Shown here in pieces: positions 1 to 64,000 of a stretch of 64,000 nt of DNA. This stretch comes from Sporocytophaga sp. (GTDB lineage Bacteria; Bacteroidota; Bacteroidia; Cytophagales; Cytophagaceae). The notes below the pieces were generated by a model, which did no database searches, was not told the origin of the DNA, and saw nothing but the letters and a program-made list of their open reading frames with translations. The DNA is taken from the NCBI RefSeq assembly GCF_017745095.1, contig NZ_JAGHZZ010000004.1, positions 62,001-126,000 on the forward strand, in the 5' to 3' direction. The translations under genes were made by a program, and so were the position numbers. Positions within the stretch are counted from its first letter, which is position 1; each line of letters starts with the position of its first letter.

Positions 1-254
1 CCAGAGTTATTCTTGGAGATTCGGAAAGACAAGTGGCAGAAAAGTTTGGAGAAGCAGCAAAAACTTATGCAAACGATCCTGTTGCATTGCATTTAAGAGC
101 GATGAATATGCTTTATGAAGGATTAAAAAAGAATTCCACTTTTGTTATTGTGCCAAGTTCTGCAATAGATTCTATGCAGTTAGGGGCAAAGGAAGGAATA
201 ACAGGATTTTCAAATGGAATAAATAACAAGAATCCCAAAGTACAGGCACAATGA
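1..254 (+). CDS. SPFH/band 7 (slipin-type) membrane protein, C-terminal fragment
   Basis: The reading frame is open from base 3, so the gene starts upstream of the window and only the last 83 residues are visible. The fragment has the Glu/Ala-rich helix (VAEKFGEAAKTYANDPVAL) followed by LRAMNMLYEGLKKNSTFVIVPSS, the usual end of slipin/stomatin-type SPFH proteins, where a coiled helix is followed by an NSTxxxxP strand. These proteins form oligomeric scaffolds on membrane microdomains. The internal GTG at 33 is not the start because the frame and the homology continue upstream of it. The fragment is too short to name a subfamily. The SPFH protein at 30171 is a different type. Confidence 0.75.
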   Translation, partial: RVILGDSERQVAEKFGEAAKTYANDPVALHLRAMNMLYEGLKKNSTFVIVPSSAIDSMQLGAKEGITGFSNGINNKNPKVQAQ

Positions 255-318
255 GGTTGAACTAAGGCGGCTTCGCATAAAAGTCTTATTGTTCCCTGGG
301 ATAGAAAAAGAAGAAAAA

Positions 319-350
319 AATGATGCCATCCTTAAATGGATGGCATCATT
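319..350 (-). terminator. Intrinsic terminator for the minus-strand protease gene
   Basis: A perfect 13-bp stem (319-331 with 338-350) has a 6-nt loop. On the minus strand it is followed by a U-run, because A residues occupy 314-320 on the plus strand. It lies about 95 nt past the protease stop codon. It may also stop plus-strand transcripts from the SPFH gene. Confidence 0.75.
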
Positions 351-389
351 AGTACCTTATATACTAGGAAAAATATCAAATTTCCCCAT

Positions 390-422
390 AAAAGTCTGTC
401 TAATAATTAAGGACAGGCTTTT
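390..422. terminator. Second terminator-like hairpin between convergent genes
   Basis: AAAAGTCTGTC (390-400) pairs with GACAGGCTTTT (412-422) with one G-U pair, closing an 11-nt loop. It sits between the stop codons of two convergent genes and ends in a short T-run on the plus strand. Confidence 0.6.
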
Positions 423-445
423 GTATTAATATACTATAGTTCAAA

Positions 446-1657
446 TTATCTTGGGAAAGCATAAAATGCGATTCCTTCGTAATTCCAGTAACTTTGTCCA
501 TCAAGCCCTCTCGTCGTCATCAAATAGTGGTCAGCTCCTTGTAGACTATAATAACCGTAGACAGGTATAGTGCCCGGAGCCTGGTAATTATATGCATAAA
601 AAGCCACGCCCTGATTTTCCCAGTAATTAGCGAGATTCATATTTCCATTAGTTGTGTAATAATGGTCTGCTCCCTGATTGCTGTAGTAAACGTAAATGGG
701 TACAGTTCCAGGAAGCTGGGAATTGTGGGCATAGAATGTAATACCTTCAAAATTCCAATAACTGTTTGTGGTCATACCTCCCATGCCGAAATAGTGATCA
801 GCACCCTGATTGCTGTAATACACTAACACTGGACGTCTGTCTGAGTTTTTCGGATAAAGAGCATTAAGGCCAAAGACATCGTAAGAGTTGAATGTCCTGT
901 TTCCGCCAGGTGTGCAAGATAACATGAAAGAATTCGGGTCTGCAACCGCCGGAGTGTTTGGAACTTTAATTGCACCCTCAATAGAAGGTCCTTCGTTGTA
1001 GTATGCACCACCACAGCTATAGCTTCTGTCCATATAATCTGTATGTCTCATTCCGATAGTATGACCAAGTTCATGCTGGATAACGGTAGCTACATAGTCT
1101 ATGTTGGACCCTGTTCCAAACTGATAAGTATTCAGATTTATTAAGTTATATGGATTACCTGATGCTGTAGGAAAACCCGCATATCCCAATATTCCGGATA
1201 CATCATAGAATCCATTAATTGTAATTTCTGCTCCGCTTGTTACCCTCTCAAACCTAAGGCCCAAAAAAATTCCATTATACCTTGAAATTGCTTTATCTGT
1301 TGCCTGAACGAAATTAGATCCTAAAGAAGAAGAAACAGCTATTGTAATTACTCTTGGTAATCCTGTAATGATATTTGTTGTGCGGTATTGATCTGTTTTG
1401 CTTGTTCTGAGAGCTGAAGAATTAGCAATGTCAGCTTCTGTAAGAAAAATATCTCCTTCCACGATGTAGCCATTGTCTCGTTTTATAACAGAGCTGGTAT
1501 TGTAGCCTGCAGATTTTAAAGATGCAATTATTTCATCCGGTACTTGAGATTTTTTCTGATCAGCTTTAGAAAGATCTCCTTCATTTTTTTTGCAAGAGAA
1601 CAAACCTGTTGTTAAGCATAGCATTAACGCTATATAGGTGATTCGTTTTTTTATCAT
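446..1657 (-). CDS. Lipoprotein metzincin protease (M57-like) with DUF5648-like C-terminal repeats
   Basis: This is a 403-residue predicted outer-membrane or surface zinc protease. Residues 1-22 form a lipoprotein signal with lipobox LFSC and Cys22; the CKKNEGD start resembles Bacteroidota surface-export signals (inference). The zinc site is HELGHTIGMRH, with His195, Glu196, His199 and His205, the metzincin HExxHxxGxxH pattern of the M57 'HEIGH' family. From about residue 275 there are three repeats with Y-S-(N/L)-Q-G-A-D-H-Y and a (F/Y)-x-G-(I/V)-(A/T)-F-Y-A end, like DUF5648 modules of secreted hydrolases, possibly a binding or targeting part. It is a single-gene unit with its own terminators. 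The substrate is unknown. Confidence 0.85.
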   Translation of the reverse strand: MIKKRITYIALMLCLTTGLFSCKKNEGDLSKADQKKSQVPDEIIASLKSAGYNTSSVIKRDNGYIVEGDIFLTEADIANSSALRTSKTDQYRTTNIITGLPRVITIAVSSSLGSNFVQATDKAISRYNGIFLGLRFERVTSGAEITINGFYDVSGILGYAGFPTASGNPYNLINLNTYQFGTGSNIDYVATVIQHELGHTIGMRHTDYMDRSYSCGGAYYNEGPSIEGAIKVPNTPAVADPNSFMLSCTPGGNRTFNSYDVFGLNALYPKNSDRRPVLVYYSNQGADHYFGMGGMTTNSYWNFEGITFYAHNSQLPGTVPIYVYYSNQGADHYYTTNGNMNLANYWENQGVAFYAYNYQAPGTIPVYGYYSLQGADHYLMTTRGLDGQSYWNYEGIAFYAFPR

Positions 1658-2042
1658 AAAAATTTAGTTTGAAAATGTTTATATTAAAATAGAATGAGTG
1701 CTTTAAATCCTCTGATAGGTAATGATAGCTAGTATGGTTTCTATTCTATCATATTTTTCATGATGATTCGAAATCCGATTTTTTCAATTTTACTATTGTG
1801 TCTTAACAGAGGTTATTGTCGATAGGTAACTCAAACTTAAAATCTCACGTCGCAGTCCATTTGCGATATGACAAATAAAATTTTAATCCTTCTTTAGATT
1901 GATAATTGAATGCAAAAGTGAGTAAGTCCTTTGTAGAAAAAAATAGCCAATTTTAGTCATTTTTGGGTAAATGGCTAAGTATTAGAGTATCGCAGGGGAG
2001 ATGATGGTTTAGGTGATAGAAACATTTATACATCGTAAATAT

Positions 2043-2069
2043 ACCTTCAAGGTTCTAAACCTTGAAGGT
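2043..2069. repeat. Perfect 12-bp hairpin, REP-like palindrome
   Basis: ACCTTCAAGGTT (2043-2054) and AACCTTGAAGGT (2058-2069) are exact reverse complements with a 3-nt loop. No T-run follows, so it is not an ordinary terminator. Isolated palindromes like this are typical of dispersed REP-like elements. No second full copy is in the window. Confidence 0.55.
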
Positions 2070-2235
2070 GGTGGGAATTTCTTATGCTACTTTCAGCTCT
2101 TCAGTTACGTTTCAAGAAACTGTATAAGGAAGAAAAGATCCCTTGTCTTTTTCTCAAATAGCCCTATTAGGATGAAGTAAGGGCTTGAGTGAGTTGTCTG
2201 CGGGATTAGTTGAAGGGGTGAAGTGAAGATTTCAT

Positions 2236-2259
2236 AGAGACAACCATGCATGGCGTCTT
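2236..2259. repeat. Palindromic dispersed repeat, copy 1
   Basis: The sequence reads AGAGACAACCATGCATGGC then GTCTT. It has a perfect CCATGCATGG core and imperfect AGAC/GTCT arms. A close relative lies in opposite orientation at 4702-4727. The pair brackets the three unknown genes 2313-4504. Confidence 0.55.
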
Positions 2260-2312
2260 CAAGGTATATTGAAATGTGTATTATAATTACCAAATTACAT
2301 TGGTATAATGAT

Positions 2313-2801
2313 TTAGGAAAATGAAAGGTAATCTTTAATGATTTTTTCAAACTTAATAAACTCTTCGAAAGGGAAATCATTTCGTCTGATTGTAATGTAA
2401 TTTTTATCTTTCATTAATAAGAATGACTTTTTTAATTGTAGATAAGCGATGGTTAAAAAACTGTTTAGTGGTATCTCAAATTCTACAGTTGGGGTGAACT
2501 CTTTTATCTTTTCTCCTAGTGTCTCTTTAAACCCTAATACTTCAACCTGCAGGGTGTGCTGCCGGTCTTTTATTTTTCTTAGTTCAAATTTTTCCCCTCC
2601 TGGTTCATCATACCAAAAGAATGAAGCACTTTCCTGACCTTGTATTAGCTTGGATAATGCTTTAATAAAATCATAATAAGGGTTTCCAAATACATGAGTG
2701 ATAGTTATTTGATATGAATCGTGTCCAATGAAAATTCTGCAAATACTCCATCCATGAGGATTCATTGTTAAGATAAAATCAATATCGTCAGTTTTTTGCA
2801 T
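2313..2801 (-). CDS. Hypothetical 162-residue soluble protein
   Basis: I do not recognise this family. The protein has no signal peptide or membrane segment and is predicted cytoplasmic. It alternates short beta-like segments (WSICRIFIGHDSYQITITHVFG) with FFWYDEPGGEKFELRKI and a C-terminal helix ending KFEKIIKDYLSFS. The layout (small single domain, aromatic xxWYDEPGG segment) is reminiscent of small immunity-type proteins, but this is only an impression. It is the last of three minus-strand genes, 33 nt downstream of the GT51-like gene, so cotranscription is plausible. Confidence 0.6.
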   Translation of the reverse strand: MQKTDDIDFILTMNPHGWSICRIFIGHDSYQITITHVFGNPYYDFIKALSKLIQGQESASFFWYDEPGGEKFELRKIKDRQHTLQVEVLGFKETLGEKIKEFTPTVEFEIPLNSFLTIAYLQLKKSFLLMKDKNYITIRRNDFPFEEFIKFEKIIKDYLSFS

Positions 2802-2834
2802 TTTATTAGAACTTATCTTTCTGTTATCAATTTT

Positions 2835-3461
2835 TTATTTCAACCGCTCTTTAATCTTTTTCTTTGCTTTAATATATCTATCCCGATTTCGCCATGGTGA
2901 ATATACGGTAGGTGCTTTTCTTGCAATCAAAAAATCAATTATTTCTTCTCTTCCTAACTCATCGAAGCTTTTTCTCTCAAAACAATAACCTAACTTCAAA
3001 TCTTTAAACTCTTTGTACTCTTGTCGAATATAATGATTCAAGCATTCTTCATTGGTTAGATACTTTTCTAATCCAAAACCTATCTTTATATTCAAGAATC
3101 TATCACTTGATCTTTTATCTCTTCTTGATTTTATTAAATAGATCATATCATAATAAACTGCATCATCACAAGCACACTTCCTTTTAGCCCCTCCTTCGTT
3201 TTTATAGAAAAGGCCATATATCAATCTTTCTGCCAATTCAGTGGTCAATGACGCATCTTTTTGCTTTGGATATAATTTAAAGTATAGTTCTTTAAATTCC
3301 TTGGGTAGGGGCGATTCTCGTTTAATTTCTGAAGTATAAATTACTAATTCATCTTCTGTCAGATATTTTTTCCACCCATTGATCAGCCAATAATAGCCAC
3401 CAGCGATCATGAGTATAAAAACAAATAATATACTCAGTAAAATTTTATAGAGTTTTTTCAT
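2835..3461 (-). CDS. Membrane-anchored degenerate GT51 (transglycosylase)-like protein
   Basis: A 208-residue protein with one N-terminal membrane anchor (about 7-25) and an extracytoplasmic domain. The C-terminal half reads like the end of a peptidoglycan glycosyltransferase (GT51) domain: GLEKYLTNEECLNHYI (130-145) matches the family's KLEKYLSKEEILExYLN, and FERKSFDELGREEI (161-174) with APTVYSPWRNRDRY (183-196) matches the FGKSxxELxxxEAAxLAGLPxAPxxYxPxRNP segment. LTTELAERL (72-80) sits where TITQQLAKNL would be. The catalytic EDxxFxxHxG motif is absent, so it is probably a non-catalytic relative. Short for a GT51 domain. Its role is unknown. Confidence 0.6.
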   Translation of the reverse strand: MKKLYKILLSILFVFILMIAGGYYWLINGWKKYLTEDELVIYTSEIKRESPLPKEFKELYFKLYPKQKDASLTTELAERLIYGLFYKNEGGAKRKCACDDAVYYDMIYLIKSRRDKRSSDRFLNIKIGFGLEKYLTNEECLNHYIRQEYKEFKDLKLGYCFERKSFDELGREEIIDFLIARKAPTVYSPWRNRDRYIKAKKKIKERLK

Positions 3462-3532
3462 TTTAAAAGATGTGAATCTTTTGCTAGAGGGATATATATG
3501 GTCTTAGATTTTTAGCTTGTGAAGTAAAGTAA

Positions 3533-4504
3533 TTAATCAAATGAATATATTTTATTTTCACGTTGAAGTTCTTTCAAAAAGTCTTGCCTCTCTTCACTAT
3601 CCTTCATTCCAGATTGCTTTATCATTTCGTATTGTTTCCTAATGACTTTTATACACTCCGTCTCAACCGGATAATTATCGGCCAGTTCGTAGAGATTTTT
3701 AAAATATTCAACTAGCTTTCCTTCATCCATAAATGGATATGTATTATCCATACCATTTAATAAAAAATACAAATAATATCTTTCGTTGTTCTTTCCCTCT
3801 TTTGAGAACAAAAATTCAGGGTTGGTATTATTGAATTTTTCCCACCAAAGTAATCTTTCTAAAAAATCTTTTTCCGTAAGCAAGATTGAAGCATCATTCT
3901 CAAACCAATTTTTGTTTTCATAATTTACTTGGTCTAGATATTCAATCATTCTGTGAGAAAGAATATGATAAAACTCTCTTTTTATAAAATCTCGATCTTG
4001 TTCAATTTCTATGATTCCCTCTGGATAGTTAAAGTTAAATCCATTTCGTCTTAGTTCATTATAGTATGTTTTTGCCCTTTTTTCAGGAGCCTTTTGTCGG
4101 GAAATTGTTACAAAAGGTGTATAATCAGTTGTATCATGTTCTAATACACTATTTAACGAATCGGTAACTAAATCATAATATTTATTAAAAATAAAAAATA
4201 GTGAATCAGCTTTGATAGTATCACACTTAGTAATAATCAGGCTTAATTCTTTTTTAGCTAATCCAATACTCATAGGCTTATGACAGTCCAATCCATTTAG
4301 ATAGTTTGCATAATTTATGAACAGGCTGTCAGAGTTAAATCCTTTTAAATCAATTTTGCCACATTCTTTTGGAATAATATAAGCAACCATCGCAGTTATT
4401 TTTTCTTTGTTTAGTTTTTGATGATTATCCTTTTCCTCATTGGTAGAAGAGCAAGCCCCCAGAACAAGTAATGTGAAAATGATTTGTAGGTGAATTTTAT
4501 TCAT
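3533..4504 (-). CDS. Hypothetical lipoprotein, 323 residues
   Basis: The N-terminus has a clear lipoprotein signal with lipobox LGAC and Cys18, so the protein is predicted to be membrane-anchored in the periplasm or outer membrane. After that it is hydrophilic, helical and charged, with no motif I recognise; the middle region contains a KRAKTYYNELRRNGFNF stretch and the end is Lys/Glu rich. It begins the three-gene minus-strand group with the GT51-like protein (71 nt downstream) and the 162-residue protein. No function can be assigned from sequence. Confidence 0.65.
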   Translation of the reverse strand: MNKIHLQIIFTLLVLGACSSTNEEKDNHQKLNKEKITAMVAYIIPKECGKIDLKGFNSDSLFINYANYLNGLDCHKPMSIGLAKKELSLIITKCDTIKADSLFFIFNKYYDLVTDSLNSVLEHDTTDYTPFVTISRQKAPEKRAKTYYNELRRNGFNFNYPEGIIEIEQDRDFIKREFYHILSHRMIEYLDQVNYENKNWFENDASILLTEKDFLERLLWWEKFNNTNPEFLFSKEGKNNERYYLYFLLNGMDNTYPFMDEGKLVEYFKNLYELADNYPVETECIKVIRKQYEMIKQSGMKDSEERQDFLKELQRENKIYSFD

Positions 4505-4701
4505 ATTTTTAAAGCGGTTCTATTATTTTCCAGATCTTGTTAATCACTTCTGTAGGCTTTTGTATCTGAAGATAATTCTTCTACTAATTTACCAAATTTG
4601 GGAGGTTAATGAAAATTTCAAATTGAGTCAAATAGCACTTTTTAATTGTTAAATCGCGAAATGAAATTAAAAATATAGCGTTAGAGATAATGAATTGGAC
4701 A

Positions 4702-4727
4702 AGAGAAATGCCATGCATGTCGTCTCT
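4702..4727. repeat. Palindromic dispersed repeat, copy 2
   Basis: AGAGAAATGCCATGCATG followed by TCGTCTCT is an imperfect palindrome. Its reverse complement matches the copy at 2236-2259 (TAGAGAC, then A, C and a shared CATGCATGGC). It lies in the 258-nt gap upstream of prmC, which holds nothing else I can identify. Confidence 0.55.
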
Positions 4728-4762
4728 ACGAGTAATTTACATAATCAGATTTTTCCCCTAAC

Positions 4763-5638
4763 TTGCCTCCTCAAACCAAAATACCCGTGCAACTACTTCC
4801 GTCCGACCTCCATAAAAAAATCTCTGCTGCAATCAACGTCTATGATAAAAGCGAAGCCGAAAGTATAGCCTACATTCTTATGGAGCACTTCTGGACTATC
4901 AATAAAACAGATGTACTGCTCAATCAAAAAACAACTGAAGTTAACGAAGAAGAACTCTCGTCATTAATCAAAAGAATAAACACAGCAGAGCCAGTCCAAT
5001 ACATCACAGGCGAGACCTGGTTTTACGACAGAAAATTTAAGGTCAATAAACATGTATTGATCCCAAGGTTTGAAACAGAAGAACTTGTTCATCTTATTAT
5101 CAACGAACATAAAAAGAAACAACAGCTCAGAATACTTGATGCTTGCACTGGAAGTGGATGCATAGCCATCAGTCTTAATGCTGAACTAAATTCAGAACAA
5201 ACATTTGCAGTTGATATCAGTACCGAAGCTTTGCAAACAGCTAAGTCAAATGCTGAATTAAATAATACTCCAGTCACCTTTATTCAGGACAATCTTCTAA
5301 ATCCTGATTTAGGTATGCTTCCTGATAATCTGGATATTTTTGTCAGCAATCCACCTTATGTAAAAGAAAGCGAAAAAGCACTCATGCATTCCAATGTACT
5401 TGATTATGAACCTCACCTTGCGCTCTTCGTCGAAGATGATAATCCTCTGATATTTTATAAAGCTCTTACCAAGCTTGCTAATAACCTTTTAAAACCAGGC
5501 GGTAAAATCTATTTTGAAATCAATGAACAACTTGGAAAAGAAACAGCAGAAGTGCTAAGATCTTTTGATTTTCAGAATATTCGGGTTGTTAAAGACCTGA
5601 ATGGAAAAGATCGGATCGTTGCTGGAGATAAAAAATAA
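4763..5638 (+). CDS. prmC: Peptide chain release factor N5-glutamine methyltransferase
   Basis: Methylates the glutamine of the GGQ motif in release factors RF1/RF2 using S-adenosylmethionine. Visible hallmarks are PVQYITGE (77-84), VLIPRFETEELV (98-109), the SAM-binding loop DACTGSGCIAISL (126-138) and the catalytic NPPY motif (196-199). The length of 291 residues is normal. The frame has no ATG near its N-terminus: the TTG at 4763 gives the longest product and follows an in-frame stop at 4742; the GTG at 4787 is an alternative. It is transcribed in the same direction as the thiamine operon but separated from it by the riboswitch region. Confidence 0.9.
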   Translation: MPPQTKIPVQLLPSDLHKKISAAINVYDKSEAESIAYILMEHFWTINKTDVLLNQKTTEVNEEELSSLIKRINTAEPVQYITGETWFYDRKFKVNKHVLIPRFETEELVHLIINEHKKKQQLRILDACTGSGCIAISLNAELNSEQTFAVDISTEALQTAKSNAELNNTPVTFIQDNLLNPDLGMLPDNLDIFVSNPPYVKESEKALMHSNVLDYEPHLALFVEDDNPLIFYKALTKLANNLLKPGGKIYFEINEQLGKETAEVLRSFDFQNIRVVKDLNGKDRIVAGDKK

Positions 5639-5730
5639 ATAATTAAACAAAATACAGTGTCAAGGACTTATGCATTAGAATAAGTTTAATTTGGATAGGA
5701 ATTAAAATTAACTTATTTTTACTTTCAAGC

Positions 5731-5808
5731 GACTTTAGGGGTGCCGGAAAAGGCTGAGATTATACCCTTGGAACCTGATTCAGTTAGTACTGACGAAGGG
5801 AAAAGTTA
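5731..5808 (+). promoter_or_regulatory. TPP (THI-box) riboswitch
   Basis: The conserved thi-box elements are all present: GGGGTGCC (5738-5745), GGCTGAGAT (5752-5760), ACCC then GAACCTGATTCAGTTAGTAC (5771-5790), and GACGAAGGGAA. GACTTT (5731-5736) can pair with AAAGTT (5803-5808) as helix P1, including one wobble. It lies 62 nt before thiS. On family knowledge it binds thiamine pyrophosphate and lowers expression of the downstream genes when the vitamin is plentiful. Confidence 0.95.
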
Positions 5809-5869
5809 AAGACCTCTCTCTTTATCTCCAATCTCCTGAAATCGTTGCATACAACTAAATTCCAAATAA

Positions 5870-7955
<2,086 letters not shown>

Positions 7956-7969
7956 ATTTCCCTGAATGC

Positions 7970-8608
7970 ATGCAACTCATTGTCATAACGAATGAACAAC
8001 TTTTAAAAAGAGAGCATGATTTACTTCATGCACTCTTTGAAGAAGGTCTGGAAGTATTGCATATCAGAAAGCCTTATTATACTCTTCATGAACTGGAGTC
8101 TTATGTAGAAGGTATAAATCCTTCTTATTACAATAGAATCTCCGTCCATCGTATGCCTGAAATTATAGAAAGATTTCCTTTGCGAGGTTATCATTTCAGT
8201 TACGATGCATTCAAAAAAGACAATAGGGATTTAAAACTGATTAATAAATTCAGACAAAGCAATCGTTTGGTAAGTTGTTCGTGTCATTCTGTAGAAGATC
8301 TTAAAGCAGCTAAGGAGATAACCGATTATCAGTTTATCAGTCCGCTGTTTGATAGTATTTCAAAGTCAGGATACAAAGCAGGTATTAACCTCAATGAGTT
8401 AAGTAAATTTCTTTCAGAAAATAATACCACTATATATGGATTGGGAGGAATTGATGAACATACCATTCCAAACTTGCAAAATACAGGCTTGAAAGGAGTA
8501 GTTGTATTAGGAATGATCTGGAAGCAGTTTGCAGAAGATTCAGATATAAAGAAAGCAGTTCAAAGATTTACATTGCTTAGAGAAACGTTGGCCATAAGGG
8601 CTCAGTAA
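7970..8608 (+). CDS. TenI/ThiE-like protein (probable thiazole tautomerase)
   Basis: A 212-residue TIM-barrel relative of thiamine phosphate synthase. The segment SCSCHSVEDLKAAKEITDY and the ISPLFDSISKSGYKAG loop resemble TenI rather than ThiE, whose matching loop (GLGPxxxTxTK) binds the pyrophosphate. The barrel end GLGGIDEHTIPNL is conserved. TenI proteins aromatise the thiazole carboxylate made by ThiG, so I favour that role; a second thiamine phosphate synthase is the alternative. A canonical ThiE lies two genes downstream at 9372. The gene is 14 nt after thiC and 2 nt before thiD. Confidence 0.75.
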   Translation: MQLIVITNEQLLKREHDLLHALFEEGLEVLHIRKPYYTLHELESYVEGINPSYYNRISVHRMPEIIERFPLRGYHFSYDAFKKDNRDLKLINKFRQSNRLVSCSCHSVEDLKAAKEITDYQFISPLFDSISKSGYKAGINLNELSKFLSENNTTIYGLGGIDEHTIPNLQNTGLKGVVVLGMIWKQFAEDSDIKKAVQRFTLLRETLAIRAQ

Positions 8609-8610
8609 GA

Positions 8611-9366
8611 ATGAACAGAATAAGAACAAAAGTTCTTTCCATTGCAGGATTTGATCCAAGTGCAGGTGCAGGGGTCCTTGCTGATATCAAAACTTTTGAA
8701 ACACATAAAGTTTATGGTCTGGGCGTAGTATCATCATTGACTGTTCAGAATGACAAAGAATTTCTTGCCAACCAATGGATTCCTATTGATAATTTACTCC
8801 AACAAATAGAAGTGTTGTTGAAAGAATACAAAGTGGAGTTTGTTAAGATCGGATTGATAGAAAGTTATGATATTCTTTTGCAACTTGTTGAAGTATTAAA
8901 AGGCTATAATCCAAAAGTCAAAATCGTGTGGGATCCCGTGATAAAAGCAAGTGCGGGTTTTACATTCCATGCTGATCAGAATCAGGAGAAAATTAGTAAA
9001 GTGTGTTCTGCTCTATATATGATCACACCTAACTGGAATGAAATTCAGTTTCTTGTTCCTGATAAAGATCCGATAGAGGCAGGTAAATATCTAAGTAGTT
9101 TTTGCAATGTTTACCTCAAGGGAGGTCATAATAGTAAAAATGAAGCAAGGGATTATCTGTTTTCAATGGATGGAAAAGTTTATCCTTTTAAACCGAAAAC
9201 GATAGTTCCATATCCCAAGCATGGTTCCGGTTGTGTCCTTTCATCGGCTATCACAGCTAATCTGGCCAAAGGATATCCTTTGCTCAAAGCAAGTCTCAGA
9301 GCCAAAGACTATGTTACAAAATTTCTGGCAAGTAATCAGACTTTGCTGGGAAATCATAAAGGTTAA
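8611..9366 (+). CDS. thiD: Hydroxymethylpyrimidine/phosphomethylpyrimidine kinase
   Basis: Ribokinase-fold kinase that phosphorylates hydroxymethylpyrimidine and its monophosphate. The N-terminus has the family signature AGFDPSAGAGVLADIKTFE and GVVSSLTVQND; WDPVIKASAG and a C-terminal GSGC anion hole (PKHGSGCVLSSAITANLAKG) are present. The 251-residue length is typical of the single-domain enzyme. It sits in the operon between the TenI-like gene and thiE. Confidence 0.92.
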   Translation: MNRIRTKVLSIAGFDPSAGAGVLADIKTFETHKVYGLGVVSSLTVQNDKEFLANQWIPIDNLLQQIEVLLKEYKVEFVKIGLIESYDILLQLVEVLKGYNPKVKIVWDPVIKASAGFTFHADQNQEKISKVCSALYMITPNWNEIQFLVPDKDPIEAGKYLSSFCNVYLKGGHNSKNEARDYLFSMDGKVYPFKPKTIVPYPKHGSGCVLSSAITANLAKGYPLLKASLRAKDYVTKFLASNQTLLGNHKG

Positions 9367-9371
9367 AGAAA

Positions 9372-10013
9372 ATGCAGATTTCAAGAATACATTATATAAC
9401 ACAAGATAATATCCCTGGCTTCACTCATGCACAGCTTGCCGAAGAGGCTTGCAAAGGCGGTGCAGACTGGATTCAGTTAAGGGTGAAAGGCAAGGGTACA
9501 GCAGAGTGGAGAAAGATTGCAGAAGAGACTCTAGCTGTTTGTCAGCAATACAATGCAAAACTTATCATCAACGACAATGTGAGGATTGCAAAAGAAATAG
9601 GTGCAGACGGTGTTCATTTGGGTAATGATGATATGCATCCTGAAGAAGCAAGAGAAAAGCTGGGAGAGGAGTTTATCATAGGAGGTACAGCTAATACATT
9701 CTTTCATCTTGAATCCAAATGCCAGTTCGTGGATTACATTGGTCTTGGTCCTTTCCGTTTCACAAGTACAAAGGAAAAGCTTAGTCCTGTGCTTGGAGCT
9801 GAAGGATATAAGCAAATCCTGAGTTCCTGCAAAAATGCAGGGATAGACGTTCCCATCATTGCTATCGGCGGAATTAAGGAAGATGATCTTGATGGAATAT
9901 TTCAAACAGGAATTTATGGCGTTGCCATAGCTTCTATAGTCAATGCTGCAGAAAACAAAGCTGCAGCAATGAGAAATTTTATTCAGCATTTAGAAAAAGT
10001 GTCGCTTCAATAA
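9372..10013 (+). CDS. thiE: Thiamine phosphate synthase
   Basis: Joins hydroxymethylpyrimidine pyrophosphate and thiazole phosphate to give thiamine phosphate. This copy has the canonical motifs: IQLRVKGK near the start, [32 protein letters not shown] (pyrophosphate loop) and PIIAIGGI followed by [11 protein letters not shown]. At 213 residues it is full length. It starts 5 nt after thiD and is followed 8 nt later by thiG. Confidence 0.92.
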
Positions 10014-10021
10014 CTAATCAT

Positions 10022-10795
10022 ATGAAACCACTGGTAATTGCAGGCAAAACATTCAATTCAAGACTTTTTACCGGTACTGGCAAGTTCTCTTCCGGTCAGT
10101 TAATGCAAGATGCCTTACTGGCATCGGGTTCTGAACTTGTAACAGTTGCATTAAAGCGTATTGATCTGAAAAATCAGGAAGATGAAATTCTTCCATACTT
10201 GAACCATAGTCAGTTTAATTTATTACCCAATACTTCAGGCGTAAGAAATGCTAAGGAAGCCATCTTTGCGGCACAACTTGCAAGAGAAGCTTTGGAAACC
10301 AACTGGCTCAAATTGGAAATTCATCCCGATCCTAAATACCTTCTCCCTGATCCTATAGAAACTTTAAAGGCTGCAGAAGAGCTGGTAAAGCAAGGATTTA
10401 TCGTGTTACCTTATATAAATGCGGATCCAGTGCTTTGTAAGAGACTGGAAGAAGTTGGTACTGCAGCTGTAATGCCATTAGGTTCTCCAATTGGCTCTAA
10501 CAGTGGTTTGCAGACAAAAGCCATGCTTGAAATAATCATTGAGCAAAGCAAAGTTCCGGTGGTAATAGATGCTGGTATAGGTGCTCCGAGTCACGCGGCT
10601 GAAGCTCTTGAGATGGGAGCGGATGCGGTTCTTATCAATACAGCGATGGCGGTTTCAGCTGATCCTGTGAAAATTTCGATTGCTTTTAAAATGGCAGTTG
10701 AAGCAGGACGAATGGCTTTTGAAGCTAAGATGGGCAAATCAGGTAAAGAAGCAGTGGCAAGCAGCCCGCTTACAGCATTTCTTGACGAACTATAA
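10022..10795 (+). CDS. thiG: Thiazole synthase ThiG
   Basis: Condenses deoxyxylulose phosphate, dehydroglycine and ThiS thiocarboxylate to the thiazole ring. The sequence carries family consensus blocks: [12 protein letters not shown] at the start, [19 protein letters not shown] in the middle, and [22 protein letters not shown] near the end. The catalytic lysine region TVALKRIDL is present. Length 257 residues, as usual. It is 2 nt upstream of thiH, its usual partner. Confidence 0.97.
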
Positions 10796-10797
10796 TT

Positions 10798-11922
10798 ATG
10801 AACAGCTTCCTCAACGTTTTCGAAAAACATTCATGGGAAGAAGTGAAGGCAAGCATCTATTCTAAAACAGAAGCAGATGTACGCATTGCTTTGAATAAAA
10901 AGAAACGTGATCTTGAAGATTTTAAAGCACTAATATCTCCGTCTGCAGCTCCTTTCCTTGAAGAGATGGCAAAGCTCAGCAGAGAATTGACACTAAAAAG
11001 ATTTGGGAATACGATCCAGATGTTCGTGCCAATGTATCTTTCAAACGAATGTCAGAATATCTGCACCTATTGTGGCTTCAGCCTTGATAACCCAATGAGG
11101 AGGACGACGCTGTCAGAGAAGCAGATAGATAAAGAAATAGAAGTCATCAAGTCATATGGTTATGATCATATTCTGCTTGTAACAGGCGAAGCAAATAAAA
11201 CTGTTGGTGTTGATTATTTCGAAAAAGCAATCAAACAGATCAGGCCTCATTTTGCAAACATCTCTATGGAGGTGCAGCCTCTGGATCAGGACGAATATGA
11301 GAAGCTTCTTCCTCTTGGTATTCATGGAGTACTGGTTTATCAGGAAACTTATCATGAGGAGAATTATAAATTCCATCATCCTAAAGGAAAAAAATCCAAC
11401 TTCGAATACAGACTTGATACTCCCGATCGATTAGGAAGAGCGGGAGTCCATAAAATTGGGCTTGGTGTGCTTATTGGTCTTGAAGACTGGAGGACGGATT
11501 CATTCTTCAATGCCCTTCATCTCGACTATCTTGAAAAGACTTACTGGAAAACCAAATACAGTGTTTCTTTCCCTCGTCTTCGTCCATATGCAGGCAAAGA
11601 GCCGAAGGTAGATATGTCGGATAGAGAGCTTGTTCAATTGATTTGCGCTTATCGAATTTTTAATGAAGAATTGGAGTTGACTATATCAACCAGAGAAAGC
11701 GAGAAGTTTAGAAATAACATTATCAAGCTTGGTATCACCACCGTGAGTGCAGGCTCTAAAACAGATCCGGGTGGATATGCTTCTAATACTGATGCTTTGG
11801 AACAATTCGAAATTTCAGATGAAAGAACACCGCAGGAAGTTGCTTCTATGATTAAAAATCTTGGCTATGAGGTGGTCTGGAAGGATTGGGATCAGGCTTA
11901 TGAAGTTGTAAGTGATAAGTAG
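10798..11922 (+). CDS. thiH: 2-iminoacetate (dehydroglycine) synthase ThiH
   Basis: Radical-SAM tyrosine lyase that supplies dehydroglycine to ThiG in the oxygen-sensitive version of the pathway. The cluster motif CQNICTYC gives Cys85, Cys89 and Cys92. MEVQPLDQDEYEKL and GVLVYQETYHEENY are typical ThiH segments. Length 374 residues. Presence of ThiH, and no ThiO glycine oxidase here, implies the tyrosine-dependent route. The next thiamine-type gene (12499) is separated by a repeat and a small lipoprotein gene. Confidence 0.97.
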   Translation: MNSFLNVFEKHSWEEVKASIYSKTEADVRIALNKKKRDLEDFKALISPSAAPFLEEMAKLSRELTLKRFGNTIQMFVPMYLSNECQNICTYCGFSLDNPMRRTTLSEKQIDKEIEVIKSYGYDHILLVTGEANKTVGVDYFEKAIKQIRPHFANISMEVQPLDQDEYEKLLPLGIHGVLVYQETYHEENYKFHHPKGKKSNFEYRLDTPDRLGRAGVHKIGLGVLIGLEDWRTDSFFNALHLDYLEKTYWKTKYSVSFPRLRPYAGKEPKVDMSDRELVQLICAYRIFNEELELTISTRESEKFRNNIIKLGITTVSAGSKTDPGGYASNTDALEQFEISDERTPQEVASMIKNLGYEVVWKDWDQAYEVVSDK

Positions 11923-11933
11923 TAAGTTTTAAG

Positions 11934-11968
11934 AAAGCTGAAAGCGTAAAGCACAAAGCTTAAAGTAC
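11934..11968. repeat. Heptamer repeat, five 7-bp units
   Basis: Directly after thiH, five heptamers AAAGNNN run in strict 7-bp register: AAAGCTG, AAAGCGT, AAAGCAC, AAAGCTT, AAAGTAC. The same heptamer family makes up the larger element at 34453-34649, which suggests a dispersed repeat family. Confidence 0.6.
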
Positions 11969-12110
11969 TTCCCTTGAAATTTACAACACACTCAAGTCCT
12001 TTTCTTTCAGGCGATGGATTTGGTATGAGGTTTTAAGTTATAAGACAGGTTGAAACCTTGAGGCCTAAGATTGAAATCAGATCTTTTCTGTTTTTTTTAA
12101 ACCATCTAAA

Positions 12111-12446
12111 ATGAAAAGGATAGCACCAATAATAATTTTCATATTATTAATCTCATGCCAGCAAAGGCAAGATTTAGTATTTTCTGCATCTGATGAATTA
12201 CATATTTTGGATTTATATAAATCCGGAAGTGAATTTGAAATGCTCTATAACGGGGTTAACTGGGCTGAGGGAACTTTTAAATTAAGGAATGATACAATTT
12301 TTGTAAAATATAATTCAAAAGATGATAATAAAGTCTTAGCCAGAAGGATTGTGATTGACCGAAAAGCAAATAGAGTGAAATCAATTGATGGTGTCAATTT
12401 TTGTGCGCGTATCGGTATTGATAAATTAAAAAAACCAGATTATTAA
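12111..12446 (+). CDS. Small hypothetical lipoprotein
   Basis: A 111-residue protein with a short lipoprotein signal (IIFILLISCQQ, Cys16), so predicted to be anchored in the envelope. The mature part is beta-rich and has KSGSEFEMLYNGVNWAEGTFKLRNDTIFVKY, a pattern of small strand-forming lipoproteins with no family I recognise. It lies between thiH and the ThiF-like gene, 188 nt and 52 nt away. There is no reason to link it to thiamine other than position; it may be an insertion. Confidence 0.65.
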   Translation: MKRIAPIIIFILLISCQQRQDLVFSASDELHILDLYKSGSEFEMLYNGVNWAEGTFKLRNDTIFVKYNSKDDNKVLARRIVIDRKANRVKSIDGVNFCARIGIDKLKKPDY

Positions 12447-12498
12447 TTATGTTATGTCCGTCTTACGGGCTAAACAACAATAAATAAATTTAACATCT

Positions 12499-13614
12499 AT
12501 GTTCAGCAGCGAAGAACTAAGAAGATATAACAGGCACATAATACTGCCTGAGTTTGGAATGGAAGGCCAGCAAAAGCTGAAAGCTGCAAAAGTAGCCGTC
12601 ATCGGCGCTGGAGGACTGGGCTGTCCTGTACTGATGTACCTCGCGGCTGCTGGTGTTGGAACTTTGGGTATTATTGATGGCGATATCATTGAAGAAAGTA
12701 ATCTCCAACGTCAGGTCTTATATAGCCAGGAAGATGTTGGAAAGTCAAAAGCCGCAACTGCAGCCTCCAAATTAAAGAAATCAAATCCATTTATTAATGT
12801 CATTGAGATTCAGGAAAGGCTCACATCTGATAATGCACTGACAATTCTTAAAGATTACGATATCATTGTTGACGGAACAGATAATTTTTCAACAAGGTAT
12901 CTTTCCAATGATGTCTCTGTCATTTTGAACAAACCGCTTGTATCTGCTTCAATTTTTAAATTTGAAGGACAACTCTCGGTGTATAATTATAAAGGCGGGC
13001 CATCTTATCGTTGCCTGTTTTCTGAGCCTCCGGCGCCAGGAGAAATGCCATCCTGCTCAGAGGTAGGAGTAATAGGAGTATTGCCTGGAGTAATAGGTTC
13101 CTTACAAGCCAATGAAGTAATTAAAGTCATCACAGGAATAGGAGAGCCATTATCGGGTAAATTATTAATATTTGATCTGCTTAGCTTAAGGTCGTCGACT
13201 ATTTCATTTCAGAGAAACGAAGAAAACTTTGCTATCACAAGTCTTGGTAATTATGATTTTAACTGTGAATTACCAGAGCTTGAATTTGAACCTGGTTATA
13301 AAGAGTTGACCGTGCAGGAGTTGAAAACAAAACTGGATAAAAAAGAGCAAGTCTTTTTGCTTGACGTCAGGGAAGAATATGAATATGAAATCTGTAATCT
13401 TGGTGGTAAGCTTATTCCTGTGAGCAGAATTCAGCAGCAGGTGGATCAAATCCCTGAGAATATACCTGTAGTTGTATATTGTCATTTGGGAATGAGAAGT
13501 GCTATGGTTGTTAAGTTTTTAACAGAGGAGTTCGGATTTAAAAATTTATATAACCTGGAAGGAGGAATTCACGCATGGTCCAAACAAATTGATTCAAATG
13601 TGCCGGTGTATTGA
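12499..13614 (+). CDS. ThiF/MoeB-family adenylyltransferase fused to a rhodanese domain
   Basis: E1-like enzyme that adenylates the C-terminal Gly of ThiS or MoaD. Residues 1-250 form the adenylation domain: VIGAGGLGCPVLMYLA (34-49) binds ATP, DGDIIEESNLQRQ and DGTDNFSTRY are signatures, and PSCSEVGVIG carries Cys186, the likely catalytic cysteine. Unlike many family members it shows no pair of CxxC zinc motifs. Residues about 268-371 form a rhodanese domain with active-site Cys328 (VVYCHLGMRS), which can carry persulfide sulfur. Close to the thi genes, so probably the ThiS activator; action on MoaD is also possible. Confidence 0.85.
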   Translation: MFSSEELRRYNRHIILPEFGMEGQQKLKAAKVAVIGAGGLGCPVLMYLAAAGVGTLGIIDGDIIEESNLQRQVLYSQEDVGKSKAATAASKLKKSNPFINVIEIQERLTSDNALTILKDYDIIVDGTDNFSTRYLSNDVSVILNKPLVSASIFKFEGQLSVYNYKGGPSYRCLFSEPPAPGEMPSCSEVGVIGVLPGVIGSLQANEVIKVITGIGEPLSGKLLIFDLLSLRSSTISFQRNEENFAITSLGNYDFNCELPELEFEPGYKELTVQELKTKLDKKEQVFLLDVREEYEYEICNLGGKLIPVSRIQQQVDQIPENIPVVVYCHLGMRSAMVVKFLTEEFGFKNLYNLEGGIHAWSKQIDSNVPVY

Positions 13615-13731
13615 ACTATTCTTAAAAAGATAGAATTGATACTTACATATTTCCGGCTTAAATGAACTTCTAAAGAGAAAAAGTCCAATTTATTTATTAT
13701 TAAATAGCTTTTTATATTGAAAAAATTAAAT

Positions 13732-13739
13732 TAATTTTG
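13732..13739 (+). promoter_or_regulatory. Possible Bacteroidota -7 box for guaB
   Basis: TAATTTTG fits TAnnTTTG and lies 33 nt before the guaB start codon. No convincing -33 TTTG is found at the usual distance, so this is only a candidate. Confidence 0.35.
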
Positions 13740-13771
13740 GCCGGCAAATAGATACTTTAAATTTATTTGCG

Positions 13772-15244
13772 ATGTCTCTAGATTCTTCTAAATTCCTTTT
13801 TGAGGCCTTAACATACGACGACGTATTGTTATTACCTGCGTTCTCGGAAATCCTTCCACGCGAAACAAGTACTGCATCTCAACTTACCAAGAATATACAA
13901 ATCAATATTCCGTTGGTGTCTTCTGCAATGGATACAGTAACGGAATATGAAATGGCCATTGCCATGGCTCACCTGGGAGGTATCGGATTTATTCATAAAA
14001 ATATGTCCATAGAAAAACAGGCCGATCAAGTAAAAAGAGTAAAGCGTTCAGAAAGCGGTATGATCCTGGATCCTATCACTTTGAGTGAAGATGCTACTCT
14101 TGGAGAGGCACTTCAGATCATGGAAGAGTTTAAAATCGGAGGTATTCCGGTTATAAAGGGAGATGGAGTTCTTGCAGGGATTTTAACCAACAGAGATTTA
14201 AGATTCGAGAAGACAAGAACTAAAAAGGTCAGTGAGATCATGACCAAAGAAAATCTGATCACTGCAACTGAAGGAACAGATCTTATAAAAGCAGAAGAGA
14301 TTCTTCAGGAATTCAAGATCGAAAAACTTCCGGTTGTAGATAAAAACTATAAGCTGATCGGACTTATTACGTATAAAGATATACTTAAGAAAAAAGGAAG
14401 ACCAGAGGCTTGCAAGGATCAATTGGGAAGATTAAGATGCGGTGCTGCGGTTGGTGTTACTCCTGATCTTATAGACAGAATAAGAGCTCTTGTAAAAGCA
14501 GGAGTAGATCTTATAAGTCTTGATACTGCACACGGTCACTCAATATATGTGATACAAGCGGTAGAAAAAATAAAAACAGAGTTCCCTGGTCTTGAAGTAG
14601 TTGCAGGTAACGTAGCGACAGGGGAAGCAGCCCTTCGTCTGGCACAGGCAGGAGCAGACGCGGTTAAAGTTGGTATAGGTCCGGGTAGTATTTGTACTAC
14701 ACGTATCATTGCAGGTGTTGGGATGCCTCAGCTTTCTGCGGTTTATGAATCTGCAAAAGCAGTTGAAAAGTTGAATGTTCCAATCATTGCTGATGGCGGA
14801 GTGAGATTCTCCGGAGATATTGCAAAAGCGATTGCAGGTGGTGCAAGCAGTGTGATGGTTGGTTCTTTACTGGCAGGAACTGAAGAAGCTCCGGGTGAAG
14901 TAATCATTTACGAAGGAAGAAAATTCAAATCGTACAGAGGTATGGGATCTCTTGAAGCTATGGAAGATGGCTCAAAAGACAGATATTTTCAGGATGCTGA
15001 AGATTCAGTGAAGAAGCTTGTTCCTGAAGGCATCGTCGGAAGGGTTCCATATAAAGGTCTGGTGTCGGAAGTGATTTACCAAATGATTGGTGGTCTTAAA
15101 GCTGGTATGGGATATTGCGGAGCAAAAGATATTGATGCACTTAAGAAAGCTAAATTCGTAAAAATTACAGCTGCTGGCGTTAAAGAAAGCCATCCGCATG
15201 ATGTTCACATTACTAGAGAAGCTCCGAACTATAGTTCCAGATAA
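13772..15244 (+). CDS. guaB: Inosine-5'-monophosphate dehydrogenase
   Basis: Oxidises IMP to XMP with NAD, the committed step of GMP synthesis. The barrel begins with [12 protein letters not shown]; a pair of CBS domains is inserted at about 95-205; the catalytic loop [11 protein letters not shown] contains Cys308. The flap RGMGSLEAM and the C-terminal [13 protein letters not shown] are intact. Length 490 residues is standard. A 14-bp terminator-like hairpin follows, so it is probably transcribed alone. Confidence 0.97.
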
Positions 15245-15278
15245 AAAAATAAAAGATTATAAACCTTTTAGCTAATTT

Positions 15279-15314
15279 CACCTTTTGAGTCGGTGTTTAA
15301 CGACTCAAAAGGTG
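15279..15314 (+). terminator. Terminator-like hairpin after guaB
   Basis: CACCTTTTGAGTCG (15279-15292) and CGACTCAAAAGGTG (15301-15314) form a perfect 14-bp stem with an 8-nt loop, 34 nt past the stop. The T-run is weak (ATTTGCCTT). Confidence 0.6.
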
Positions 15315-15378
15315 ATTTGCCTTAAAAGAAATTGAATTAAAAGAAATTTTTTTAAACTCAAAGGATCGCTGATTTCGA

Positions 15379-17430
15379 ATGTCTGTTAAAGGATATTTTC
15401 AACTTTATCTGATAATTTCAATTGTCAGTTGGTTAGCCTTGGTAGTCGGGGATCTACTGACGTTATATTCACTGAGTCATGTCTTTGATTTTTATCTGAC
15501 AGACTTTTGGAGAAATGCACTTCTTACGTCTTTTTTTCTATTTACTTTCCTTCTGTTTAAAATTAATATCGGTCAGAAAAAGAGCTCTAATTTTATAGAG
15601 ATGCTCTGGCAGGTATTCATATTCGGAGCAACAACCATTCTTATAAGTCTTTTGGTCAAGTTTATGTTGTTTTTGTTCGGCACTCCTGTCTTTAAAAAGA
15701 ATCTGCTGTTCAATAACCTCATATACCATTTTAATATAGCCCTGGTAACTGTTTTTCTTGCCAATGGATTTTATGTTTGGAAAAAAATGATTCTGTATCA
15801 GAAGAGTAAGCAGCTTAATATGATTTGGCTTCTTTTCGAGCTGCTGGCACTTTTGAGCATGCTGTCCAATTTCGCCTATTTCGATATTTTCAATTTTAAG
15901 ATTTATCTGTATGCAATTCCGCTCTTCCTTTTCGGAATGATACTTTCTTTTAATCTTAAATGGGTGGCATTCCTGAATTACAAGCAAAAGTGGCAGAGTA
16001 TTTTGCTGATTGTTTTAATTATTGTAATCGGTTTTACCTTTTTGCAACAGATTTATGAACAGCATTTTGGGACGATCCTTATTATAGATCTTGCTCAGAA
16101 TCTGTTTATTGGTGGGGTTTCTTCCTTTATCCTTTTGAACTGTTTTTCAGCACTTCTTGTATTATTATTCAATCTTCCGACATCCTCTGTTTTTGAGCAG
16201 AAGTTTGGGGAGGTCATGATCTTTCAAAAGCTGAGCCAGTCAATTCAGCTTGGAAATAAGGAAGATGAAGTGCACGAAATATTAATTGACAGCAGCTTAA
16301 GTACAATTTTTGCCAATGCGGGCTGGCTGGAGATTGTGGATGAAAAAGGCAATTTCAAAGCATTCATCAACAAGGGGATAAGTGAAATCGATGTTTTCGA
16401 AATAAAAAAAGTACTAAGAAAGAATCACTTCAATATTGATAATCAGCCTCAGTATATAAAGGATGCGAAAAGCCTGGAGCATTCGGAAAGAATCCAAAAA
16501 CTTCCTTTCAAATCCTTGTTGATTATCCCTTTATATAGTCATAAACAGAAGCTGGGAACACTTGTTTTGCTTAAAAACGAAACGGATGCTTTTGATAAAG
16601 AGATGGTTGATATCATCTGCAGTTTTGTGAGTCAGGCGAGTATAGCTATCAAAAACTTCAGGTTGATCGATGAAGCAGTGGCTACAGAAAGATATCAGGA
16701 AGAACTTAAAATTGCCAAAGAAGTCCAGAAAAGTCTTTTACCTCAAAGTTTGATTTTTAATATCAATTTGCAAATCACCGCTTTTACAAAGGCGGCAGAT
16801 GAAGTAGGAGGTGATTATTATGATTTTTATGAATATTCTGATAAGAAAATAGCGATGGTAATCGGAGACGTTTCCGGAAATGGAACCTCAGCTGCTTTTA
16901 CCATGGCCCAGATGAAAGGAGTATTCCAAAGTCTGGTACAGACAGAAATTCCACCTGACGAATTCATGGTTCAGGCAAATAAAGCCTTGGGCCGGGGATT
17001 GGAAAAGTCCTCTTTTATAACGCTTACATTCCTGAGTATCGATACTGAAAATCAGACTATCGAAATTGCTAGAGCAGGACATTGTCCGGCCTTATTCTTC
17101 AATAGTCAAACTGGTGAAATAAGTTATCTGAAAAGCAAAGGTTTAGGGTTGGGGATCATTAGAAATAAGGACTATTCGAAACACATAGAAAAGAAAAAAA
17201 TCAGCTATAATAAAGGAGATATTCTGATTTTATATACGGATGGAATTATTGAAGCGATGAACGAGTCGGGCGAGGAGTTCGGTTTTGATAAATTAAAAAA
17301 TCTTTTATATATTCACCACGGCTTAAATACCAAGGAAATCAGCAACTTAATACTCGAAAAGTTCTACGAATTCACAGGAACTCAAGCACTTCACGACGAT
17401 TATACATTCTTAATAATCAAATTTGTATAA
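15379..17430 (+). CDS. Membrane SpoIIE/RsbU-type PP2C serine phosphatase with GAF domain
   Basis: A 683-residue membrane phosphatase that should dephosphorylate the STAS protein encoded next door. The first ~265 residues hold several hydrophobic membrane helices. A GAF-like domain spans about 285-430 (LGNKEDEVHEILIDSS to SFVSQASIAIKNF). The PP2C/SpoIIE domain occupies about 440-683, with metal-binding motifs DEVGGDYYDFYEY, VIGDVSGNGTSAA and LYTDGIIEAMNESGEEFG. The signal may be sensed by the membrane or GAF part. It lies 37 nt upstream of the STAS gene, forming a compact partner-switching operon. Confidence 0.9.
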   Translation: MSVKGYFQLYLIISIVSWLALVVGDLLTLYSLSHVFDFYLTDFWRNALLTSFFLFTFLLFKINIGQKKSSNFIEMLWQVFIFGATTILISLLVKFMLFLFGTPVFKKNLLFNNLIYHFNIALVTVFLANGFYVWKKMILYQKSKQLNMIWLLFELLALLSMLSNFAYFDIFNFKIYLYAIPLFLFGMILSFNLKWVAFLNYKQKWQSILLIVLIIVIGFTFLQQIYEQHFGTILIIDLAQNLFIGGVSSFILLNCFSALLVLLFNLPTSSVFEQKFGEVMIFQKLSQSIQLGNKEDEVHEILIDSSLSTIFANAGWLEIVDEKGNFKAFINKGISEIDVFEIKKVLRKNHFNIDNQPQYIKDAKSLEHSERIQKLPFKSLLIIPLYSHKQKLGTLVLLKNETDAFDKEMVDIICSFVSQASIAIKNFRLIDEAVATERYQEELKIAKEVQKSLLPQSLIFNINLQITAFTKAADEVGGDYYDFYEYSDKKIAMVIGDVSGNGTSAAFTMAQMKGVFQSLVQTEIPPDEFMVQANKALGRGLEKSSFITLTFLSIDTENQTIEIARAGHCPALFFNSQTGEISYLKSKGLGLGIIRNKDYSKHIEKKKISYNKGDILILYTDGIIEAMNESGEEFGFDKLKNLLYIHHGLNTKEISNLILEKFYEFTGTQALHDDYTFLIIKFV

Positions 17431-17467
17431 GCTGAAAACCAACTTTATTGAATAACCGTAAAAAGCA

Positions 17468-17809
17468 ATGAATATTTCAATTGGGAAAGAAGAGGAAATT
17501 TACCTTATAGGAATTGAAGGAGATCTAGATGCCAGTTCGTGCATCAATTTGGATAAAGCAATTTCTGAGGCAGTTTCTGCAGGAGAAAAGAAAATTCTTA
17601 TCGATTGTACCAATCTAAATTACATATCTTCAGCTGGTCTGGGAGTCTTTATGTCTTACATACAAGACTTTGAAAATAACAAAATCTCAATGGTTCTGTT
17701 TAATCTAAGTAAGAAGGTAAAAAATGTATTTCAGATTCTGGGCCTCGATGAACTGATACAGATTGTAGATTCGAAAGAAGCAGCGAAGACACTAATAAAT
17801 GAATCATAA
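17468..17809 (+). CDS. STAS-domain anti-sigma factor antagonist (RsbV/SpoIIAA-like)
   Basis: A 113-residue single STAS domain. The key loop LNYISSAGLGVFMSYI matches the phosphorylation loop of SpoIIAA; by alignment Ser55 is the phospho-acceptor. In the family, the unphosphorylated form binds the kinase/anti-sigma partner and releases the target. Its gene overlaps the kinase gene by 11 nt, which suggests coupled translation, and follows the phosphatase gene by 37 nt. Confidence 0.92.
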   Translation: MNISIGKEEEIYLIGIEGDLDASSCINLDKAISEAVSAGEKKILIDCTNLNYISSAGLGVFMSYIQDFENNKISMVLFNLSKKVKNVFQILGLDELIQIVDSKEAAKTLINES

Positions 17810-18215
17810 ATTGCGCATAGCTTGTACAAAAGAAAGTCTTAAAGAAATCAGAAGGTTTGTCACTCAAACCCTCACTGATCTTCATTTGCCTGAGATTGAG
17901 GTGAATATGCTTGTACTTGCTGTTGATGAAATTTGTGCAAACCGTATTATCCATTCTAATAACTGCGACGAAAACCTTCACCTTAATCTCCTAATCTCAG
18001 AAACCTGTGATGGTCTCACTTTTGAAATTTCTGACCTTGGAGCCCCTTTTGACCATACTCAATACAGTGAGCCGGATATCAATCAGCTTGTAAAAGAAAA
18101 GAGAAAAGGCGGTTTAGGCCTGATGCTGGTCAACCGCATCATGGATTCTATAGAAGTATTTAAAGAAAAAGACCACACTGTATATCGCTTATTTAAAAAA
18201 TTAACAATTTGTTAA
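17799..18215 (+). CDS. Anti-sigma factor serine kinase (RsbW-like HATPase)
   Basis: A 138-residue GHKL ATPase. The N-box is VDEICANRIIHSNN and the glycine box is KGGLGLMLVNRIMD, with DLGAPFDHTQY between them as the G1 region. These proteins phosphorylate the STAS partner and bind a sigma factor or another output. N-box residues are slightly unusual (CANRIIH where CTNAIxH is common) but the key Asn is kept. No sigma factor gene is nearby, so the output is not identifiable here. Last gene of the three-gene switch. Confidence 0.88.
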   Translation: MNHKLRIACTKESLKEIRRFVTQTLTDLHLPEIEVNMLVLAVDEICANRIIHSNNCDENLHLNLLISETCDGLTFEISDLGAPFDHTQYSEPDINQLVKEKRKGGLGLMLVNRIMDSIEVFKEKDHTVYRLFKKLTIC

Positions 18216-18435
18216 TTGTTTTTCAGCCGGTTTACGGTTATCTAATTTACTTTATCCTGCTCCGGACTAATTTTTTTTAAAAAAAATCACTAAAATTGCG
18301 CCTGTAAAAAGAGTTAATTGAAATTTTTTACCTGATTCAAGCGTTGTTTAAGCTAAAATTCAGCAGAAAATTTCAGTTTCTTATGTTATTTTTTACTTAC
18401 TGGAACCAGTATTCTTATAAAAGACGCAAAAATTT

Positions 18436-20736
18436 ATGAAAAAAAGTTTTGTAGCATTTCTTTCAGCTGCCCTGATTGTATCAGGTTGTAAAACTTCCGA
18501 AAAAACTTCAAAAACTGCCACAGATCCATCTGTAGCTGTTATCGGTGGCCAGCCGGTAAATGAAAATGAATTTGTTTATGTCTATAACAAAAACAATTCA
18601 AGTTCTCCTGATGCCTACACTGAAAAAAGCATCAAAGAGTATTTGGACCTTTATATCAATTTTAAATTGAAGGTCAAAGAGGCGGAATCTCTAGGTATAG
18701 ACACAACTACTTCTTTCAAGAAGGAACTGGAAGGCTACAGAAAACAGCTCGCTCAGCCTTATCTTACTGAAAAAGGTGTAACAGAGCAGCTAATTAAAGA
18801 GGCTTATGAAAGAATGAAGGAGGAGGTAAGAGCTTCTCACATTCTGATTAATGTTAATCCTGATGCTGATCCTAAAGATACTTTGGCTGCATTTAATAGG
18901 ATTAATGAAATCAGACAAAAGGCTCTTGGTGGAGAAAGCTTTGAAAAACTTGCAAAACAATATTCTCAAGATCCTTCTGCTAAAACTAACGGTGGAGATC
19001 TTGGATATTTCACTGCGCTTCAAATGGTTTATCCTTTTGAAGATGCTGCCTATAAAACTGCTGTAGGACAAATTTCTCAGCCTGTAAAAACAAGATTCGG
19101 ATACCATATCATTCAGGTTAAAGACAAGAGAAAGTCTCAAGGACAAGTTAGAGTTGCCCACATCATGGTGAGAGCTACTACCGGAACTGCTGAAGCTGAC
19201 TCATTGGCTGCAAAACAAAAAATTGACGAGATCTACGCTAGGGTTCAAAAGGGTGAAGACTGGAACCAATTGGCAAATCAGTTCTCTGATGATGTTAACT
19301 CTAAATCAAAAGGTGGTGAACTTCAATGGTTTTCTACAGGTCGTATGATTCCTTCTTTTGAAGATGCGGCTTTCAAACTAGCTGAAGTTAATCAGGTAAG
19401 TAAGCCTGTTCAGACTCCTTATGGATGGCATGTTATCAAACTTCTTGAGAAAAAAGGTCTTGAGCCTTTTGAAGAACTTGAACCTACATTAAAAGCTAAA
19501 GTATCTAAAGATTCAAGATCAGAGCTTAATAAAACCAGACTGATTGAAAGACTGAAAAAAGAAAACAATTTCACTGAAAATGCTAAATCTCTTGAACTTG
19601 CTATTAGCAAAACAGATTCTACTCTGCTAGACGGTAAATGGAATTTTACTCCAGATGCTAAAAACAATCCTGTGCTTTTCAATGTCGGTAAACAAAACTA
19701 TACTGTTAACGACTTCCTTACTTTTGTAAAAGAAAGACAAAGACCAAGAAAAAATACTTCTGCCGCTCAGTATGTTAAAGTGCTTTACAAAGAGTATGCA
19801 GATCAGCAATTGCTAGGTTATGAAGAATCTCACCTTGCTGACAAATATGTGGATTACAAAATGCTTGTTAAAGAATACAGAGATGGGATTCTATTATTCC
19901 AGTTAATGGATGAAAAAGTATGGTCAAAAGCAATTGAAGATACTACCGGATTAAAAGGTTATTTCAATCAGAATAGAGATAAATTCAAATGGGACAGAAG
20001 AGCAGATGCTGTTATCTTTAATGTGAAAGATAAGGCTACTTTAGATAAATTGAAGGCTGAGCTTTCTAAAGGTAAATTTGAAGTTAAAGATCAGAAGTTA
20101 TCAGCAATTAACTATAAAGCTAATACTTCAGATATTGAAGAATCATATAAAAAAGATCTTGATAAAATTGTAAGTCAGTTACTGAAGGATAAGCATTTGG
20201 TGCTTGAGCTTTCTGCATCGGCAGAAGCAAAGGAACCAGCTACACTTTCTCTAATGAGAGGTGCAGGTGTTTATAACTATCTAAAGAATAAAGGTGTAGA
20301 TTCAACACGTATCATATTAAAAGATCTAGGAAAAGGTACTCCTAAGAAAACTGAAGCTGAAAAGAATGCTGATAGAAAAGTAGGCTTGGTTGTTTATTCT
20401 ACATCAAAGAAATCTCTCGAAAATACTTTCAATCAAAATGCTCCGTTAACTCTTCAGGTAACTGAAGGTAAATTCCAGAAAGGCGATAACGAAGTTCTTA
20501 ATTCTATAGAGTGGAAAGAAGGAACTTCACAGATTGAAAAAGACGGTAGAATCTACTTAATCAAAATCAATAAAGTAGAAGAGCCAAGAGCAAAAACTTT
20601 TGAAGAATCTAGAGGTCTTGCAATCTCTGACTATCAGACTTACCTTGAGCAAGAGTGGATCAAAGATATGAAGAAGAAATATCCTGTATCCATTAATGAA
20701 CCTGAGATTCAGAAACTAGTAAAAACAAAGAATTGA
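18436..20736 (+). CDS. Lipoprotein parvulin isomerase with two rotamase domains and OmpA-like insert
   Basis: A 766-residue predicted envelope lipoprotein (lipobox VSGC, Cys18). Two parvulin rotamase domains follow a SurA-like N-terminal helical region: about 131-230 (ASHILINVNPDA ... FGYHIIQVKDK) and about 238-342 (VAHIMVRAT ... YGWHVIKLLEK). Residues about 570-655 resemble an OmpA/MotB peptidoglycan-binding domain: LMRGAGVYNYLKNKGVDSTR and ADRKVGLVVYS match the family's RAxxVxxYLxxxGIxxxR and NRRVEfxV, although the usual HTD aspartate is not evident. Probably a chaperone for outer-membrane proteins. It overlaps the next gene by 4 nt. Confidence 0.85.
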   Translation: MKKSFVAFLSAALIVSGCKTSEKTSKTATDPSVAVIGGQPVNENEFVYVYNKNNSSSPDAYTEKSIKEYLDLYINFKLKVKEAESLGIDTTTSFKKELEGYRKQLAQPYLTEKGVTEQLIKEAYERMKEEVRASHILINVNPDADPKDTLAAFNRINEIRQKALGGESFEKLAKQYSQDPSAKTNGGDLGYFTALQMVYPFEDAAYKTAVGQISQPVKTRFGYHIIQVKDKRKSQGQVRVAHIMVRATTGTAEADSLAAKQKIDEIYARVQKGEDWNQLANQFSDDVNSKSKGGELQWFSTGRMIPSFEDAAFKLAEVNQVSKPVQTPYGWHVIKLLEKKGLEPFEELEPTLKAKVSKDSRSELNKTRLIERLKKENNFTENAKSLELAISKTDSTLLDGKWNFTPDAKNNPVLFNVGKQNYTVNDFLTFVKERQRPRKNTSAAQYVKVLYKEYADQQLLGYEESHLADKYVDYKMLVKEYRDGILLFQLMDEKVWSKAIEDTTGLKGYFNQNRDKFKWDRRADAVIFNVKDKATLDKLKAELSKGKFEVKDQKLSAINYKANTSDIEESYKKDLDKIVSQLLKDKHLVLELSASAEAKEPATLSLMRGAGVYNYLKNKGVDSTRIILKDLGKGTPKKTEAEKNADRKVGLVVYSTSKKSLENTFNQNAPLTLQVTEGKFQKGDNEVLNSIEWKEGTSQIEKDGRIYLIKINKVEEPRAKTFEESRGLAISDYQTYLEQEWIKDMKKKYPVSINEPEIQKLVKTKN

Positions 20737-21602
20737 GAATAATTTTCAAAATCTTTTTAGTTGTAATATTATTTGTCACTCAAAGTTGTCAGCTCTTCGT
20801 TACGAAAAACCAGGATGCTGACAACTTTGAAGACAAACCTCTTGCACGCGTTTATAATTACGCGCTTTACCCTTCAGAACTGGAATCCGTTATATCCGGC
20901 CTACACGGGCCCGACAGCGCTGCCCTCGCAGATGCTTATATCCAAAAATGGACAACTCAGAAAATACTTTTAAGCCATGCTGAGTCTATTATAGACGAAA
21001 GCAATGAAGATATCAATCAAAAATTACAGGACTACAAAGAGTCTTTACTTATCCATACTTTCAAAGAACACTATGTTAGTGAAAAGTTGGATACTTTAAT
21101 TTCTGAAAAAGAAATACAGGATTTTTATGAAAAGAATATCAAATCGTTCGAACTGAGGGAGAATATTTTTAAAGGTACTTTTATAAAAATACCTAAGGAT
21201 GCTCCCAAAATTGATAAAATCAAATCTTTACTGGCATCCAATAGCGAAAAAGATAAAACAGAGCTCCGATTGCTTTGCCTTCGTCTGGCTTCTTTTTATA
21301 TTGTGGAAGATTCTCTTTGGCATAATTTTGACGAGATTATAAAAAATACTCCATTTGATGAGATCTCCGGAAAAAGACAATTTCTGGAAAAAACAGTTTT
21401 AGGGGAGCGGGCTGATAATAGCAATTTGTATCTCATTAAAATCAAGGATTATAAAAGCAGCGAGCAGATTTCTCCATATGAATTTGCTCGTAATCAAATA
21501 AGAGAAACATTGCTGAATCAAAGAAAAATTAATCTTATTAAATCGCTTGAAGAAAATTTATATAAGCAGGCAAAGGAAAACAATGAAATCAAAATCAAGT
21601 AA
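20733..21602 (+). CDS. Lipoprotein related to the SurA/parvulin chaperone family
   Basis: A 289-residue lipoprotein with signal MRIIFKIFLVVILFVTQSC (Cys19). The start is a TTG whose bases overlap the stop codon of the preceding gene (TTGA); it is the only start that retains the signal peptide. The helical region with YIQKWTTQKILLSHA and DFYEKNIKSFELREN resembles the SurA N-domain, but no complete rotamase domain is evident, so it may act as a chaperone only. It lies between two isomerase genes and overlaps the downstream one by 20 nt, so the three are translationally linked. Confidence 0.75.
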   Translation: MRIIFKIFLVVILFVTQSCQLFVTKNQDADNFEDKPLARVYNYALYPSELESVISGLHGPDSAALADAYIQKWTTQKILLSHAESIIDESNEDINQKLQDYKESLLIHTFKEHYVSEKLDTLISEKEIQDFYEKNIKSFELRENIFKGTFIKIPKDAPKIDKIKSLLASNSEKDKTELRLLCLRLASFYIVEDSLWHNFDEIIKNTPFDEISGKRQFLEKTVLGERADNSNLYLIKIKDYKSSEQISPYEFARNQIRETLLNQRKINLIKSLEENLYKQAKENNEIKIK

Positions 21603-22941
21603 CACTATAAAACTTTTAGTATTTTTTGCTTTTATACTTTTATCTCTGAGATCTGAATACAGCGCCGCTCAGGTGCTGGATAAAATAATAGTAAAAGTTG
21701 ATAATGAAATTATCATGAAATCGGAGCTTGAGATGAACTATCTTCAGGTTCTGGCTAATCAGGAGAATGTCAGCGATGCTAATAAGCTCAAGTGTCAAGT
21801 ACTAGAAACTCTCATTATCAATAAACTTCTGATTGCAAAAGCTGAAATAGATTCTGTTACTGTTGAAAAAGCTCAGGTTGATGAACAACTTGATAGAAGA
21901 ATGGCATACTTTATCAGTCAGATCGGATCTGAGGAAAAGCTTGTTGCAATGTATAACAAAAGCATTGATGACCTGAAAAAGGAACTGCGGGCTCAGGTAA
22001 AAGAACAACTGATTATTCAGAAGATGCAGGATAACATCACCAAAGATTTAAAAGTTACTCCTGGTGAAGTGAAGAAGTTCTTTAATGAAATACCAAAAGA
22101 TAGTCTACCTTATTTTTCAACTGAAGCGGAAGTTGGACAGATTGTAGTGATCCCCAAAATAAGTAAAGAGAAAAAGAATGAGACCAAAGAGCAATTAGAG
22201 CGGATCAAAGCCAAACTTCAAGAAGGTGGAGACTTCTGTAAGATGGCAGAAATTTTCTCTGAGGATCCAGGATCTGCAAAAAACTGCGGAGAGTTAGGTT
22301 TCTTTAAAAGAGGGGAGCTGGTTCCAGAGTACGAAGGAGCTGCTCTGAAACTTAAAGCCGGAGAGCTTTCCGGAATTGTTGAGTCAGAATATGGATTTCA
22401 CCTTATTCAAATGATTGCAAGAAGGGGAAATGAATTTAATTCAAGACATATTCTTATAAAGCCAACATCCTCTTCTCAGGACATGAATACGTCAATAAAT
22501 TTTCTGGATAGTTTAAGGACTGCAATCTTAAACGATAGTATCAGCTTTGAGAAAGCAGCAAAGAAATTTTCCGAAGATAAAGGAACCAACTCTTCAGGTG
22601 GCCTTTTTATTGATCAGGAAACAGGAAGCTCTCATATTCCAATGGAAAAACTAGATCCTGTGGTTTTCTTCCTTATTGATACTATGAAAGTTGGGACAAT
22701 TACCCATCCTATTCCATTTAAAATGGAAGATGGAACAGAAGCTGTGAAAATAGTTTATTATAAGAGTAAAACACCTCCTCATCAGGCAAACCTTACTGAT
22801 GATTACCAGAAAATTCAAAAAGCAACCCTTGCTGAGAAAAAAAATAATGCTGTCAATAAATGGTTTGATAAAAATAAAGGAGAAGTATTTATTGATATAG
22901 ATGAAGAATTTAAGGACTGTGAATTGATGATAACCCAGTAA
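21583..22941 (+). CDS. SurA-like periplasmic peptidyl-prolyl isomerase
   Basis: A 452-residue secreted chaperone-isomerase. I choose the ATG at 21583 because it gives a proper signal peptide (KLLVFFAFILLSLRSEYSAAQ); the in-frame TTG at 21547 would add 12 charged residues. The SurA N-domain begins LDKIIVKVDNEIIMKSELEM. Rotamase domain one runs about 170-280 (AEVGQIVVIPK ... EYGFHLIQMIARRG) and a second, NSRHILIKPT ..., follows at about 287-395. It should help outer-membrane proteins fold. It is third in the isomerase cluster and 10 nt ahead of moxR. Confidence 0.88.
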   Translation: MKSKSSNTIKLLVFFAFILLSLRSEYSAAQVLDKIIVKVDNEIIMKSELEMNYLQVLANQENVSDANKLKCQVLETLIINKLLIAKAEIDSVTVEKAQVDEQLDRRMAYFISQIGSEEKLVAMYNKSIDDLKKELRAQVKEQLIIQKMQDNITKDLKVTPGEVKKFFNEIPKDSLPYFSTEAEVGQIVVIPKISKEKKNETKEQLERIKAKLQEGGDFCKMAEIFSEDPGSAKNCGELGFFKRGELVPEYEGAALKLKAGELSGIVESEYGFHLIQMIARRGNEFNSRHILIKPTSSSQDMNTSINFLDSLRTAILNDSISFEKAAKKFSEDKGTNSSGGLFIDQETGSSHIPMEKLDPVVFFLIDTMKVGTITHPIPFKMEDGTEAVKIVYYKSKTPPHQANLTDDYQKIQKATLAEKKNNAVNKWFDKNKGEVFIDIDEEFKDCELMITQ

Positions 22942-22951
22942 AAAGATAAAC

Positions 22952-23917
22952 ATGGAAGCGCAAAAATCTGAAGTGGCTCTGGCAGATGAATTTTTTGACA
23001 CGAGTAAAAAGCTTAAAGCTGAAATCTCTAAAGTAATTATAGGTCAGGAGGATGTTGTAAATCTTGTTCTCACAGCAATTTTTTGTCAGGGACACTGTCT
23101 GTTGGTTGGTGTGCCAGGACTCGCAAAGACATTGCTTATTAATACTATCGCATCAGTGCTGGATCTGAATTTCAAACGTATTCAGTTTACACCCGATTTG
23201 ATGCCTTCTGATATTGTAGGCTCTGAAACCCTTGACAATAACAGAAATTTTAAATTTGTAAAAGGACCTATTTTTGCCAATATCATTCTGGCAGATGAAA
23301 TAAACCGTACCCCCCCTAAAACTCAGTCTGCATTGCTTGAGTCTATGCAGGAGTTTTCAGTAACTGTTTCCGGTAACATTTATAATCTGGAGAAGCCATT
23401 TTTCGTACTTGCTACGCAAAACCCGATAGAGCAAGAGGGTACCTATCCTCTTCCGGAAGCGCAGCTGGACAGATTTATGTTTAACCTGTTTCTGGATTAC
23501 CCTTCTTATCAGTCAGAGCTTTCAATAGTTAAGAATACAACAACAGCCCATCGTCCTATTGCTAATAAAGTTCTTGATAAAAATCAGATTCTGGCTTACC
23601 AGGATCTTGTAAGAAAAGTACCTGTACCTGATAATGTAATAGAATACGCTGTAAAGCTGGTTCACAAGACAAGATCAAAAAGCGAACATGCGCCTGAGAT
23701 AAGCAAAAAATATCTTGAGTGGGGAGCGGGACCAAGAGCATCTCAATACCTTGTTATTGCTGCAAAATGTAATGCTTTGATGAATAAAAAATATTCTCCG
23801 GACATAGAAGATGTTAAAGCTATTGCACCTTCTGTATTGAGACATAGAATAGTCAGAAACTTTAAAGCAGAAGCTGACGGAGTTTCGGTTGACGATATTA
23901 TCTCTAAATTGCTATAA
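22952..23917 (+). CDS. MoxR-family AAA+ ATPase
   Basis: A 321-residue single-domain ATPase. The Walker A-like loop is GVPGLAKTLLIN and Walker B is IILADEINRTPPK, followed by the sensor SALLESMQEF and ATQNPIEQEGTYPLPEAQLDRF, all nearly family consensus. MoxR proteins act as chaperones with VWA-domain partners such as the Bat proteins. Here it is placed 10 nt after the SurA-like gene, and no DUF58 or VWA gene follows; a lone BatD gene lies about 18 kb away. A strong convergent terminator ends the transcript. Confidence 0.95.
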   Translation: MEAQKSEVALADEFFDTSKKLKAEISKVIIGQEDVVNLVLTAIFCQGHCLLVGVPGLAKTLLINTIASVLDLNFKRIQFTPDLMPSDIVGSETLDNNRNFKFVKGPIFANIILADEINRTPPKTQSALLESMQEFSVTVSGNIYNLEKPFFVLATQNPIEQEGTYPLPEAQLDRFMFNLFLDYPSYQSELSIVKNTTTAHRPIANKVLDKNQILAYQDLVRKVPVPDNVIEYAVKLVHKTRSKSEHAPEISKKYLEWGAGPRASQYLVIAAKCNALMNKKYSPDIEDVKAIAPSVLRHRIVRNFKAEADGVSVDDIISKLL

Positions 23918-23948
23918 GTTATTTTGCCGTAAAAGGGCTAAAAATATT

Positions 23949-23989
23949 AAGGGTTAATGAAGGACTTTCCTTCATTAACCCTTTTTTAT
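23949..23989. terminator. Bidirectional terminator between moxR and the propeller gene
   Basis: A 16-bp stem (23949-23964 with 23968-23983) has a 3-nt loop and a T-run on the plus strand. It separates convergent genes. Confidence 0.85.
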
Positions 23990-24873
23990 TTCTTTTGACT
24001 TCCTGTCTTTGACTTCCCTGTATCCTTAGGTTTATTTGTCCCTGCCTCAAAAATATCTCCCTGCTCATTAGAAATGATCAGTTTATTGCCGTCTAAATAT
24101 TCTAACCCTTCTGACTGAATACCGATTGCAAATGGAGTGCAGTATAAGGGAGTAAGACTTAGCTGATCCTTTTGATTATCTGATTTGAAGATATAAATTC
24201 TTCCATAGGATAATAATGCAAGCTGATTGTTGTCTTTGTTAATCGCAGCGCTTGTAATCATTCCTTCGAGCGGTATTTCAGCGATTTTCTTTGCAATCTG
24301 TTCTCCTGGCTTGTCCGGAATAATATAAACCTTTACTGGATTGGTACTTCTGTTTTTGGAGAATAAATAAAAGTTGTTTTTATACCAAATGAAAGCCTCA
24401 CAGTCAAAGTCCTTTTCGCTTTTTAGAGGAGGGAAGCTTTCCTGATCTTCATAAGCAAAAAAGACGATATCTGTGGATTTTGAAACCGGATTGTATTTGT
24501 ATATTCTTAAATTCTTACGCTTATTGTTATTGTTACCGAAATCTCCTATACAAAGATTACCTGCTCCATCCCGTGTCAGATCTTCCCAGTCTATATTATT
24601 GGCATCAGGGATTACTATAGAATCTTTAAGTGTACCCTTTTTATCTATTTCATATACTATAGGTCTTCCTCCTGAATCATTGTTGGTATAAAATAAGTCT
24701 TTAGCAGATCCATAGGTTAGGCTGGAGCTTTCATTTACCTGTGGAGGCATAGTACCTGTTTGTTTGAAGGTGTAAACAACTTCCTGAAATCCAAAACCTG
24801 TGCAGTCTTTTTCCACCGGACTAAGCAAGCTAGTCACCGTTGCCAGAGAAGCAATAATACTTATTTTAAGCAT
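23986..24873 (-). CDS. Secreted beta-propeller-like protein
   Basis: A 295-residue protein with a short hydrophobic N-terminus (MLKISIIASLATVTSLLS) that could be a signal peptide. The rest has repeated strand patterns such as AKDLFYTNNDSGGRPIVYEID, NNIDWEDLTRDGAGNLCIGDFGNN and GLEYLDGNKLIISNEQGDIFEA, typical of propeller proteins in which DWEDLT and SEGLEYL blocks recur (SdiA-regulated or phytase-like folds). No catalytic residues are recognised. It overlaps the helicase gene by 8 nt and ends the ribD-helicase operon. Confidence 0.6.
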   Translation of the reverse strand: MLKISIIASLATVTSLLSPVEKDCTGFGFQEVVYTFKQTGTMPPQVNESSSLTYGSAKDLFYTNNDSGGRPIVYEIDKKGTLKDSIVIPDANNIDWEDLTRDGAGNLCIGDFGNNNNKRKNLRIYKYNPVSKSTDIVFFAYEDQESFPPLKSEKDFDCEAFIWYKNNFYLFSKNRSTNPVKVYIIPDKPGEQIAKKIAEIPLEGMITSAAINKDNNQLALLSYGRIYIFKSDNQKDQLSLTPLYCTPFAIGIQSEGLEYLDGNKLIISNEQGDIFEAGTNKPKDTGKSKTGSQKK

Positions 24874-27800
24874 GTTTGATGTACGTTACTATTTTTTCTT
24901 TGAATTGATTTCTGTCAGACCAATACTGACGACTGTTAAGCTTAATGTAACTCCAGTTTTTATTTTTCAAGGTCATTGGCAGATAGGCATGAAAATCTTT
25001 TATGGAAACAGATTGAAAATATATATTATCGTCTGTTAATACCAATGAACGATATTGATTGTTTTCAGCAATTGAAAGATCAGAGAATGTAAATTCATTT
25101 GTGATTGTCTTACCCTTAAGATCATTCTCTGTCAGGTTCTTGACTATGGCAGAAAGATGCGCGTCTGAAGTCTTATTAAGTATTGAAATATTCTGTTTTG
25201 CTTTACTTTCCGAGATGGTATGGGCATATTGCAGGTATGCTTTCAATAACTTCGGTCCTTCATGTTTTGCACTGCTTACATCCATTTCTGAAGGAAGTAT
25301 ACTTGAAACAATGTATATCTTCTCCTTTGCCCTGGTAATAGCTACATTTAGTCTGTTAGAGCCACCATCCAGATTCAATGCTCCAAACTGCATAGCCAAC
25401 TTTCCCTTCTGATCCTTGGCATAACCAATTGAAAAGATAATTATATCCCTTTCATCTCCCTGCACATTTTCTATGTTCTTAACAAAGAAATCATCAGGCA
25501 ATGTCATTGCACCAGAAGCTGTTTGCTCATCAAACAAGTCCTGAATTAAAGAGGCTTGTGTGTAATTGAACGTAACGATACCGATGCTTTTCTTTTCTTT
25601 AAGCAACTTTTGGACAAGCATTACAATATGAGATGCTTCTTCGTAATTAGCACGTTTCTCCCACATTCCATCAAGCTTAATGAATTTTATTGCAGTATCA
25701 TTATTATTAAGATCATTTTTATCGGGAATCATTTTTAGCCTTCCCTTATAAAAATGATTGTTGGAGAATTCAATCAATGCATTGTTTCTACTTCTATAGT
25801 GTCCTTGGAGATATACCTGTATCAGATAGTTCTGGCCAAGGTGCAAGAGAGATTCTGCTTCTGTATCAGGATGGTCTTCCGTTTCATCATCAAAGCGGAC
25901 CTGATAAAGATCTGCAGGTTTAAGTTGCTTTTCATCTCCTGCAATTACAATCTGTTTACCTCTGTACATAGCAGGCAGACCACGCTCAGCAAAGCATTGA
26001 GAAGCTTCATCGAAGATGACTACATCAAACAGCGGGTCAAGTGGAAATATGCTTGAGACTGATTCAGGAGAGGCCATCCAGCATGGGATCAACTCAAACA
26101 GCTCTTCATGGAATTCCTGGATCAGTTTTCGTAATGGCCAAATTTTCTTCTTCTTGCTAACCTGGTGTTTAAGTTCTCTATAAGTTACCCTGTTGCTTAG
26201 CCTGTTGTACTGAACCGCATTGTAGGTTCTTTCTTTGGCTCTTAAAAGCAATATGTCCTTGCTGATTTTTAACTTGGCCTCAATGGAGCTTATAAGTTCT
26301 ACTTCTAATTGTTCCAGCTTAAAAGTACCAGCAGTCCTTAATACCGGATATTTATTTTCTATATGATCAATCCATTGCAGATAGAGGCTATTCTTAAATA
26401 AATCAAGAGCTTTATCTGCATTCTCAGGTTCTTGCAACAAAAGCTTTTGGAGGACAGACCTTTCATGAGAAGCAAGAGTGCTTTCAAGCTCATCCATTTC
26501 TTTAAGATAATCAAAGTCCTTCCTTAAGCTTGATTGCAAGGCCTCAGCAAAAGCCTGGTCTCGTATAATTTTTTCTGTTTGAGCCAATGTCAGGTAATTC
26601 AGCCATAACTTCCGTTCTTCCTGATATGCATTGGCTAAAGCTATCAGTTTTTCCCAATTATTGATAAAGTCGCCATGAGAGTAATTTACAGAGATGTATT
26701 TTTTTAATTCTGATTTATTATGGATTTCCTTGGCCTCGATAGCTTGGTGCAAATTGTTGAACCAATTTTTAAAAGCTGTAATGTTGATAGATTCGGGCAT
26801 ATTTGCAAGCCATGAACATTCTTTAAGCTCGCTGGTGATTTTTTTAAATAGGATTCTATCATCTATTCTTTTGGATAGTTCTTCCAATCCAATACTATCA
26901 AGCTTTAATCTGTTGCTTGTAAGAATTCTTACAACCTCTGTTTTGTCTTTAGAAAAGACAGACCAGATTATTTTTGTAAAGAAGTTCTTTTGTGCCTTTC
27001 TGGCTTTGTCTATCACTGGAAGAATAGAATGAAGCCTTTGATCAGGAATACTTGTTTCTATTTCACCTTGAGATAAACAATTTTCAATCTCCTGTTCTTT
27101 TTGTCTCAGCCAGCTTTTATCCGGTTTTTTGTTTTGAAGAAAAATAAAAGACTCAAAAATGTCATCGTTTTTTAATAATTCAAGGAGTATGGCAATATCC
27201 TTCTGATTATCTGAAACTACATTTATATCGGAAGGTGTTAACGACTGTCCTGTCAGTGTTAAAGCTTCTTTAAGCAAGTCTGTGACATAGACAGGAATAT
27301 TATCAATAAGTTTTTTTATCTCCCTCTGATCTGCATTTGATAAATTGGCAAAGGATATTCGATCCTTCCAAGCATAATCGTTCTGCCTGAAAGAATTGTA
27401 CTGATAATAAAATTTTAATGTTGTAGCAAATGGAGAAAGGGACTGCTGTGAAAAGTATTTGTATTCATCCTTTAAATCTATGATCTCTTTTTCTGGATCA
27501 CTTGTGAGGTACAGCTGCTTAGCAGAAATACCAAACTCCTTTTCATCAAACAGAGCTTGTTTATAGTTCTCCAGTTCTTCGGTAAGCTGATCTATCCTTC
27601 TGCTAATTTGCAGAAAGCTGCGTTCAAGTGACATTGCATCAAGACTGCTGTTTTCTGTTTTATATTCATCAAGCCTGTCTATCTGAGATTCTATCTTAGA
27701 ATAAATCTCTTTCCTGTCATTTTTGAAATCATGAACAAGGCAGAGGAAGGCATCAGCCCCTGTTTGACGGAGCCTTTCATATACTACATCAAGAGCTGCA

Positions 27801-28834
27801 CGCTTCTGAGAGACGAGCAATACTCTTTTTCGCCTTGCTATAAAGTCGCAGATGAGGTTACAGATAAATTGTGACTTGCCTGTTCCCGGAGGTCCTTGCA
27901 CTACAACAGATCTGCCAGACTTTACAGCCTTGATAGCATTCTCCTGTGAACCATCAAGAGGAAAAGGAGTGAAGGTTTGTTCTTCTTTTATTTTAGCGCT
28001 GGTGGAAACTGGAATCTCATCTAATGCATTGGTTCTTGTATCAAAGAATGTGCTGACATCTTTAAATTCATCTCTTTCTATGATGCATTCGTAGTCAGGA
28101 ACAAGGTAAGATCCTGCTTGAGGGAACATCCCTAAGACCGCTTCAGGAAATAGCTTTAACTCACCGTTGAAATGATTTTCTTCAAAATCTTCTCTGGTGT
28201 ATTCTTTGAATGAAGAAAGTTTCTCAGCCATTAGATCCTGATTGAAGTTTAAAGAGAGCGGACTATCTTTAATCAACTCATATAAAGCCGTTCTAAAGGC
28301 TAGCGGATCTTTGCTGAAATCATCAAAATCTTCTTCAATCAACTCATCACTAAGTGCTATTTTATTGAAGTGGATGTATGCAAGCAGAAGACTTTTATTA
28401 AAGGATATGTTTAGATCTTTTCTGAATTCAAGTTTCCAGGTAAATCCATTATGAAAGGTGTTAACAGGAAAAAAAAGCAATGGACATCTGATCAATGTGC
28501 CATCCAGTAGTTTGCCTTTTACAAAAGGATAACCAATGTACAGATCTTTCGCACCACGCTCTTCAAATACAAGGGCATCCTGTCTCTGTATCTTTTTAAG
28601 TCTGGAGCTGGCCTCGTTTATTTTTTCATTGCGGCTGTCTGCTATTTCACAAAGATTTATTTCTGTCTTACCTGCGATAAGTTGGCTTATAATATCAAAG
28701 GAAGGTTTTTGATATGCAAAATCAAGATCATGCAAATCCAGGTCAGATGCTGTAAGTCTGAGCATCAGCAACGACTTATTCTGACCAGTAAGGTTCGTTA
28801 ACTTTTTAAGATATGATTTTAAAACTTGCTGCAT
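24866..28834 (-). CDS. Large SF1 (UPF1-like) helicase with a Vsr-like C-terminal tail
   Basis: A 1322-residue DNA/RNA helicase. Walker A GPPGTGKS is at 314-321, with a Q-motif-like FPLDGSQENAI before it. Walker B is FDEASQ, followed by AGDEKQLKP; motif V/VI blocks are NVQGDERDIIIFSIGYAKD and GGSNRLNVAITRAKEKIYIVSS. Between motifs I and II lies a coiled helical insertion of roughly 600 residues. The last ~100 residues (YRSLVLTDDNIYF ... NWSYIKLNSRQYWSD) resemble the Vsr-like nuclease tail of related helicases, but the acidic catalytic residues are not evident. The gene is 11 nt downstream of ribD. Repair or defence use is possible; neither is shown. Confidence 0.8.
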   Translation of the reverse strand: MQQVLKSYLKKLTNLTGQNKSLLMLRLTASDLDLHDLDFAYQKPSFDIISQLIAGKTEINLCEIADSRNEKINEASSRLKKIQRQDALVFEERGAKDLYIGYPFVKGKLLDGTLIRCPLLFFPVNTFHNGFTWKLEFRKDLNISFNKSLLLAYIHFNKIALSDELIEEDFDDFSKDPLAFRTALYELIKDSPLSLNFNQDLMAEKLSSFKEYTREDFEENHFNGELKLFPEAVLGMFPQAGSYLVPDYECIIERDEFKDVSTFFDTRTNALDEIPVSTSAKIKEEQTFTPFPLDGSQENAIKAVKSGRSVVVQGPPGTGKSQFICNLICDFIARRKRVLLVSQKRAALDVVYERLRQTGADAFLCLVHDFKNDRKEIYSKIESQIDRLDEYKTENSSLDAMSLERSFLQISRRIDQLTEELENYKQALFDEKEFGISAKQLYLTSDPEKEIIDLKDEYKYFSQQSLSPFATTLKFYYQYNSFRQNDYAWKDRISFANLSNADQREIKKLIDNIPVYVTDLLKEALTLTGQSLTPSDINVVSDNQKDIAILLELLKNDDIFESFIFLQNKKPDKSWLRQKEQEIENCLSQGEIETSIPDQRLHSILPVIDKARKAQKNFFTKIIWSVFSKDKTEVVRILTSNRLKLDSIGLEELSKRIDDRILFKKITSELKECSWLANMPESINITAFKNWFNNLHQAIEAKEIHNKSELKKYISVNYSHGDFINNWEKLIALANAYQEERKLWLNYLTLAQTEKIIRDQAFAEALQSSLRKDFDYLKEMDELESTLASHERSVLQKLLLQEPENADKALDLFKNSLYLQWIDHIENKYPVLRTAGTFKLEQLEVELISSIEAKLKISKDILLLRAKERTYNAVQYNRLSNRVTYRELKHQVSKKKKIWPLRKLIQEFHEELFELIPCWMASPESVSSIFPLDPLFDVVIFDEASQCFAERGLPAMYRGKQIVIAGDEKQLKPADLYQVRFDDETEDHPDTEAESLLHLGQNYLIQVYLQGHYRSRNNALIEFSNNHFYKGRLKMIPDKNDLNNNDTAIKFIKLDGMWEKRANYEEASHIVMLVQKLLKEKKSIGIVTFNYTQASLIQDLFDEQTASGAMTLPDDFFVKNIENVQGDERDIIIFSIGYAKDQKGKLAMQFGALNLDGGSNRLNVAITRAKEKIYIVSSILPSEMDVSSAKHEGPKLLKAYLQYAHTISESKAKQNISILNKTSDAHLSAIVKNLTENDLKGKTITNEFTFSDLSIAENNQYRSLVLTDDNIYFQSVSIKDFHAYLPMTLKNKNWSYIKLNSRQYWSDRNQFKEKIVTYIKHA

Positions 28835-28845
28835 ACTTCAGGCGG

Positions 28846-29865
28846 TTATTTTTTGTAATAAACCCAAAGTTCATCTTCTTCGACCTCGATTACTTCTTCG
28901 GGTTTGCCTCTCATACCTGGAGCAGGTATACCATTCTTAAACGTATGCGGAGCTTTAAATATTCTCACTTCATCATAAAGTCCTTCCGAAAGGAACAGGT
29001 TTAAAAGAACAGACCCGCCTTCAATAATAACTGATTGTACTTTGTGCTTGTATAGATCATCAAGCAGAGCTTGTATGAAATTTTCTTCAGGAAGTTTTAC
29101 ATAGATGATATTATTACTTTCTTCATCCTTTAAAAGGTTATAGCAGAGAGTTTTCTGGGAGCCATCAAATAAATTAAGAGTGGCAGGCAGCTCCAGGTTA
29201 CGGTCAATAAAAACTCTTATGGGATTTTTGCCCGGCCAATCACGAGTGTTCAATTGAGGATTGTCATATAAGGCTGTATTTTTCCCAACTGCAATGGCAT
29301 CTTCTTCTGTTCTCCATTTGTGTACAAGTTTTCTTGAAACCTTTCCACTGATCCATTTGGAGGAATAATCGCTACGTGCCACGAAACCATCGGAAGTTTC
29401 CGCCCATTTCAGGATTACATAAGGTCTCTTTTTCTGAATAAATGTAAAAAAACGAGCATTGAGTCTATCTCCGTATTCGCTTAAAATTCCCGTAATCACT
29501 TTCAAACCATAATCCTTCAGCAATTGAATTCCCTTGCCGGCAACTAACGGATTTGGATCTGTATTAGCAATAATGACTTTTCTAAAAGGGTATTTTATCA
29601 GCAACTCTGCACAAGGAGGGGTTTTCCCATAATGTGCACAAGGCTCGAGGGTTACATAAATGTCAGCTCCGTCTAACAAATTTTTATCAGCAACTGAAGC
29701 AATGGCATTCACTTCAGCATGAGGTCCTCCATAAGCCATATGCCAGCCTTCTCCGATCACAATTCCATCTTTTACAATAACACATCCAACCATCGGATTA
29801 GGGCTAACCTTTCCTCGACCATTTGCTGCAAGGTCAAAAGCACGTCGCATAAAAATCTCTTCCAT
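28846..29865 (-). CDS. ribD: Bifunctional riboflavin biosynthesis deaminase/reductase
   Basis: Catalyses the deamination and side-chain reduction steps of the riboflavin pathway. The N-terminal deaminase zinc site is HAE (His49, Glu51) with PCAHYGKTPPC (Cys76, Cys85), the classic cytidine-deaminase-like pattern. From about residue 148 the reductase domain begins (RPYVILKWAETSDGFVA), with VIIEGGSVLLNLFL later. Length 339 residues. It is the first gene of the minus-strand operon with the large helicase. No FMN riboswitch was recognised upstream. Confidence 0.93.
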   Translation of the reverse strand: MEEIFMRRAFDLAANGRGKVSPNPMVGCVIVKDGIVIGEGWHMAYGGPHAEVNAIASVADKNLLDGADIYVTLEPCAHYGKTPPCAELLIKYPFRKVIIANTDPNPLVAGKGIQLLKDYGLKVITGILSEYGDRLNARFFTFIQKKRPYVILKWAETSDGFVARSDYSSKWISGKVSRKLVHKWRTEEDAIAVGKNTALYDNPQLNTRDWPGKNPIRVFIDRNLELPATLNLFDGSQKTLCYNLLKDEESNNIIYVKLPEENFIQALLDDLYKHKVQSVIIEGGSVLLNLFLSEGLYDEVRIFKAPHTFKNGIPAPGMRGKPEEVIEVEEDELWVYYKK

Positions 29866-30170
29866 TTTCTAATTCAGGCTATCCATTTTACAAGTTAAAC
29901 TATGATTCTGAGAATGGCAATTTTCATAGCAGTTCCGCAGATTCAGGATGAATAAATAGAAAGAATCGAATTTACTTCAGATTTAGCTGTAACAGAAGAG
30001 AATATAACTAGAAGTTTATTGGATGAAATTTGATAAATTCAGTATATTAGGAATAATATTTGTAAACAAGCTATGAGATTTTTGGAGATTATTTACGTAC
30101 TAAATACAAACTAATTCAGGAGTCTTATTTAAAAGTCTAAATTTCACATTTTTCTATCCGACAAAATTTA
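29866..30170. other. Divergent intergenic region between ribD and the SPFH gene
   Basis: About 305 nt of AT-rich sequence. Promoters for both directions must lie here but none is convincing. I see no structured RNA or small gene. Confidence 0.6.
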
Positions 30171-31301
30171 ATGGGATTATTTGACAAATTAAAAGGAGAG
30201 TTTATCGATGTCGTTGAGTGGCTTGATAATACTCAGGATACTATGGTTTACCGCTTTGAGCGGTATAACAACGAGCTTAAACATGGAGCACAGCTTACTG
30301 TAAGGCCAGGTCAGGTAGCAGTTTTGGTAAATGAGGGGAATCTTGTGGCTGACCTCTTTAACCCAGGAAGGCATGAACTGACTACCAGTAATATGCCTAT
30401 CATGACAACGCTAAATAGTTGGAAGTATGGTTTTAGTAGCCCTTTCAAAGCAGAAGTATATTTCTTCAATATGAAGGAATTTGTCGATATGAAATGGGGA
30501 GTTAAAGAACCTGTGTATTACACTGATCCTCGCTTTGGTATTGATATAGAGGCAAGAGCATTTGGTACATATACATTTAAGTTCAAAGATCCGAAACTGT
30601 TTCTTGAAAGATTTTCTGCAACAAATGGTGTTTATACAACTGACTATATTACCGGACAGTTAAGAAGTATTCTGGTAATGGAGTTTACAGACAAGCTGAA
30701 TGAGTCGGGTATCCCAGCAAATAAACTGGCTGGAAATCTCAAAGAGTTGTCCGATATTCTACATCCAATGATCAATGCAAGTATTGAGGCAAAATATGGT
30801 CTTACACTTCCTACATTCCTGGTTGAAAGCATTTCTTTGACGGAAGAAGATAAGCGAAGACTAAAGATGATAAGTGAGAAAATGGCATTGGGAGACAGCA
30901 GTACTTTTGTGCAGCAGGATCTGTTGGATTCAATGAAAATATCTGCAAAGCAGGGTGGGGGAAATCCTGGTGTAGATATGCTTGGAATGATGATGGGAAT
31001 GAACATGATGAATCAGAATAACATGATGAACATTAATAATAATCCTCAGCAGTCGAACAAAGGCAATATGCCTCCTCCTTTGCCCATAGCAGCCTATTTT
31101 GTTGCAGTGAACGGTCAACAGACAGGACCTTTTGATGTTAATCAATTATCTCAGTTTGCTGCTCAAGGACAGTTTACTTCAAAGTCTATGGTCTGGAAGA
31201 GCGGCATGCCAGCCTGGGCATTGGCAGAACAAATTCCGGAATTATCAGCAATCTTTAATAATACGCCACCCCCGATTCCACCTCCAATTCCTCAATCATA
31301 A
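30171..31301 (+). CDS. SPFH-domain protein (YdjI-like) with C-terminal GYF_2 domain
   Basis: A 376-residue protein. Residues about 10-280 match the SPFH/virion-core family of B. subtilis YdjI: FIDVVEWLDNTQDTMVYRFERY, GQVAVLVNEGNLVADLFNPGRHELTTSN and AYGTYTFKF-like AFGTYTFKFKDPKLFLERF. A Met/Asn-rich linker (MLGMMMGMNMMNQNNMMN) leads to a GYF_2 domain at about 305-355 (GQQTGPFDVNQL ... WKSGMPAW) and a poly-Pro tail. YdjI-type proteins belong to membrane-stress systems. The zinc-ribbon gene 83 nt downstream is the natural partner. A terminator between them would give at least partial separation. Confidence 0.85.
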   Translation: MGLFDKLKGEFIDVVEWLDNTQDTMVYRFERYNNELKHGAQLTVRPGQVAVLVNEGNLVADLFNPGRHELTTSNMPIMTTLNSWKYGFSSPFKAEVYFFNMKEFVDMKWGVKEPVYYTDPRFGIDIEARAFGTYTFKFKDPKLFLERFSATNGVYTTDYITGQLRSILVMEFTDKLNESGIPANKLAGNLKELSDILHPMINASIEAKYGLTLPTFLVESISLTEEDKRRLKMISEKMALGDSSTFVQQDLLDSMKISAKQGGGNPGVDMLGMMMGMNMMNQNNMMNINNNPQQSNKGNMPPPLPIAAYFVAVNGQQTGPFDVNQLSQFAAQGQFTSKSMVWKSGMPAWALAEQIPELSAIFNNTPPPIPPPIPQS

Positions 31302-31305
31302 TTAT

Positions 31306-31358
31306 TACTTCTGGTCCTGAAATTTTTATGGACCAGAAGTATCTCTTTTATTTTTTTA
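31306..31358 (+). terminator. Terminator after the SPFH-GYF gene
   Basis: TACTTCTGGTCC (31306-31317) pairs with GGACCAGAAGTA (31330-31341), a 12-bp stem with a 12-nt loop, followed by TCTCTTTTATTTTTTT. It lies 4 nt after the stop codon. Confidence 0.7.
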
Positions 31359-31383
31359 CATGTTAAAGTTGATCTTTTGATAA

Positions 31384-32547
31384 ATGGAGCAAAATCCAAT
31401 TATAAGTGATCTGGGGAATACCACCGGATGCAAGAGTTGCGGAGCCATATTAAAGTATGCTCCTGGTACAAATTCACTTCAATGTGAGTATTGTGGTACA
31501 GTAAATGAAATTGTTACATCCAATGATGCAGAAGAAGTCGCAGAACTGGATTTTAATGCTCATACTGATCTTGATCAGGATAATGATGAAGAAAATCACG
31601 AGGTTTCAAACGTAAAGTGCACAGGCTGCGGAGCTGAATCAACACTTAAGCCTAACGTTACTGCAGATGAATGCGCCTTTTGCGGTACTGCCCTCGTTCT
31701 GAAAAACGCTCATATCAAAACTGTCATTAAACCAAAATCCGTATTGCCTTTTAAAATCGATAAGAAAGAAGCTTATACATCATTTGGCAAATGGCTGGGA
31801 TCTTTATGGTTTGCACCAAATGATCTGAAAAAATATGCAGTATCTGAAAAACTGAATGGAATTTATCTGCCTTACTGGACATTTGATACCAATACTCAGA
31901 CTGACTATACTGGGGAACAAGGGATAGATAGGCATGAAACAGAATATTATACTACAGTTGAAAACGGGCAGACAGTAACAAAAACCAGAACCCGCATAGT
32001 GACCGACTGGTATTATGCTGCAGGAAGCGTTGGAAATTCTTTCGACGATGTGCTTGTAAATGCATCACATTCTCTTCCCAGAGATTATGTGGATGTTCTC
32101 GAACCATGGGACCTTGACGGACTTGTTCCATTCAATGAAAATTATCTTGCAGGCTTTAAAAGCGAAAGTTATCAGGTAGGTTTAAAGGATAGTTTTGAAA
32201 TAGCCAAAAATAAGATCAAAGGAACGATAGATGAGACAATTCGAAATGATATTGGAGGAGATCATCAGCGAATCCACTCTTCTGATACGGCTTACAGCAA
32301 TACGACTTTTAAGCATACACTTTTACCTCTATGGATCAGTTCATTTAGATACAGAGGAAAATCCTTCAGGTTTTTGATCAATGCCCGAACGGGAGAAACG
32401 AAAGGAGACAGACCATATAGCTGGATGAAAATTGCAGGCACTGTGATCTCTGGAATTATTACATTATGCTGTTTTGGGCTTGATATTACAACCGGAATTG
32501 TGGCTTTAGCGATCTTTTTGTTATTGCTGTTTAAGGTATTTAAATAA
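31384..32547 (+). CDS. Double zinc-ribbon protein with C-terminal membrane segments (YdjG-like)
   Basis: A 387-residue protein. Ribbon one uses Cys16, Cys19, Cys34 and Cys37 (CKSCG ... CEYCG); ribbon two uses Cys79, Cys82, Cys97 and Cys100 (CTGCG ... CAFCG). The middle contains strand-rich sequence with IYLPYWTFDTNTQTDYTGEQG and a WYYAAGS block, and the end is hydrophobic (VISGIITLCCFG, IVALAIFLLLLFKVFK), with likely two membrane helices. This layout matches B. subtilis YdjG and the proteins next to YdjI-type SPFH genes. No PspA-like gene is nearby. Often misnamed as a helicase because of the ribbons. Confidence 0.8.
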   Translation: MEQNPIISDLGNTTGCKSCGAILKYAPGTNSLQCEYCGTVNEIVTSNDAEEVAELDFNAHTDLDQDNDEENHEVSNVKCTGCGAESTLKPNVTADECAFCGTALVLKNAHIKTVIKPKSVLPFKIDKKEAYTSFGKWLGSLWFAPNDLKKYAVSEKLNGIYLPYWTFDTNTQTDYTGEQGIDRHETEYYTTVENGQTVTKTRTRIVTDWYYAAGSVGNSFDDVLVNASHSLPRDYVDVLEPWDLDGLVPFNENYLAGFKSESYQVGLKDSFEIAKNKIKGTIDETIRNDIGGDHQRIHSSDTAYSNTTFKHTLLPLWISSFRYRGKSFRFLINARTGETKGDRPYSWMKIAGTVISGIITLCCFGLDITTGIVALAIFLLLLFKVFK

Positions 32548-32655
32548 ACCTGAATTAAGGTTTATTATTAAACTATTAGAAAATTTATGCGGAATTAATA
32601 GAAAATATACTTTGTCAGAAACAGGTAAATTGTGCATTAATTCCGCATTTACTTT
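32543..32655 (+). terminator. Two successive hairpins after the zinc-ribbon gene
   Basis: Hairpin one: AATAAACCT (32543-32551) with AGGTTTATT (32558-32566). Hairpin two: ATGCGGAATTAAT (32587-32599) with ATTAATTCCGCAT (32636-32648), a perfect 13-bp inverted repeat with a 36-nt loop, followed by TTTACTTTTTTT. Confidence 0.5.
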
Positions 32656-32783
32656 TTTTAAAGATCTATTTTTCAGGGTGAAAACTTTTAGATAGCTCTT
32701 TCAATTGGGAATAATCTGCTTAAAATCTTCCCTATTAGGCTAATTTCGGAATTTTTCATTCCCGGGTATCGTTGAAAAATACG

Positions 32784-32791
32784 TATCTTTA
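32784..32791 (+). promoter_or_regulatory. Possible Bacteroidota -7 box for the ABC-F gene
   Basis: TATCTTTA followed by CACC resembles the TAnnTTTG box, one base off, 27 nt upstream of the start codon. No clear -33 box. Confidence 0.35.
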
Positions 32792-32817
32792 CACCCTTAA
32801 TTTTATTTTAAATCTCC

Positions 32818-34461
32818 ATGATTTCAGTTGACGGACTTACTGTAGCTTTTGGCGGCAGAACACTTTTCAGCGATGTTACTTTCAATATCAATGAGAATGA
32901 CAGAATAGCCCTTATGGGTAAAAATGGTGCCGGTAAATCTACCATGTTAAAAATTATTGCTGGCGTTGATAAACCCACTAAAGGAAAAATTACTGCGCCC
33001 AATGGAGCTGTCATTGCTTATCTACCTCAGCACTTGCTATTGGATGATGATAGTACTGTTTTTGAAGAAACTTCAAAGGCATTTGCTTCTATCCTTAATA
33101 TGAAAAAGGAAATCGATGCATTGAACAAGGAGCTTGAAACAAGAACAGACTACGAATCTGAAGAATATTATAAAATTATTGAACGTGTCTCTGAAGTCAG
33201 TGAACAGTATTATTCTATAGAAGAAATCAATTTCGACGCTGAAGTTGAAAAGACTTTGCTCGGATTAGGGTTTGTGAGAGAAAACTTCACAAGACCTACA
33301 AGCGAATTCAGCGGTGGATGGCGTATGCGTATCGAGCTTGCAAAAATATTATTGCAAACTCCTGATCTTATTTTGCTCGATGAGCCTACCAACCACTTGG
33401 ATATAGAATCTATCCAATGGCTGGAGGATTTTCTCGTAAACAGCGCAAAAGCTGTAATTGTAATTTCTCACGATAGAGCTTTCGTTGATAATATTACTAA
33501 CCGCACCATTGAAGTAACAATGGGGCGAATTTATGATTACAAAACAAACTATTCTCATTACCTGCAATTGCGAGAAGAGCGTCGTCAGCATCAGCAGAAG
33601 GCATTTGACGAGCAACAAAGGTTTATTGCAGAAACTACCGAATTCATAGATCGTTTTAAAGGCACATATTCAAAAACGCTTCAAGTGCAGTCTCGAGTCA
33701 AAATGCTTGAAAAGCTGGAGCCTATTGAGGTGGATGAAGTTGATACTTCAGCTTTGAATCTTAAATTTCCTCCGGCACCTCGTTCAGGTAACTATCCTGT
33801 AATAGCTAGTGAGTTGGGGAAAACTTATGGCGATCATGTTGTTTTCAAAGATGCTTCCTTTACTATTGAAAGAGGTCAGAAGCTTGCCTTTGTTGGGAAA
33901 AACGGAGAGGGTAAATCAACCATGATAAAGGCTATCATGGGAGAAATTGATTTTGATGGAAAACTGGAAGTTGGCCATAATGCAATGATAGGTTACTTTG
34001 CCCAGAATCAGGCATCTTTACTTGACGAAGAACTGACAGTGTTCCAGACTATCGACAATATTGCTGTTGGTGATATCAGGACTAAAATCAGAGATATTCT
34101 AGGCGCTTTCATGTTTGGTGGAGATGCTTCTGCAAAGAAGGTTAAGGTATTGTCAGGAGGAGAAAAGACAAGGCTTGCAATGATTAAATTGCTTTTAGAG
34201 CCAGTTAATCTTCTGATCCTCGATGAGCCTACCAACCACCTGGATATGAAAACCAAAGATATCCTTAAAGAAGCGCTATTGGCATTCGATGGCACCATCA
34301 TACTTGTTTCTCACGACAGAGATTTCCTGAGTGGTTTGGCTACAAAGGTTTTTGAATTCGGAAACAAAAGAGTGAAAGAACATTTCGAAGATATCAACGG
34401 GTTCCTGAGAAATAAGAAGATGGAGAACCTGCGAGAGATTGAAAGAAAGCAAAAAGCTTAA
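32818..34461 (+). CDS. ABC-F family ATPase
   Basis: A 547-residue soluble twin-ATPase of the ABC-F type, which acts on the ribosome rather than as a transporter. The first domain has GKNGAGKST (35-43), EFSGGWRMR and LILLDEPTNHLD; a charged linker (LREERRQHQQKAFDEQQRF) follows; the second has GKNGEGKST, LSGGEKTRL and LILDEPTNHLDMKT. The subfamily (EttA, Uup or YbiT-like) cannot be settled by eye; the linker and length favour YbiT/EttF-type. Translation factor or resistance role is possible. The stop codon lies inside the start of the heptamer repeat. Confidence 0.9.
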   Translation: MISVDGLTVAFGGRTLFSDVTFNINENDRIALMGKNGAGKSTMLKIIAGVDKPTKGKITAPNGAVIAYLPQHLLLDDDSTVFEETSKAFASILNMKKEIDALNKELETRTDYESEEYYKIIERVSEVSEQYYSIEEINFDAEVEKTLLGLGFVRENFTRPTSEFSGGWRMRIELAKILLQTPDLILLDEPTNHLDIESIQWLEDFLVNSAKAVIVISHDRAFVDNITNRTIEVTMGRIYDYKTNYSHYLQLREERRQHQQKAFDEQQRFIAETTEFIDRFKGTYSKTLQVQSRVKMLEKLEPIEVDEVDTSALNLKFPPAPRSGNYPVIASELGKTYGDHVVFKDASFTIERGQKLAFVGKNGEGKSTMIKAIMGEIDFDGKLEVGHNAMIGYFAQNQASLLDEELTVFQTIDNIAVGDIRTKIRDILGAFMFGGDASAKKVKVLSGGEKTRLAMIKLLLEPVNLLILDEPTNHLDMKTKDILKEALLAFDGTIILVSHDRDFLSGLATKVFEFGNKRVKEHFEDINGFLRNKKMENLREIERKQKA

Positions 34462-34649
34462 AGCTTAAAGTTGAAAGCTTAAAGTTCAAAGTGAGAAAGG
34501 AAGTTAATAGCTTTGTACTTTATACTTTCAGCTTTCTTTGTATAGAAAATGCAAATAAGTATAAAATATTAAGTATAAAATATTAAGTATAAAGTTTAAA
34601 GTGGGAAAAGCAGGTTATAAACTTTCAGCTTTCAGCTTTTAGCTTTTAA
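34453..34649. repeat. Alternating heptamer repeat element between the ABC-F gene and pheS
   Basis: Six AAAGNNN heptamers (34453-34494; mostly AAAGCTT/AAAGTTG), four CTTTNNN (34511-34538; CTTTGTA, CTTTATA, CTTTCAG, CTTTCTT), two and a half 14-bp units AAGTATAAAATATT (34557-34590), two AAAGNNN (34591-34604) and four CTTTNNN (34622-34649; CTTTCAG, CTTTCAG, CTTTTAG, CTTTTAA). Blocks are in strict 7-bp register and alternate orientation, so two long hairpins can form. A short relative sits at 11934. Confidence 0.75.
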
Positions 34650-34660
34650 CTCAACAAAGT

Positions 34661-35686
34661 ATGTTAGATAAGATAAAAGGCGTTTCGGAAGAAATAGAGC
34701 AATTTCAGATAGATACTAAAGATAGTCTTGAGAAATTCAGACTAACGTTTGTAAGTAAAAAAGGTAAGGTTACAGAATTATTTGACCTCCTGAAACAAGT
34801 GCCCAATGAAGAAAAGAGAGCAATGGGTGCAGAGCTGAATGTTCTAAAAAATGCGGCACAGGCTAAGCTTATGCACTTTACAGAAGTGTTTGAACAGGCA
34901 GCTTCACAAAACGCTTCTTCTGGAAAAGATCTTACTCTGCCTGGAATTCCTGATCAGAATGGAACCCGTCACCCACTTTCTATGGTGCGTGAAGAAATTA
35001 TCCAGATATTTGAGCGTATGGGTTTCAACCTTTCTGAAGGTCCTGAAATTGAAGATGACTGGCATAACTTTACTGCCCTGAATTTCCCTCTGAACCACCC
35101 AGCCAGAGAAATGCAGGATACTTTCTTCATTGAAAAAAATCCTGACATCGCTTTAAGAACACATACTTCTTCTGTGCAAGTGAGGGTAATGGAAAATCAG
35201 AAACCTCCAATCAGAACTTTATCTCCGGGAAGGGTATATAGAAACGAAGCCATATCTGCCAGAGCACATTGCGTGTTTCATCAGGTAGAAGGTTTATATA
35301 TAGATGAAAATGTAAGCTTTGCTGATCTTAAGCAAACACTTTATCACTTTGTGAAAGAGATGTTCGGAAAAGATACTAAACTAAGATTCAGACCTTCATT
35401 CTTCCCTTTCACTGAGCCAAGCGCAGAGATTGATATCAGCTGTTTAATCTGCAAGGGTGAAGGCTGCAATATCTGTAAGCATTCAGGCTGGGTAGAAATC
35501 GGTGGTTCAGGAATGGTAGACCCCAACGTACTTGAAAACTCAAAGATAGATTCTAAAAAATATTCAGGTTATGCTTTCGGTATGGGTATTGAAAGAATTA
35601 CCATGCTTAAATACCAGATCAAAGATCTTCGTTTGTTCACTGAGAATGATGTGAGGTTTTTGAAGCAGTTTACCTTTTTAGGTTAA
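34661..35686 (+). CDS. pheS: Phenylalanine-tRNA ligase alpha subunit
   Basis: The catalytic subunit that charges tRNA-Phe. The N-terminal coiled helix (MLDKIKGVSEEIEQF) is followed by the class II core: HPLSMVREEIIQIFERMGF, RTHTSSVQVRVM (motif 2 region), GRVYRNEAISARAHCVFHQVEG and FRPSFFPFTEPSAEIDISC with GFGM-like AFGMGIERITML at motif 3. Length 341 residues, full. pheT is not in the window. A terminator follows. Confidence 0.97.
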   Translation: MLDKIKGVSEEIEQFQIDTKDSLEKFRLTFVSKKGKVTELFDLLKQVPNEEKRAMGAELNVLKNAAQAKLMHFTEVFEQAASQNASSGKDLTLPGIPDQNGTRHPLSMVREEIIQIFERMGFNLSEGPEIEDDWHNFTALNFPLNHPAREMQDTFFIEKNPDIALRTHTSSVQVRVMENQKPPIRTLSPGRVYRNEAISARAHCVFHQVEGLYIDENVSFADLKQTLYHFVKEMFGKDTKLRFRPSFFPFTEPSAEIDISCLICKGEGCNICKHSGWVEIGGSGMVDPNVLENSKIDSKKYSGYAFGMGIERITMLKYQIKDLRLFTENDVRFLKQFTFLG

Positions 35687-35713
35687 TTAGGGAAAACCTC
35701 CATTAGAGAAAAT

Positions 35714-35752
35714 AAAAAAGAGGCTGTCTCAGAAAGGCAGCCTCTTTTTTTT
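35714..35752 (+). terminator. Intrinsic terminator after pheS
   Basis: AAAAAAGAGGCTG (35714-35726) pairs with CAGCCTCTTTTTT (35738-35750). The stem can extend inward with one G-U pair and a T-run follows. A related GAGGCTG hairpin occurs at 36174-36208, on the other side of the repeat array. Confidence 0.85.
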
Positions 35753-35801
35753 CTGTGGAGTCAGGTCGAAAGCCCCGACACTACAGGAATTCCATGTTTT
35801 A

Positions 35802-36116
35802 AGTTTAAAATTCATTTCTTTAGCTAAAATACCAAGTCTATTGCCTTCAATTTTTATTCTATTAGCCTGAAAATTGATTCTAAAAGTGTCAAAATTCAGG
35901 CTTCGGCCTTGAATTTTCGAGTGAAAAGAGTCAATATTCGGTGATGGAAACTAAATTTTAGGGCAAAAGGACTGAGATTTCAGTAAGAAAGAGTCAAGTT
36001 AAAGGTTAAAAGAGCCAAAATTTGAGCAAAGAGAACCAATATTTGGGTAAAAAGACTCAATTTTTGAGCAAAAAGAGGAAATATTGAGCGAATTTGACTC
36101 AAATTTAAATTTCTGA
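35802..36116. repeat. Degenerate 21-bp tandem repeat array with phased A-tracts
   Basis: At least 11 units (35886-36116) keep exactly 21-bp register without a single indel visible at unit borders, and weaker units extend left to about 35802, some 15 units in all. A reading of the consensus is GASTCAAWATTTGAGCAAAAA. Units are highly diverged: compare GACTCAATTTTTGAGCAAAA (36054-36073) with GAGTCAATATTCGGTGATGG (35928-35947). Each strong unit is nearly palindromic at TCAAATATTTGA and ends in an A-tract. The array lies between the pheS terminator and the emrE terminator and has no open frame in any direction. Confidence 0.7.
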
Positions 36117-36164
36117 TTGAGAAACCTTCATTTAGAGGAATATTAAATGAAATTTTGTTTCAAT

Positions 36165-36208
36165 TAAGAAAAAAAAGAGAGGCTGCATCTTTAGGACAAC
36201 CTCTCTTT
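36165..36208 (-). terminator. Terminator of the small multidrug transporter gene
   Basis: AAAGAGAGG (36174-36182) and CCTCTCTTT (36200-36208) form a 9-bp stem. On the minus strand a U-rich run follows because 36168-36176 is A-rich. It is 20 nt past the minus-strand stop. Confidence 0.75.
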
Positions 36209-36227
36209 ATTTATATGTCTTCATTTT

Positions 36228-36557
36228 TTATGCTTGTGAAGATGATCCCGATAAGTTGAGTATTAATACTCCAATAAGAATAAGTGCGATGGCTATTACT
36301 CTGCTAAGAGAAATACTTTCATTAAAAACGAGCATCCCAACTGCCGTAAGTAATGCAGTGCCAACGCCTGACCACACCGCATAGGCAGTACCAAGCTCAA
36401 TTTTTTTGATGGACAGGTTAAAGAAATAATAACTAATGATATAGAAAGCTATCATTAAGATAGTAGGTATGATCTTCGAAAAACTGTTCGAAAATCGGAT
36501 CATCACTGTGCCTACAACTTCTGTCACAATTGCGAGAGAAAGATATATCCAGTTCAT
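36228..36557 (-). CDS. Small multidrug resistance (EmrE/Qac-type) transporter
   Basis: A 109-residue protein of four hydrophobic helices, the SMR family size. The conserved membrane glutamate is Glu13 (AIVTEVVGTVMIRFS), and WSGVGTALL with a conserved Trp is present in helix 3. The residues around Glu13 and WSGVGT match EmrE/Qac-type drug exporters better than the guanidine exporter Gdx, so cationic drug export driven by protons is the best guess. Single gene with a structured leader and its own terminator. Confidence 0.9.
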   Translation of the reverse strand: MNWIYLSLAIVTEVVGTVMIRFSNSFSKIIPTILMIAFYIISYYFFNLSIKKIELGTAYAVWSGVGTALLTAVGMLVFNESISLSRVIAIALILIGVLILNLSGSSSQA

Positions 36558-37089
36558 AACAATATATATTTAGAGGTGGAAGCCGCCTCAAAACAATTGT
36601 CAGATGAGTAAGTGAAAGGAGAAAAGAAGGAGATCAAGTTTCACTTACTCATCAGGCAATAGAATTACCTCGAGACAAGCTCATAATTGATTTTATTATC
36701 ATTGATTTTAATGTTCGGGAGTTTTGTAAAGGAGGAAAATGCAATTTCCTGGTCCCGTCTTATCGTGGGACTTTAGTGGTCTAATAGCTCTATGAAAAAT
36801 TTATGGAATTGCATATAGTACTTAAACCGGTTTTTGCTGTGGAGAGTTCCATGTGGGGAATTGACTGATATTTAGAATGAAATATTTTTGGGAGCTCAAC
36901 TTTTATAGATATTTAACAGACCGTCAGGTATTTGAAAATGAAGCTGAATTGGTTTCAAAATAAAAAAAAAATTTATTTTGGGGGTATTTAATTTATAATC
37001 AATTGGTTGTGTTGACTTGGTATCAAAAAAACTTTTGTATCTACTCAATTATTTTTTCGTATTAATCTCCCAAACAAAATATATACCAC
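36558..37089. other. Divergent intergenic region with structured leader
   Basis: About 530 nt between the minus-strand SMR gene and the plus-strand secreted protein gene. Besides the hairpin at 36603-36653 there is a smaller stem at 36573-36589 (GAGGTGG/CCGCCTC) close to the SMR start codon, and an A-rich CAAAATAAA/TTTATTTTG inverted repeat near 36957-36983. No gene over 30 residues is convincing. Confidence 0.55.
36603..36653 (-). promoter_or_regulatory. Perfect 15-bp hairpin in the leader of the SMR gene
   Basis: GATGAGTAAGTGAAA (36603-36617) and TTTCACTTACTCATC (36639-36653) are exact reverse complements with a 21-nt loop. A four-pair extension (ATTG/CAAT) lies beyond a small internal loop. 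It is about 46 nt upstream of the SMR start codon. Role as attenuator, regulator site or RNA element is unknown. Confidence 0.5.
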
Positions 37090-37560
37090 ATGATCCGATT
37101 CAGACAACTATATCTTAGCTTAGTTTTATCATTGTTGACACTGGCTTCTGTTCTTGCAAATCCTACTGCAGATAAAGTGAAGGTTAAAAACTTTCTTCTT
37201 AAGTCCAACCGCACCATTGGTTTTGCACATATGGTTGTAAAAAAGACCAAAATGTTTAATGGCAAATTGAGCAAATCAGTTTCTCATGAACGACTGGCTA
37301 AGAAATACTATAATGAAGGTCAACTAGAGAAATCATTGTATCATTCTGCAAGAGCACGTGTGTTGGCGAATGAAGTAATTGCAGAAAACAAAGCAAAGGC
37401 TCCGATGGATGCTTCCTTTACTCCGGAAGAGCAACAAATGACAAGTGCAAAACCATCTGATCAGGAATTGGATGACGAACTTTCAAAAGAAGTGCCTGCT
37501 AGTGTAAACGGAAAAGATGAAGATCTGATGAGCGGAAATCTGGATATTGATATTCAGTAA
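37090..37560 (+). CDS. Hypothetical secreted protein, 156 residues
   Basis: N-terminal signal peptide (LSLVLSLLTLASVLA, cleavage before about residue 24). The mature part is basic then acidic: KVKVKNFLLKSNRTIGFAHMVVKKTKMFNG, a tetratricopeptide-like helix pair (AKKYYNEGQLEKSLYHSARARVLANEVI), then an acidic, Ser/Glu-rich tail ending in GNLDIDIQ. Family not recognised. The helix pair hints at a short repeat-type interaction domain. The only neighbour is a convergent ZIP gene, with an inverted repeat between. Confidence 0.65.
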   Translation: MIRFRQLYLSLVLSLLTLASVLANPTADKVKVKNFLLKSNRTIGFAHMVVKKTKMFNGKLSKSVSHERLAKKYYNEGQLEKSLYHSARARVLANEVIAENKAKAPMDASFTPEEQQMTSAKPSDQELDDELSKEVPASVNGKDEDLMSGNLDIDIQ

Positions 37561-37574
37561 AAAGAGCAACAGTT

Positions 37575-37633
37575 CGAGCAAGAGCAAGAAATCATATTTT
37601 TAACATGTAGTTTAGTTTTCTTGCTCTTGCTCG
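37575..37633. terminator. Inverted repeat between convergent genes
   Basis: CGAGCAAGAGCAAGAAA (37575-37591) and TTTCTTGCTCTTGCTCG (37617-37633) are exact reverse complements, 17 bp, with a 25-nt loop. It separates convergent genes; the arm is a GAGCAA repeat. T-run is weak. Confidence 0.55.
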
Positions 37634-37643
37634 ATTCTCTTGC

Positions 37644-38378
37644 TTACAAAAGGTATTCTGCAATGATTGCTGATACCGCCCCAAGCACAGAAACAATAAG
37701 CCTGTTAGCTTTGAATTTGTGATTAGGACTTGTCTCAAAGAAGATTGTAGTGGAAATATAAAGGAAGTTTCCAGCGATAACTCCAAATAAAAAGATAAAC
37801 CAATTTACTTCAAAGAATTCATGATCAAAGGCCCAATGACTGAGCAATAATCCCATTGGAGATGCCAGTGCAAAAAGGACTAATAATAAAACTGCGATTA
37901 CTCTGCTTCTCATAGAAAACACAAGCACAGACATCAATGCAAATGCCTCGGGGATTTTATGCAATATCAATCCATACAACAAGGTTTGTGATTCTCCATG
38001 ACTATGGCTATGTGAAGGATGAGCAACAAGCGTCCCCTCCAGAAAGGCATGGATGCATATTGAAATTAAAAGGGAATAGGGAATTTGTGAATGTTCATGT
38101 TCATGTATGTGAATATGTCCATGTTCTACACCTGAAGAAAAGTATTCAAGTACCATTTGGAAAAAGAATCCTGTAAGAACCGCAATTCCTGCAAAACGTA
38201 TATCTCCGGATTCCAGAAAAAGTTCCGGAAGTATATGCATCACTGTTATACTGAACAGATAGGCGCCGCTAAAAGACAGTACAACTTTGAATCTTTGAAT
38301 ATTAAGATTTGGAATGAAAAACACAGCTAAGCCTGCCAGCAAAGCCGAACTGAATAAGAGCAGGAGTGATATTACCAT
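37644..38378 (-). CDS. ZIP-family metal transporter
   Basis: A 244-residue membrane protein with about eight hydrophobic helices, like ZIP divalent-metal importers. His-rich loops GHIHIHEHEHS and HPSHSHSHGES stand between helices and could bind zinc; HKIPEAFALM in a mid-sequence helix matches the conserved HxxPE metal site. MHILPEL is a second such helix. The gene is 9 nt downstream of the methyltransferase gene on the minus strand and is probably cotranscribed with it. Confidence 0.85.
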   Translation of the reverse strand: MVISLLLLFSSALLAGLAVFFIPNLNIQRFKVVLSFSGAYLFSITVMHILPELFLESGDIRFAGIAVLTGFFFQMVLEYFSSGVEHGHIHIHEHEHSQIPYSLLISICIHAFLEGTLVAHPSHSHSHGESQTLLYGLILHKIPEAFALMSVLVFSMRSRVIAVLLLVLFALASPMGLLLSHWAFDHEFFEVNWFIFLFGVIAGNFLYISTTIFFETSPNHKFKANRLIVSVLGAVSAIIAEYLL

Positions 38379-38387
38379 TCTTTAATT

Positions 38388-39128
38388 TTAATTTTCTTTC
38401 TCCAGTATAAAGATCATCCGGTCACTTTCTGTCTCAAAAGGCTGAAGTTGATAGTCCCCATATAAATTCAGAATTTTGAGGCCCGCAAATTTAAAATAGT
38501 TTTCGAATTCTTCGCGCTTTACCCCCTTTACTCTTTCCTGAAAATGTAATTCGGAAGAACCATCTTGTATTTTTATGTCTTTAATAATCCAGCCAGCATC
38601 TACCACTCTGCTGATCTCGAAGTGAATACCATCAATAGTAGTTTCATTTTTTTGCTGAAGATTGCGAATTACTTTTTCTGTATTGAAAAAATCAAGCACC
38701 ATCCGCCCCTTTTTGCGAAGTGCTGTCGAGGCTGCTTTTATAGCCTGGATATTATCTTTCTCTTCATCAAAATATCCAAAGCTGGTAAATAGATTGAAGA
38801 TATAGTCAAACTGATTTTCAGCAAATACATTACGCATATCATGTACAAAGAAATGCAATGTTTCATCCTCTGATTTTGATGCGAAAGCTATGTTCTCTTC
38901 TGATAAATCTATCCCGGTAACGTTCAGTCCTTTTTTATGCATGTAAAATGCATGTCTTCCTCTTCCACAACCAAGGTCCAAAGCAGTCTGACCTTCAACG
39001 AAATTAAATGCTTCCTGCAGATTATCTATAAAATTTTCCGCCTCTTCGAAATCTCTGTGCTTATATAAAATATGGTAGTAAGGAGAGTTAAACCATTCAC
39101 TAAACCACTCTTTTTTTGCTAGTGTCAT
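38388..39128 (-). CDS. Class I SAM-dependent methyltransferase
   Basis: A 246-residue methyltransferase fold. Motif I is LDLGCGRGRHAFYM, followed by GIDLSEENIAFA (motif II acidic), FDYIFNLFTSFGYF (motif IV) and a KGRMVLDFFNTE segment. The first residues EWFSEWFNSPYYHILYKHRDFEEA are a known start of a Bacteroidota methyltransferase group with unknown substrate. Operon with the ZIP transporter. No substrate can be inferred. Confidence 0.85.
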   Translation of the reverse strand: MTLAKKEWFSEWFNSPYYHILYKHRDFEEAENFIDNLQEAFNFVEGQTALDLGCGRGRHAFYMHKKGLNVTGIDLSEENIAFASKSEDETLHFFVHDMRNVFAENQFDYIFNLFTSFGYFDEEKDNIQAIKAASTALRKKGRMVLDFFNTEKVIRNLQQKNETTIDGIHFEISRVVDAGWIIKDIKIQDGSSELHFQERVKGVKREEFENYFKFAGLKILNLYGDYQLQPFETESDRMIFILEKEN

Positions 39129-39368
39129 AAAATTGAATCTGCAAATTTACATTAAAATTCAGTAGTGAGCCCTAGCTTTTTTATATGGTTGGAAAATAAT
39201 GACATTTGCTTAATGTCAATGTATTATATATTAGTACAGTTAAAGGTAATTGATAATCAATATATCTCGTTTTGCTAAAAATATTCGCAAAATTCATTTT
39301 TTGTCTGATGTTGGTCAGTTAAAATATCGTAAATTAGAAGAAAATTGTGTTAAAGTATTCTATTTGAA

Positions 39369-40406
39369 ATGCGCGAAGATTATTTAAAAGGTGATAACCA
39401 GAATTTTAGTTCTGGGGAAAGGGAATTCGAAAAGGCCTTGCGTCCGCTAAGCTTTGAGGATTTTACTGGTCAGGATAAAATTGTTGAAAATCTTCGAATA
39501 TTTGTTGAAGCTGCAAAGCAAAGAGAAGAGGCATTGGATCACGTGCTTTTACACGGCCCTCCGGGGTTGGGGAAAACCACGCTTTCAAATATTATAGCGA
39601 ATGAATTAGGTTCCGGAATTAAGATTACCTCCGGACCAGTTCTCGAAAAGCCTGGTGATCTCGCTGGACTTTTAACCAACCTGGAAGCCAATGATGTTCT
39701 GTTTATTGATGAAATACATCGCCTCAATCCGGTAGTGGAGGAATATCTTTATTCTGCCATGGAAGATTACAGAATAGATATTATGCTTGATTCAGGGCCG
39801 AATGCTCGTACGGTCCAGATTGGGTTAAATCCATTTACACTTATCGGAGCTACAACAAGGGCAGGTCTGCTTACCTCGCCATTAAGAGCCAGGTTTGGTA
39901 TTAATGCACGTCTGGAGTACTATGATGCAAAATTACTTACAAGCATTGTAGAGCGTTCTGCAGGAATTATAGATACCCCTATAGATGAGGTGGCGGCTTA
40001 TGAAATTGCCAGAAGAAGTCGCGGAACACCTCGTATATCCAACAATTTATTAAGAAGAACACGTGATTTTGCGCAGATAAAAGGGAAGGGAAGGGTCACT
40101 ATTGAAATTGCCCGAATGGCCCTTACTGCTCTGAATGTAGATCAGAATGGTCTGGATGAAATGGATAACAGAATATTAATGACCATCATAGAAAAATTTA
40201 AGGGTGGTCCTGTTGGTATTTCTACTATTGCCACAGCATGCGGAGAAGAGGCTGAAACTATTGAAGAAGTTTATGAGCCTTTCCTGATTCAGGAGGGATA
40301 TATTAAAAGAACTTCCAGAGGCCGTGAAGCTACGGAGTTAGCTTATAAGCACTTGAAAATAAAACCAAACAACCGCACAGGAACGCTGTTTGATCTGGAT
40401 TCGTAA
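39369..40406 (+). CDS. ruvB: Holliday junction branch migration ATPase RuvB
   Basis: Hexameric AAA+ motor that drives branch migration with RuvA. Walker A is GPPGLGKT (63-70), Walker [12 protein letters not shown], followed by [17 protein letters not shown] (sensor and arginine finger region) and a C-terminal winged-helix ([25 protein letters not shown]). Length 345 residues. It is followed 5 nt later by queG, so the two likely share a transcript. Confidence 0.98.
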
Positions 40407-40411
40407 GTTTT

Positions 40412-41326
40412 ATGTTTTCATCAAAATCCAAACATACCCTGCTGATTAAGAATAAGGCAAAAGAACTGGGCTTTGACTACTGTGGCATATCCAGGGCTGA
40501 TTTTTTAGAAGAGGAAGCTCCAAGGCTTGAAAACTGGCTGATGAATAACAATCACGGAGAAATGAAGTGGATGGAAAACCATTTCGATAAGCGCCTCGAT
40601 CCTCGTAAACTTGTAGAAGGCTCAAAGTCGGTAATCTCTTTCCTATTGAATTATTTTCCTGAAGAGTCTATTGATCATCAATTAAAGATTTCCAAATACG
40701 CTTATGGGAAGGATTACCATACTGTTATTAAGGATAAGCTCAAAGAATTGATGCTTCACTTGAAGCAGGAAATCGGAGATTTTAATGGCAGAGCCTTCGT
40801 GGATTCAGCTCCTGTAATGGATAAAGCCTGGGCTGAAAAAGGAGGTTTGGGATGGAGAGGGAAAAACAGTAACCTCATCAATCCAAAAGCCGGAAGTTTC
40901 TTCTTTATTGCAGAACTCATTACAGACCTTGATCTGGAATATGATGGCCCAATGAAAGATTATTGCGGTACTTGCACTAAATGCATTGATGCCTGTCCCA
41001 CGGATGCTATTTCTCAAGCATATGTAGTGGATGGAAGCAAATGTATTTCCTACCTCACAATCGAGTTGAAAAATAATATTCCATCAGATTTTAAAGGGAA
41101 AATGGATAACTGGATATTCGGGTGCGATGTCTGTCAGGATGTATGTCCCTGGAATCGGTTCTCCAAAGCACATAATGAACCTCAGTTTTTACCAACCGAT
41201 GAATTTAAAAACCTTAAAGAATGGACGGAGCTGACGTCAGAGTTATTTGATGAAGTATTTAAAAAAACAGCAATAAAGCGAACAAAATTTGAGGGACTTC
41301 AACGGAATATAAAATTTTTAGCCTGA
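40412..41326 (+). CDS. queG: Epoxyqueuosine reductase QueG
   Basis: Final step of queuosine synthesis in tRNA: cobalamin-dependent reduction of epoxyqueuosine. The N-terminal domain has [22 protein letters not shown], including the conserved Asp (131). Two ferredoxin-like 4Fe-4S sites follow: [12 protein letters not shown] (Cys185, 188, 191, 195) and [10 protein letters not shown] (Cys238, 241, 245), plus Cys211. Length 304 residues, slightly short but intact. Downstream of ruvB by 5 nt. Confidence 0.95.
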
Positions 41327-41361
41327 TTCCCAATAATTTTGATTATTGAAAATCAGGCTGT
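41319..41361 (+). terminator. Terminator-like hairpin at the end of queG
   Basis: AGCCTGATT (41320-41328) pairs with AATCAGGCT (41351-41359); inner CAATAAT/ATTATTG extends it. The 5' arm contains the queG stop codon. Confidence 0.5.
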
Positions 41362-41368
41362 AAATAGG

Positions 41369-41545
41369 TTAAACAAAGCATCTGTTAAGAATTTCGTGCT
41401 CCTTAGAAAAATTTTCGTAGCACCACTTTTTCAGATCAATTAACTCTTCTTCAATTAAATCTCTGATACTTTTTTTTAATTCTTTTTCAAAAAGTTGTTG
41501 ATCAAAACTTACTTTCTCTAGAATTAATTTTACGTATTCAAGCAT
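41369..41545 (-). CDS. Small conserved-looking protein of 58 residues
   Basis: A complete minus-strand frame with ATG at 41545-41543 and stop TAA at 41371-41369. The product starts MLEYVKLILEKVSFDQQLF and continues EKELKKSIRDLIEEELIDL with KKWCYENF later. It is helical, charged, and without a signal. The LxKWCYExF segment reminds me of small Bacteroidota proteins of unknown role that start MLEYVKxILEKVSFD, but I cannot confirm a match. It lies in the 430-nt gap between queG and batD, on the other strand. A promoter has not been identified. Confidence 0.65.
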   Translation of the reverse strand: MLEYVKLILEKVSFDQQLFEKELKKSIRDLIEEELIDLKKWCYENFSKEHEILNRCFV

Positions 41546-41756
41546 TTGATTTAAATAGTTTTTGGTTGTTAGGTTTTTAAGGTTATTATTTTGAAACCAA
41601 ATCTTACATTAGATTTGACTTACTTTACTAACCTTATTAACGCCTTAATGTTGTAAAATGTTTTAAGTTTTTTCACATTTCTCTAATTTTATCCCTTGGA
41701 AGGTATTAATTAGGAAATGTATTGGGGAGGAGATTCATCTGAAATGTGTTTTAAAA

Positions 41757-43139
41757 ATGGTTGAAAAATTACTTTTATGTATTTGCTGCAGTTTGGTTTT
41801 TCTAACATATAGCCTTTCAGCCCAGGATTTAAAAATTAAATTTTCTGATCGCTCTATCCGGGAGGGAGAAATTTTTACCATTACCCTGACAGTCCCTACC
41901 AAAAAAGTAAAAGAAATCAGTCCTTTTCCTGAAATTGAGGATTTTTCTAAAAAGAGAACGACGTTTAATAGGGAAAGAAAAGAAGATATTTTTATCGCAG
42001 AACAAGAATATCTTCCTTCTAAGCCCGGTGTTTTTACACTTCCCTCTTTTACAATTTCAGTAAATGGTCAGACCTATCGTTTTAACGGCACTAAAATTAC
42101 AGTAGCTCCCGGGAAAAAATCTCATGAACAAAAAAATGAGGACAAAGCTGGAAAAAAGGAAGAATTTTCTCCTTCAGAATTGGATGCAATGTTTTTGGTA
42201 GAGAGTAGTGAAAAGTCGGTTTTCGCCAATGAAGGCTTTGTGCTTTCTGCCAGTTTTCTGGTAGCAAAAGATAATCCTTCCGAATACAATTTTGTCGATC
42301 TGAATAAGCAGGTAACTTCCATCATTCAGGACCTCAAACCTGCTGACTGTTGGATAGAGGAAATTACATCCCCAGGAGAGTTAAAAAAGGATAGTGTTAA
42401 ATTTCACAATAAAATTTACAACAGATTTCGCTTATACAAGGTGTGTTTGTTTCCTCTGGGAGCTGGAACGATAACCATTCCTTCAACGAATTTTAAGGTT
42501 TTAACCTATCAGACTTTAAGGACGAAAAATAGCATTGATCGTAGAGATGAATTTAAAACATTTAAGTCAAATGAAATTGATGTACATGTTTCGCCACTTC
42601 CTGATCATCCTTTGCAAGATTCAGTTGCTGTTGGAACGGCTGAATTACAGACTAATATTTGGAAAAAAGTCCTTGAAGTGAATGAGCCGCTGAAAGTATC
42701 ATTGAAACTTACAGGTATGTTTAATCCTTCAATAGCGGAAATGAATATTAAAGAAACTCCTGATTTTGAGATCTATCCTGAGAAAGAAGAAGTTAAAAAG
42801 GAAGAAAAGGGTGGGGGCGTTCAGTTTACTAAAGTTTTTAATTATGAATTTCTTCCTAAAAACCCGGGGAATGTTAAGCTGGCAGATTGTTTCTCTCTCA
42901 TTTATTTTAATACATTGAGCAAAACTTATGATACACTGACTCCAAAATTTACAATTTATGTAAAAGGAGAAAGAAAAAGTGAGTATATTTCAAGTCACGA
43001 AGAAGGGTTTTACCAGCTCATCGACAAGTCAAGCAACAAGCTCAGGCAAGGAGAAAGGGATGATCTTACAAAGATATTAACCAATATCATCATCCTGTTT
43101 ATGCTGGTAACCACCATTATTTTAATTATCAAACGATGA
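41757..43139 (+). CDS. BatD-family membrane protein
   Basis: A 460-residue envelope protein with signal peptide ([19 protein letters not shown]) and a C-terminal membrane helix ([21 protein letters not shown]). The start region [20 protein letters not shown] matches the BatD (oxygen-tolerance) family, which has repeated immunoglobulin-like folds. BatD usually stands with BatA, BatB and a MoxR ATPase; here it stands alone, and moxR lies elsewhere (22952). It overlaps aroC by 4 nt (ATGA). Confidence 0.85.
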
Positions 43140-44212
43140 GTAATAGTTACGGAAAATTATTTAAAATTAGTACATTCGGTGAGTCTCATGGCCGTGCAGT
43201 TGGTGTAGTGCTTGATGGATGTCCTGCAGGTCTTGATCTGGACCTTGAATTCATTCAAAATGAATTAGACAGAAGAAAGCCAGGGCAATCCAAAATTACC
43301 ACGCAAAGAAAAGAAGAAGATAAAATAGAAATCGTTTCCGGAATATTCGAAGGAAAATCTACCGGAACGCCTATCGCTATGCTTGTCTGGAATGCTGATG
43401 CAAGAAGTAAGGACTATTCGCATATTGCTGATAGATACAGACCTTCTCATGCTGATTTTACTTATCAGGAAAAGTATGGAGTGCGTGATTACAGAGGAGG
43501 AGGAAGAAGTTCAGCAAGAGAAACCCTTGCAAGAGTTGCTGCTGGTGCAATAGCAAAATTGTTTCTAGCAAAGTATGGCATTAAAATCAATGCCTATGTA
43601 TCTCAGGTTGGCAGTCTTGCACTTCAAAAAAGTTATAAAGAACTTAATCTTGAGGAAACTGAAAATAATATAGTTCGTTGCCCAGACCCTGCAATGGCAG
43701 AGGAGATGATTAGTCTCATCGATAACGTCCGAAAAGACTGTGATACAATAGGTGGTGTCGTGTCATGCGTTGTGCAAGGGACCCCTGTGGGGCTTGGTGA
43801 ACCGGTTTTTGATAAGTTACATGCAGAGCTTGGAAAAGCTATGCTTGGAATCAACGCTGTAAAAGGGTTTGAATATGGTAGTGGCTTTGAAGGTGTAAAA
43901 ATGCTGGGTTCACAGCATAACGATGCGTTCTATTTGGAAGGAGACAGAGTAAGAACAAAGACCAACCATTCAGGTGGTATTCAAGGTGGAATTTCTAACG
44001 GAGAGGATATTTATTTCAGGGTAGCATTTAAACCAGTTGCTACATTAATGAAGGATCAGGAGAGTATTAATCAGGAAGGAGAGCCTGTTACTGTTTCTGG
44101 TAAAGGACGGCATGATCCATGTGTAGTGCCAAGGGCTGTGCCTATTGTAGAAGCGATGGCAGCATTAGTTCTTGCAGATTTACTTTTAAGAAATAAAGTT
44201 ATAAAACTATAA
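43136..44212 (+). CDS. aroC: Chorismate synthase
   Basis: Last step of the shikimate pathway, from EPSP to chorismate using reduced FMN. Signatures are [39 protein letters not shown] and [17 protein letters not shown]. Length 358 residues. Start ATG overlaps the batD stop by 4 nt and the stop overlaps the next start by 1 nt, so a three-gene operon (batD, aroC, symporter) is likely. Confidence 0.98.
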
Positions 44213-45510
44213 TGGAAGAAAAGAAGAAGAAAAGCTTTCCTCTTTATCTTCAGATCCTTCTGGGAATGATTGCTGGAATCCTTTGGGGATTTTATGCACC
44301 TAAGTTTCCCGAAGGAACAAAGTTTACAGTAGATTATATAAAGCCATTCGGAACTATTTTCCTTAGGCTTCTACAAATGGTTGCAATTCCTTTAATTCTC
44401 ACATCTTTGATTTCTGGAATTGCAAACTTAAAAGATTTTGCTAAAGTCGGAAGGATCGGAGGAAAAACGATCCTTTTGTTTTTTTGTACAGCAATTTGTG
44501 CTACGTTTCTTGGAGTTACACTTGCCAGTTTTATCAAACCTGGAAAAGTAATTTCCGAAGAAACCAGAAATCAGATGATTTCTAAATATCAGGATGCTAC
44601 TGCGAAAAGTATTTCTGCATATGCGCAAGTTGAGGAAAGCCCTCTTACTCCTTTAGTGGAAATGGTTCCTTCTAACTTCTTTGGGGCTGCATCAGACAAT
44701 ACACGCATGCTTCAGGTGGTATTTTTCGGATTACTTTTTGGAATAGCACTTACCCGAATATCCTCTGAAAAAGCAGCTACTGTAGTTGGTTTTCTTGAAG
44801 CTGTCAATGAAGCTCTCCTTAAAATGGTTATGATGATCATGGCTGCAGCACCTGTAGGCGTATTTGCATTAATGGCTTCTGTGCTTGTAGAACTGGCAGG
44901 AAATGGGAGTCAGATGGTCCAGCTTTTGTATTCTCTTCTCTGGTATGCCATCTCTGTATTGATAGGATTGACTGTTATTCTATTGATACTTTATCCTGCC
45001 ATATTTACCTTTTTTTCCAATATAAAATATGGTCAGTTTTTCAAAGGAATGAGGCCGGCATTTTTGCTTGCGTTTACTTCAAGTTCAAGCAATGCTACAC
45101 TTCCGGTCACAATGGAAAGGGTAGAACATCATCTGAAAGTGCCGGCAGAGATTACAGGTTTTGTTTTGCCATTCGGTACGACTGTGAATATGGATGGTAC
45201 AGCTCTTTATCAAAGTATTGCTGCGGTATTTATAGCTCAGGCATTTGGTCTGGAGCTTACTTTTTTTCAGCAAATCACTATAGTTTTTACGGCTACATTG
45301 GCAGCTGTCGGTGCTGCAGGAATTCCTGGTGCGGGTATGATTACTTTGATTGCAGTTCTGAAGAGTACCGATATACCTGTAGAAGGTATTGCTTTGATTC
45401 TTGCCCCGGATAGAATCCTGGATATGTGTCGCACAGTTGTAAATGTAGCAGGAGATGCCATGGCTGCAGTGGTTGTTGCCGGATCCGAAAAATCAGGGGG
45501 AAATTCTTAA
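44212..45510 (+). CDS. Dicarboxylate/amino acid:cation symporter (DAACS)
   Basis: A 432-residue transporter of the glutamate/aspartate/dicarboxylate family. It begins with a charged KKKSFPLYLQILLG, has eight or so hydrophobic helices, a serine-rich hairpin ASFTSSSS-like (LAFTSSSSNATLPVT), and a second hairpin PFGTTVNMDGTALYQS that carries the cation site. GAAGIPGAGMITL and LAPDRILDMCRTVVNVAGD complete the family pattern. The natural substrate (glutamate, aspartate or C4 acids) cannot be told. Confidence 0.92.
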   Translation: MEEKKKKSFPLYLQILLGMIAGILWGFYAPKFPEGTKFTVDYIKPFGTIFLRLLQMVAIPLILTSLISGIANLKDFAKVGRIGGKTILLFFCTAICATFLGVTLASFIKPGKVISEETRNQMISKYQDATAKSISAYAQVEESPLTPLVEMVPSNFFGAASDNTRMLQVVFFGLLFGIALTRISSEKAATVVGFLEAVNEALLKMVMMIMAAAPVGVFALMASVLVELAGNGSQMVQLLYSLLWYAISVLIGLTVILLILYPAIFTFFSNIKYGQFFKGMRPAFLLAFTSSSSNATLPVTMERVEHHLKVPAEITGFVLPFGTTVNMDGTALYQSIAAVFIAQAFGLELTFFQQITIVFTATLAAVGAAGIPGAGMITLIAVLKSTDIPVEGIALILAPDRILDMCRTVVNVAGDAMAAVVVAGSEKSGGNS

Positions 45511-45645
45511 TATAATTTCGTAAATTTGATTCGTTGTAACAAACATTTTATGCCATTGGATTAAATGCAATTGGAAATGAGTTTGTTTTAGCAAAATGAA
45601 TTAAGTTAAGTCTAAAATTGTTCTTCCATTTTATCAATCAAAATC

Positions 45646-46224
45646 ATGGAGTCTACAGAAAAAAGAGTTATAAATATTTATACAGAATCGAATCCAAATC
45701 CGAATTCTTTGAAATTCGTTACGGATTTTCTTTTAGTATCGGAAAGCGTTGATTTCCCTAGTCCAGTAAGTACAGCAAATTGTCCCCTGGCTCAGGATCT
45801 TTTCCGTTTTAGCTTTGTGAAGAGAGTATTTTTCTCATCTAATTTTATCACTATCACAAAATCAGATGATATCGACTGGATTGAAGTTACTCCAATGATC
45901 AAATCTCTGATTAAGGGTTATCTGGAGGAAGGAAAACCTCTTTTCAATGAAAAATTTGTACCTGAAAATTTATCTCCAACTGCCGGAGATTCTGAAATCG
46001 TAGGGAAAATAAAGGTTATTCTTGATGAATACATCAGACCAGCGGTAGAGCAGGACGGTGGTGCCATTACTTTTAGCTCATTTAATGACGGTGTGGTTAA
46101 AGTAATTTTACAAGGTTCTTGTAGTGGTTGTCCTTCTTCTACAATCACATTGAAGGCTGGTATTGAAAACCTTCTTAAAAAGATGATTCCTGAAGTGCAG
46201 GAAGTTGTTGCTGAAAATGCTTAA
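45646..46224 (+). CDS. NifU-like iron-sulfur scaffold protein (NfuA-type)
   Basis: A 192-residue protein with an Nfu N-terminal domain (TESNPNPNSLKFVTDFLL ... NCPLAQDLFRFSFVKRVFFSSNFITITK) and a C-terminal NifU domain holding GSCSGCPSS, with Cys159 and Cys162 to bind a 4Fe-4S cluster. It should deliver clusters to target proteins. The gene is single, with a terminator after it. Not an IscU-type scaffold. Confidence 0.9.
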   Translation: MESTEKRVINIYTESNPNPNSLKFVTDFLLVSESVDFPSPVSTANCPLAQDLFRFSFVKRVFFSSNFITITKSDDIDWIEVTPMIKSLIKGYLEEGKPLFNEKFVPENLSPTAGDSEIVGKIKVILDEYIRPAVEQDGGAITFSSFNDGVVKVILQGSCSGCPSSTITLKAGIENLLKKMIPEVQEVVAENA

Positions 46225-46244
46225 GAAAAAAATAATGGTTAATG

Positions 46245-46272
46245 AGAAGAGCTCTGATGGGCTCTTTTTTTT
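46245..46272 (+). terminator. Terminator after the nfu gene
   Basis: AAGAGC (46247-46252) with GCTCTT (46261-46266) plus flanking pairs, followed by TTTTTTTT. 21 nt past the stop codon. Confidence 0.75.
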
Positions 46273-46280
46273 ACCGTGAC

Positions 46281-46318
46281 AAGAAAAAATAAGCTCTGGT
46301 GTTAACGTCCAGAGCTTA
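46281..46318 (-). terminator. Terminator facing the dusB gene
   Basis: TAAGCTCTGG (46290-46299) pairs with CCAGAGCTTA (46309-46318). Read on the minus strand, it is followed by a U-run (A-run at 46284-46289). It lies about 100 nt past the dusB stop. Confidence 0.75.
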
Positions 46319-46419
46319 TAAAATTTCCCTAATTGATTAACTTTTTCCCGATAATTAATCAAACGTAAGACTTTGCGATATTTGAAAACGTTGTATCGTT
46401 TTCTATTTTTTTTTGTAAA

Positions 46420-47418
46420 TTAATTTAGTACGTCAACTCCTGCACTATAAGTTTTTTCAACTTCATCCAGAATCTCAGATACTTCTTCGACACTTCCTGC
46501 TGTTACTATTCTTTGTCTGAAAGGCTTAAAGTTAGGGAAGCCTCTGAAATAATTTGTATAATGAGGACGCATCTCAAAAATTCCTGTTTTAGGCCCTTTC
46601 CATTCTACAGATCTGATCAGATGTTGTTTGCAAACTCTTATTCTTTCTGCAATATCTGGTTCGGCTAATTTTTCTCCTGTTTTGAAATAATGTTTGATCT
46701 GGTTAAATACCCAAGGATTGCCAATTGCTGCTCTTCCGATCATAATTCCGTCAGGACCAAATCTGTTTTTATAATCCAGGGCTTTTTCCGGTGAATCGAT
46801 ATCTCCATTTCCAAAAATAGGGATATGAATGCTTTGCATTTCTTTGACTTTGGCTATCCAGCTCCAATCTGCTTCGCCTTTATACATTTGATATCTCGTG
46901 CGGGCGTGAATAGTTAAAGCCTGAACACCAACATCCTGAAGTCTTTGTGCTACTTCAAGAATTTTAATGTTTTTCTCATCCCATCCGAGCCTTGTTTTGA
47001 CGGTAACTGGTACTTTACATCTCTTGACAATTTCCTCAGACATCTTCTGCATTTTAGGAAGGTCAAGTAAAATTCCAGCTCCGGCCCCCTTGCAAGCTAC
47101 TTTGTTAACGGGGCAACCGTAATTAATATCGACAAGCTCTGGGCCTGCCCCCTCAGCAATAGCAGCAGCCTCTCGCATGGCCTCAATTTTATCGCCGAAA
47201 ATCTGAATACCGATAGGTCGTTCATAGTCGTAGATGTCTAGTTTCTGCAGACTTTTTTCAGCATCACGGATCAATCCGTCTGCTGCTATGAACTCAGTGT
47301 ACATCATATCCGCACCATTTTCCTTGCATACAGCCCTAAAAGGTGGATCACTAACGTCCTCCATGGGAGCAAGTAAAAGGGGGAATTCCCCAAGTTCTAT
47401 CTGACCTATTTTAACCAA
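46420..47418 (-). CDS. dusB: tRNA-dihydrouridine synthase (DusB-type)
   Basis: FMN-dependent enzyme that reduces uridines in tRNA. Hallmarks are the APMEDVSDPPFRAVCKENGADMMYTEF start, INYGCPVNKVACKGAGAGIL (with the catalytic cysteine loop), VTVKTRLGWDE, IHARTRYQMYKGEADW and GNGDIDSPEKALDY. Length 332 residues. Single minus-strand gene, ended by a hairpin. Confidence 0.93.
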   Translation of the reverse strand: MVKIGQIELGEFPLLLAPMEDVSDPPFRAVCKENGADMMYTEFIAADGLIRDAEKSLQKLDIYDYERPIGIQIFGDKIEAMREAAAIAEGAGPELVDINYGCPVNKVACKGAGAGILLDLPKMQKMSEEIVKRCKVPVTVKTRLGWDEKNIKILEVAQRLQDVGVQALTIHARTRYQMYKGEADWSWIAKVKEMQSIHIPIFGNGDIDSPEKALDYKNRFGPDGIMIGRAAIGNPWVFNQIKHYFKTGEKLAEPDIAERIRVCKQHLIRSVEWKGPKTGIFEMRPHYTNYFRGFPNFKPFRQRIVTAGSVEEVSEILDEVEKTYSAGVDVLN

Positions 47419-47513
47419 AGTTGTATTATTTTAATTATTAGGAGCAACTATATCTTTTTTTTGAAACTGTCCCAGAAATATGTCGGGGCAATAAAGTAAA
47501 TTTACCAACTTTT

Positions 47514-48449
47514 ATGGAAAATATTAATAGTTCAGGAAGCGGAATACTTGAAAAAACACTCGGTGTACTTATTGTATTCTTAGTACTTATTGGAAGTATG
47601 CTAATTGGCAGTGGATTAGGTCATATTCTTCTTAAGGAGGTTTGGGGAATTAGTTTTAATTCAGAAACTGAATTGCTAAATCTTATAAAAAGTTCCCCTG
47701 ATCCAAAGTCATTGATTTTAAAAAGTCAGGCTGTAAATGCGATTATTACTTTTTTAGTGATGCCTCTTATATATATGGCCATATTCAGACAGTCATATTT
47801 TAAGAAATTTAATCCAATCACAAAAAGACTTCCTTTTTTTCTGATTTTGTCAATTATTATATTTTTTATGGGAATGCCTCTTCTTGCTTATCTGGTGGAT
47901 TGGAACAAGGAAATGAAATTACCCTCAAGCCTCAAGCCACTTCAAGATTGGATGGAGAATAGCGAAAACCTGGCGAAAGTACTTACTGAAACTATTATTT
48001 ATTATAAAGACAACACATCATTTGTAGTTACACTTTTGGTTGTTGCCCTGATTCCGGGTATTGGTGAAGAATTGGTTTTTAGAGGCGTTGTGCAGAACGA
48101 GTTAAAAGATATTCTCAAATCGCCCACATTAGCTATTTGGATTACCGGATTTTTGTTCAGTTTTATTCATTTTCAGTTCTTTGGTTTTTTTCCAAGGATG
48201 TTTCTTGGTGTCCTATTTGGATACTTATATTATTGGTCAGGGAATATATATGTGTCCATGTTTGTACATTTTATGAACAATGCACTTACACTTATTTTGG
48301 CTAATATGTATAAGCAAAAAGATATTAGCTTTAATCCGGATTCGTCAGAGTCTATACCCTTCTATTCTGTGGTGGTATCGCTCATTGCCTTTTCTTTTTT
48401 TATTTATTTATATCAAAGGAATTCGAAAGAGGCAGGAATCACAAAATAA
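47514..48449 (+). CDS. CPBP family intramembrane metalloprotease
   Basis: A 311-residue multi-helix membrane protein with the CPBP/Abi motifs: EExxxR at Glu185-Glu186-Arg190 (GIGEELVFRGVVQNE), FSFIHFQ with His219 and HFMNNALT with His252 and Asn255. These residues are the catalytic set of type II CAAX prenyl endopeptidase relatives. Substrates are unknown. Next gene, cdsA, is 77 nt on. Confidence 0.88.
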   Translation: MENINSSGSGILEKTLGVLIVFLVLIGSMLIGSGLGHILLKEVWGISFNSETELLNLIKSSPDPKSLILKSQAVNAIITFLVMPLIYMAIFRQSYFKKFNPITKRLPFFLILSIIIFFMGMPLLAYLVDWNKEMKLPSSLKPLQDWMENSENLAKVLTETIIYYKDNTSFVVTLLVVALIPGIGEELVFRGVVQNELKDILKSPTLAIWITGFLFSFIHFQFFGFFPRMFLGVLFGYLYYWSGNIYVSMFVHFMNNALTLILANMYKQKDISFNPDSSESIPFYSVVVSLIAFSFFIYLYQRNSKEAGITK

Positions 48450-48526
48450 TTTCAGATTTATACCCTTTTTTTTGCTAAACTTGAATTGAAAACCGCCAGG
48501 TTTTTAATAATCATAAATTAAGGGAA

Positions 48527-49363
48527 ATGAAATTAGTTACTAAAATCCGTAACATGGGTAACCTCACTCAGCGGATTATTGCCGGTCTGGCCGGTGCGTT
48601 TATTATGATCTCAGCAATTTGTTTTAATGAATGGAGCTATTTTGCTTTGTTGTTTACAATTTGCCTGCTGTCGTTAATTGAATTTTACAACCTTATTGAG
48701 GTTGCAGAAATTAAACCCAATAAGATATTCGGAGTGGTTTCCGGAATGATGATTTTTACTCTTTTTTTTCTGATAGAAAAGCAAGTTCTCACCTTTGATT
48801 GTTATTTTCTATTGTTTCCGTTTCTGTTTCTCCTCTTTTTGATGGAACTCTTCAGGAAAAACGATAAACCATTTTTTAACATAGCCTTTACATTCTTAGG
48901 AAATATCTACATTGCTCTTCCTTTTGGATTGCTCCATGTTTGTGCTTTTTACCTTCAGGAATATAATTTTCATATTATTCTGGGTATTCTTCTCATTCTT
49001 TGGGCTAATGATATTGGAGGCTACGTTGCAGGGATGGCATTAGGTAAAACCAAGTTGTTTTTTAGGATTTCCCCAAAAAAAACCTGGGAAGGAAGTATCG
49101 GTGGAGGGTTATTCGCATTGGCCATCGGATTCACACTGTCATTATTCTGGAAAGAACTTGACACACTTCATTGGTTGATTATGGCAGCTATTATAGTTGT
49201 TGTTGGTAGCTATGGAGATCTTGTCGAATCACTGTTGAAAAGAAGCCTTGCTATTAAAGATTCTGCCCAAACAATTCCCGGTCATGGAGGTTTTTTGGAT
49301 CGGTTTGACGGGCTATTGCTCTCATCACCTTTTATAGCAGCCTTTTTAAAGATTTTTTCATAA
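48527..49363 (+). CDS. cdsA: Phosphatidate cytidylyltransferase
   Basis: Makes CDP-diacylglycerol from phosphatidate and CTP, the entry to phospholipids. A 278-residue polytopic protein; the C-terminal signature SLLKRSLAIKDSAQTIPGHG then GFLDRFDG is exact, with KKTWEGSIGG and NDIGGYVAGMALGKTKLF ahead of it. An internal ATG (48554) is another possible start. Close to the phospholipid gene psd. Confidence 0.95.
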   Translation: MKLVTKIRNMGNLTQRIIAGLAGAFIMISAICFNEWSYFALLFTICLLSLIEFYNLIEVAEIKPNKIFGVVSGMMIFTLFFLIEKQVLTFDCYFLLFPFLFLLFLMELFRKNDKPFFNIAFTFLGNIYIALPFGLLHVCAFYLQEYNFHIILGILLILWANDIGGYVAGMALGKTKLFFRISPKKTWEGSIGGGLFALAIGFTLSLFWKELDTLHWLIMAAIIVVVGSYGDLVESLLKRSLAIKDSAQTIPGHGGFLDRFDGLLLSSPFIAAFLKIFS

Positions 49364-49417
49364 ACAATAAGGCTTCTTCTCCGTAAACATTTCGACAAAA
49401 CAAAGAAAAAAGCGGAT

Positions 49418-50695
49418 ATGTCATATATAGAACCAGCACCAATTAAGGATAAAGACAACCCTTTAGAATCCATGATGTCCAGATTCGATCTGGCAGCACA
49501 GAAGTTAGGACTTGACAATGAAACTTATAACGTTTTAAAAAATCCTGACAAACAGGTGATTGTCTCTTTACCGATTACTATGGATGACGGAAGGATCAAA
49601 GTATTTTCTGGTTACAGGGTAATTCATAATACTATACTTGGTCCTTCAAAAGGAGGGATCAGGTATGATATGGGAGTTACTTTGGATGAGGTGAAAGCTC
49701 TTGCAGCTTGGATGACATGGAAATGTGCTGTGGTTGATATTCCTTACGGAGGAGCAAAGGGGGGGATTATGTGTAATCCAAGAGCTATGTCCAAAGGGGA
49801 AATCGAACGACTTACCCGGGCATATACTTTATCAATGATGGATGTTTTTGGGCCTGATAAAGATATTCCGGCTCCTGACATGGGGACAAGTCAGCAAGAA
49901 ATGGCCTGGCTGATGGACGAATATTCCAAAGCAAAAGGGATGACAGTAAATGCTGTTGTTACCGGAAAACCGTTGGTTCTCGGAGGTTCATTGGGCCGAG
50001 TGGAAGCGACAGGCAGAGGGGTAATGGTAAGTGCACTTTCTGCTATGCAGAGGTTGAAGATGAATCCAAGTCAGACAAGTTGCGCTATTCAAGGATTTGG
50101 CAATGTGGGCTCAAATACCGCCAGACTTCTGGAGGAAAGAGGAGTTAAAATTAAAGCATTAAGTGATATAAGTGGAGCCTTTTGGAATGATAAAGGGATT
50201 GATATTCAGGATGCCCTTAAATACAGAGATAAAAACAATGGTATGCTGGAAGGTTATCCAAATGCAGAAAAAATGGATGATTCGGAAGGAATCATTACCT
50301 GTCAGGTTGACCTTTTGGTGCCTGCAGCCAAAGAGGATGTAATCAATATTTACAACGCCCCTAATATAAAAGCGAGGCTTATTGTTGAAGGGGCCAATGG
50401 ACCAACCAGTGCCAATGCGGATGATATAATCAATGAAAAGGGCATAATGGTGGTTCCGGATATTCTTGCAAATGCCGGTGGAGTTACCGTTTCCTATTTC
50501 GAATGGGTGCAAAATCGTTTGGGACTTAGATGGCCTTTGGAAAGAGTTAACAGAAGGTGTGACAGGATCATGAAAGAAGCTTTTGAAAAAGTCTACAGCA
50601 CATCTCTCGAATTTAATGTTCCTATGAGAATTGCCGCCTATATTGTTGCCATAGATAAAGTAGCAAAAACATACAAATTCAGAGGAGGATTTTAA
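49418..50695 (+). CDS. Glu/Leu/Phe/Val family dehydrogenase (glutamate dehydrogenase)
   Basis: Oxidative deamination/reductive amination of glutamate. Signatures: PITMDDGRIKVFSGYRVIHN, GPSKGGIRYDMGVTLDEV, MTWKCAVVDIPYGGAKGGI with the catalytic lysine, and the NAD-binding IQGFGNVGSNTARLLEERGV. The end is a long C-terminal helix pair (FEKVYSTSLEFNVPMRIAAYIVAIDKVAK). At 425 residues it matches the GdhA type; coenzyme preference is not determined. Confidence 0.93.
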   Translation: MSYIEPAPIKDKDNPLESMMSRFDLAAQKLGLDNETYNVLKNPDKQVIVSLPITMDDGRIKVFSGYRVIHNTILGPSKGGIRYDMGVTLDEVKALAAWMTWKCAVVDIPYGGAKGGIMCNPRAMSKGEIERLTRAYTLSMMDVFGPDKDIPAPDMGTSQQEMAWLMDEYSKAKGMTVNAVVTGKPLVLGGSLGRVEATGRGVMVSALSAMQRLKMNPSQTSCAIQGFGNVGSNTARLLEERGVKIKALSDISGAFWNDKGIDIQDALKYRDKNNGMLEGYPNAEKMDDSEGIITCQVDLLVPAAKEDVINIYNAPNIKARLIVEGANGPTSANADDIINEKGIMVVPDILANAGGVTVSYFEWVQNRLGLRWPLERVNRRCDRIMKEAFEKVYSTSLEFNVPMRIAAYIVAIDKVAKTYKFRGGF

Positions 50696-50732
50696 TCTTT
50701 TATTATATTTGCTGCTTCATTTAATTTAAAAT

Positions 50733-51392
50733 ATGGTAATTCATAAAGAAGGATATAAAATCCTTACGTATCTTTTTGTTGTTCTTTTGATTGTTAACCT
50801 AGCAGTATATTATTTATTGCCAGAAAGCGTGACTATCCGCTGGACAGTTTGGGGAATATCTGCATTTATTTATATAATGATTCTGCAATTTTTCAGAAGT
50901 CCCCGCAGATTAATTATGACAAATGACAATCACGTGATAGCTCCTGCAGATGGAAAAGTGGTTGTAATAGAAGAGGTTGAAGAGACTGAGTTTTTTAATG
51001 AGAAAAGAAAACAGGTATCAATTTTTATGTCACCTGTCAACGTACATATTAATAGAAATCCCATTTCTGGAATGGTAACATATTTTAAATACCATCCCGG
51101 TAAGTATCTTGTTGCGTGGCATCCTAAGTCCAGTACAGAAAATGAAAGAACTACAATTGTTGTAACCGCTAAAAACGGAACAAGCATATTGCTAAGACAG
51201 ATTGCAGGAGCTCTTGCTAAAAGAATTGTATGGTATTTACAGGCAGGAGAAGAAGTGAAGCAAGGGGAGGAATTGGGCTTTATAAAGTTCGGATCTAGAG
51301 TGGATGTTTTTCTTCCATTGGATGCTAAAGTTAAAGTAACCATGGGCGAAAAAGTGAAGGGCGGATCGACCGTAATTGCCGAGTTTAACTAG
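50733..51392 (+). CDS. psd: Phosphatidylserine decarboxylase
   Basis: Makes phosphatidylethanolamine. A 219-residue short (archaeal/Bacteroidota-type) enzyme with N-terminal membrane helices (HKEGYKILTYLFVVLLIVNLAVYYLLP), VIAPADGKVVVIEEV and FMSPVNVHINRNPISG. Near the C-terminus FIKFGSRVDVF carries the Gly-Ser self-cleavage site that creates the pyruvoyl group. It follows gdh by 37 nt and works on the lipid route served by cdsA. Confidence 0.92.
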   Translation: MVIHKEGYKILTYLFVVLLIVNLAVYYLLPESVTIRWTVWGISAFIYIMILQFFRSPRRLIMTNDNHVIAPADGKVVVIEEVEETEFFNEKRKQVSIFMSPVNVHINRNPISGMVTYFKYHPGKYLVAWHPKSSTENERTTIVVTAKNGTSILLRQIAGALAKRIVWYLQAGEEVKQGEELGFIKFGSRVDVFLPLDAKVKVTMGEKVKGGSTVIAEFN

Positions 51393-51501
51393 TTTAAAAG
51401 CTAAAGAAAATTTTTTTATTAAAATTCTTGGAGCAACAAACTATTCATATTTAACTTCGTTATTAGAATCTAAAATTTTAAAAAGGAATTAATTTGAGCT
51501 T

Positions 51502-51834
51502 ATGAAAAACAATAACCTTGACGACCTAAGCGACGATGAGCTTTATGCAAGTTTTGAAGCTTATAAAGCATTACTGGATGCCGGACTTTCAAAGGATCAA
51601 GCCCTTTCCAGAACAGGTCTGACAGCACAGATTGTTAAAGACCTGGAGGATGAAGAGAAGACAATGGAAGAGGAAGATGAATATGATTTCAAAGATGAGT
51701 GGGAAGATGGAGGAGATGATGATGATGCTGATTTTGATGATGATTCTAACTGGAAAGAAGAAAACTTTGATGAAGAAGGTAGCTGGGATGATGACGATGC
51801 TAGCAGCAGTGGAGGCTGGGATGACAGATATTAA
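51502..51834 (+). CDS. Hypothetical acidic protein, 110 residues
   Basis: A small, very acidic protein: first half helical (DLSDDELYASFEAYKALLDAGLSKDQALSRTGL), second half a run of Asp/Glu (EEDEYDFKDEWEDGGDDDDADFDDD) ending in WDDRY. No family is recognised. The tail could bind cations or mimic nucleic acid, but there is no evidence. Its own terminator follows 22 nt after the stop. Confidence 0.7.
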   Translation: MKNNNLDDLSDDELYASFEAYKALLDAGLSKDQALSRTGLTAQIVKDLEDEEKTMEEEDEYDFKDEWEDGGDDDDADFDDDSNWKEENFDEEGSWDDDDASSSGGWDDRY

Positions 51835-51855
51835 TTAGAAAATATTTTTATAAGA

Positions 51856-51886
51856 ATAAAAGCCCCGACCTTCGGGGCTTTTTTAT
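51856..51886 (+). terminator. Terminator after the acidic protein gene
   Basis: AAAAGCCCCGA with TCGGGGCTTTTTT (51858-51868, 51872-51884), GC-rich stem, 3-nt loop, T-run. Canonical. Confidence 0.92.
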
Positions 51887-51936
51887 TTATTGACTTTTTA
51901 TTTCCTTTACATTTTTCTAAAACAAAGGAAGTTAAA

Positions 51937-52515
51937 ATGAATAGCAATACAATCCTTGCAGAGTTAAAAAGCGCAGCAGAAGTTTTGAATAATTTTATCA
52001 ATTCAGAGCAAAATATACAAGCTATTGAAACTGCTGCGGAGTTAATGATAAGCTCGCTGAAGAATGGAGGCAAAATCATAAGCTGTGGTAATGGAGGTTC
52101 ATCCTGCGATGCCATGCATTTTGCAGAAGAACTGACCGGCAGATATAGAGAGAACAGGGAGCCTATTGCTGCAATATCAATTTCTGATCCTAGTCATATT
52201 ACATGCACTGCAAATGATTATGGCTATGCATTTGTTTTTTCAAGATATGTTGGTGCTTTAGGCAGGCCAGGGGATGTGCTGCTTGCCATCAGTACCAGTG
52301 GAAATTCCGAAAACGTATTAAAAGCTGCAGAAGAAGCGAAAGGTAAAGGAATGAAGGTGGTTGGGCTGACTGGAAAAAACGGGGGAAAACTAGCTGGACT
52401 GGCAGATGTGGCTATAAATGTCAGTCATCAGGGGTTTGCAGACAGAATTCAGGAAGTACACATAAAAATTATTCATATTTTAATATTACTAATCGAAAAA
52501 GGGCTAGCTAAATAA
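51937..52515 (+). CDS. gmhA: Phosphoheptose isomerase
   Basis: Isomerises sedoheptulose 7-phosphate to D-glycero-D-manno-heptose 7-phosphate for lipopolysaccharide core. A 192-residue SIS-fold enzyme with [43 protein letters not shown] and [14 protein letters not shown]. Full length. It follows a terminator by about 50 nt and precedes the comM/yifB gene. Confidence 0.92.
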
Positions 52516-52548
52516 GCTCTTTTTTTAACTCTTTCAACTTGCTAAGCT

Positions 52549-54099
52549 ATGGTTGCCAAAACTTTTGGGAGCGCCGTCTATGGCGTGAATGCCTATACTG
52601 TTACTATTGAAGTAAATATAGGTCAGGGTACTAAATTTTTTATCGTTGGCCTTCCTGACAGTGCCGTCAAGGAAAGTGAACATCGAGTGGAATCCGCAAT
52701 TAAGAATCTTGGTTATGCAATGCCAAGGCAAAAAGTTGTCGTAAACCTTGCTCCTGCTGATATCAAAAAGGAAGGTTCTGCTTATGATCTGCCAATTGCA
52801 CTAGGAACGCTTTTTGCATCGGACCAGATTAATGCCGAAGATTTTGACCAATATGTAATCATGGGAGAGTTGGCTTTAGATGGAAAGTTGAGACCAATTA
52901 AAGGTGTCCTCCCCATTGCAATAGAAGCCAGAAAGCAAGGTTTTAAGGGATTTTTATTGCCTAAAGAAAATGAGGCTGAGGCTGCAATAGTTAATAATCT
53001 TGATATTTATGGAATTTCTCATCTTCAGGAAGCTATTGACTTTTTTGAAGGAAAGGTCCAGTTGAGACCATTAAGGGTGGATACAAGGTCAATTTTCTTT
53101 AATCAGATTAATAACTATGATGCTGATTTTGCTCATGTACAAGGGCAGGAAAATATTAAAAGAGCACTGGAAATTGCAGCAGCGGGCGGTCACAATGTAA
53201 TTATGATAGGCCCTCCAGGTGCGGGAAAAACAATGCTAGCCAAAAGGCTTCCCACAATTTTGCCTCCGCTTACTTTAAATGAGGCTCTTGAAACAACCAA
53301 GATACATTCAGTTGCCGGTAAATTAAAAGGTGCCGGAGCATTGATATCAACACGTCCGTTTAGAGCTCCTCATCATACAGTCAGTGATGTAGCTCTTGTA
53401 GGAGGTGGTGGACATCCTCAACCTGGCGAAATTTCTCTTGCCCATAATGGTGTTCTTTTTTTGGATGAATTGCCGGAATTTAAAAGGACTGTGCTAGAGG
53501 TAATGAGGCAACCGCTGGAAGAGAGAAAAGTGTGTATCTCCAGAGCAAAGGTTTCGGTTGAGTTTCCATCGAATTTTATGCTGATTGCAAGTATGAATCC
53601 TTGTCCTTGTGGATATTACAATCATCCGGAAAAAGAATGTGTTTGCGGGCCAGGCGTTGTTCAGAAATATCTCAATAAAGTGAGTGGTCCACTATTGGAC
53701 CGCATTGATCTTCATGTTGAAGTAACACCTGTGGGCTTTGATGAAATGTCATCAATCCGAAAAACAGAAAGCAGTGGAGAAATCCGGGAGCGTGTAATTA
53801 AAGCAAGAGAAATTCAGCAGAAACGATTTGAGGAACTGCCGACAGGTGAAAATCTCATTCATTCAAATTCAATGATGCCCTCCCAAATGGTTAAAGAAAT
53901 TTGTATAATTTCAGAACCAGGGAAAAATCTACTTAAAAATGCTATGGAGAAATTAGGCCTCTCAGCCAGAGCCTACGATAGAATTCTGAGAGTTTCAAGG
54001 ACGATAGCTGACCTTGCTGAAAGTGAAGAAATTAAAGTAGAACACCTTGCAGAGGCAATTCAGTATAGGAGTCTCGATAGGGACGGGTGGGCAGGTTAA
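52549..54099 (+). CDS. YifB/ComM-family Mg-chelatase-like AAA+ ATPase
   Basis: A 516-residue protein with an N-terminal Lon-like S5 fold (GLPDSAVKESEHRVESAI) and a AAA+ domain with Walker A GPPGAGKT (221-228) and LFLDELPEFKRTVLEVMRQPLEER. A zinc-like cluster (NPCPCGYYNHPEKECVCG) precedes LLDRIDLHVEV, and the C-terminal sensor helix (LSARAYDRILRVSRTIADLA) is intact. ComM is a branch-migration helicase in natural transformation; the same family is called YifB. Starts 33 nt after gmhA. Confidence 0.93.
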   Translation: MVAKTFGSAVYGVNAYTVTIEVNIGQGTKFFIVGLPDSAVKESEHRVESAIKNLGYAMPRQKVVVNLAPADIKKEGSAYDLPIALGTLFASDQINAEDFDQYVIMGELALDGKLRPIKGVLPIAIEARKQGFKGFLLPKENEAEAAIVNNLDIYGISHLQEAIDFFEGKVQLRPLRVDTRSIFFNQINNYDADFAHVQGQENIKRALEIAAAGGHNVIMIGPPGAGKTMLAKRLPTILPPLTLNEALETTKIHSVAGKLKGAGALISTRPFRAPHHTVSDVALVGGGGHPQPGEISLAHNGVLFLDELPEFKRTVLEVMRQPLEERKVCISRAKVSVEFPSNFMLIASMNPCPCGYYNHPEKECVCGPGVVQKYLNKVSGPLLDRIDLHVEVTPVGFDEMSSIRKTESSGEIRERVIKAREIQQKRFEELPTGENLIHSNSMMPSQMVKEICIISEPGKNLLKNAMEKLGLSARAYDRILRVSRTIADLAESEEIKVEHLAEAIQYRSLDRDGWAG

Positions 54100-54226
54100 A
54101 TTTTTAGTGATTTTCGGGAACATTTTTAAGTTTAAAAAAATTATCCTTAAGATAAACTAGAATAATTGAGCTCTTATTGACAATTATTTCCCCCAAAACT
54201 GGCATGGTTTTTATCCTAATTTCAAG

Positions 54227-54234
54227 TATCTTTG
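54227..54234 (+). promoter_or_regulatory. Candidate -7 box for the cupredoxin gene
   Basis: TATCTTTG is an exact match to TAnnTTTG and is followed by TA, 18 nt before the ATG at 54253. The -33 region is only T-rich. Confidence 0.45.
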
Positions 54235-54252
54235 TATTTAATAATCAGTGGC

Positions 54253-54891
54253 ATGAAGAGACTCGTACAAAAAATAGTATTTATTTTAGCTGTAGTTATC
54301 TTGTGGCAGGGTGGAACATTGGCCCAGACAACGCACCAGGTAATTATATCTAATTCTAAAATTGAACCTGCAATGTTAGGTATTGATCCAAATGATACTG
54401 TTGAGTTTATTTGGGTGGGGAATTCTTCTTCTATGCATCCAATAAAATCTGACGATGGGAGCAATTTAATTTCATCTCCTGATGGAGTTAAATCCTATAA
54501 AATTTATGATAACCATCGTGAATTATTTGCAGGGCGTACTTTTACTTATGCCTGCACTATCCATTCTGGAATGAAAGGTTCTATTGCTGTAGGGTTAGGA
54601 TTGGGTGGACTTACGGATTTAAAAGAATCTAAATACGAGTTTCAGGTTACTCCAAATCCATTTGAAGATGAATTGAATCTGACTATTTTTCCCGGAAATA
54701 AAAATGTCAAATTTATCAAGATTTTTGATATTATTGGGAAAGAAGTTGCGTCAATAGATTTAAGCAGCAAAGTTGGACCTTCAGCGTATAAAGTTGACTT
54801 TTCCAATCTAAGACCAGGACTTTATTTCTGCAATGTGTATTCAGATAAGGGCATTATAGAAACCAGAAAAATTTTGAGAAATAGGTCTTAA
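54253..54891 (+). CDS. Secreted cupredoxin with type IX secretion C-terminal sorting domain
   Basis: 213 residues from the ATG at 54253, which I prefer to the in-frame TTG at 54232 because it gives a clean signal peptide (KIVFILAVVILWQGGTLAQ). Residues about 28-115 form a blue-copper fold with ligands His62, Cys101, His104 and Met107 (SSMHPI, YACTIHSGM). Residues about 133-213 (VTPNPFEDELNLTIF, IFDIIGKEV, RPGLYFCNVYS) form the typical type A sorting domain that sends proteins across the outer membrane. It suggests a surface or secreted electron carrier or copper binder. Confidence 0.88.
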   Translation: MKRLVQKIVFILAVVILWQGGTLAQTTHQVIISNSKIEPAMLGIDPNDTVEFIWVGNSSSMHPIKSDDGSNLISSPDGVKSYKIYDNHRELFAGRTFTYACTIHSGMKGSIAVGLGLGGLTDLKESKYEFQVTPNPFEDELNLTIFPGNKNVKFIKIFDIIGKEVASIDLSSKVGPSAYKVDFSNLRPGLYFCNVYSDKGIIETRKILRNRS

Positions 54892-54919
54892 TCTTCAAAC
54901 TGTTTCTGATAATATTTAA

Positions 54920-54953
54920 AAAATGAGATCCCGAAGGGATCTCATTTTGTTTT
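54920..54953 (+). terminator. Terminator after the cupredoxin gene
   Basis: AAAATGAGATCCC (54920-54932) with GGGATCTCATTTT (54936-54948), 3-nt loop GAA, followed by GTTTTTA. Strong. Confidence 0.88.
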
Positions 54954-55058
54954 TATACACACTCAGAAGGGTAGGTAATGTAATTTAAATATATTACCAT
55001 GTATTTTTGAACGTTCAATAAAGGAGTGGTAATTAATAGTCAATTGATAGAATTTTGC

Positions 55059-55066
55059 TAATTTCG
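55059..55066 (+). promoter_or_regulatory. Possible -7 box for the DUF2723 gene
   Basis: TAATTTCG lies 27 nt before the ATG at 55094 and resembles TAnnTTTG with one change. No clear -33 box. Confidence 0.3.
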
Positions 55067-55093
55067 CCTTCCATAAATTTTTAATTGGTAAAG

Positions 55094-58060
55094 ATGTATA
55101 ATTCAAATTACTCAAAACTAAATAACCTCTTGGGGTGGTTGGTTTTCATTTTTGCAACAGCTGTTTATGTGCTCACTATTGAGCCTACGGCAAGCTTTTG
55201 GGATTGTGGTGAGTTCATCGCCTGTTCCTACAAGTTACAAGTTCCTCACCCTCCGGGAGCGCCGTTCTTTTTATTAATAGGAAGAATATTTTCCTTACTT
55301 GCCTCTGATGTCACCCAGGTGGCATTCTGGATCAATATGGTTTCTGCTTTATCCAGCAGCTTCTCTGTATTATTTCTCTTTTGGACCATCACACTCATTG
55401 CTAGGAAATTTGCAAAGGATTATGAGAATCCTACTCTTGGTGAGAAAATCGCAATATTTGGTAGCGGGGTAGTAGGTAGTCTTGCCTTTACATTCTCAGA
55501 TTCATTCTGGTTCTCTGCTGTTGAAGCAGAAGTATATGCAATGTCTCAATTCTTTACAGCGTTTGTATTCTGGGCAATTTTAAAATGGGAAACTAAGGCT
55601 GAAGAATCTGGAGCTGACAAATGGTTACTTTTGATTGCTTATACCATCGGTCTTTCTATTGGAGTTCACTTATTGAACTTGCTTGCAATACCAGCACTTG
55701 CTTTTGTTTACTATTTTAAGAAATATGATATCACAAAAGTAGGCGTAATAGCAACTTTCCTTTTAAGTGGTGTAATCATCGTTGTTGTATTATCAGGAAT
55801 TATTCCAGGCTTACCTTCTCTTGCCGGAACCTTTGAGATCTTCTTTGTTAATAATCTGGGTCTTCCGTTCAATTCCGGTATCATATTCTTCGGAATTCTT
55901 TTTCTAAGTGCTTTAATATTCGGAATAGTTTATTCTATCAAAAATCAAAAGTATCTTTTAAATCTTTGTCTTTTAGGTTTGACTTTCATTCTTATAGGAT
56001 ATGCATCTTATGGTATTATCCTTGTCAGATCGAACTTTGATCCTCCGATTGACGAAAATGATCCTGAAAACGTAATTAGCTTTGTTTCTTATTTAAAACG
56101 TGAGCAATATGGTGACCGACCAATTTTTAAAGGCCCATTGTTTACAGCAGGTTATCCTATTGACGTAGAAAAAGGAGCCCCTCTTTATAGAAAAGACACT
56201 GTTACTGGTCAGTATGTTGTTTTTGATTACAAGATGGATTATATCTATGATCCAAAGCATGTAACATTATTTCCTAGGGCCTACAGTACTCAGCCTCACC
56301 ATGTGGAAGCGTATCAAAGTATGATGAACCTGAGAGAAGGGAAAAAACCATCTTTCTGGCAGGATAAAGGTTATATGTTCAGTTATCAGATTGGTCATAT
56401 GTATATGCGTTACCTTGGCTGGAACTTTATCGGAAGAGAAAGTGATATTCAGGATAGTGACGTGTTATGGCCATGGGATTATTTCAAAAAGGATCTGCCG
56501 GAATACCTGAAAAATAATAAAGCAAGAAACAACTTTTTCTTATTGCCATTTATATTGGGTGTTGTAGGTTTTGTGTATCTGTTTAGCAAAAAAAGAAATG
56601 ATGGGATAGTAGTTTCTTTGTTGTTTATCTTTACTGGCCTTGCAATAGTTGTATACCTGAATCAGCCACCGGTTGAGCCTAGAGAAAGGGATTACACCTT
56701 TGCCGGATCTTTCTATGCATTTGCTATCTGGATTGGATTAGGTGTGTTCTTTATCGCTGATCTGATGGAAAGAATAGTAAAAAGTGAGTCAACACGTTCT
56801 GTTATATCCTTTATACTATGTCTCTCCGTACCTGCAATTATGGGACAACAAGGATGGGATGATCATGACAGATCAAATAGATTCTATTCTGTGGATTCAG
56901 CGAAGAACCTTTTGAATTCTTGTGCTCCTAATGCGATCTTATTCACTGGCGGCGATAATGATACTTTCCCTCTTTGGTATGTTCAGGAAGTAGAAGGTTT
57001 CCGTACTGATGTGCGAGTGTGTAATTTGAGTCTTTTAAATACAGATTGGTATATCAAGCAGATGAAGCAGCAAGCTTATGAATCAGCTCCATTGCCAATA
57101 TCCTTGAACTTTGAAAATTATATTCAGGGGAAAAATGATCAGATTTATTTTGTAGAAAAACCTCAGTTTAAGAATGGAATTAATCTTGCGGGTTATATTC
57201 AGCTTGTAAAAACAGATAACCCAGAAATCAGACAGGAAAGCGGAAGAGGGGATTATTACACAACACTTCCTTCAAAAAATCTTTACCTGAACATAGATAA
57301 AAATGCAGTGCTTGCTACCGGAGCAGTTCCTGATACTCTTAAAGGACAGATTCTGGACAGACTAGCATGGAATATCGGAATAAATACTTTGGAGAAGAAA
57401 GATCTTATCATTCTTGATATGATTGTTACCAACAATTGGAAGAGACCGATTTATTTCTCTACTACGTTGTCTGGTTCTAATTTCCTTAACCTGAAAGATT
57501 ATACTCAGTTAGAAGGTTTGGCTCACAGATTAATGCCGATAAAATACCCAAATGCTTCTCAAGGCTTTGTTTATGATAAGGTGATGTATGATAACATGAT
57601 GAAGAATTTCTTCTGGAGAGAACTTGATAATCCTAAGGTTTACTATGATGAAAATTATTTCAGAATGACAGTAAATTCAAGATCTCAGTTTTATCGTTTA
57701 GCTTCAACTTTGTATAACAATGGTGAAACTGAAAAGGCCAAACAAGTAGCAGAACATTGCTTCAAAGTAATGCCGGATGATCCTATTACTTATGATATTG
57801 CAACACCTCCTTTCATTCAGATTTTCTTTAAAACAGGAAATGAAAAAATGGCGATGGATATAGCGAATAAAATGGGTAACAGGGCTATTGAAAATCTGGA
57901 ATACTATAAGAGAATAAAGATGCCATATGGCAGAGATTATGAGTTGAATTTCTATATTCTTGATTCTATCATCAGAGCTTTGAAAGAAGGTGGAAAAGCC
58001 AAAGAGGCAGCGAAGTTTGAAGAGGTATTGATGTCATATTCATACCTTTTTAATCAATAA
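55094..58060 (+). CDS. DUF2723 large membrane protein (GT-C-like)
   Basis: 988 residues from the ATG at 55094; the in-frame TTG at 55085 would add three. N-terminal half has about eleven or more membrane helices; the block WDCGEFIACSYKLQVPHPPGAP is the conserved DUF2723 signature, followed by VEAEVYAMSQFFTAF. The C-terminal half is soluble, with GGDNDTFPLWYVQEVEGFRTDV, FSTTLSGSNFLNL and a helical repeat (NNGETEKAKQVAEHCFKVMPDD) resembling TPR. The family is grouped with membrane glycosyltransferase-like proteins of Bacteroidota (GT117); a link to surface glycan or lipid is likely but not shown. Confidence 0.88.
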   Translation: MYNSNYSKLNNLLGWLVFIFATAVYVLTIEPTASFWDCGEFIACSYKLQVPHPPGAPFFLLIGRIFSLLASDVTQVAFWINMVSALSSSFSVLFLFWTITLIARKFAKDYENPTLGEKIAIFGSGVVGSLAFTFSDSFWFSAVEAEVYAMSQFFTAFVFWAILKWETKAEESGADKWLLLIAYTIGLSIGVHLLNLLAIPALAFVYYFKKYDITKVGVIATFLLSGVIIVVVLSGIIPGLPSLAGTFEIFFVNNLGLPFNSGIIFFGILFLSALIFGIVYSIKNQKYLLNLCLLGLTFILIGYASYGIILVRSNFDPPIDENDPENVISFVSYLKREQYGDRPIFKGPLFTAGYPIDVEKGAPLYRKDTVTGQYVVFDYKMDYIYDPKHVTLFPRAYSTQPHHVEAYQSMMNLREGKKPSFWQDKGYMFSYQIGHMYMRYLGWNFIGRESDIQDSDVLWPWDYFKKDLPEYLKNNKARNNFFLLPFILGVVGFVYLFSKKRNDGIVVSLLFIFTGLAIVVYLNQPPVEPRERDYTFAGSFYAFAIWIGLGVFFIADLMERIVKSESTRSVISFILCLSVPAIMGQQGWDDHDRSNRFYSVDSAKNLLNSCAPNAILFTGGDNDTFPLWYVQEVEGFRTDVRVCNLSLLNTDWYIKQMKQQAYESAPLPISLNFENYIQGKNDQIYFVEKPQFKNGINLAGYIQLVKTDNPEIRQESGRGDYYTTLPSKNLYLNIDKNAVLATGAVPDTLKGQILDRLAWNIGINTLEKKDLIILDMIVTNNWKRPIYFSTTLSGSNFLNLKDYTQLEGLAHRLMPIKYPNASQGFVYDKVMYDNMMKNFFWRELDNPKVYYDENYFRMTVNSRSQFYRLASTLYNNGETEKAKQVAEHCFKVMPDDPITYDIATPPFIQIFFKTGNEKMAMDIANKMGNRAIENLEYYKRIKMPYGRDYELNFYILDSIIRALKEGGKAKEAAKFEEVLMSYSYLFNQ

Positions 58061-58090
58061 AATTAATTTAAAAAAAATATTACCATCCCG

Positions 58091-58111
58091 ATGCCAGGCT
58101 TGCCCTGGCAT
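58091..58111. repeat. Perfect 8-bp hairpin upstream of rlmB
   Basis: ATGCCAGG (58091-58098) and CCTGGCAT (58104-58111) with a 5-nt loop, 22 nt before the likely rlmB start. An in-frame ATG lies in the hairpin. Confidence 0.5.
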
Positions 58112-58132
58112 TGTGATTTAAACGAATACCCA

Positions 58133-58888
58133 ATGGAGAGAAATTCCCCACAAAATAAATCAGAATTACTTTTCGGTATAAGGCCGATTATAGAAGCGAT
58201 AGAAGCAGGTAAAGAGATTGATAAAATTCTTATTCAGAAGGAGCAATCTTCACCTCTTATGAACGAATTATTACAGGCGGCATTTCATCATAAAGTACCT
58301 GTTCAGAGAGTGCCTGTTGAGAAGCTGAACCGCATAACGAAGAAAAATCACCAGGGGGCAATTTGTTTCATGTCCTCTATTGTTTATGCCTCTCTGGATA
58401 ATGTAATTTCTGACTGCTTTCAGTCAGGTGCTGTTCCATTGATTTTAGTTCTGGATAGAATCACCGATGTTAGAAATTTTGGAGCAATTGCAAGAACTGC
58501 AGAATGTATGGGTGTTCATGCTATTGTTATTCCTGCAAAGGGGGCTGCTCAGATAAACAGTGATGCTGTTAAAACTTCCGCAGGAGCATTGAATCATATT
58601 CCTGTCTGCAGAGAAGAAAGCTTGATGAAAACGATAAAATACCTTAAAGAAAGCGGGCTGTCTGTAGTAGCCTGCACAGAAAAGGCTCAAAAAACTATTG
58701 CAGATGCAGTATATAATGATCCAGTTGCAATCGTAATGGGGTCAGAGGAAGATGGTATTTCAGATGAGATCATTAAAAAAGCTGACGAAATTGTAAGGAT
58801 ACCAATGGTTGGAAAAATAGGCTCTCTAAATGTCTCAGTAGCGGCAGGAATGATATTGTATGAAGCTATTCGACAGAGAGGATTGTAA
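58133..58888 (+). CDS. rlmB: 23S rRNA (guanosine-2'-O-)methyltransferase RlmB-type
   Basis: SpoU/TrmH-family methyltransferase, 251 residues. N-terminal ELLFGIRPIIEAIEAGKEIDKI is the typical substrate-binding start, followed by the knotted domain: LVLDRITDVRNFGAIARTAECMGVHAIV, VIVMGSEEDGIS and IPMVGKIGSLNVSVAAGMILYEAIRQ. I choose the ATG at 58133 because the earlier one (58091) sits in a hairpin and adds residues not seen in the family. The exact target G is by family inference. Confidence 0.85.
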   Translation: MERNSPQNKSELLFGIRPIIEAIEAGKEIDKILIQKEQSSPLMNELLQAAFHHKVPVQRVPVEKLNRITKKNHQGAICFMSSIVYASLDNVISDCFQSGAVPLILVLDRITDVRNFGAIARTAECMGVHAIVIPAKGAAQINSDAVKTSAGALNHIPVCREESLMKTIKYLKESGLSVVACTEKAQKTIADAVYNDPVAIVMGSEEDGISDEIIKKADEIVRIPMVGKIGSLNVSVAAGMILYEAIRQRGL

Positions 58889-58900
58889 AAAATAATTATA

Positions 58901-58935
58901 ATAAAGAAGCCCCGATCTTCGGGGCTTCTTTATAT
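58901..58935. terminator. Bidirectional terminator between rlmB and manC
   Basis: ATAAAGAAGCCCCGA with TCGGGGCTTCTTTAT (58901-58915, 58919-58933), 15-bp stem, 3-nt loop, T-rich on both sides. Canonical. Confidence 0.9.
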
Positions 58936-60012
58936 TTATATAAACTTTGAATCTTTTTTATTCTTTGTGTCTGAAACAAAGTCTTTGACTCTCTGCTCAT
59001 GATCTTTCTTGCAGATCATCAAAACATCGTTGAACTCTGCAATGATAAAGTCTTCAAGTCCTTCTACTACAACTAATTTTTCTTTAGGTACTTTAACAAT
59101 GCAATTTTTAACATCATATAGCATAGTGTTACCTTCTATCACGTTGCTGTTCTCATCTTTGTTGGAAAGTTCATAAAGTGATTTCCAGGTACCAAGATCG
59201 CTCCAGCCGAAGTCGCTAAGCATTACGAAAACTTCTTCAGCTTTTTCCATAATTCCAATATCTATAGAGACATTCTTGCATTGAGAATACGCAGTACCAA
59301 TAAAGCCTTCTTCATCTTTAGACCAATATTTGCCATTACCTTCTTCAAATATTTCAGCCATTTCAGGCAAGTGCTTCTGGAAATTTTTTATGATGGCATT
59401 CACATTCCAGATGAATATTCCTGCATTCCAAACAAAGTCACCACTTTCCAGAAACTTCTGAGCAAGTTCCAGTTGTGGTTTTTCAGTGAAAGTTTTTACT
59501 TTTTTTATTCTGTCAGGATTTTCTTCAAGATATTGGATGTATCCATATCCTGTATCAGGCCTGCTGGGTTTAATACCTAAGGTAATGAGTTTATCACTTT
59601 TTGAAGCAGCATCCATTGCGATCTTAATGGTAGACTCAAACTCATTTTCTTTAAGAATAACATGGTCTGAAGGTGCAACCACCATAGTTGCGTTGGGATT
59701 GCTTTGTTTTATTTTATAACATGCATATGCAACACATGGTGCAGTGTTTCTGGCTATAGGCTCGCTCAATATCTGCTCATCTTTCATGAATGGCAGCTGT
59801 TGCTTCACGAGGTCAGCATATATTTTGTTTGTTACAACCAGTATATTCTCTTTGGGAAGAATATTAAAATATCTCTCTGCTGTTTGTTGCAAAAGAGATT
59901 TTCCGGTGCCTAATACATCGTGAAACTGTTTTGGGAATTTCTCTCTGCTGAAAGGCCAAAATCTGCTTCCGATCCCACCGGCCATAATCACCACATAATA
60001 GTCTTTATTCAT
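58936..60012 (-). CDS. manC: Mannose-1-phosphate guanylyltransferase
   Basis: Makes GDP-mannose for surface polysaccharide or GDP-fucose synthesis. 358 residues; the nucleotide loop MAGGIGSRFWPFSREKFPKQF, SEPIARNTAPCVAYA, PSDHVI, PDTGYGYIQYLEENP and FTEKP are present. No C-terminal isomerase part, so a single-function enzyme. It lies 34 nt downstream of kdsD on the minus strand. Confidence 0.93.
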   Translation of the reverse strand: MNKDYYVVIMAGGIGSRFWPFSREKFPKQFHDVLGTGKSLLQQTAERYFNILPKENILVVTNKIYADLVKQQLPFMKDEQILSEPIARNTAPCVAYACYKIKQSNPNATMVVAPSDHVILKENEFESTIKIAMDAASKSDKLITLGIKPSRPDTGYGYIQYLEENPDRIKKVKTFTEKPQLELAQKFLESGDFVWNAGIFIWNVNAIIKNFQKHLPEMAEIFEEGNGKYWSKDEEGFIGTAYSQCKNVSIDIGIMEKAEEVFVMLSDFGWSDLGTWKSLYELSNKDENSNVIEGNTMLYDVKNCIVKVPKEKLVVVEGLEDFIIAEFNDVLMICKKDHEQRVKDFVSDTKNKKDSKFI

Positions 60013-60046
60013 TATGTTTAAATTTAAAAATTGATCTTAATTAAGA

Positions 60047-61015
60047 TTAGACAAGCCCTTCTTTTAATAAATCATGAAGATGTATAAACCCCTCTACTTT
60101 TTTCCCGTTAACAACTACTAGTTGAGTTATGTTATTTTGCTGCATGATATTTAGTGCATTAACAGCATACTCCTCGCTATCTATTGTTTTGGGATTTGGG
60201 CTCATGATATCAATTGCTTTGATTCCTTCTATCGTCCCAAATTTATCAAGCATTCTTCGTATATCCCCATCAGTAACGATACCGATAAGTTCATCATTTT
60301 CATTGAGAACAGCAGTAGCTCCAAGTCTTTTCGATGAAATTTCAAATATAACTTCTTTTATTCCTGCATTCGCTTTTACTGCCGGTCTGCTGTTGTGAGG
60401 AAATATATCCCCCACTCTTAAATATAATCTTTTCCCCAGAGAACCTCCAGGATGATATAATGCAAAATCGCTGCTGGAGAAATTTTTCATTTCCAATAGG
60501 CAAACAGCCAGAGCGTCGCCGAGCGCAAGCGTAGCCGTTGTGCTTGTAGTAGGGGCAAGATTATTTGGACATGCCTCTTTTTCTACTGTGGCATTCAAAA
60601 TAAAATCCGCTTCCTGCGCAAGAAATGATTCTGTATTGCCTACAAGTGCAATCATTTGACATCCAGTTCTTTTGATGAGAGGTACAAGTACCTTGATTTC
60701 CGGTGTATTACCGCTTTTGGAAAGACAAATAACTATGTCATCCTTTTGTATCATTCCAAGATCGCCATGGATGGCATCTGCTGCATGCATGAACACAGCA
60801 GGCGTGCCTGTAGAGTTAAGCGTGGCAACAATCTTACTTCCTATAATTGCACTTTTTCCAATACCTGTTACAACAACTCTACCCTTGATGCGAAGTATTG
60901 CTTCTACAGTTTTTTCAAAGTCTTCATTGATGAAGTCTACAAGTTTTTTTATTGCATCAGCTTCACTCAATAAAACATTTATTGCTGTATTTCTAATATT
61001 TTTTACTAATTTCAA
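60047..61015 (-). CDS. kdsD: Arabinose-5-phosphate isomerase (KdsD/KpsF-type)
   Basis: First step of Kdo synthesis for lipopolysaccharide. A 322-residue protein: SIS domain in the first ~175 residues (VVTGIGKSAIIGSKIVATLNSTG, CLSKSGNTPEIKVLVPLIKR, PTTSTTATLALGDALAVCLL) followed by two CBS domains (VGDIFPHNSRP ..., ELIGIVTDGDIRRML, KVEGFIHLHDLLKEGLV). The HPGGSLGKRLYLRV segment is family-typical. Upstream of manC in a two-gene operon. Confidence 0.93.
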   Translation of the reverse strand: MKLVKNIRNTAINVLLSEADAIKKLVDFINEDFEKTVEAILRIKGRVVVTGIGKSAIIGSKIVATLNSTGTPAVFMHAADAIHGDLGMIQKDDIVICLSKSGNTPEIKVLVPLIKRTGCQMIALVGNTESFLAQEADFILNATVEKEACPNNLAPTTSTTATLALGDALAVCLLEMKNFSSSDFALYHPGGSLGKRLYLRVGDIFPHNSRPAVKANAGIKEVIFEISSKRLGATAVLNENDELIGIVTDGDIRRMLDKFGTIEGIKAIDIMSPNPKTIDSEEYAVNALNIMQQNNITQLVVVNGKKVEGFIHLHDLLKEGLV

Positions 61016-61070
61016 GGTAAGGAATCATTCAATTGTTTACCTGACAAATATATAAAGGTTTTAAGATTTA

Positions 61071-63269
61071 ATGATGTTAGATGAGAAAATGTTAGTCGAA
61101 AATGAAGTTGAGGTAATCGGTCAGCTTAAGGCTGTATTTGGTTACAATCAATTTAGAGGATATCAGGAGGAAATCATTAGCAATGTTTTAGCCGGAAAAA
61201 ATACCTTCGTAATAATGCCTACTGGGGCCGGTAAATCTCTTTGCTATCAATTGCCGGCAATCATGACAAAAGGTACGGCCATTGTTATCTCTCCGCTTAT
61301 CGCTTTGATGAAAAATCAGGTTGACCAGTTAAATGCACTGGGAGTCAATGCACAATTTTTAAATTCAACACTGACTAAAGTCGAGATTAACAAAGTAAAA
61401 AAAGAAACTCTGAGTGGAGACATAAAACTGCTCTATGTTGCTCCGGAGTCGCTGACTAAAGAAGAAAATATCGATTTCCTTAAAAAGGGAAATATATCCT
61501 TTGTCGCAATAGACGAAGCACACTGTATCTCAGAATGGGGCCACGACTTCAGACCGGAATACAGAAAAATAAAAAGCATTATAGATCAGCTCGGTACAGA
61601 GTTGCCAATTATAGCGCTCACAGCCACTGCAACTCCTAAAGTTCAGATAGATATTCAGAAGAACCTCCATATGGAGGAAGCGGCTTTGTTTAAATCTTCA
61701 TTTAATAGAAAGAATCTTTACTATGAAGTCCGCAAAAAGCACAATACCAAAAAGCAACTCATCAAGTATGTGCTTGACAATAAAGGAAAGTCAGGTATCG
61801 TCTATTGTCTTAGCAGAAAAAAAGTAGAAGAAATAGCAGAACTACTTAAAGTCAATGGTATTAAAGCATTGCCTTATCACGCTGGGCTTGATGCCAGTGT
61901 AAGAATGAATAACCAGGATGCATTCCTGAATGAAGATGCTGACGTAATTGTGGCTACCATTGCCTTTGGAATGGGTATTGACAAACCAGATGTTCGATAT
62001 GTCATTCATTATGATGCCCCCAAGTCCCTTGAAGGATATTATCAGGAGACAGGAAGAGCAGGCAGGGACGGACTTGAAGGAAACTGTATCATGTTTTATA
62101 CCTACGAGGATATACTGAAGCTTGAGAAGTTTAACAAAGATAAATCTGTTACTGAGCGTGATAATGCAAAACATCTGCTTCAGGAGATGGCTGCGTATGC
62201 AGAGTCTTCTGTATGCAGAAGAAAGCAATTGTTACATTATTTTGGAGAAACTGTAGAAAAGGATTGCGGGTTCTGCGATAACTGTATAAAGCCAAAAGAA
62301 AAATTCGAAGCTCAAGATGAAGTCGTGCTAGCTGTTAAAGCAGTGATGCAGACGGAAGAAAGATTTGATGCTAGTCACTTAAGTCTTGTTCTTGTCGGAA
62401 TGGAAAATGATTACGTCAAGAGCTACAATCATAATGAGTTGGAAGTTTTTGGCAAAGGAAAAGATCAGACTATTGAATACTGGAATTCTCTATACAGACA
62501 AATTGTATTGCAGGAGCTACTCGAAAAAGATATAGATAATTTCGGGATTCTTAAAATTACTGATAAAGGTCTTGCATATTTAGAAAACCCGGTTCCTCTG
62601 TCTTTCAGCAAAGATCATGATTTTTCAGGTGAGACCTCAGAAGAAGAAATTGAAAAACAGGCATCCGCTGCTAAATCTTATGATCCTGCCCTTTTTGATT
62701 CTTTAAAGGCTTTAAGAAAGAAAATAGCAAAAGACAAGGGCTTACCTCCATATGTCATTTTTCAAGATCCATCTCTTGAAGAAATGGCTACCACTTTCCC
62801 CACCACTAATGATGAACTCAGTCATATCAATGGCGTGGGAATGGGAAAGGTCCAAAAATTCGGTAGACCATTTATTGAACTGATTAGGAAGTATGTTGAA
62901 GAGAATGACATTGAAACAGCTTCAGATGTCGTAGTAAAATCTTCTGTAAATAAATCTAAAATCAAAATTTTTATTATCCAGCAGATTGATAGGAAAATTG
63001 ACCTGGATGAAATAGCTGAAGCTAAAGGTTTGAGCCTTGCAGAACTGACAGAGGAAATAGAACATATCTGTTATTCAGGTACCAAATTAACCCTTGATTA
63101 TTATATCGATCAGATCATGGATGGTGATAAACAAGATGAGATCTATGATTATTTCATGGGGGCTGAAAATGATAACATCGCTCTTGCAATGAAAGAACTG
63201 GGAGGAGACTACTCAGAAGATGAAATTAGACTAATGAGAATTAAATTCTTGTCAGAACTGGCAAACTAA
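61071..63269 (+). CDS. recQ: ATP-dependent DNA helicase RecQ
   Basis: 3'-5' DNA helicase for recombination and repair. A 732-residue protein. Walker A PTGAGKS (50-56), DEAH box at 148-151 (AIDEAHCISEWGHDFRP), ETGRAGRDGLEGNCIMFY (motif VI), the RQC zinc cysteines (VCRRKQLLHYFGE, CGFCDNC), an HRDC domain (about 543-620, LFDSLKALRKKIAKDKGLPPY ... INGVGMGKVQKFG) and a further C-terminal helical domain. ATG at 61071 or 61074 starts it. It lies 41 nt before purD. Confidence 0.96.
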   Translation: MMLDEKMLVENEVEVIGQLKAVFGYNQFRGYQEEIISNVLAGKNTFVIMPTGAGKSLCYQLPAIMTKGTAIVISPLIALMKNQVDQLNALGVNAQFLNSTLTKVEINKVKKETLSGDIKLLYVAPESLTKEENIDFLKKGNISFVAIDEAHCISEWGHDFRPEYRKIKSIIDQLGTELPIIALTATATPKVQIDIQKNLHMEEAALFKSSFNRKNLYYEVRKKHNTKKQLIKYVLDNKGKSGIVYCLSRKKVEEIAELLKVNGIKALPYHAGLDASVRMNNQDAFLNEDADVIVATIAFGMGIDKPDVRYVIHYDAPKSLEGYYQETGRAGRDGLEGNCIMFYTYEDILKLEKFNKDKSVTERDNAKHLLQEMAAYAESSVCRRKQLLHYFGETVEKDCGFCDNCIKPKEKFEAQDEVVLAVKAVMQTEERFDASHLSLVLVGMENDYVKSYNHNELEVFGKGKDQTIEYWNSLYRQIVLQELLEKDIDNFGILKITDKGLAYLENPVPLSFSKDHDFSGETSEEEIEKQASAAKSYDPALFDSLKALRKKIAKDKGLPPYVIFQDPSLEEMATTFPTTNDELSHINGVGMGKVQKFGRPFIELIRKYVEENDIETASDVVVKSSVNKSKIKIFIIQQIDRKIDLDEIAEAKGLSLAELTEEIEHICYSGTKLTLDYYIDQIMDGDKQDEIYDYFMGAENDNIALAMKELGGDYSEDEIRLMRIKFLSELAN

Positions 63270-63310
63270 ATTTATAACATATACAGAAAATTTTACGCAT
63301 TAAAATTTAA

Positions 63311-64000
63311 ATGAATATTCTAATTGTTGGGTCGGGAGGAAGAGAACATACCTTCGCTTGGAAAATAAAACAAAGTCCGCTTTGTAAAAAACTTTTCGTA
63401 GCTCCAGGAAATGGAGGGACAGAGGGAATTGCAACAAATGTACCTCTGCAGGTAACGGAGTTTGAAAAACTAGGCAAGTTTAGTGTTGAAAATCAAATCG
63501 ATTTGGTGCTTGTTGGACCAGAAGTACCTCTTGTAGAGGGGATAGTCGATTATTTTAAAAGTACAGATTCGTTAAAACAAATACCTGTAATAGGCCCTTC
63601 AAAGGATGGTGCTATGTTGGAAGGCAGCAAGGATTTCTCCAAAAACTTTATGGTGAAATATGGAATTCCAACTGCTGCATCTAAAACATTTACCGCAAAT
63701 GAGCTGAAGCTAGGACTTGAATATATTGAAACTCAGAGTCTGCCTATAGTACTGAAAGCTGATGGTCTGGCTGCCGGAAAAGGTGTTATCATCGCCCAAT
63801 CAAAAGATGAGGCTAAGACAGCATTAAGAGAAATGCTGGAGGATAAAAAATTCGGGGAAGCAAGTGCGAAAGTAGTTATAGAACAATACCTTGATGGCAT
63901 CGAATTATCGGTATTTACTATCTCTGATGGATCTACATATAAAATACTTCCGGAAGCTAAAGATTACAAGAGAATTGGTGAAAAAGATACAGGCCTAAAT
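63311..64000 (+). CDS. purD: Phosphoribosylamine-glycine ligase, N-terminal part
   Basis: Second step of purine synthesis, 230 residues visible; the gene runs off the end of the window. N-domain ILIVGSGGREHTFAWKIKQSP and VAPGNGGT, then VGPEVPLVEG, GPSKDGAMLEGSKDFSKNF and the ATP-grasp ADGLAAGKGVIIA and EQYLDGIELSVF. All GARS family markers. Probably cotranscribed with recQ; a second purine gene, guaB, lies far upstream. Confidence 0.97.
   Translation, partial: MNILIVGSGGREHTFAWKIKQSPLCKKLFVAPGNGGTEGIATNVPLQVTEFEKLGKFSVENQIDLVLVGPEVPLVEGIVDYFKSTDSLKQIPVIGPSKDGAMLEGSKDFSKNFMVKYGIPTAASKTFTANELKLGLEYIETQSLPIVLKADGLAAGKGVIIAQSKDEAKTALREMLEDKKFGEASAKVVIEQYLDGIELSVFTISDGSTYKILPEAKDYKRIGEKDTGLN

Follow-up and report, generated by a model that had tools for sequence, protein, structure and literature searches.

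Intergenic heptamer arrays have already been noticed in unrelated bacteria, with no known role, and polymerase slippage or G-quadruplexes are discussed as causes in the accessible text of PMC4692102 and PMC4679880. The nearest relatives of the arrays analysed here are those of Xanthomonas and Nostoc. As far as the accessible parts of PMC4692102 report, two Xanthomonas genomes contain 186 and 183 dispersed, mostly intergenic patterns of the heptamer GGGAATC/GGGANTN. These are mostly four units long and partly degenerate, and include 70 and 75 facing inverted pairs. Few are located between divergent ORFs, they are linked to no functional gene class, and their flanks change more than the repeats. 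The Nostoc repeat is GGGGA(C/T)T. Sites are mostly shared with varying sequence, and the authors leave the role open. The AAAGYNN arrays described below are also dispersed, intergenic units in 7-bp tandem, with the same strand-and-side preference, preference for four units and facing inverted pairs. The Xanthomonas and Nostoc core, however, is G-rich, and G-quadruplexes have been proposed for it, whereas the AAAG arrays contain no G-tract. The same grammar without a G-tract points to a cause other than G-quadruplexes. A per-position comparison with neutral sites was not found in the accessible text of PMC4692102.

Likenesses to other systems are partial. TAACTGA direct repeats, known from Beggiatoaceae, Cyanobacteria and some Bacteroidetes, are likewise intergenic and numerous, but consist of one fixed heptamer and lie mostly just upstream of start codons in the best-studied genome (PMC4679880, accessible part). 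The parS heptads of pSM19035 are bound by the RHH protein Omega, and full activity needs at least four contiguous units (PMC9499535, accessible part). These are contiguous, non-palindromic 7-bp units in direct or inverted orientation, and AAAG arrays also have at least four contiguous heptads in either orientation (the loci were mostly chosen for at least four). The parS heptads overlap plasmid promoters and have the consensus WATCACW, which AAAG arrays do not fit. REP/BIME elements, as described in the accessible part of PMC3733652, are dispersed, often paired in opposite orientation, located downstream of coding regions and able to supply a stop codon. They are GTAG- or CGTC-tagged palindromes of 20–40 bp, whereas AAAG arrays have only a core of four to five bases at 7-bp pitch and no conserved palindromic unit. 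Like our arrays, the P6b stem of the Nostoc trnL intron has degenerate heptamers (in its case TDNGATT and NNTGAGT), gain and loss by seven bases and replacement of classes, but it lies inside a group I intron and is paired as a stem (PMC4476775, accessible part). No description of AAAGYNN arrays was found in the literature searched; as far as these searches show, what is new is the family itself, the fact that it has no G-tract, and the measurement of a constrained core beside last letters that behave neutrally.

The window, a stretch of 64,000 nucleotides (C44:62001-126000 of the 6.63-Mb genome G000), contains such an element between an ABC-F ATPase gene (32818-34461, plus strand) and pheS (34661-35686, plus strand). 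The stop-side array, AAAGN3 x7 (34446-34491, plus), begins inside the last ABC-F codons. It is faced by CTTTN3 x4 (34511-34535), that is, AAAG on the minus strand. Then follow 2.7 copies of the 14-bp unit AAGTATAAAATATT, equal to two degenerate heptads (about 34556-34593, plus), AAAGN3 x2 (34591-34601, plus), which is the left arm of a second, weaker hairpin, and the start-side array CTTTN3 x4 (34622-34646, minus), which ends 15 bp before pheS. An earlier note had described ordered heptamer blocks of switching orientation that start in the last ABC-F codons and end just before pheS. This is borne out, except that the first block has seven units instead of six. The strict 7-bp register claimed for the whole element is perfect within each block but does not extend across blocks, which start in four different phases (6, 1, 4 and 0 modulo 7). 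Runs of at least four units did not occur in 60 simulations under an order-3 Markov model of the window. A 21-bp tandem repeat (3.3 copies, 36008-36076) lies downstream of pheS.

Three other genomes of the genus were compared: G016, a closer species, and the congeneric species G017 and G018. At the pheS site, the element is common to the window and G018, where it has extra units and fewer copies of the 14-bp unit; it is degenerate in G017, and a 1.36-kb spacer without the element is found in G016. The number of units thus varies between related species. PheS has its closest named relatives in Cytophagales (best 74% identity). In G018, pheS was matched as two overlapping pieces, one with a TGA, indicating a frameshift or an assembly error (G018:C9:969766-970789). 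A second array in the window, TAAG-type heptads followed by AAAGN3 x5 (11903-11965, plus), lies where a radical-SAM/BATS gene (10798-11922) ends. It can be made out at the corresponding site in G017 and, in degenerate form, in G016 and G018.

The element next to pheS is one of a family: G000 has dozens of such short arrays, which start at gene boundaries and have AAAG every seven bases. A genome-wide scan, as proposed earlier, revealed 159 places with AAAGN3 x4 (80 forward and 79 reverse; windows of one run are counted apart, so that places partly overlap), compared with one for the reversed control pattern. AAAGN3 x5 occurs at 65 places (control 0). The three other species have 92, 217 and 283 places (controls 0, 11 and 4). 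In the order, 42 of 291 genomes have a match, the four of the genus among them. Six other genomes were looked at among the matches listed: the places are mostly homogeneous microsatellites in G145, G256, G247 and G265, for example (AAAGCTA)n, (AAAGCCA)n or (AAAGTTC)n, while G009 and G078 have degenerate arrays, which face each other in several of the eight loci examined. The reversed control itself, GAAANNY every 7 bp, is abundant in G020 (66 + 94 places), G150, G156 and G008, and is perhaps another heptamer family.

The unit has the consensus AAAG-Y-N-N. About 95% of units have C or T at position 5, about half have T at position 6, and about a tenth have C at position 7. Neighbouring units agree in Y more often than expected (0.68 versus 0.54, reached by 0 of 500 permutations); L148 and L213 were left out here, as in the six-genome test of facing pairs. 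In the 131 runs of at least four units from G000 and G016, T follows the last AAAG in 98, and TAAGCTG precedes 11. Strict runs have four units in 34 of 89 cases, five in 33 and more in 9, a sharp fall beyond five; three-unit runs are under-counted because the loci were mostly chosen for four units.

Placement was studied in about 640 kb of G000, mostly regions picked for arrays, where the positions of 92 runs with three or more units were compared with those of called genes; four-unit loci came from the first ~100 of the 159 places, and later contigs were reached via the five-unit list. Gene boundaries are those of a home-made hexamer caller, and L148, L150 and within-gene runs were left out of the counts of distances and spacers. 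Outside called genes, allowing a 30-bp overlap with gene ends, lie 87 of the 92 runs, and 5 are within genes. Behind its AAAG end, a run has a stop codon as gene boundary in 55 of the 87 cases and a start in 32, some of the latter being misassigned by the caller (L117:4122 and L165:4014 are at or in gene ends). No missed sense ORF of convincing score ends near the 32 start-side runs, the best being 84 aa at L112. The 5' end of the run is within 35 bp of a stop in 49 of the 87 runs, the 3' end in none. These 49 are among the 55 stop-side runs and start −21 to +35 bp from the stop codon, most commonly at 5 bp (9/55), as when a TAA stop itself starts a T-variant heptad. Ahead of the runs, the nearest boundary is 42 bp away. 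The rule is that AAAG reads away from the adjacent gene. It is a simpler account of the orientation switch, and the AAAG/CTTT 'hairpin' results from facing arrays that each point away from their own gene.

The spacers that hold elements were compared with all 117 spacers longer than 60 bp of a 224-kb block. Those between convergent genes are enriched in elements (22 of 55 elements versus 17 of 117 spacers; p 4e-4). Codirectional spacers account for 28 of 55 versus 75 of 117, and divergent ones for 5 of 55 versus 25 of 117 (p 0.054). Neighbouring genes include folK, fabD, htpG, argG, argB, recG, gldN and those for aspartate carbamoyltransferase and pyrophosphatase; no functional theme was seen among those scanned (22 of 49 stop-side genes, pheS and the L148 gene).

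Two loci are set apart from this picture. At L148 (3894-5396), the 3' part of a gene holds long AAAG arrays, which are read as a Lys/Glu/Ser-rich tail; the gene has no Pfam match at 1e-4. L150 (4086-4601, G000 C6) contains three tandem Y RNA-like (YrlA) matches with 37, 34 and 28 bits, below the Rfam gathering score of 69. They lie near RNA-repair genes (RlaP, Hen1_L), heptad arrays are located in front of the first two copies, and G016 has the first copy in almost the same form. Because Rfam matched Y RNA, another interpretation of L150, a permuted tRNA, was abandoned.

We compared 131 gap-free units between G000 and G016. The letters A-A-A-G had changed in 6.9, 3.1, 5.3 and 3.1% of units, rates biased low because most G016 loci were chosen for having runs. 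Y had changed in 16.8% and each N in 29.8%, compared with 30.9% of four-fold sites (8335/26984). L148, with its array in a coding region, and the pheS pair, with a spacer over 900 bp, were left out. Core change, with the same bias, was alike on both sides (13/308 stop-side, 9/200 start-side), a result not readily expected of an element that works only in the 3' UTR; Y had changed in 9/77 and 13/50, respectively.

A test free of this bias started from 12 G000 gene ends with arrays of at least five units, whose orthologous ends in G017 and G018 were located by gene sequence alone. Of 24 possible ends 21 were found (one duplicate row was dropped), and 17 of these hold at least three units. Neutral decay, simulated with four-fold rates of 0.426 for G017 and 0.408 for G018, leaves a mean of 0.1 of 21 and never more than 3 in 1000 simulations, while a core changing at a tenth of the neutral rate leaves 16.9 of 21. 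The background is 4 of 501 gene ends with an array in syntenic blocks of the four genomes. No run was found at L133 in G017 or at L161 in G018. At L149, L128 and L161 in G017, the units differ almost wholly from those of G000 as judged by eye, but core and register persist. An alignment guided by the variable letters gave identities of 0.64 for AAAG, 0.67 for NN and 0.72 for Y in 21 pairs (0.54, 0.61 and 0.60 for non-orthologous arrays); it was not used for rates as it fell off register where units were replaced. These sequence comparisons show site, core and register to be conserved, with the last two letters drifting freely. As the AAAG beat is kept while the intervening letters drift, the arrays probably do something.

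How units arise is a separate matter. Among 20 indels touching arrays, 10 are of 7, 14 or 21 bp, compared with 6 of 138 outside arrays; units thus come and go by sevens. This, the 14-bp duplication in the window and the homogeneous arrays elsewhere in the order would suit neutral heptamer microsatellites made by polymerase slippage, with a polymerase footprint that favours heptamers (a hypothesis quoted in the accessible text of PMC4692102 and PMC4679880). Adjacent units, however, are identical in 6.4% of cases and random units from different arrays in 6.5%, so that units are not recognisably copied from their neighbours and slippage alone does not maintain the arrays. The correlation at position 5, the only one between neighbours, and the 8.5% identity of units two apart (n=236) leave room for some copying. 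New units may come from slippage, but the strict orientation relative to genes and conservation of site, core and register far beyond neutral contradict it as the sole cause, and we regard this account as very improbable. Hardly more probable is a mobile or selfish element of the REP/BIME kind, dispersed by insertion next to stop codons and with the heptads as its ends. The high copy number, the inverted pairs, the preference for 3' ends, the lower number in divergent spacers, the occasional wholesale replacement of arrays and the missing pheS array in G016 would agree with it. Yet no shared body or loop was seen among the 59 clusters examined, and the 17 of 21 sites are common to different species. 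Around Y1 transposases, 1 of 16 loci (ten genomes) has a three-unit run, with 1 of 8 G000 matches covered.

An action at the RNA level deserves more attention, either as a 3' UTR AAAGYNN tract bound by an RNA-binding protein or as a ladder hairpin with the facing CTTT tract that protects or processes the mRNA end. The sense orientation at stops and the enrichment in convergent spacers favour it, and so does folding. The earlier note had proposed one or two hairpins, and the RNA of 34440-34660 indeed folds with −54.1 kcal/mol (z −3.8, a value that none of 200 shuffles reaches); taken by itself, the first hairpin stands out (z −3.3), but the second does not (z −1.0, 26 of 200 shuffles as good). 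Whole element, first hairpin, L149 and L151 range from z −3.3 to −3.9, while the single-arm L126 has z −1.1. Opposite the 42 stop-side arrays of at least four units there is a run of at least three units in 24 cases, a run of two in 6 and none in 12; among 364 array-free gene ends, 28 have such a run ahead. Over 81 facing pairs of six genomes, complementarity of the variable letters is in weak excess (equalled by 3 of 200 shuffles; 24 of 200 for 32 pairs with loops under 60, 19 of 200 for 49 with longer loops). Among 43 pairs of G000 and G016, the best match was reached by 43 and the mean unit similarity by 24 of 500 partner shuffles. The 21 short-loop pairs of other genomes are matched by 4 of 200 shuffles, whereas 11 G000 pairs with loops under 60 show no excess (191 of 200 shuffles do as well). 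Non-complementary short-loop arms in G000 and the partnerless arrays indicate that the hairpin is not the conserved feature, and the idea that the fold is the point of the element was not upheld. Its unlikeness to ordinary terminators did hold: between 34300 and 34800, no intrinsic terminator, with its G+C-rich hairpin and a T run behind it, was found. Rfam covariance models gave no match to the same stretch up to E 1. With a home-made finder, a terminator-like hairpin is present within 180 bp at 19 of the 47 gene ends that have an array and at 93 of the 222 other ends; this similar frequency does not support the array as a terminator substitute. Where such a hairpin exists, the array sits between stop and hairpin, whose median position is 59 at array ends and 26 at others, a shift that again favours an RNA element. 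Considering the similarly constrained start-side arrays, we think an RNA element rather unlikely.

Constraint on the core alike on stop and start sides, arrays without partner and weak complementarity lead us to rank recognition of duplex DNA above RNA structure, with modest confidence. We tentatively propose that selection maintains the arrays as rows of 7-bp recognition sites (AAAG plus pyrimidine), which adjoin one another at gene boundaries and to which a protein most likely binds cooperatively, as duplex DNA. The protein would read the array with one heptad per protomer or dimer. A precedent for cooperative heptad binding is Omega at the parS of pSM19035 (PMC9499535). Arrays flanking a spacer would face each other, each pointing away from its own gene, and the bound protein might cap or bridge the spacer. 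A spacer capped or bridged in this way could insulate a transcription unit's 3' end from the unit that follows. Simple drift of binding sites does not explain the orthologous arrays that look replaced wholesale in G017.

Gene-boundary heptad arrays might even recur among bacterial genomes, with letters that differ by lineage (GGGAATC in Xanthomonas, a similar heptamer in Nostoc, AAAGYNN in this family) but a common grammar of seven-base pitch, four to five units and reading away from the gene. Each lineage would then have its own heptad-reading nucleoid or insulator protein capping transcription units. We consider this generalization doubtful. Array retention fits a core that changes at roughly a tenth of the neutral rate beside two neutral last letters, which makes a function testable. 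The AAAG family follows the same placement rule without a G-tract, and it supplies a bait sequence for finding the putative reader.
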